Shown: in pieces, positions 1-22,790 of the stretch
Numbering within the stretch: the stretch's first letter is position 1
Layout of the letters: each line of letters begins with the position of its first letter
Source of the DNA: Rhodospirillaceae bacterium
GTDB lineage: Bacteria > Pseudomonadota > Alphaproteobacteria > UBA8366 > GCA-2717185
Length of the DNA: 22,790 nucleotides
Assembly (NCBI GenBank): GCA_002717185.1
Contig: PBDC01000036.1
Location: 61,742-84,531, forward strand
Reading direction: 5' to 3'
Notes under the pieces: generated by a model
The model's database searches: none
What the model saw: the letters and a program-made list of their open reading frames with translations, nothing else
What the model was told of the DNA's origin: nothing
Program-made: the position numbers and the translations under genes

Positions 1-281
1 CTATGCCGAAGAAAATCGGTACAAAAAACTAAAATTTCCAACATATGATGTAGTTCGTGGAACTTATTTATGCGCATTAACCCGCTTATCAAGGTGCTTC
101 TGCGATATATTGAGTTAAATATATCTTCATCGTCCTGCTGAAATGTTTCTATATTCTTTACAATATTGTCTATTTCCTGAAGGCCAAATGTCATCAATCC
201 TTCGTGTGAGGGATCAGCGCTGAGGTCGAAAGATGAATCAACCTTACTCTCATCAAAATCAAATAAAGTATAAGGTTTCAT
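1..281 (-). CDS. N-terminus of an Hpt/CheA-like protein (runs off the window), phospho-histidine apparently missing
   Basis: Reading leftward from ATG 281-279, an open frame of 93 codons continues past base 1, so only the N-terminus is present. The ATG lies 13 bases after the TGA of the tandem CheW gene and the end of that gene supplies a GAGG ribosome-binding sequence, so the two form an operon. Residues about 52-85 (from DEDIFNSIY to HHMLEIL) follow the spacing of an Hpt domain, where CheA proteins have IFRAAHTLKG and then LxHxxE. Here the position of the phosphorylated histidine is a tyrosine and the following KG is lost, while the second-helix H and E are kept. What is seen: the ORF, the coupling and the residue pattern. 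Inferred: a CheA-like or Hpt-only protein. The degenerate Hpt assignment rests on a manual alignment and is uncertain. Confidence 0.62.
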   Translation of the reverse strand, partial: MKPYTLFDFDESKVDSSFDLSADPSHEGLMTFGLQEIDNIVKNIETFQQDDEDIFNSIYRRSTLISGLMRINKFHELHHMLEILVFCTDFLRH

Positions 282-294
282 CGCTCTATGATCC

Positions 295-1254
295 TCACTG
301 AGACATGGGTTTCATGTCAGTGTATTCCTGTAAATATTCGGTTTCAAAAATATCCGAAACTGACAATAATAATAAGGTTTTATCTACTTCTTCATATATT
401 CCTTGGACGAATTCTTGTTGTCGTTCGTCCAATACTGAGTCTGGCTTCTGTATTTTGTGGAGATACAAATCATTGATACCGTGAACTACATCGGCACATA
501 AAGCTATCGTACTATCTTTAAAGCTTATGATGATGAATTTTGTTGTCATACTAAGGGATTTTTTTTGCAGTCCGATTTCTTTGGATATATCGAGGCATGC
601 AATAACGTTTCCACGTAAGTTTATTAATCCACGCAATATATCTGGAACATTGAAAATTGGCGTTACTTCGTATTCTTCGATTACTTCGCGTACCTGTTCA
701 ATTGGGATCGCTAAGTTTATATTTTCAATTGAAATACAAAGAAATTGATTGAATGGTCCTTTATGGCTATTTGGTTCGAGAAGATCTCCTTCTAATTCGC
801 CTTGCTCCGTTGTTAACGTTTGTTCATCTATTTTTTCTAGTACTTTTTTCGATATGTATTCTGGTGAAAATATAGTTAAAGTAGATTTTTGATATCCGAC
901 TACTGCAGATACGACATCATTTTCTTTTTCCTCATCATTTAGTTCATTTATTTTTGAGCGTGTTGTTAGTTTGTCCACTCCGACAAAATTGTCCATGGTC
1001 AAACCAAATGCAACATCATCGCATAGTACAATTATTATAGTAGTAATACCGGTTTCGTTTATCTTTTGTTTAAGGCCTAATGTTACTGAATCAAATACAG
1101 GCACCAATTTTTGTCTATTTACAATACCACCAACACAGCCATATAAATCCAAACTTAAGTCTTCAATTTGGTCTGTTTCTACTATTTCTAATACACTTGT
1201 TACCGGCAAAGCGAAATTTTTATTTTCTTTTTCGTAGATAAAATATTCAGTCAT
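295..1254 (-). CDS. Tandem CheW-domain protein
   Basis: A 319-residue cytoplasmic protein with no signal peptide or membrane segment. It contains two CheW-like beta-barrel domains, about residues 3-142 and 169-308, joined by an acidic linker. The second is the clearer one: FLCISIENINLAIPIEQVREV opens it, then PDILRGLINLRGNVIACLD and TKFIIISF follow as in CheW. The first is more divergent (NFALPVTSVLEIV, GIVNRQKLVPVFD). CheW couples chemoreceptors to the kinase CheA. Two-domain versions are known as scaffold variants, but the partner here is unknown. The gene is very AT-rich compared with genes beyond 6.5 kb, which suggests separate ancestry. The start has only a distant AGGAACAGG upstream, so initiation is poorly defined. 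A partial Hpt-like gene follows immediately downstream. Confidence 0.85.
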   Translation of the reverse strand: MTEYFIYEKENKNFALPVTSVLEIVETDQIEDLSLDLYGCVGGIVNRQKLVPVFDSVTLGLKQKINETGITTIIIVLCDDVAFGLTMDNFVGVDKLTTRSKINELNDEEKENDVVSAVVGYQKSTLTIFSPEYISKKVLEKIDEQTLTTEQGELEGDLLEPNSHKGPFNQFLCISIENINLAIPIEQVREVIEEYEVTPIFNVPDILRGLINLRGNVIACLDISKEIGLQKKSLSMTTKFIIISFKDSTIALCADVVHGINDLYLHKIQKPDSVLDERQQEFVQGIYEEVDKTLLLLSVSDIFETEYLQEYTDMKPMSQ

Positions 1255-1681
1255 ATCTGATTTTGCATCCCTGTTCCTTTATACCGATGAAACACAGGCA
1301 ATACTTCCCCAACTAAAATGGTTATTTCTTTCTTGAGGTTGACAGGGTCAACAACACTCAATTTACCCGTAATACCACTCTCAAAAGGCATACATCAAGG
1401 AAATGCAAAGCCTCAATGGATGGGATGACACATGGATTTCAGAGGTACCCTGGGTAGTGCATCATTCAATGTGGCCCCTGGCATAAAGGTATCGGCTCAT
1501 TGGAAACCCAATGGCCGGTCCAGTAAAATAGCCTGGCCTATCGGCGTTATGCTGGTCACTGAACCCGTGGATTTCATATTTTAAGGTTGCAACCCGCAGG
1601 TTCAGTGCCTGCCATTGCGCTGCTGTCTTGCCTGGAAGAATTTCTTTTAGGAAGGTTCCCTCAAAATAAAGGTACCAAATC
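1255..1681. other. Intergenic region with coding-like remnants
   Basis: No intact gene is convincing here. On the plus strand, 1373-1486 reads as the tail of a protein ending in WVVHHSMWPLA and a TAA, but a stop precedes it and no start is seen. On the minus strand, 1462-1683 is open for 73 codons (LPGKTAAQWQALNLR in the middle). It overlaps the first, so at most one is real. The segment 1607-1638 recurs downstream at 2249-2279, see the repeat entry. I do not recognise either fragment. Confidence 0.4.
1607..1638. repeat. Imperfect direct repeat, copy 1 (5' side of the 181-aa gene)
   Basis: GCCTGCCATTGCGCTGC followed by a short divergent stretch and GCCTGGAAG. The second copy at 2249-2279 differs by a few substitutions and one missing base. 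Read on the minus strand, copy 1 encodes LPGKTAAQWQA, and copy 2 encodes LPGET then, after a one-base shift, AAQWQA. The similarity therefore looks like two relics of one protein-coding family. Confidence 0.5.
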
Positions 1682-2227
1682 ATGAGTTTTGAAATTGTAG
1701 GAATGATTTTTCAAGCGACTGCAACAGTGGCAACTATTCTCACCATTTTTTACCTGGCTAATCAAATTCGATTGAATAATAAGCTCGCCGTTTCTTCCAT
1801 TGAACATCACCTCAATACGCGAGTATACGAACGGCGATTTGTTACAGCACGTGATAATGATTTTTGCGAATTTTTATCACGTGATTGGGGAGGTGACGAC
1901 CTGACAAAATCTGAAAAAGTTAAGGTTTCTCAGTATATTACCATGTTAATTATTGATGCCAGAGAAGTATATCTCCAAGATAAACTTGGTTTTGTTACCA
2001 AAGGTGTTCTTAAGGCAAGAATAGATGTTTTGAAACTTGGTATAATGGAAAACCCAGTCTCTAAGGGCGTTTGGCAAACATATAAAAATTTGGTCGAACC
2101 CGATTTTGCTTCATATTTCGAGGCTGAGATTTACCCGCAAGGATTTGTAGATATCCCTGCCACTTTTCATCCGTTGGCCAGCTCAGAAGATCACCTCAAC
2201 GCAATCCTGCCAAAATCTAGTTCTTAA
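1682..2227 (+). CDS. Small membrane-anchored protein of unknown function
   Basis: A 181-residue protein starting at ATG 1682. Residues about 7-28 (GMIFQATATVATILTIFYLA) form one hydrophobic membrane helix, followed by a soluble, probably helical domain rich in charged residues. This layout, with a short N-terminal anchor ending in LANQIR and then a cytoplasmic alpha-helical region, is common in uncharacterised proteobacterial proteins whose N-termini read like FQALATIAxxxxxIYLAxQIR. No catalytic motif is visible. The upstream GGAAGGTTCC (1651-1660) is too far to be an obvious ribosome-binding site. The gene stands alone between two gene-poor stretches and is AT-rich. An imperfect 32-base repeat lies on either side of it. 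Confidence 0.75.
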   Translation: MSFEIVGMIFQATATVATILTIFYLANQIRLNNKLAVSSIEHHLNTRVYERRFVTARDNDFCEFLSRDWGGDDLTKSEKVKVSQYITMLIIDAREVYLQDKLGFVTKGVLKARIDVLKLGIMENPVSKGVWQTYKNLVEPDFASYFEAEIYPQGFVDIPATFHPLASSEDHLNAILPKSSS

Positions 2228-2928
2228 TTCCTATATGACTGATATCGCGCCTGCCACTGCGCTGCGTTTCGCCTGGAAGGCGCTCTTCACCAGAAAATAC
2301 AGTAAATTAAGGATGCTAGATGTGGCTAAAATTTGGAATGGAAAAGTCTTTGACTACCATCACACGGTTGCTGCGCTTTACGTCTACTTACAAATGAACA
2401 AGAAGCTTTAGAATTTAGTTGGACCACAGCCCTTGGTGCGCCACAGCAATTGGAATTGGTCCACGCCGATTGTGAGTGCAGCACGTGCCAAAGATCGGTC
2501 ATGATTTGTTTGTAAAGGGCAGCAGGCGTGTGCAGTTAAAGCGTTATCCAAGAAGTCAAACGCTACAACCTGATTATTGCGTAAATCGAAACGACAATTG
2601 TTCGTTCTGGATCACGCTCGACCCAGGTTCCACCAAACCTAGGTTGAGTAGGTCGTAGGTTTGCAACTTGGGGGTAAATGGGCGCCCCAACGAAAGTCTG
2701 CGGAGAGACGTATGAACGATGCGAGATACACGAAACGCAATGGACCGGTGGCGCACCCTTTCCTGAAGTATCCTTAGAAACAGGCGATATGATGGGTTCC
2801 CCCAATATTACCGATGTTAATCCCAGATTAATTTCCCGAAAAGTTTGGCAAAGCTGTAGACTGCGTAATTCGATTACTAAGGTATTAACAATGAATGACC
2901 ACCGTCCCTCTGCGGCCAAACCGTCCGA
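2228..2928. other. Gene-poor stretch, probably decayed sequence
   Basis: About 700 bases without a credible gene. Several short open frames on both strands overlap each other and none shows a recognisable domain, a good ribosome-binding site or consistent codon use. A short run near 2462-2520 reads DCECSTCQR, superficially like the zinc-binding motif of GFA-family proteins, but it stops within ten residues. No tRNA, terminator or convincing insertion-sequence ends were found by eye. Confidence 0.4.
2249..2279. repeat. Imperfect direct repeat, copy 2 (3' side of the 181-aa gene)
   Basis: GCCTGCCACTGCGCTGC followed by GTTTC and GCCTGGAAG. It is the partner of 1607-1638 with one base deleted. 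It lies 21 bases after the stop of the membrane-anchored gene. Confidence 0.5.
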
Positions 2929-3744
2929 ATGGAATTGGTCCCTGGTCATTCCGATTGCAGTAAATGCAGGAAGCTGTTCCATTTTTCTGCACGTGAGGCG
3001 AGCGCGCTCAGCGCCTCACCCACCGACTTGAAAGAACTCATACAAGAGGTACGCGAAGCAGGATTTGCCTTCCGCACGAGCAAAAATATGGAAACTTTCG
3101 CCCGTGCGTCCAATGAACCTCGGGATTGGCAATCCTTCACGTCGAGTTGGGGAAATTTGGGCCTCGACCTCTACATGGCAGATGGAGGCCGCTACCGACG
3201 CCGCCGGTTTGCCGCCTTCCACCTTACAAGAGACCTCATCGAGCGCAAGCCGCACCAGCCGCACTACCAAAGTCGGGACTATAATCCGCTAAACGGTGAT
3301 ATCGAACGATGGTTTGAGCCTGTTCTCCCAGAGATCGCAACAAATACAGTCCTACTGAACCTTCTCAGAACCTGCCAAGAGGTATTCGACAAGGTGGGAC
3401 ATCCGATGCGCGGTGCTCCCTGGCATACCGAGATGCACCAATTCCGCATCGAGACGAATAAAGGAGCCGTCGGCCTGCCGACGCCCGAAGGTATGCATCG
3501 AGACGGCGTCGACTGGGTTTGCGTTGTCCTGATGAAACGCGAAAATGTGGAAAGCGGGACTACAGAGATTTTTGACAGCGTCCGCAATGTTACTAGTAGC
3601 TTCACGCTGACGGAACCACTCGACGCGGTCTTTCTCGACGATAATCGCGTACAACATGGCGTCACGCCGATCGCCCCAATCGCCTCTGAGGAAAGTGGCC
3701 ATCGCGACGTTCTCGTGTTGACCTTCCGCAGCGACAACAAGTGA
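2929..3744 (+). CDS. 2OG-Fe(II) dioxygenase, BsmA / amino-acid hydroxylase type
   Basis: A 271-residue protein if ATG 2929 is used. The first 15 or so residues look unlike the family and no ribosome-binding site precedes the ATG, so the true start may be a little downstream. The C-terminal half carries the family signature: TPEGMHRDGVDWV with iron ligands H190 and D192, a KRENVESGTTEIF segment, LDDNRVQHGVTPI with distal iron ligand H243, and R259 in RDVLVLTF as the likely 2-oxoglutarate-binding arginine. This matches the 2OG-Fe dioxygenase family PF10014, which includes Bacillus L-isoleucine 4-hydroxylase and hydroxylates free aliphatic amino acids. The actual substrate cannot be read from the sequence. 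The gene is isolated and more GC-rich than its surroundings, suggesting it arrived separately. Confidence 0.85.
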   Translation: MELVPGHSDCSKCRKLFHFSAREASALSASPTDLKELIQEVREAGFAFRTSKNMETFARASNEPRDWQSFTSSWGNLGLDLYMADGGRYRRRRFAAFHLTRDLIERKPHQPHYQSRDYNPLNGDIERWFEPVLPEIATNTVLLNLLRTCQEVFDKVGHPMRGAPWHTEMHQFRIETNKGAVGLPTPEGMHRDGVDWVCVVLMKRENVESGTTEIFDSVRNVTSSFTLTEPLDAVFLDDNRVQHGVTPIAPIASEESGHRDVLVLTFRSDNK

Positions 3745-3763
3745 CCTCCAAAGGCACTTTCAA

Positions 3764-3809
3764 CACTAGGTAAATGTGATTGCAAAGATCATTTATTATG
3801 CACCTAGTG
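3764..3809. repeat. Long-spaced inverted repeat upstream of the thioesterase promoter
   Basis: CACTAGGT at 3764-3771 pairs perfectly with ACCTAGTG at 3802-3809. Inside it, AAATG (3772-3776) pairs with a CATTT downstream, so an extended stem is possible. It sits 20 bases after the dioxygenase stop and roughly 110-160 bases upstream of the predicted sigma-54 start site, a usual place for an enhancer-binding-protein site. It lacks a T-run, so a simple terminator is less likely. Confidence 0.4.
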
Positions 3810-3895
3810 AATAAAATTTAAGCATCAAGTCGATACTAGGCGTGGTTTTAAAGCGTTACACGTGCAACTTACTAAGTTTATTTGATAATTTTATT

Positions 3896-3912
3896 TTGGC
3901 ATGAAAATTGCT
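3896..3912 (+). promoter_or_regulatory. Sigma-54 type (-24/-12) promoter
   Basis: TTGGCATGAAAATTGCT matches the sigma-54 consensus TGGCAYR-N4-TTGCW at every constrained position. GG at 3898-3899 and GC at 3910-3911 are exactly ten bases apart. It lies about 100 bases before the thioesterase ATG and points towards it. Seen: the motif and spacing. Inferred: RpoN control, which would also need an activator. Confidence 0.55.
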
Positions 3913-3930
3913 CAAAACATGAATTGCATG

Positions 3931-3967
3931 CTCTCCCATTAAGGTTCTGTTCTTTTCTAGGGGAGAG
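3931..3967 (+). promoter_or_regulatory. Inverted repeat in the thioesterase 5' leader
   Basis: CTCTCCC at 3931-3937 pairs perfectly with GGGAGAG at 3961-3967 around a 23-base loop. It falls between the predicted sigma-54 promoter and the ATG at 4010, so it would be a hairpin in the mRNA leader. The 3' arm GGGAGAG resembles a ribosome-binding sequence but is 40 bases upstream of the ATG. Confidence 0.35.
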
Positions 3968-4009
3968 TGGACAGAATATCGAAGTAAAATACTTTTATGG
4001 AGCCTAATT

Positions 4010-4387
4010 ATGCGGGAGTTAGTACTTCAAATTATGACCATGCCGTCTGACACCAATCCCAACGGTAAAATTTTTGGCGGATGGGTCATGGCAAAAATGG
4101 ATCAAGCAGCGGCAACCATTTGTGGTTTGACGGCTAAAAACAATTGGGCGATGTCTCACTACGTTACCAAGGCAGCTAAAAATATAATTTTTCATTCCCC
4201 TGTTGAGGTGGGTGATATTCTTCAATGCTATGCGGAAATTAATGATACAGGAAAATCCAGTTATTCAATTAAAGTAGATGTACATATAAAAGATGATTTC
4301 GAAACAAAGGTATGCGAGGGCGAATTCGTAATGGTCCATATTGATAGTCGAGGAAGATCCATTCCTCACACTAATCAAAATTCTTAG
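4010..4387 (+). CDS. yciA: YciA-like acyl-CoA thioesterase (hotdog fold)
   Basis: A 125-residue single hotdog domain, close to the usual 130 or so for YciA. Residues 6-32 (LQIMTMPSDTNPNGKIFGG, then WVMAKMDQAA) are the family signature: the conserved N-G-x-IFGGW loop and the D of the central helix. SPVEVGDIL is the usual beta-strand motif. YciA hydrolyses a broad range of acyl-CoAs in the cytoplasm and is used in acyl-CoA turnover. GGAG seven bases before ATG 4010 sets the start. The gene is AT-rich, alone in its transcription unit, and preceded by the predicted sigma-54 promoter and leader hairpin. Confidence 0.9.
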   Translation: MRELVLQIMTMPSDTNPNGKIFGGWVMAKMDQAAATICGLTAKNNWAMSHYVTKAAKNIIFHSPVEVGDILQCYAEINDTGKSSYSIKVDVHIKDDFETKVCEGEFVMVHIDSRGRSIPHTNQNS

Positions 4388-4637
4388 AGGAATAATCTCT
4401 CCTATTTTGGCCCGCAGGCAGATATTATTGTTGAATGCCCTCTTGGCCTTGTCATCGGTAATAAAACGGTAAAAACCATGGTGACTTCATCGAATGACAA
4501 TCTAATTTTGAAGCATTTTTAGGTTTGAAAAAATTCATAAACTTATATGAAACGTCAGAAAGTAATGTTTTCCCTCATCATACCTCAGTTTGCCATAACT
4601 CTGCCCTTCTGCGTTTGATTACTCCGAATTTTCATTT

Positions 4638-5156
4638 TTAATTTTCAGGCCTGCGCTCTTCCAAAATCCTATTCTCCAAAGGGATCCTAAAAAACATCAA
4701 GACAATATTTGCCACAGAAAACGACATGGCAACGATCAAATCAGAAAAGGCCAAAGGTAAAATTGCTAGCTCTAGGGCCACGATTATATAATTTGGATGA
4801 CGGAACCAACGGTAAGGGCCATTTGTAACAAGCGGTGCATCAGGCAACGTAATGATCCGTGTAGTCCAAAACCTCCCAAGACTAGCAATGACCCAAATTC
4901 TTGCTACCTGCAGTAAGACAAAAACGCCAATTAACCACCAATTGACTGCGATTTCAGCGGGTATACGCAAGAACAATGCGATGAGCCACCCGGCATGCAA
5001 CATGACAATCGGGTAGTAATGTCCATGACCTATCTCAACGGCGCCTTCAGCTATGAGTCGTGACGTATTCCGCTTTGCTAAAAAAAGTTCCAAAAGTCTC
5101 TGAAATGCAACTGCGATAATGATCCATTGGGCAATCCCCCACATGTCTAATGACAT
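4638..5156 (-). CDS. bpsB: Isoprenylcysteine carboxyl-methyltransferase-family O-methyltransferase, BpsB/YpbQ-like
   Basis: A 172-residue integral membrane protein with about five hydrophobic segments. The conserved ICMT block is at the C-terminal half: GRFWTTRI, NGPYRWFRHPNY (RHPNY at residues 119-123) and ENRILEE (about 161-167), which bind S-adenosylmethionine. Its ATG shares one base with the TGA of the type III polyketide synthase upstream (TGATG at 5158-5154), so the two are translationally coupled. In Bacillus subtilis the equivalent pair BpsA/BpsB makes alkylpyrones and methylates them to methyl ethers, and the same role is inferred here. The protein ends soon after the last conserved motif, slightly shorter than many relatives. 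Confidence 0.85.
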   Translation of the reverse strand: MSLDMWGIAQWIIIAVAFQRLLELFLAKRNTSRLIAEGAVEIGHGHYYPIVMLHAGWLIALFLRIPAEIAVNWWLIGVFVLLQVARIWVIASLGRFWTTRIITLPDAPLVTNGPYRWFRHPNYIIVALELAILPLAFSDLIVAMSFSVANIVLMFFRIPLENRILEERRPEN

Positions 5157-6217
5157 CAGGAATGCTCAAGAATTGTGAAACCTGCAGAAAATCCGGGGCC
5201 CAATGCAGACAGCAACAAACGACCCTGAGCACCGTTAGAAAGGCAACGCTTAAGCACAAAGAATACTGTTGCCGCAGACATATTGCCGTAGTCGCGAAGA
5301 ATCCCTTCAGCGTCCCGAAGCGCATCTGATGGGAGTACCAAAGCTTCGGATAGAGCGCTTAGCACCTTTGCACCACCAGGATGCGGGATAAAATGGTCAA
5401 TCCCTGCCAGATCAAGCTTCTGTTTGGTCAAAAATTGTTTGAGCACTGGCGGTAGCTTATTCTTGATTAACTCAGGAATATCGCGGCTGAAAAGCACACC
5501 GAAGCCATCCTCTTCTAATTGCCAACCCATGACATCAAGCGAATTTGGCCAAGTGTATTCAGCGGCACCGCCGATAACGGTGCCGCTTGTATCGGCGTTT
5601 TCAACAAGCATCGCTGCGGCCCCATCACCGAATAAGGCGGTCGCGACTATATTACTTTTTGAGAGATCTCGGCTCCGAAAAGTTAAGCCACAGAGTTCTA
5701 CCACGATAAAAAGCCATCGCGATCCGGGAGTGGCACGAGCCAAATCGGCAACCCGATTTAATCCAAGAACACCACCTGCACAACCGAGCCCAAATATAGG
5801 TAGTCGTTCTATAGTACGACGAAATGGTATTTCCTCCAGCAACAAAGCATCTAGGCTTGGGGTCGCAACACCTGTCGTAGAAACTACGGCAAGTCCATCA
5901 ACCATCATTGGATCTAAGTTTGCTCGTTCAAGGCATTCAAGGGCTGCGCTTTTTATTAGGCTAACAGCATTTTCAAGGTAAAGCTTATTACGATCTCGCC
6001 ATCCATGGTCTTTGAGATACCAATCTAGACCAACACAGGAATAGCGTGTTTCGATACCGGAATTTTTGTAGATTGTTCGCATCCGCTCGAAGGCTAAACT
6101 GCGGCCTGCGAAGATTTTTTGGCCTAATTTCTCTACATCATCCTGCTTCAGCGCATATCGTGGTACTGCAGTGGTTAGACCACGAAGTATGGGCGAAGAT
6201 GCAGGAAGAGAATTCAT
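5156..6217 (-). CDS. bpsA: Type III polyketide synthase (chalcone/stilbene synthase family)
   Basis: A 353-residue thiolase-fold enzyme of normal length for bacterial type III PKS. The catalytic triad is intact: C146 in FGLGCAGG, H279 in FIPHPGG, and N312 in DYGNMSAATV. The C-terminal GPGFSAG loop is also present. These enzymes load a fatty acyl-CoA, extend it with malonyl-CoA and cyclise it to alkylpyrones or alkylresorcinols. The coupled membrane methyltransferase downstream points to an alkylpyrone methyl ether or similar lipid. The start ATG 6217 has only a weak AGG 11 bases upstream, in an AT-rich leader. The product class is inferred from the neighbour and cannot be read from the active site alone. 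Confidence 0.92.
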   Translation of the reverse strand: MNSLPASSPILRGLTTAVPRYALKQDDVEKLGQKIFAGRSLAFERMRTIYKNSGIETRYSCVGLDWYLKDHGWRDRNKLYLENAVSLIKSAALECLERANLDPMMVDGLAVVSTTGVATPSLDALLLEEIPFRRTIERLPIFGLGCAGGVLGLNRVADLARATPGSRWLFIVVELCGLTFRSRDLSKSNIVATALFGDGAAAMLVENADTSGTVIGGAAEYTWPNSLDVMGWQLEEDGFGVLFSRDIPELIKNKLPPVLKQFLTKQKLDLAGIDHFIPHPGGAKVLSALSEALVLPSDALRDAEGILRDYGNMSAATVFFVLKRCLSNGAQGRLLLSALGPGFSAGFTILEHS

Positions 6218-6559
6218 TAAATTATTTACCTAGCGTTTCATCGATTAACTTTTAAAAATACGTCTTTATAAAATCGCGTTTTACTACGGTAACTTCACTA
6301 ATGAATATATAATATTTTTAAGTCGATGGTGTGATTGCTATTACAAAAATCAGCTTACAGCCAGAACGTAGACCGGCTTAGATTTTTGCTTCGGTCAGTT
6401 TACCATCGCTGGCGAGACGGCCCGTACTGTTCGATTAATGTGATGACGTATCGATCTGCTCACCATCGCTGAAAGTCATTATCAGTCTTCGGCAGGTGCA
6501 AACTCGTAATCGCCAAAAGGTTTGGAAATTACCTGTAAAATTAATCAAAACGTGCTCAT
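6218..6559. other. Intergenic region between two minus-strand units
   Basis: The first 130 bases are AT-rich and probably hold the promoter of the polyketide synthase, though no confident -35/-10 pair is visible. Further on, the minus strand has a 19-codon fragment (DRYVITLIEQYGPSRQRW then TAA) that reads like the tail of a lost protein. ACCATCGCTG occurs twice (near 6400 and 6460). No gene is supported. Confidence 0.35.
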
Positions 6560-7672
6560 TCAAACAACAACTCTAGGCAGGCGCGCATTCAACTTAGTGA
6601 TGATGGATAAGAACCTGACCCCGGTTTTCTCAGCCACACTCTGCGGGGTAATCGCTGGGTCGTCAGGGCCGATCAAGGTCGCCACATCACCAATCTCCAC
6701 GTCTTTATCGTCACCGATTTCGACAATCACATGGGCGCAACTGACAGTGCCGACCACAGGATAAAGACGGCCGCGGATCAACACCTGGCAAGTATCAGCA
6801 GCTGTAGGTGGGTAGCCATCAGTATGTCCAATAGGCAGCAGAGCCACCCAGGTCGGTCGCTGTGCGATATAAAGGCGGCGAAAGTTTGTTCCATCCCCCG
6901 CGCGTAATTGCTCAAGCCGCGTAACTCGCGCACATAGTCTGAAGACGGGTCGCAAGTCAGCTAATTCTTCCATACCCTCTAAATCTGGATATTTACCGAA
7001 AATTGCATTGCCGGTGCGTACCATGTCCAGATGCGCGGCAGGCATCTGGAATAACTCATATGAAGGGGCGGCGTGAATACTCCCCAACTCGATAGCCTTT
7101 TTTCTGGCTTCCGTGATAAGCGCATTGAAACGCGTTAACTGCTCGTGATCGAAATCCAATTCATGGGTAAACGTCATATAAGTTCCCATGATTTCTGCTG
7201 ACGGGTGTTGATGCAGTGTTTCAAGCCACGGAAGGGCTCGATAGTACGGCATTCCTTCCCGTCCCATGCCCGCATCGATGAATAGATGAACAGGTACAGG
7301 ACGTCCCGCACGTTGGGCAATTCGTGCCAGTCGTTCCGGGGCATCATCCAGCCAAGCCGAAAGCCAGACCTGATGCTTCATCAACGTAACGCCTTCCTCT
7401 TCTGAAACCTCCGCCATGACCAGAATTGGCTTTTTTACACCTGCCCGACGCATCGCGATTGCCTCGACCACGCGCACACAGGCGATAGCTTCCACTTCCT
7501 GACAGCTATCCAGAATGGGGCCGACAATTTCATCGCCTAAACCGTAAGCATTGTTTTTGATCACCGCCATTACCGGCCGCCCACCGGCCAGCCGCGTCAC
7601 CTCTCGGGCATTATGCTGAATGGTGGCAGCGTCGATTTCCAACCAAGGATCATAACTGTCTACAGGCTTCAA
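6560..7672 (-). CDS. Alanine-racemase-family PLP protein with altered active site
   Basis: A 370-residue fold-type III PLP protein starting at TTG 7672, which directly follows a TAA and is preceded by GAGAAAG. The PLP lysine is K39 in VIKNNAYG with Y43; R138 (DAGMGREG), H170 and R219 (MVRTGNAIFG) are also kept. The C-terminal domain is clear (GYPPTAADTCQVLIRGRLYPVVG). However, the second catalytic base, Tyr265 of Bacillus stearothermophilus alanine racemase, aligns with F264 in GTNFRRLY. The substrate-site Met312-Asp313 is C312-A313, and IGYADG reads IGHTDG. It therefore probably binds PLP but is unlikely to be an ordinary alanine racemase. It lies just downstream of a broken gene and an EamA transporter, possibly a former amino-acid-derivative operon. 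Confidence 0.85.
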   Translation of the reverse strand: MKPVDSYDPWLEIDAATIQHNAREVTRLAGGRPVMAVIKNNAYGLGDEIVGPILDSCQEVEAIACVRVVEAIAMRRAGVKKPILVMAEVSEEEGVTLMKHQVWLSAWLDDAPERLARIAQRAGRPVPVHLFIDAGMGREGMPYYRALPWLETLHQHPSAEIMGTYMTFTHELDFDHEQLTRFNALITEARKKAIELGSIHAAPSYELFQMPAAHLDMVRTGNAIFGKYPDLEGMEELADLRPVFRLCARVTRLEQLRAGDGTNFRRLYIAQRPTWVALLPIGHTDGYPPTAADTCQVLIRGRLYPVVGTVSCAHVIVEIGDDKDVEIGDVATLIGPDDPAITPQSVAEKTGVRFLSIITKLNARLPRVVV

Positions 7673-7983
7673 TTACTTTCTCCATTTGATGTATTGCTGT
7701 AATTCAATCAGAGGGTCCTTTGTTACCCCGCCGTGCAGCCGCCATAGATCACCAGCCCTGCGCCCATCATCCAGCCAGACCATCACTTGCCAGGCAAAGG
7801 CAACCATTGACGATATCGATGGGTTGGCCGAAACGGTCTATCGCGATCTTGGCGAGACGTGGGATCACGAGAACAGGGTCTTCAATGCCAGGTCGAAGTG
7901 TTGTTATTTCCGCGTCCGGAAACGGACGGTAGCAGAATATTACCATCCTCGTCCAAATTGGTTACGGTGTGGAAATTCGGTAG
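7673..7983 (-). pseudogene. Frameshifted remnant of an unidentified gene between transporter and racemase
   Basis: Three coding-like minus-strand segments lie in different frames. One starts just after the transporter stop (NFHTVTNLDEDGNILLP). The middle one spans 7946-7767 from an ATG (RPGIEDPVLVIPRLAK, then IDRFGQPIDIVNG) and ends in TGA. The last ends at TAA 7675-7673, immediately before the racemase TTG (VWLDDGRRAGDLWRL, then IELQQYIKWRK). Together they would give about 100 residues. The last segment's tight junction with the racemase suggests an original operon. I do not recognise the family. It could also be non-coding, with the middle 59-codon ORF a small gene. Confidence 0.4.
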
Positions 7984-8865
7984 TTAACTTTTTGATGCGC
8001 TGGCCTCATGGAGGAGAATATAGAGGCCCGATGCGACGACCAAGGCCGAGCCTGAGAGCAACCACATATCGGGGATATCACCCCATAGGAAATACCCAAG
8101 AATGAAGGCCCAGATCAAAGCCGAATACCGGAAGGGTGCGACTACGGAGGCCTCAGCCCAAAGATGCGCTTTGATCATCATGTAATGAGCGCCGCCATTT
8201 AGTACCCCGAGCAATGCGAAGAGAGCCCAGTCTTCCGTGTTGGGCATATGCCAAGGAAAAATAAAGGCTCCGAGTGCTCCGACCGTCATTACGGCGGCGG
8301 TCGAGTAAAAAAGAATAAGCTCTGACGTCTCCTCCGCGCTAATGCGTCGTGTCACCATATCCCGCAAGGCGCCCCAGAAGGCAGTGCCAATCGCGAGAAA
8401 AGCGGCCCACTGGAAAAGGTCCGGAGTTGGCCGAGCAATGATAATGACGCCAGCGAAACCAGCGAGAATTGCACACCAACGCCGCCAACTGACATGTTCA
8501 GAGAGCAATAAAGGAGCGAGCCCTGCTATGATGAGCGGTTGCGTGAACGTTAAGCCGACGACGTCCGCGAAAGGCATCAAACTTAATGCTGAAATTAGGA
8601 AAAAAGTCGACCCAGTGAAACACAATGCGCGAAGGGCATGGTTACGAATGCGGAAGGGTTTGAAGGCCGGCAAGCCACCACGGAAGTAGATAATAAGGGC
8701 TAGTGGTAACAAGGTTGTAATGCCCCTGAGAGAAATGATTTGAGGAACTGAATAACTATCCGTTAGCAATTTTGCCGTCGCGTCATTAATTGTGAGCAAC
8801 AACACGCCACCCAGCATCAAGGCAATCCCACGACTGGGTGAATCTTGGTCCCCTACTGCATTCAT
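7984..8865 (-). CDS. EamA-family (DMT superfamily) transporter
   Basis: An inner-membrane protein of 293 residues with about ten hydrophobic helices in two EamA repeats. Features include GGVLLLTINDATAKLL in the first helix, LRGITTLLPLALIIY, LTFTQPLIIAGLAPLLL, FAGVIIIARP, and in the second repeat FRYSALIWAFILGYFLWGDIP. The frame is open 15 codons further upstream, but ATG 8865 has AAGGAA about nine bases before it and begins MNAVGDQDSPSRG, so it is the better start. Family members export or import amino acids, nucleosides or small metabolites. The substrate cannot be read here. The gene diverges from the amidohydrolase at 9111 and heads a minus-strand series with the broken gene and the racemase homologue. 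Confidence 0.88.
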   Translation of the reverse strand: MNAVGDQDSPSRGIALMLGGVLLLTINDATAKLLTDSYSVPQIISLRGITTLLPLALIIYFRGGLPAFKPFRIRNHALRALCFTGSTFFLISALSLMPFADVVGLTFTQPLIIAGLAPLLLSEHVSWRRWCAILAGFAGVIIIARPTPDLFQWAAFLAIGTAFWGALRDMVTRRISAEETSELILFYSTAAVMTVGALGAFIFPWHMPNTEDWALFALLGVLNGGAHYMMIKAHLWAEASVVAPFRYSALIWAFILGYFLWGDIPDMWLLSGSALVVASGLYILLHEASASKS

Positions 8866-9039
8866 ACGGATTTGTTCCTTGTCTCGAGGTGAACGATACA
8901 GACATCGCATCTCCTCGAATGATGCCAGCGAGACCTAACCGACGATTAGGACAGTAATGGCTGCTTCCAACACGCCATTGCGCAAAGCTTAGCGTCATGG
9001 TTTGCGAAATCGCTTATTACCGCAAGTACAACATTGCAC

Positions 9040-9051
9040 AGGCTATAGCCT
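9040..9051. promoter_or_regulatory. Perfect 12-bp palindrome in the divergent promoter region
   Basis: AGGCTATAGCCT is fully self-complementary. It lies in the 245-base gap between the transporter start (8865, minus) and the amidohydrolase start (9111, plus), a natural place for an operator serving both. The regulator is unknown and there is no regulator gene in the neighbourhood. Confidence 0.3.
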
Positions 9052-9110
9052 CTTCGCCCAACTTTGCTTTAGCGTTAAGCGACAACTCGCCAGAATTGGA
9101 AGCGACGACT

Positions 9111-10775
9111 ATGGATAAGCTGACGGTTTTCACCGCTAAAAGGGTCCGCACGATGGATCCAGGGCGGCCCCTCGCAGAAACGGTTGCCGTCGCGGACGGG
9201 AAGGTTGTGTCGGTCGGCAGCCTAGCGTCCATGAAACCCTGGCTGGATCGGTTTGACCATGAGATTGACGAAACCTTCAAGGATAAGGTGATCTATCCAG
9301 GCTTCATCGACCCGCACACCCATTTTCGCATGTCAGGCGTCTTCATGGGGCTGACCTATATTGGGCCGATCGATCAACAGGGGCCGCGCGGCTTCAACAA
9401 GGGGATCGCCACGCGTGAGGGCGTCATCGCCAAGCTGAAGGAGGCTGACGCCGCGCTCGACGACCCTTCGCGGCCAATCCTGGCCTGGGGCCTCGACCCG
9501 GCAATACAGGGCGGGCAGTTGCACCGTGACGAACTAGACAGTGTCTCCAAAACAAGACCGATCTGGACTGTCACCTATGCGCCGCATGTAGTGGTGTGTA
9601 ATTCACCGATGCTGGAAGTGGCTGGTGTGGACGCTTCGACGAATGTGTATGGCGTTGAGCGTTATGGCGACGGCCGGCTGAACGGACAGTTCATCGAAAG
9701 GGCCGCGACCCGCATCGCCACGCGGCCGGTGGCGAAATATTTGAACGAACCAGGAATGGGCGTCGAGGCCATTAGAACCCTGGCAAAAACTGCCCAACAA
9801 GCCGGCATTACCGCGACGGCTGAAATGATCTTCGGCTATCTCGATTTCGAAGCAGAGTGGGCGGAACACCGCGAGGCGGTGCTCGACCCAGAGTTTCCCC
9901 TTCGCATGTTTCTGGTGCCCATCGAAGGCCGCATCCGCGGCGCCCATGGCGAACGGTGCGTGGATTTTCTGCTTGAGATGCAGCAGCAGAACACCGAAAA
10001 GCTAGCCTTTCATGGCGTTAAATTCGTGAATGACGGCTCCTATCCGGCGATGACCTTGCGCCTGCGTTCACCGGGCTATCTGGACGGTCATGAAGGCCAC
10101 AGGGGTGAGAACCCTTGGGAGGAGCTCGTTGAGGTAATGCTCCCCTACTGGAGGGCCGGAATACAGATCCATAGCCATGCCAATGGCGACGAGACAATCG
10201 AGATGACCCTTGATCTACTGGAGCAACTGCAGCGCATCCATCCTCGCTTCGACCACCGCTTCACGATCGAGCATTACTGTATATCAACCCCAGAACAGGC
10301 ACGGCGGCTAAAGGCGCTGGGTGGGCTCGCCAGTGTGAACAATTACTTCGTCCACTTCCGCAGCCTGATCCATGCCGAACAGGGCTTCGGACCGGACCGG
10401 GCGGAAGCCACTGCTAGGCTGGGCAGTCTGGAGCGGGAAGGCGTGGTGTTCGCCTTGCATTCTGATTTCAGCCTCGTGCTAACGCCGATCCATCCACTGA
10501 CGGCCGCCTGGATTGCAGTCAATCGCGTGGCGCTGGATGGCAGTGTGCAGGCACCAGGAGAACGCATTGGCGTCGATCGTGCCATGCGGGCCATCACCAT
10601 CGACGCGGCGCATGTTCTGTCGCGTGATAGGGATTTGGGCTCGATCGAGGCCGGCAAACATGCCGATTTCACGGTTCTCGACGATGACCCTTATGAGGTC
10701 GATCCGATGGCAATCAAGGACGTCGGCGTCTGGGGCACGGTACTCGGCGGCCGTGTTTTCCCGGCTGATGGCTGA
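9111..10775 (+). CDS. YtcJ-like metal-dependent amidohydrolase
   Basis: A 554-residue amidohydrolase of the Amidohydro_3/YtcJ type when started at ATG 9111, which has GGAAG eight bases upstream. The frame is open 38 codons further, but that extension is unlike the family and covers the palindrome. Metal-site candidates are H69 and H71 (DPHTHF), K304 and D308 (FHGVKFVNDGS), H354 and H356 (QIHSHANGD), H388 (TIEHY) and D452 (LHSDF). The ends GKVVSVG and GKHADFTVLDDDP form the small composite beta-sandwich typical of the superfamily. These enzymes hydrolyse cyclic amides, N-acyl groups or related bonds. The substrate is unknown. Its stop overlaps the start of a G3E GTPase, so the two are co-translated. 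Confidence 0.9.
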   Translation: MDKLTVFTAKRVRTMDPGRPLAETVAVADGKVVSVGSLASMKPWLDRFDHEIDETFKDKVIYPGFIDPHTHFRMSGVFMGLTYIGPIDQQGPRGFNKGIATREGVIAKLKEADAALDDPSRPILAWGLDPAIQGGQLHRDELDSVSKTRPIWTVTYAPHVVVCNSPMLEVAGVDASTNVYGVERYGDGRLNGQFIERAATRIATRPVAKYLNEPGMGVEAIRTLAKTAQQAGITATAEMIFGYLDFEAEWAEHREAVLDPEFPLRMFLVPIEGRIRGAHGERCVDFLLEMQQQNTEKLAFHGVKFVNDGSYPAMTLRLRSPGYLDGHEGHRGENPWEELVEVMLPYWRAGIQIHSHANGDETIEMTLDLLEQLQRIHPRFDHRFTIEHYCISTPEQARRLKALGGLASVNNYFVHFRSLIHAEQGFGPDRAEATARLGSLEREGVVFALHSDFSLVLTPIHPLTAAWIAVNRVALDGSVQAPGERIGVDRAMRAITIDAAHVLSRDRDLGSIEAGKHADFTVLDDDPYEVDPMAIKDVGVWGTVLGGRVFPADG

Positions 10776-11784
10776 TATCCCATCAGAAGCGGATTACGCC
10801 CGCGCTAACGATACGCTGGACTTTCTGAGGGGTGCTGTCGAAGCGGCGGCCTTTCAGCGCATGCGACAGGGACATGCGGCACTGTCGGTCGTTCTCATCA
10901 CGGGTTTCTTGGGCACCGGCAAGACGACCTTGATGTGCCGCCTCGTCTCCGGCAATCATGGGCTGCGCCTCGCCGCCATCGTCAACGATATGGCCAATTT
11001 GAACGTCGATGCCGCCCTAGTTGCGGAAGCAGGTGCTGGACAAGGCCTTGAAACCATGGCTCTGGCAAATGGCTGCGTATGTTGCAGCCAGTCTGGCGGT
11101 GTCGCCAGGACGTTGGCGGACATTCAGGCCTGGGAGACCGCCCCCGACTGCGTGTTACTGGAGGCTAGCGGCGTCGCCGACCCATCCGCCCTCGCAGCGG
11201 TTGTCGACGGCATGGAGGGGATCCGCCTCGATACGGTCGTTGCCGTCGTCGATGCGGCAGGCGGTTGTGATGATGCCGATCCCTTGGTCGAACGGGGCGT
11301 TCGCGCCGCAGATCTAGTTCTGATCAACAAGACGGACTTGGTCGCACCGGCAGCGGCAGCAGCTTTGGAGCGCGAAATGTTGGCGCTGGCGCCGAAGGCG
11401 GCGATACTGCGCACCGTCGATTGTGCCGTCCCAACGGGGTTGATCTTCGACCCGCCACCGCGCGATGGGAACGATTTGGCGTCAGGTTTGGTGTTACAGG
11501 ACGATCGCTTCGCCACCGTCGAATTAATCCAGACGCAGCCGATTTTGCGTCCCGAAATCGAAAACTTACTCGCCACGGCACCGGTCGATCTCTATCGCGC
11601 GAAGGGAATTTTGCGGCTTACCGGCGTGCCCTCGCCCGAGTTGCTACAGGCCGTCGGGCGTCGCTGGCGCTGGACACCTGCGGGAACTGACGCGGCACGG
11701 CTGGTCGGCCGCCTTGTGCTGGTAACGGCGGCGGATGCCACCGACATCGCGGCCCATTTCAAGGCGATTTTGGCACAATGTTGA
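10768..11784 (+). CDS. G3E-family (CobW-like) P-loop GTPase, putative metallochaperone
   Basis: A 338-residue protein from ATG 10768, overlapping the amidohydrolase stop by eight bases. Walker A is GFLGTGKTT (residues 46-54), the metal-binding CxCC motif is GCVCC (102-106), the switch region is EASGVADP (132-139) and the guanine-specificity motif is NKTD (187-190). A CobW C-terminal domain follows from about residue 245 (FATVELIQ, then DLYRAKGILRLTG). G3E GTPases deliver zinc, cobalt, nickel or iron to client enzymes. The overlap suggests the client here is the metal-dependent amidohydrolase just upstream, which is an inference. The frame is open for another 85 codons upstream, inside the amidohydrolase gene, but there is no reason to start there. 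Confidence 0.9.
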   Translation: MADIPSEADYARANDTLDFLRGAVEAAAFQRMRQGHAALSVVLITGFLGTGKTTLMCRLVSGNHGLRLAAIVNDMANLNVDAALVAEAGAGQGLETMALANGCVCCSQSGGVARTLADIQAWETAPDCVLLEASGVADPSALAAVVDGMEGIRLDTVVAVVDAAGGCDDADPLVERGVRAADLVLINKTDLVAPAAAAALEREMLALAPKAAILRTVDCAVPTGLIFDPPPRDGNDLASGLVLQDDRFATVELIQTQPILRPEIENLLATAPVDLYRAKGILRLTGVPSPELLQAVGRRWRWTPAGTDAARLVGRLVLVTAADATDIAAHFKAILAQC

Positions 11785-11970
11785 CGTAGCCCTCACTTAG
11801 CGTGGCCATTAGAAATCGGTATGGATGCAACGGAAGATGCCGCCGCCCAATAAACCTTTCTGATCACAATATTTTTAGAGGTCGTGCACAACCGCGATAT
11901 TGCTTTCCAGAATGCGCCCCCGCATAGTCCCGCCATCCTGGCTTTAATCCGCCACGGTTATTTTACGAAA

Positions 11971-11976
11971 AGGAGG
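11971..11976 (+). promoter_or_regulatory. Strong ribosome-binding site of the selenoprotein gene
   Basis: AGGAGG lies four bases before ATG 11981. It fixes the start 44 codons upstream of the in-frame UGA and shows that the segment before the UGA is really translated, rather than the gene starting at an internal codon after it. Confidence 0.75.
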
Positions 11977-11980
11977 ACAT

Positions 11981-12448
11981 ATGTCCGATAAACTAGGGAT
12001 AGGCGACGCCTTTCCCGACATCACGCTAAATGTTGTCGGTGGCGGAACGCTGGAGCTACCAGGAGATCTTGATACCAAGTACAAGGTTATTCTGTTCTAC
12101 AGGGGTCACTGGTGACCCTACTGTCGCCGGCAGTTGGCCGGCTTCGCAGAACATAAGGCAGATCTTGACAAGCTTGGTATTTCCGTCGTCGCAGCGAGCA
12201 TCGACACCGAAGATAAATCCAAGGAAGTTGCCGATGAGGTTAACTTTCCGGTCGGTGAAGGCGTTTCCCGCGAAATTGCGGACGCGCTGGGATCGTGGTG
12301 GGAAGACCGCCGCAGCATTATCCAGCCGTCCGAATTCATCCTCGGCCCCGATAACAAGGTTATGGCGTCCAGCTATGCGGACGGCCCGCTGGGCCGCATG
12401 CAGGCAGATGATATGGTGAAGCTGATCGGTTTCTACGAATCTCGCTGA
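11981..12448 (+). CDS. Peroxiredoxin-like selenoprotein (in-frame UGA = selenocysteine 45)
   Basis: A 155-residue thioredoxin-fold peroxiredoxin-like protein (AhpC/TSA family). The reading frame is continuous from ATG 11981 to TGA 12446 apart from one UGA at 12113-12115. That codon sits exactly where relatives have the peroxidatic cysteine: the sequence reads ILFYRGHW-U-PYCRRQLAGF, giving a UxxC redox motif (U45, C48). Downstream features also fit the family (GISVVAASIDT, VNFPVGEGVS, PSEFILGPDNKV). A stem-loop with a G-containing apical loop begins right after the UGA. Such proteins reduce peroxides using thiols, and selenocysteine makes them faster. Automatic gene callers would wrongly split it or start at 12134. 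A strong terminator follows. Host selAB, selC and selD genes are needed but are not in this window. Confidence 0.88.
12113..12149 (+). promoter_or_regulatory. Selenocysteine UGA and bacterial SECIS-like hairpin (peroxiredoxin)
   Basis: UGA at 12113-12115 is followed by GCCGGC (12126-12131), loop AGTTG (12132-12136) and GCCGGC (12137-12142), a perfect six-pair stem. CTG (12121-12123) and CAG (12147-12149) can add a lower stem. The loop starts 17 bases after the UGA and has G as its second base, as expected for bacterial SECIS elements that bind SelB. Confidence 0.7.
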
Positions 12449-12475
12449 ACGGGGGACCGTAGATACTTGCCTTCA

Positions 12476-12507
12476 GGGGCGGGCGGCAATATCCCGCCCC
12501 CCCTTTT
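12476..12507 (+). terminator. Rho-independent terminator after the selenoprotein gene
   Basis: GGGGCGGG (12476-12483) pairs perfectly with CCCGCCCC (12493-12500) around a nine-base loop, followed by CCCTTTT. It lies 28 bases after the stop, between two convergent genes. Confidence 0.8.
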
Positions 12508-12542
12508 CAATATCGCGCGGGCATAGCCTCTCAAAACCGCGC

Positions 12543-13358
12543 CTATACCTCTGACAAAAATGGTAGCACCGCCTCACAAAACGCCTTTGGTTGTTGGCGA
12601 AACATACTATGACCGGCGTTCGGGATAACCGCCAACTCTGCGTTTGGGACCAAATCCGCAAGAACCTTCGAAATGACTGGCAATACTCCTTTCGTTTCCG
12701 CCCCAACGACAAAAAGTGTTTTTAATGAAAGTGATAGCGCCTCTTCCTTACTGTATGGTTGCAGAGGATCTCCACTCTGAACAACCAAGGTATAGGCGTT
12801 ATCCTCGCGCATCTGTTGCTCTACGGCAGGTAATGTATCCCAAGTGCCCTCACCGCCAATCCCATCGACGAACGACCGCAATCCCTCCACGACATCACCA
12901 GCAACAATTTTTTCCGACGCCTGCGTCACAATGGCACGCACGCCTGGGAGTGCACCCACTTCTTCGGAGGGCATTAGAGAAGCCTCTAGTGCGCCTGCCG
13001 GTTCAGCCAGAACCAATTTCCGAAGCAAATCTGGACGTCTTAACGCCAGACGGAAGGCGAGCAGTCCCCCCCGCGAATGCCCCATCAGGTCGACCGGTCC
13101 AAGCTCCAAGCCCTCTATAAACGCAATTACATCGTCGATATGCTGCGCCAATTTGAATTGTCCACCTTTGCCGTCCCAGCGTTCCGGGAAGTAATGCCGC
13201 AGACTGGGGATGATTAATCGTCGTCCATCCGACATTCCACCAAGAATTCCAGACCAGGCACGAAAATCGTTTAGCGCTCCATGAACGCATACCACTGGGC
13301 GGCCCTGACCAATGTCGAGATAAGCTATGTCGTAGTCGTTTACTCGGAGAATTTTCAT
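12543..13358 (-). CDS. Alpha/beta hydrolase
   Basis: A 271-residue alpha/beta-hydrolase-fold protein. ATG 13358 has GGAGG six bases before it and begins MKILRVNDYDIAYLDIGQG, so it is preferred to the longer frame from 13382. The oxyanion motif is VCVHGALNDFRAW, the nucleophile elbow is GHSRGG, and the last catalytic histidine is in PNAGHSMFRQQP. The acid is probably the glutamate in the segment LFVVGAETKGVLP, where relatives usually have D or E. Such proteins hydrolyse esters or are dehalogenase/lactonase-like. The substrate is unknown. It is convergent with the selenoprotein gene and divergent from the DUF1330 gene, sharing an intergenic region rich in inverted repeats. Confidence 0.9.
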   Translation of the reverse strand: MKILRVNDYDIAYLDIGQGRPVVCVHGALNDFRAWSGILGGMSDGRRLIIPSLRHYFPERWDGKGGQFKLAQHIDDVIAFIEGLELGPVDLMGHSRGGLLAFRLALRRPDLLRKLVLAEPAGALEASLMPSEEVGALPGVRAIVTQASEKIVAGDVVEGLRSFVDGIGGEGTWDTLPAVEQQMREDNAYTLVVQSGDPLQPYSKEEALSLSLKTLFVVGAETKGVLPVISKVLADLVPNAELAVIPNAGHSMFRQQPKAFCEAVLPFLSEV

Positions 13359-13419
13359 GATGCCCCTCCACAAGTTCGACAACTCGCCATATGCACAAAA
13401 AGTGCAGTAGAAACGTGAT

Positions 13420-13495
13420 TACACAAATTTAATCAGCTTCATTTTCCTACATGATCAACTTGAAGCTGCCAAAGCGCCGCTGCAAAATTTGTGTA
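13420..13495. promoter_or_regulatory. Nested inverted repeats in a divergent promoter region
   Basis: The outer arms TACACAAATTT (13420-13430) and AAATTTGTGTA (13485-13495) are perfectly complementary. Inside them CAGCTTC (13434-13440) and GAAGCTG (13462-13468) are also perfect. They lie between the hydrolase (start 13358, minus) and the DUF1330 gene (start 13563, plus). Likely roles are paired operators or a cruciform. Which protein binds is unknown. Confidence 0.45.
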
Positions 13496-13505
13496 TCCGC
13501 GCGCT

Positions 13506-13534
13506 GTTGACCCACGACCTCTCCTTGCTAGGTT
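13506..13534 (+). promoter_or_regulatory. Possible sigma-70 promoter of the DUF1330 gene
   Basis: TTGACC (13506-13511) is a near-consensus -35 box. TAGGTT (13529-13534), 17 bases further, is a weak -10. The DUF1330 ATG is 29 bases downstream. The outer palindrome arm ends just upstream of the -35, so a bound regulator could control it. Confidence 0.35.
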
Positions 13535-13562
13535 ACGTGCTGTCTAAATTTAGGAGGGTCAC

Positions 13563-13853
13563 ATGCCAGTCTATGGGGTCGGTATCGTTCATTCACTAAA
13601 GGATGAAGCGACATTTGGGGAATATCGCAAGGTCGCTGCCGAAGCATTAGCAAAACATGGTGGAAAGATAGTTGTTCCTCCTTCGCCACCAGCGACGTTA
13701 GATGGAGATGACAGCCCCAAAGCTATAGTTTTGCTGTCCTTTCCAACTAAAGCTGCGGCACAAGCATGGCGTGACGACCCGGAACTGCAGGAAGTGCATG
13801 CGATGAGAAATGCCGGAGTTGATATGACTATATATGCGTTTGGCGAGGAGTAG
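13563..13853 (+). CDS. DUF1330-family small protein
   Basis: A 96-residue protein with AGGAGG seven bases before ATG 13563. It has the dimeric alpha/beta-barrel pattern of DUF1330: YRKVAAEALAKHGGKIVVP, then AIVLLSFPTKAAAQAWRDDPE and a final short strand. Length is normal for the family. The biochemical role of DUF1330 proteins is not established; the fold is shared with antibiotic-biosynthesis monooxygenases and YCII proteins. It diverges from the alpha/beta hydrolase across the inverted-repeat region, which suggests shared regulation. Confidence 0.85.
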   Translation: MPVYGVGIVHSLKDEATFGEYRKVAAEALAKHGGKIVVPPSPPATLDGDDSPKAIVLLSFPTKAAAQAWRDDPELQEVHAMRNAGVDMTIYAFGEE

Positions 13854-14171
13854 TCGCTTTTCTCCTAGCCTCCCATTGCACTGACGTCTCGCCTTCTAGG
13901 CATTCTTTTAGATATCAATCACGAAGTGTCTTGATGGCTAGGGCTGTGCACCACTTCGTTGGCCCAGACATACGAAGCACTCATCTTTGTTAGCCGCCCG
14001 TATTTTCTATCGGAGGTCGCCGTAATTGATGATAATTATGGCGGTCACCAAGCAGCTTTCGATGACAAAGCCGTGCGGGCATGGTGTACGCATCGGTTTC
14101 AGTTGTCACGCGGCTGGCAGTTCAACCCACATCACTCGGTATCTCAGTTTATCTTAAACGAGAGGGCTGAT
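13854..14171. other. Gap with one weak open frame
   Basis: After the DUF1330 stop no intact gene is convincing. A plus-strand frame from TTG 13959 to 14201 encodes 80 residues (AVIDDNYGGHQAAFDDKAVR in the middle). It has a GGAG only inside the frame and no recognised family, and it runs into the opposing remnant at 14172. It may be another decayed gene. Confidence 0.3.
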
Positions 14172-14405
14172 CTAAAATCCAAAAAACGACCTTGGATTTG
14201 AGTCTGCGATGCGATGGATGTGAGTGTCGCTAAAGTCAGCGTTCCGCAGCGCGGACAGCGGGTCCGGGTCGCCTGGCGGAAATAGCAAGCCGCTACCTAG
14301 TAGCATTTCATCGATACCGGCAAGATCGCGAAGGTATTTGGGCGCAGGTCCATTATTTTCTTCTCTCACCAGGTATTTATGTTTCTCTGTATTCCGTTTG
14401 ACCAC
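14172..14405 (-). pseudogene. C-terminal remnant of an amidohydrolase-2-like protein
   Basis: An open frame from GTG 14405 to TAG 14172 (77 residues). The sequence AGIDEMLLGSGLLFPPGDPDPL, split here as IDEMLLGSG and LLFPPGDPD, and the ending IHRIADSNPRSFFGF resemble the C-terminus of amidohydrolase-2 proteins, which read like RLLFGSDYP, then IxxGNARRLFG. The metal-site aspartate of GSDYP is replaced. The N-terminal three quarters are missing. TAA-CGC-TAA lies just upstream in the same frame, followed by the open frame at 14424-14633. Confidence 0.45.
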
Positions 14406-14423
14406 CTCAGGGCATCTTTAGCG

Positions 14424-14633
14424 TTAAATTGGCACTGCGTATTTCACTCGACGTGAAAATTGAGCCAATCCATCCACCGTTCGCGGGACAACCGTTTGCA
14501 TGTTCGGCTCCAATAAAGTGGTACCATCTGGCAGCTTCTTTTCACGGGAAAAAAATGTTTCCGAATAGTATTGTCGGTCATGCGATGGAATAAACGTCGA
14601 AAAAATGTACTCATTTCTTGCTGTGGCGCCCAC
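14424..14633 (-). pseudogene. Unidentified open frame upstream of the amidohydrolase-like remnant
   Basis: A 69-codon minus-strand frame (NEYIFSTFIPSHDRQYY, then LEPNMQTVVPRTVDG) ending in TAA at 14426-14424. It is in the same frame as the remnant downstream and separated from it by TAA-CGC-TAA, so both could derive from one gene broken by nonsense changes. It overlaps the 5' end of the MFS gene on the other strand. The family is not recognised. Confidence 0.3.
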
Positions 14634-15767
14634 GTCATACAGGATGGATTAAGCTCTACGCTTTATGTTCTTCTTCCAGTATTGGCGCAGACATTTGGTT
14701 TGAGTTACAGCCAAGTTGGAATATTGCGGGCATTAAATAATGGCGCGATGGCATTGTTAGAAATGTCATCTGGGGTTTTATCCGAACGCTTCGGTGAGCG
14801 AAATTTACTTGCATTTGGGCTAGTTTGTTCCGGTGTGGGTTATGTTGTTATGGCTCTATCGAGCAGTCTTTGGGCCCTTGGAGCTTGCCTGTTAATTGTT
14901 GGGATAGGTGGTGCATTTCAGCACGCCTTATCCTCTTCTACAGTCAGCGAAGCATTTGAAAGCGATGGGCGACGTTCAGCTTTAGGTCTCTACAACTCCT
15001 CTGGAGATGCAGGGAAACTAATATTTACGGGACTTTTTAGCCTTTTGGCTTGGTTGGGTTTCGCTTGGCAAGGCGTGATATCAGTCTTCGGGGGCATCGC
15101 TTTAGTTGGGTCAGGGGCTGTTTTTTTTGCCCTGTATTTTGTAGGCGCCGGTAGCCGGTATCCAGCTTTGAAACCTGGGAAGGGACAATTTCTCACAGGT
15201 TGGGGAATACAGGATAAAACCGGTTTTTTAGGCCTTTGTGCCGCCGTATTTTTAGATACTGCAATTCAAGCTGGTTTTTTGACATTTCTGGCATTTTTTA
15301 TCGTCGCAAAACAGGTGCCGATGAGCCTAGCAACTTTAGCTGTAACCATAACCTTGGTCGGAGGTATGATGGGAAAGGCTGCGGGTGGCTTTCTCGCCGA
15401 ACGCATGGGCATAAGGTCTGCATTTACATTGGTCCAATGCCTTACCGCATGTGGAATTATAGCAGTTCTTTTTTCCGGAAAGGTCGTTGCTTTTTGTTTG
15501 TTACCGTTGCTCGGCGTATGTTTACAAGGGTCCACGTCAATCACTTACGGTGCCGTTGGTGACCTTGTCCACAAAGACAAAGTCTCGCGCGGTTTTTCGA
15601 TTATTTATTCTGTTTCGAGCCTATCGGGATTACTTGGACCGATAGCCTTCGGTTTGCTCAGTGATAATTATGGGATAGAAACGACGATGCTGGCGATGAC
15701 AGCTATATCGCTGCTAGCCATACCGCCAATAATTTTACTTCGCCCAAAAATTGAAGAAACAAAATAA
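14571..15767 (+). CDS. Major facilitator superfamily transporter
   Basis: A 398-residue inner-membrane protein with about twelve hydrophobic segments. The loop between helices 2 and 3 carries SGVLSERFGERNLLAFG, a form of the MFS signature. The second half repeats it (GGFLAERMGIRSAFTLVQ). The N-terminus HVIQDGLSSTLYVLLPVL, then FGLSYSQVGIL resembles the fosmidomycin-resistance/efflux subgroup. The start may be TTG 14571 or ATG 14580, and neither has a good ribosome-binding site. The substrate is unknown. It is a single-gene unit ending in a strong terminator. Confidence 0.88.
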   Translation: MSVMRWNKRRKNVLISCCGAHVIQDGLSSTLYVLLPVLAQTFGLSYSQVGILRALNNGAMALLEMSSGVLSERFGERNLLAFGLVCSGVGYVVMALSSSLWALGACLLIVGIGGAFQHALSSSTVSEAFESDGRRSALGLYNSSGDAGKLIFTGLFSLLAWLGFAWQGVISVFGGIALVGSGAVFFALYFVGAGSRYPALKPGKGQFLTGWGIQDKTGFLGLCAAVFLDTAIQAGFLTFLAFFIVAKQVPMSLATLAVTITLVGGMMGKAAGGFLAERMGIRSAFTLVQCLTACGIIAVLFSGKVVAFCLLPLLGVCLQGSTSITYGAVGDLVHKDKVSRGFSIIYSVSSLSGLLGPIAFGLLSDNYGIETTMLAMTAISLLAIPPIILLRPKIEETK

Positions 15768-15811
15768 TCTGAAGCAGACATATCCGGTCCAGGATGCCCG
15801 ACTTCGACAGA

Positions 15812-15838
15812 GGAGTGACCCGTTGGTCGCTCCTTTTT
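15812..15838 (+). terminator. Rho-independent terminator of the MFS gene
   Basis: GGAGTGACC (15812-15820) pairs with GGTCGCTCC (15825-15833), nine pairs including one G-U, loop CGTT, followed by TTTTTG. It lies 44 bases after the MFS stop. Confidence 0.88.
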
Positions 15839-16162
15839 GTATTCAACCAAAATGATAAGGCAGAAAATGGCTCGCTCACGTCCCAAAGACATTGAGTGCA
15901 TCAACCGCTTGCACTTCGACTTACAATTCCATTAAACACCCAAATACCTCTGCAACTGAGAGATCGAAGGCGATGAAATACACGTCAATATGCTGTCTTG
16001 GTTGTGACATGACCGTGTCTTGGCAACCTAGGACAGAAGAACTACGTCTTGGCATCCACCAGAAGTCGTCTATGGCTGTCGCAACTACGATTTAAGGGTT
16101 CCGCGTTGGAGTCCGTTCGAGCACAATCGGGGCTGAAATTGAGATTAATTTAAGGGTGCCGG
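15839..16162. other. Gap before the cupin gene
   Basis: No gene is supported. A short plus-strand frame from ATG 15974 (MKYTSICCLGCDMTVSWQP) stops at 16095 and matches nothing I know. TTTAAGGGTTCCG near 16092 and TTTAAGGGTGCCG near 16149 form a short direct repeat. The second copy supplies the ribosome-binding site of the cupin gene. Confidence 0.3.
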
Positions 16163-16534
16163 GTGAAGTATTGCCATCTGTACTCAGACACAGAAGGTGT
16201 GTCGCATATCGAGGACAAAGAACTGGCTTCAACGGAATTGGATTTTATGCCGCCCGCACCACCGGTTCAAATTAATACAGCTCAATCTGTGGAAAATCTT
16301 ATACTTATGGGCGTGCCCGCCGATTGGGCGGAGGCAGCCAGTCACCCTGCCCCTGCAAGACAATGGGTTTTTATCCTGCAAGGCTGCGTTGAATTTATTG
16401 CCAGCGACGGTGACAGCAGGCTATTGGGTCCTGGCGGCATAGTTTTGGCCGAAGATACGACGGGCGAAGGCCATAGGTCTCGTATACATGGCAATGACGA
16501 CGCTCTGTTGGCCGTGGTGAAAAAAGAAAAATAG
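16163..16534 (+). CDS. Small cupin-domain protein
   Basis: A 123-residue protein starting at GTG 16163, with AAGGG six bases upstream. It is a single cupin barrel: ARQWVFILQGCVEFIASDG forms the first conserved motif region, and LGPGGIVLAEDTTGEGHRSR the second, typical of small cupins that read like GDxxLxEDTTGKGH. The first motif lacks the usual metal-binding histidines, while one histidine of the second is present, so metal binding is uncertain. No substrate can be proposed. It is convergent with the GNAT gene. Confidence 0.72.
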   Translation: MKYCHLYSDTEGVSHIEDKELASTELDFMPPAPPVQINTAQSVENLILMGVPADWAEAASHPAPARQWVFILQGCVEFIASDGDSRLLGPGGIVLAEDTTGEGHRSRIHGNDDALLAVVKKEK

Positions 16535-16646
16535 TCTCTTCCCTTACGTCTAAGCGCCAAGACAGCCAATTTAGACATACCATTGTCGTTCGGGACAAAA
16601 CGCAATATAGCAGCGAAATCAACGAGGCGCCGCAGTTCACTAATCG

Positions 16647-17186
16647 TCATTCGCATACCTTTGTCGGAAGCCCGGGTCCACCGGCTTTCTTGCTACGACG
16701 CTCGAACAAAACAACATCGTGCCAAATACCCTTTACATTTCCGTATCGTTCTCGCGTTCCCACTTCACGAAAACCACATTTTAGACACAGAGCGCGACTT
16801 GGCCGATTATCGGTCAGGATTTGCGCCTGCAAAGTCCAGAAACCTTCCTCTTCCGATACGGCAATCAGGCGCTGTAGTAGAGCAGAGCCAATGCCCCGAC
16901 CTCTAGCTTCCGCATTGATGTAGACGCTGACCTCAGCGACACCAGCAGCACCTCAATTATCAGGTACGGGTGCCAGCGCTGACCAACCAAGAATATGTCC
17001 ATCATTTGCTCTTGCGACAGACCGGCCGAAATTGAGGTGACCTTTATCCCAGACTAGCCATCGGGGTGGAGAAAGCATAAATGCCGCCAATCCAGTTGCT
17101 AGTCCTTCACTAAATATGGCTCGAACCTGCGACCAGTCTTCACGTTTCATAACGTCAATCGCAAAGTCCAATTCATTCATTCTCAT
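16647..17186 (-). CDS. PAT-type GNAT N-acetyltransferase with one in-frame UGA at a Cys position (candidate selenoprotein or nonsense mutant)
   Basis: The minus-strand frame from ATG 17186 to TGA 16647 is open for 179 residues except for one UGA at 16955-16953 (residue 78). Both halves belong to one phosphinothricin-acetyltransferase-like GNAT: FSEGLATGLAAF, WDKGHLN and GWSALAPVPDN come before it; GVAEVSVYINAEARGRGIGS (acetyl-CoA loop RGRGIG, 95-100), LQAQILTDNRPS and CGFREVG come after. Relatives typically read SPVSxRCVYxGVAEVSVYV, so the UGA replaces the conserved Cys without any gap. A hairpin with a GG-containing loop follows the UGA. Either it encodes selenocysteine, or it is a recent nonsense mutation of a Cys codon. 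No other stop or frameshift is present. Enzymes of this family acetylate phosphinothricin, methionine sulfone or similar amines. Confidence 0.7.
16925..16955 (-). promoter_or_regulatory. Possible selenocysteine UGA and SECIS-like hairpin (GNAT)
   Basis: On the minus strand UGA (16955-16953) is followed, from the 15th base, by the perfect palindrome CGCTGAGGTCAGCG (16938-16925). It can fold as CGCT/AGCG with loop GAGGTC, whose first base is G and which starts 19 bases after the UGA. The E. coli fdhF SECIS loop is AGGUCU at nearly the same distance. The palindrome encodes the conserved VAEVS, so chance from codon choice is possible. Confidence 0.4.
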
Positions 17187-17238
17187 TTCTGTCTTCTTCT
17201 CTCCGAACTTTGACTAGTTCAGGCTTTTGCTTTCGCCG

Positions 17239-17394
17239 CTACGATACCGCCCGCCTCTTAAGTTGCCGTATCAACCGGGCATGCTTATTCCCCATCACAG
17301 CGATCCATGACTGGTTCGCGGTAAGTCCTGCACTCATTGTGGCAGCGGTCGAATTCCATTCTGGCGCGTTGTCCGCACCAAGGGCAGCGGCCAG
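17239..17394 (-). other. Short unassigned coding-like frame
   Basis: A minus-strand frame of 51 codons bounded by TGA 17397-17395 and TAG 17241-17239 (ADNAPEWNSTAATMSAG, then ARLIRQLKRRAVS). No start codon with a ribosome-binding site precedes it. The composition resembles a protein C-terminus. The family is not recognised, and it may be the tail of a lost gene between the ABM-like gene and the GNAT gene. Confidence 0.25.
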
Positions 17395-17446
17395 TCAATA
17401 GTTACCTTACATATCGATAGTTCCTGCAGCCACGCGCTGAAAACCA

Positions 17447-17737
17447 TTATTTTTCATCGATTATCGGGCCGGAAACCGGGTCTGTTACTCCAAGCTCAGG
17501 GGATATTTCTTGAAGGTAACCCCTCAGCCTATCCAAGTTACTAATCATCCCCGGCCGGGCATCTATCAATGCCTGTTCATTTTCAAAGATAGCGTTCCAA
17601 ACGAAGGTAAGGTCTCCTGTTTTAACTAAAAATGAAGAAATCTCTCCATACGAAGGATTTATCTCACAAGCTGATATGAAGGCGTCTACCTTTCCTTCTT
17701 TGACAAAAAATCTCACGCACGTTGCAAATTTCTGCAA
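17447..17737 (-). CDS. Small antibiotic-biosynthesis-monooxygenase-like (ABM) protein
   Basis: A 96-residue protein starting at TTG 17737, supported by AGGAG seven bases upstream. FATCVRFFVKEGKVDAFISA followed by a strand (LTFVWNAIF) and a helix beginning ENEQALIDARPGMI gives the ferredoxin-like alpha/beta pattern of ABM or related dimeric barrel proteins. Such proteins include cofactor-free monooxygenases, but many have no known activity and no catalytic residue can be pointed to. It lies alone on the minus strand upstream of the GNAT gene. Confidence 0.6.
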   Translation of the reverse strand: MQKFATCVRFFVKEGKVDAFISACEINPSYGEISSFLVKTGDLTFVWNAIFENEQALIDARPGMISNLDRLRGYLQEISPELGVTDPVSGPIIDEK

Positions 17738-17917
17738 TTTATTGCTCCTAAAGAGTAAAGATAAGACCGAAACTATCTCAGCATAACAAATCAGCGCAGC
17801 GGATAAAGCTGATCAAAAAATGTTCAGCAACCCTGTTAGAGACGAAGAGAAGGCTTGTTTGCGCACATAGCATGCTTATTTCAGTTATGTGTAGTTATAC
17901 GAGCGGACCAATAAAAA

Positions 17918-18682
17918 ATGGAGCCTAGGTTGGCACGAAGCGTGACCGTCGTAGCCCTACTGATATCAAGCCTCATTGCCGGTTGCCAAACGACCGAAGG
18001 GGGCCATCCTTCCGTGAACTGGGCTGGCACCAAAAGTGCCTATGTAATGGTTACCGCACCGGCTTTTAAGGACACAAATTCAAAGCACGTCGTTTTCACC
18101 GACATATGGCAGCATGAAGAATACGTCCTATTCGAGGCAAAAGGCGCGCAAGCAGAAATTATTTATGTCGCAGCGAACGAGCGAGATACAATCGCTCTTG
18201 ATTTCAACTTAACCCTCGTGCCGATGGTGAAAACCTGGAACATCGCGCAAAAACACCCCATCACCTGGGGTGAAAAGGGACAGATTGGTGCACCGTTAGG
18301 CGCCTTTTTTTACCGCTATTTCCAGCTAAACGATATCGGCCGTGACTGTGTTGGCTTCTTCACTGAATGGGATTTGAAGGGTGACGACCCGCAGTTAAGC
18401 TACGGCAAGGTACTCTTTGGCTATTATTGCGAAAAGCCAGGCGTAAAGATTAATCAATCACAGGTCTTTGGCCTACTTGACAATATACAGATCCGCGGGA
18501 TCACTTCGCGCTACAATGTACGCTTTCACCCCGTCGCTCCCACTAGCGGTCCTCTAGCCAGCCAAGAAGGCGCACTCGCCTTCGCAAAGTATGGCACCGG
18601 TGTTACTGGCAACACAAACTTCCCGTTCAATTTCGCAAGCCACTACAACGATATAGATGGTGACGACAGGCTGGACCGATAG
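17918..18682 (+). CDS. Putative lipoprotein of unknown function
   Basis: A 254-residue protein with a lipoprotein signal: VTVVALLISSLIAGC, where LIAG-C23 is the lipobox and C23 would be lipidated. The mature part is about 230 residues, rich in aromatic residues and probably beta-structured, with three further cysteines (in RDCVGFF, GYYCEKP and the lipobox itself counts one). ATG 17918 has only weak ribosome-binding sequence. TTG 17930 has GGAG six bases before it and also gives a complete signal peptide, so it may be the real start. A final DIDGDDRLDR is acidic and resembles a calcium-binding loop, though too short to be sure. I do not recognise the family. Confidence 0.75.
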   Translation: MEPRLARSVTVVALLISSLIAGCQTTEGGHPSVNWAGTKSAYVMVTAPAFKDTNSKHVVFTDIWQHEEYVLFEAKGAQAEIIYVAANERDTIALDFNLTLVPMVKTWNIAQKHPITWGEKGQIGAPLGAFFYRYFQLNDIGRDCVGFFTEWDLKGDDPQLSYGKVLFGYYCEKPGVKINQSQVFGLLDNIQIRGITSRYNVRFHPVAPTSGPLASQEGALAFAKYGTGVTGNTNFPFNFASHYNDIDGDDRLDR

Positions 18683-19078
18683 CGGGAAACGCCCCATAAA
18701 TCCGAAAGGCGCCGAACCTTGTCGATTTGATCCCTTTTTTCAACGACGCAGAAATTCTAGGACTAAACACGCGTCGGGTTTCGCGACGGGTAGCCCCTGC
18801 ACACGGCATGGTCGACTTTTATCGCGCCGGCGATTTCATCTTCGGCAATGGTAAACCAGGACAAAGTCCTCTGCCCAATCGACAAAGGCCTGCTTGTATT
18901 TGACTAGTCCGCAGCGCGCCCGTTTCGTCGTCATGCCCGCTTCTTACCGGCTCGTTTTGAAGAATTTTGCATCGCCTCTAGACTTGATGCACGAACGGCT
19001 GCAGGCAGTTTTCTACTTCCCGGACCTGGCACATAGGTAATGTTTGCTAACAACTTTCGGCGTTCATGATCTCTAAAA
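18683..19078. other. Gap with a coding-like remnant
   Basis: On the plus strand about 18707-18900 reads NLVDLIPFFNDAEILGL, then APAHGMVDFYRAGDFIFGNG. After a one-base shift it continues VNQDKVLCPIDKGLLVFD and a stop. A stop precedes it and no start is visible, so it looks like a fragment of a lost gene. I do not recognise the family. The rest (18910-19078) shows nothing. Confidence 0.3.
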
Positions 19079-19105
19079 GAAAACCCGGCGGAAGAACCTA
19101 CCGGG
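19079..19105 (-). terminator. Rho-independent terminator of the lyase gene
   Basis: Read on the minus strand, CCCGG (19105-19101) and CCGGG (19088-19084) pair around a central CC/GG and a short loop, followed by TTTTCTTTT. It lies about 95 bases beyond the stop of the PEP-mutase-family lyase. Confidence 0.7.
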
Positions 19106-19198
19106 CTTATGAGTTGGCTTTAATTGGATGCGAGTTAATTGCATGAACGAATTAATCATGCACGTGAGATTTACCAAATTTTTTCATAGCGGCAACGG

Positions 19199-20077
19199 TC
19201 ATTCGGCGGCTTGCGCTGGCGTTTCCCTGTAAATCTCACGTCGCGGATCCCAATCCGCTGCGCCTGCCTTACCAAAGGCTTCCGCCGGGCTCAAATCTGC
19301 AAGCGGTACCGGATGCCGATCTTCCGCCTTCATGGCCGCCAAGGCCTGTTCGCAGGCGCCGACGACTTGGACAAACAGTAGTCCCGGCACGATGGCGATG
19401 CGGTAGCCCATTTCTTTCGCCTTCGTAAAGGCGATCTCCGGTGTTTTTCCACCTCGCACCACATTGAGCAAGCAGGGTCCATTTATCTCACGCGGTGCGG
19501 CGGCAACCTCGGCCATTGTTTGTGGTGCTTCCAGGAACGCGACATCCGCACCGGCCTTTAGCGCCGCATTGCATCTCTTCACAGCTTCTTCAAACCCGAG
19601 TGAGGCGCGTGCATCGGTGCGCGCGATGATCATAAAGTCCTGATCGCGTCTTGCGTCGGCGGCGGCACGGATTTTGGGCAGATAGTCGTCAAGTGGGATG
19701 AGCTCCTTGTCCTCCAAATGGCCGCAGCGTTTGGGGAAGGCTTGATCCTCGATATGTACACCGGCGACACCCGCCTTCTCGAAGGCCCGGATCGTGCGGT
19801 AGGTATTGAGCTCATTGCCATAGCCATTATCTGCGTCGGAGACAATCGGTAGCTCAGTTGCGTCCGCGATGCGGCCGGCGTTAGCGACCATTTCGCTCAT
19901 AGTAAGCAACCCGTAATCGGGATAGCCATGCCCGCAGGACGTTCCGCCGCCTGTCATGTAGACCGCGGAGAAGTTGGCCTGGTCGATCAACTTCGCGGTC
20001 AGCCCGTCATAGGCGCCCGGAGCGACCACCATGCCGTCGCGTTCCATCAGCTCTCGTAACAGCTTGCCCTTCGACAT
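19199..20077 (-). CDS. PEP mutase / isocitrate lyase family carbon-carbon lyase
   Basis: A 292-residue TIM-barrel enzyme with GGGAG six bases before ATG 20077. The magnesium site is SDADNGYG (D81, D83) and HIEDQ (E110, D111). The flexible catalytic loop is FPKRCGHLEDK, with KRCGH at 116-120 and the general-acid cysteine C118. That cysteine marks it as a lyase (methylisocitrate, 2,3-dimethylmalate or related 2-hydroxy-diacid) and not a phosphonopyruvate mutase. MTGGGTSCGHGYPDYG supplies the substrate-binding Tyr-Thr-Gly region. The exact substrate is uncertain. It diverges from a molybdenum hydroxylase gene and has its own terminator. Confidence 0.9.
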   Translation of the reverse strand: MSKGKLLRELMERDGMVVAPGAYDGLTAKLIDQANFSAVYMTGGGTSCGHGYPDYGLLTMSEMVANAGRIADATELPIVSDADNGYGNELNTYRTIRAFEKAGVAGVHIEDQAFPKRCGHLEDKELIPLDDYLPKIRAAADARRDQDFMIIARTDARASLGFEEAVKRCNAALKAGADVAFLEAPQTMAEVAAAPREINGPCLLNVVRGGKTPEIAFTKAKEMGYRIAIVPGLLFVQVVGACEQALAAMKAEDRHPVPLADLSPAEAFGKAGAADWDPRREIYRETPAQAAE

Positions 20078-20097
20078 CTCGTTCTCCCTTATCTACA

Positions 20098-20382
20098 TTG
20101 CTTTGTTCGACGCTATTACAGCACCGTTCGATTCAATTTTGGAGTCAAACACCAATTAAGTGCCGGAGTAACGGTGAAAACGTCTACGAGGACGTCCCAT
20201 GGCTCGGCGATTGTGTGGATTATTGCATCAACCATTTATTGTCGGGTAGTGACTTCTTGCCTCCCGATATGCTCGACGACTATGTTTCATATATGTTTTC
20301 GATAAACCGCATCTACCGCGCCACGCGACCCTTGCAAGATTTTTCAACGGGCAAAAGGCCGGCTTCGGTGCCTTATCAGTGA
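20098..20382 (+). CDS. Small hypothetical protein upstream of the molybdenum hydroxylase
   Basis: An open frame of 94 codons from TTG 20098 to TGA 20382, ending 24 bases before the hydroxylase ATG. The second half (WLGDCVDYCINHLLSGSDF, then DDYVSYMFSINRIYRATRP) looks like a genuine helical protein. The first 25 codons do not and have no ribosome-binding site, so the real start may be internal, or the gene may be 5'-truncated. Not recognised. Its position suggests co-transcription with the hydroxylase. Confidence 0.4.
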   Translation: MLCSTLLQHRSIQFWSQTPIKCRSNGENVYEDVPWLGDCVDYCINHLLSGSDFLPPDMLDDYVSYMFSINRIYRATRPLQDFSTGKRPASVPYQ

Positions 20383-20406
20383 CCCTTGCGGACAAGGAAC
20401 AGTAAA

Positions 20407-22653
20407 ATGAATGTCATATCGCCAAAAAACAAATGGATCGGCAAGCGCACTCTGCGGCCCGACGGCATCGATAAAGTCATCGGCTCTGCGCAATACGCGG
20501 CTGACTTCAGCATGTCCGGTATGGTCTGGGGCAAAGTGTTACGAAGTCAGCACGCCCATGCACAAATCAAGAAAATCGATACTTCCAAGGCAGAGGAATT
20601 GGACGGTGTGCTGGCAGTGATGACCGGCGATGACCTTCCTTTGCTACCTTTGGATGTGCCGCTGCCGTCGGGTCCGAACGATATGCGCTGGATAGCCCGC
20701 GGCTGCATGGCCAGGGAAAAAGTCCTCTTCCATGGCCACCCGGTGGCGGCGGTCGCCGCAATCTCGAAAAGCGTTGCCGAGGCCGCGCTCGCGCTGATCG
20801 AGGTCGATTACGACGTGCTGCCAAATGTCGTCGATGTCGACGAGGCGATGGCGCCGGACGCACCGATTTTACACGATTGGCTGGAAACCGACGGGATAGA
20901 CGGACAAACCAACATTTCCAATATCCAGACGGTCGCAACCGGCGACGTCGAACAAGGTTTCGCCGAGGCCGACCTCGTGATCGAGCGCGAGTTCAAATCC
21001 GCCGCCGTGCATCAAGGCTATATCGAGCCGCAGGCCTGCGTCGTCAGCTACAAACCCGACGCCCAATCCACTGTTTGGAGCAGCAGCCAGGGACATTTCA
21101 TGGTCCGCAGCCTGACGGCCAAGATCACGGGCATGGCGACCGGCGACATCAAGGCCATCCCGGCCGAAATCGGCGGCGGCTTCGGCGGCAAGACCATCGT
21201 ATACCTTGAACCGGTGGCGATGGTGCTGTCCAAAAAATGCGGCCGCCCTGTCAAGATGCAGAACAGCCGCGAGGAAGTATTCCACGCCACAGGGCCGGCC
21301 GCCGGCATGTCGGCGCGTCTCAAAGTCGGCGTCACCAAGGACGGCAAACTGACGGCTGTCGAAGGTGCTTACAACTTCCAGGCCGGCTGCTTCCCGGGCT
21401 CTCCGGTCGGCCGCGCCTGCAGTTTCTCGTTCACCTGCTACGACATTCCGAATGCCGACGTGAAGGGGCTGGACGTCGTTTCCAACCGCCCGAACGTCGC
21501 GGCCTATCGTGCGCCCGGTGCGCCGCAGGGCAACTACGTGTTCGAGGCGATGCTGAACGAGATCGCCGAAAAACTCGACATGGACCCGTGGGAATTGCGT
21601 CTGCGCAACGCCCTGCCCACCGGCAAGGCGACCATGTACGGCGCGCAAATCGGCGAAGCCGCCATTGTGGAATGCATCGATGCGGTCCGCAATCATCCCA
21701 ACAGCCAGGCCAAGCTGGGTCCCAACCAGGGCCGCGGCACCTCCATCGGCTATTGGGGCAATGCCGGCGGCGAATCCAGCGCCCAGCTGAACGTCAACGA
21801 GGACGGCACCGTGCTGGCGATCACCGGGCATCCGGACATCGGCGGCAGCCGCGCCTCGACGGTCAATATCGTGGCCGAGAAGCTGGGCATCGACTATCGC
21901 GAGGTGAAAGCGCAGATCGGCGACACCAACAATGTCGGCATCAGCGCCGTTACCGGCGGCAGCCGCGTGACGTTCGCGTCCGGCATGGTGGTCACCGAGG
22001 CGGCCGACGAAGTAATCAATATCCTGACCGCCCGAGCGGCCAGCATTTGGGGCATCGACGCGGACGCCGTCGAATGGCGTGATGGCGCGGCGCACCCCGC
22101 CGGTCCGAACGCCGGTGAATTCGATCCGCTCACCCTGCCGGAAATCGCGCGGAAAGCGGGCGCGACGGGCGGGCCGATAGTGGCCGCGGTCTCCAAGAAC
22201 ACGACCGGTCACATGGGCGCGGTCGGCGCGCACCAGGTCGATGTCGAAGTCGATCCGGAGACCGGGACCGTCACGATCCTGCGCTACACCGCCAGCCAGG
22301 ATGTGGGCCGGGCGATCCATCCGTCCTATGTCGAAGGCCAAATGCAGGGCGGCGTCGCCCAGGGCGTTGGCTGGGCGCTGAACGAGGAGCTCATCTACGG
22401 CGAGTCCGGTGGCTTGGACAATCCCGGCTTCCTCGACTACCGCATGCCCGTTGCCTCGGACCTTCCGGTGATCGACACGGTGATGGTCGACAATCCCAAT
22501 CCGGGTCACCCCCATGGGGTGAAGGGCGTCGGCGAAGTGCCGATCGTACCGGTCATGGCGGCGGTGGCGAACGCTATCGCGGATGCCACGGGCAAACGCC
22601 TCTATGAACTGCCGATGTCCCCGCCCAAGGTCTTGAAGGCGCTGGACGACTAG
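20407..22653 (+). CDS. Xanthine-dehydrogenase-family molybdopterin-binding (large) subunit
   Basis: A 748-residue aldehyde oxidase/xanthine dehydrogenase large subunit starting at ATG 20407, with AAGGA eight bases upstream (the frame is open seven codons further). N-terminal a/b hammerhead domain: RPDGIDKVIGSAQYAADF, then GKVLRSQHAHAQI. Molybdopterin-binding segments: EIGGGFGGKT (GGGFGGK from residue 256), AYRAPGAPQGNYVFEAM (R368) and VKGVGEVPIVPV with the catalytic glutamate E710. Family members hydroxylate purines, aldehydes, CO or N-heterocycles such as nicotinate. The FAD and 2Fe-2S subunits are not seen upstream, and a new start just downstream could be one of them. GC-rich and complete, ending at a strong inverted repeat. 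Confidence 0.93.
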   Translation: MNVISPKNKWIGKRTLRPDGIDKVIGSAQYAADFSMSGMVWGKVLRSQHAHAQIKKIDTSKAEELDGVLAVMTGDDLPLLPLDVPLPSGPNDMRWIARGCMAREKVLFHGHPVAAVAAISKSVAEAALALIEVDYDVLPNVVDVDEAMAPDAPILHDWLETDGIDGQTNISNIQTVATGDVEQGFAEADLVIEREFKSAAVHQGYIEPQACVVSYKPDAQSTVWSSSQGHFMVRSLTAKITGMATGDIKAIPAEIGGGFGGKTIVYLEPVAMVLSKKCGRPVKMQNSREEVFHATGPAAGMSARLKVGVTKDGKLTAVEGAYNFQAGCFPGSPVGRACSFSFTCYDIPNADVKGLDVVSNRPNVAAYRAPGAPQGNYVFEAMLNEIAEKLDMDPWELRLRNALPTGKATMYGAQIGEAAIVECIDAVRNHPNSQAKLGPNQGRGTSIGYWGNAGGESSAQLNVNEDGTVLAITGHPDIGGSRASTVNIVAEKLGIDYREVKAQIGDTNNVGISAVTGGSRVTFASGMVVTEAADEVINILTARAASIWGIDADAVEWRDGAAHPAGPNAGEFDPLTLPEIARKAGATGGPIVAAVSKNTTGHMGAVGAHQVDVEVDPETGTVTILRYTASQDVGRAIHPSYVEGQMQGGVAQGVGWALNEELIYGESGGLDNPGFLDYRMPVASDLPVIDTVMVDNPNPGHPHGVKGVGEVPIVPVMAAVANAIADATGKRLYELPMSPPKVLKALDD

Positions 22654-22673
22654 CATCGAGCGGATAACGATCA

Positions 22674-22724
22674 CAGGCTATGCCGGAAGCGTCTCGCGCG
22701 TTCCCGGCATAGCCTGATCTATTT
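22674..22724 (+). terminator. Long perfect inverted repeat, probable terminator
   Basis: CAGGCTATGCCGG (22674-22686) pairs perfectly with CCGGCATAGCCTG (22704-22716) over 13 bases, loop 17, followed by ATCTATTTT. It is 20 bases after the hydroxylase stop. The T-run is imperfect, but the stem is strong. Confidence 0.65.
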
Positions 22725-22774
22725 TGGGGCAGCTGTACCGCCCCGTATCGAGTTAAAGCGGAACAGGTAACGGC

Positions 22775-22790
22775 ATGAGCGGCGCAACCA
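22775..22790 (+). CDS. Possible start of the next gene (cut by the window end)
   Basis: ATG 22775 begins MSGAT and runs off the window. GGAACAGG upstream is a possible ribosome-binding site. Only five codons are seen, so nothing can be said about function; a partner subunit of the hydroxylase is one possibility. Confidence 0.25.

What the first reader, a model, noticed from the sequence alone, without database searches (positions are those of the whole stretch)
11981..12448. Peroxiredoxin-like selenoprotein hidden by an in-frame UGA
The frame runs from a strong ribosome-binding site through one UGA at 12113-12115 to a normal stop. UGA occupies the peroxidatic Cys position (GHW-U-PYC), making a UxxC motif. 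A perfect six-pair hairpin with a G-containing loop starts 17 bases after the UGA, as in bacterial SECIS elements. Standard annotation would start the gene after the UGA and lose the active site. Sec-containing Prx-like proteins are known, so the family is not new, but this member and its host deserve attention.
Basis: partly seen in the sequence, partly recalled or inferred. Interest (0 to 1): 0.8.

Follow-up and report, generated by a model that had tools for sequence, protein, structure and literature searches.

The report
Selenium-containing redox enzyme gene, read through UGA
A bacterial gene appears to use a UGA "stop" codon to insert selenocysteine into the active site of a small redox enzyme, a kind of protein predicted from ocean DNA since 2005 whose relatives are still often cut short in protein databases.

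Summary
Real: 11981-12448 encodes a 155-residue AhpC/TSA-family protein with one in-frame UGA (12113-12115). Relatives settle its meaning. In-frame UGA sits at this codon in 23 of 23 full-length matches in one order sample and 21 of 22 in a class sample. Of 42 UGA-form sequences, 37 keep all six stem pairs, with compensatory changes at two pairs; 0 of 81 Cys-form sites do. All 21 UGA-form genomes of the 385-genome class sample have selA, which 56 of 385 do. The window's own genome is not held.

It is a UxxC Prx-like selenoprotein, a kind described in 2005 and 2008.

Extra: in relatives the gene often neighbours UGA-containing AhpD-like and deiodinase-like genes and selAB (21 of 31 stretches hold at least one of these or selD); the window probably keeps only the tail of the AhpD-like gene. 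New member of a known kind.

The parts
11812..11853 (+). Probable remnant of the 3' end of an upstream AhpD-like (CxxU) gene: EIGMDATEDAAAQ and stop; a breakpoint lies between it and the end of the CobW-like gene at 11784
   Evidence: MAFFT alignment with the 3' ends of the AhpD-like genes of L001 and L002, with an internal gap of about 33 nt; the blastn match of L001 to the window begins at 11832, so 11812-11831 rests on the MAFFT alignment alone
11970..11976 (+). Ribosome-binding site AAGGAGG
   Evidence: Sequence; the same motif at the same place in L108-L112
11981..12448 (+). Prx-like selenoprotein gene, 155 residues (MSDKLG...GHWUPYCRRQL...FYESR)
   Evidence: Pfam AhpC-TSA 80.2 bits, E 1.6e-22; codon-position bias of differences both before (199/108/543) and after (545/358/1321) the UGA over 22 relatives
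12113..12115 (+). UGA read as selenocysteine (residue 45), first position of the UxxC motif
   Evidence: UGA at the homologous codon in 23 of 23 full-length matches of the order sample and 21 of 22 matches of the class sample
12122..12124 (+). Cys48, partner of Sec45 in UxxC; aligns with the peroxidatic Cys of true peroxiredoxins
   Evidence: Alignments; invariant column among the 29 sequences
12126..12142 (+). bSECIS upper stem-loop: GCCGGC, AGUUG loop, GCCGGC
12476..12507 (+). Terminator-like GC-rich inverted repeat with a short T run after the gene
   Evidence: By eye on the sequence and largely kept in L001; the terminator scan did not flag it

Best explanation
The gene makes a small redox selenoprotein of the Prx-like (UxxC) kind. 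Shown computationally: an AhpC/TSA-family frame, UGA conserved across many species, a conserved covarying hairpin at SECIS distance, and selA in every UGA-form genome of the class sample. Inferred: SelB with Sec-tRNA(Sec) binds the hairpin and decodes UGA 12113-12115 as Sec; Sec45, at the N-terminal position of the motif, is the attacking nucleophile on a disulfide or hydroperoxide; Cys48 resolves it as a selenenylsulfide; a thioredoxin-type reductant recycles it. The substrate is unknown; thiol:disulfide or hydroperoxide reduction is most likely.
For: Single UGA in an otherwise open AhpC-TSA frame. In the order of relative G001, 25 of 27 genomes have some match, 23 a full-length one, and all 23 of these carry in-frame UGA, one of them as tandem UGAUGA. 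In a class sample 22 of 385 genomes match at E<=1e-20; 21 have UGA, 1 (36% identical) has Cys. All 21 have selA against 56 of 385 overall (Fisher 6e-20, uncorrected for kinship); the Cys genome is not among the 56. In the order, 22 of the 23 UGA-form genomes have selA; the other is a 1.3-Mb assembly. G001-G003 have selA, selB, selD and tRNA-Sec. SECIS: 37 of 42 with all six pairs, 0 of 81 Cys-form sites; covariation. The four constraints of the published bSECIS model (PMC13188914, passages) are met: 5-nt loop, 6-bp stem, G at loop position 2, 16 nt from UGA to loop, MFE -16.3. Fold model pLDDT 94.1, peroxiredoxins as best PDB matches.
Against: No whole genome is held for the window, and no selA, selB or selD and no tRNA-Sec was found in its 22.8 kb. 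Five of 42 UGA forms break one of the six pairs. Single-sequence folding is not significant. Two of five covariation measures do not exceed the shuffles. One UGA-form genome of the order lacks a selA match. No protein-level evidence. The substrate and the nucleophile role are inferred; no NCBIfam model is reached over its cut-off.
Confidence: 0.93

Rival explanations
1. A sequencing error or nonsense mutation: the organism really carries TGC/TGT or a dead gene.
For: The window's own reads and genome are not available.
Against: The same UGA in 41 further sequences, the codon-position bias of a conserved protein on both sides of it, a SECIS hairpin absent from the 81 Cys-form sites, and selA in all 21 UGA-form genomes of the class sample.
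Confidence: 0.02
2. UGA is read as tryptophan (an alternative code), so the motif is WPYC, as 25 database entries show.
For: 25 of 120 listed homologues carry W at this position.
Against: Some W entries are 88-89% identical to proteins whose DNA has UGA here (P0012 to L126, P0006 and P0010 to L143; the other 22 are 52-84%), which fits gene callers that used a UGA=Trp table (inferred; their DNA was not seen). The window gene and several relatives end in TGA themselves. The SECIS and the selA link are not explained by a Trp code.
Confidence: 0.02
3. A true peroxiredoxin whose peroxidatic residue is Sec45.
For: Prx fold, AhpC-TSA match; Sec45 may well react with peroxides.
Against: Alignment puts C48, not residue 45, on the peroxidatic Cys; the Prx PxxxT/SxxC pattern (recalled) is lost: R41 in place of Pro, Sec45 in place of Thr. 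Literature separates UXXC Prx-like from TXXU Prx.
Confidence: 0.15
4. The protein belongs to one selenium-dependent pathway with the AhpD-like and deiodinase-like selenoproteins encoded beside it in relatives.
For: 7 of 31 stretches have the UGA-containing AhpD-like gene and 11 of 31 the UGA-containing deiodinase-like gene; 18 of 31 have selA and/or selB (stop types).
Against: 10 of 31 stretches show none of these genes or selD; the window has at most a remnant of the AhpD-like gene and no deiodinase-like gene. Co-location may reflect joint transfer of the Sec trait.
Confidence: 0.3

Closest known systems
Prx-like selenoprotein with UXXC motif (Sargasso Sea set, 2005; 'Prx-like 1', pfam00578, UxxC, in the Global Ocean Sampling set, 2008)
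   Same: Same Pfam family and same UxxC motif with a bacterial SECIS. The GOS paper reports 225 Sec members and one read with Prx-like 1 beside AhpD-like 2, an arrangement like that seen here in relatives (passages).
   Different: The published sequences could not be compared directly (supplements not available), so identity of subfamily is inferred. In the alphaproteobacterial sample here the close family is almost wholly Sec (21 of 22 matches), whereas the GOS table lists 2,740 Cys homologues for Prx-like 1.
Sec-containing peroxiredoxin (TxxU)
   Same: Prx family and Sec active site.
   Different: There Sec is in TxxU; here Cys48 is at that position and Sec is three residues earlier.
PRX_like2-type CxxC proteins (cd02970) and animal PRXL2 proteins
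   Same: CxxC in a Prx fold (recalled from memory, not tested).
   Different: Sec in place of the first Cys; membership not tested.
ResA-type thiol:disulfide oxidoreductases
   Same: Sec45 aligns with the first Cys of CxxC.
   Different: Weak similarity only (E 5e-6 to 4e-4); export signals were not tested.

Membership tests
Bacterial selenoprotein gene | In-frame UGA at a position held by Cys in homologues | tested here: met
   Cys in P0005, P0008, P0009, P0093 and at the 81 Cys-form sites
Bacterial selenoprotein gene | bSECIS: 3-9 nt loop, 4-16 bp stem, G in the first two loop positions, 16-37 nt from UGA to loop, MFE <= -7.5 | tested here: met
   5 nt, 6 bp, AGUUG, 16 nt, -16.3 kcal/mol (model as quoted)
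Bacterial selenoprotein gene | selA, selB, selC, selD in the same genome | tested here: inconclusive
   Window genome not held; all four present in the related genomes G001-G003
Bacterial selenoprotein gene | Sec shown in the protein (75Se or mass spectrometry) | not testable with these tools
   Needs experiment
Prx-like (UxxC) selenoprotein | AhpC/TSA family domain | tested here: met
   PF00578, 80.2 bits over a cut-off of 26
Prx-like (UxxC) selenoprotein | UxxC in place of the Prx TxxC/TxxU | tested here: met
   U45-P-Y-C48; alignment; definition in the passage
Prx-like (UxxC) selenoprotein | Sequence similarity to the published Prx-like 1 members | not testable with these tools
Typical peroxiredoxin | PxxxT/SxxC active site with peroxidatic Cys (pattern recalled) | tested here: not met
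   C48 falls on the peroxidatic Cys, but Pro is R41 and Thr/Ser is Sec45
NCBIfam curated families, its selenoprotein models included | Score over a curated cut-off | tested here: not met
   Best match 37 bits against a cut-off of 211; SelL_rel_redox 23 against 120

The most novel reading that the evidence does not exclude
In a group of alphaproteobacteria whose named members here are metagenome-assembled genomes, a selenoprotein island (AhpD-like CxxU, Prx-like UxxC, deiodinase-like Sec) sits with selAB(C) and works as one selenium-dependent peroxide or thiol-redox pathway in which the Prx-like enzyme is essentially obligately Sec-based; the window shows a derived state in which all but the tail of the AhpD-like gene is gone.
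Probability: 0.3. Interest if true: 0.5.

Novelty: new member of a known kind. Interest (0 to 1): 0.35.

Why it matters
It confirms a Sec enzyme kind that gene callers damage: of 120 listed homologues 89 are short proteins aligning only from residue 51 or later and 25 carry Trp at the site, and no NCBIfam model scores the window protein over cut-off. A 2006 survey gave formate dehydrogenase as the only selenoprotein of the Sec-decoding Alphaproteobacteria then known (PMC1794560, passages); the relatives here show other ones, with the Prx-like gene often beside the Sec machinery. The link of selenoprotein genes to selAB gives a testable hypothesis for what keeps selenium use in these bacteria.

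Tried and rejected
Own-genome searches for sel genes: no genome held. Rfam (gathering thresholds) and ARAGORN on the window: nothing. Host placement: the alanine racemase of the window has no match at E<=1e-20 in 27 genomes of the order of G001 (no positive control, as its output warns), and the amidohydrolase matches in 13 of 27 at only 28-36% identity, so the window's host is not shown to be in that order; it may be elsewhere, the flanks may be foreign, or the contig may be chimeric. Promoter/terminator scan of 11780-12560: nothing useful. Trp decoding and sequencing error were considered and rejected (see rivals). Literature: 8 searches; I saw listings with the starts of abstracts, and passages only of PMC2398784, PMC13188914, PMC1794560 and PMC1088965. 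The passages name Prx-like/AhpD-like clustering; I saw no mention of a deiodinase-like/Prx-like/selAB cluster in them, which is not proof of absence. PRX_like2 (cd02970) features and the Prx active-site pattern are recalled, from no call.

Full report
What is in the sequence. The + strand frame 11981-12448 starts at ATG after AAGGAGG (11970-11976), has one internal TGA at 12113-12115 and ends at TGA 12446-12448. Read through, it is a 155-residue protein that scores 80.2 bits for Pfam AhpC-TSA.

The hairpin. GCCGGC (12126-12131), loop AGUUG, GCCGGC (12137-12142). Ten bases, not 17, separate UGA and stem; the loop starts at the 17th base. The published bSECIS constraints as quoted in PMC13188914 (passages) are met: 5-nt loop, 6-bp stem, G at loop position 2, 16 nt from UGA to loop, MFE -16.3. 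Taken alone the fold is unremarkable: 26 of 200 shuffles fold as well.

Relatives with DNA. A scan of one genome per species kept the best 80 of 115 loci. The three closest, L001 (UBA7314, 86%), L002 (UBA830, 84%) and L003 (a Filomicrobium MAG, 70%), all have UGA at this codon. In the order of G001 (the genome of L001), 25 of 27 genomes have some match and 23 a full-length one; 22 of these have one TGA and one (G028, L130) has two in tandem, TGATGA, where others have TGG-TGA. In a class sample, 22 of 385 genomes match at E<=1e-20: 21 with one TGA (one of them, G035, matched over residues 2-95 only), one (G365, L158, 36% identical) with Cys. The counted set of UGA forms is 42: the window, L003, 23 from the order and 17 more from the class sample; L001 and L002 are the same loci as L108 and L110 and are counted once.

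SECIS by comparison. Of the 42, 37 make all six pairs and 5 (L123, L141, L142, L144, L156) break one; loops are AGUUG (34) or AGUUA (8). One pair is G-C or A-U; another is G-U, U-A, A-U or G-C. On the 35 distinct rows, 97.6% of cells pair against 90.2% in shuffles, and the covariation score is 0.294 against 0.161, 0 of 500 shuffles as high for either; sliding the partner by 1-3 columns leaves 6-53% of cells paired. Two measures do not exceed the shuffles (number of pairs with double changes 189/500; further pair types 424/500). At the pair with most types, one side is the third base of codon 50 and the other the second base of codon 53, so residue 53 (Ala, Val or Asp) mostly follows the opposite base; 3 of 35 rows do not pair there. 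Of 81 Cys-form sites in 78 loci, none makes the six pairs and 2 make five. These Cys forms are distant (24-41% identical for L004-L080; 36% for L158); the closest Cys proteins (P0005, P0008, P0009, 65-67%) have no DNA here, so the control is not from close kin.

Sec machinery. selA, selB, selD and tRNA-Sec are found over cut-off in G001, G002 and G003, with a selA-selB-selC run on one contig in each; in G001 that 54-kb contig also carries the Prx-like gene and selD, and in G002 the run and the Prx-like gene share a 40-kb contig. In the order, 25 of 27 genomes have selA, among them 22 of the 23 with the UGA form; the other, G024, is 1.3 Mb. In the class sample 56 of 385 have selA, including all 21 UGA-form genomes (Fisher 6e-20, not corrected for kinship). 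The window's own genome is not held, and no selA, selB, selD or tRNA-Sec was found in the window itself, so for the window the machinery is inferred.

Coding on both sides. Over 22 relatives, differences from the window by codon position are 199/108/543 before the UGA and 545/358/1321 after it (L129 and L130 left out, order-sample loci and L003 only), the pattern of a protein conserved across the UGA.

Active site. The alignments put C48 on the Cys of AhpC FTFVC (4ql7) and of SPVC in 2cx3, and residue 45 on the Thr or Ser three earlier; against ResA, residue 45 falls on the first Cys of CxxC. The Prx Pro is R41. So this is a UxxC, thioredoxin-like site in a Prx fold (model pLDDT 94.1; best PDB matches peroxiredoxins, TM about 0.8), not Sec at the peroxidatic position. 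The 2005 Sargasso Sea paper describes a Prx-like family with UXXC instead of TXXU (PMC1088965, passages), and the GOS paper lists Prx-like 1, pfam00578, UxxC, 225 Sec members (PMC2398784, passages).

Database damage. Of the 120 listed homologues (601 found), 89 are short proteins that align to the window protein only from residue 51 or later, 1 is a longer one without the site, 25 carry W, 4 carry C and 1 carries Q at the site. The W entries are probably UGA read with a UGA=Trp table: P0012, P0006 and P0010 are 88-89% identical to proteins whose DNA has UGA, the other 22 are 52-84% identical to their best such protein. Their own DNA was not seen.

Neighbourhood. In 31 stretches taken around the gene in relatives (all 23 of the order, G003, and 7 of the 17 further class genomes; uneven flanks, so counts are lower bounds), 18 hold selA and/or selB, 7 an AhpD-like gene, 11 a deiodinase-like gene, 3 selD, 21 at least one of these and 10 none. 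All 7 AhpD-like and all 11 deiodinase-like copies carry exactly one in-frame stop, TGA. The deiodinase-like gene lies between the Prx-like gene and selA in 8 of 11. The AhpD-like protein (L002) scores over cut-off for NF041238 (446.7 bits; just under cut-off for Pfam CMD), the deiodinase-like one (L111) for PF00837 (86.4 bits; under cut-off for NF038285). In the window, 11812-11853 probably matches the tail of the AhpD-like gene and the CobW-like gene ends at 11784; no other part of the AhpD-like gene was found in the window. Clustering of Prx-like and AhpD-like selenoprotein genes is in print (passages).

Verdict. The genomic island in relatives is the part most worth following.

Noticed in passing
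L130 (G028:C49:2090-2545): Tandem TGATGA at the site (others have TGG-TGA), so either two adjacent Sec codons or a single-base difference or error; the hairpin is intact with a U-A pair.
   Followed up: partly
L164, L167, L172, L174, L176-L181, L188 (deiodinase-like); L161, L163-L167, L183 (AhpD-like): UGA-containing deiodinase-like genes beside the Prx-like gene (8 of 11 between it and selA) and UGA-containing AhpD-like genes upstream of it.
   Followed up: partly
window 11784-11853: Breakpoint: end of a CobW-like gene is followed by what look like the last codons of an AhpD-like selenoprotein gene.
   Followed up: partly
window 1-22790: G+C runs from 35% at the left end to 64% at 21-22 kb, and two tested flanking genes have no close match in the order of G001: mosaic genome or chimeric contig.
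   Followed up: partly
L131 (G004:C68:11069-11194): Decayed copy of the Prx-like gene lacking the active-site codons, in a genome that has selA.
   Followed up: no
G003:C32:132-1451 and C32:1680-1771: A second partial selB match (under cut-off) and a second tRNA-Sec in G003 besides those on C35; duplicate or mixed assembly.
   Followed up: no
P0047: Database homologue with Gln at the Sec position; its DNA was not seen.
   Followed up: no
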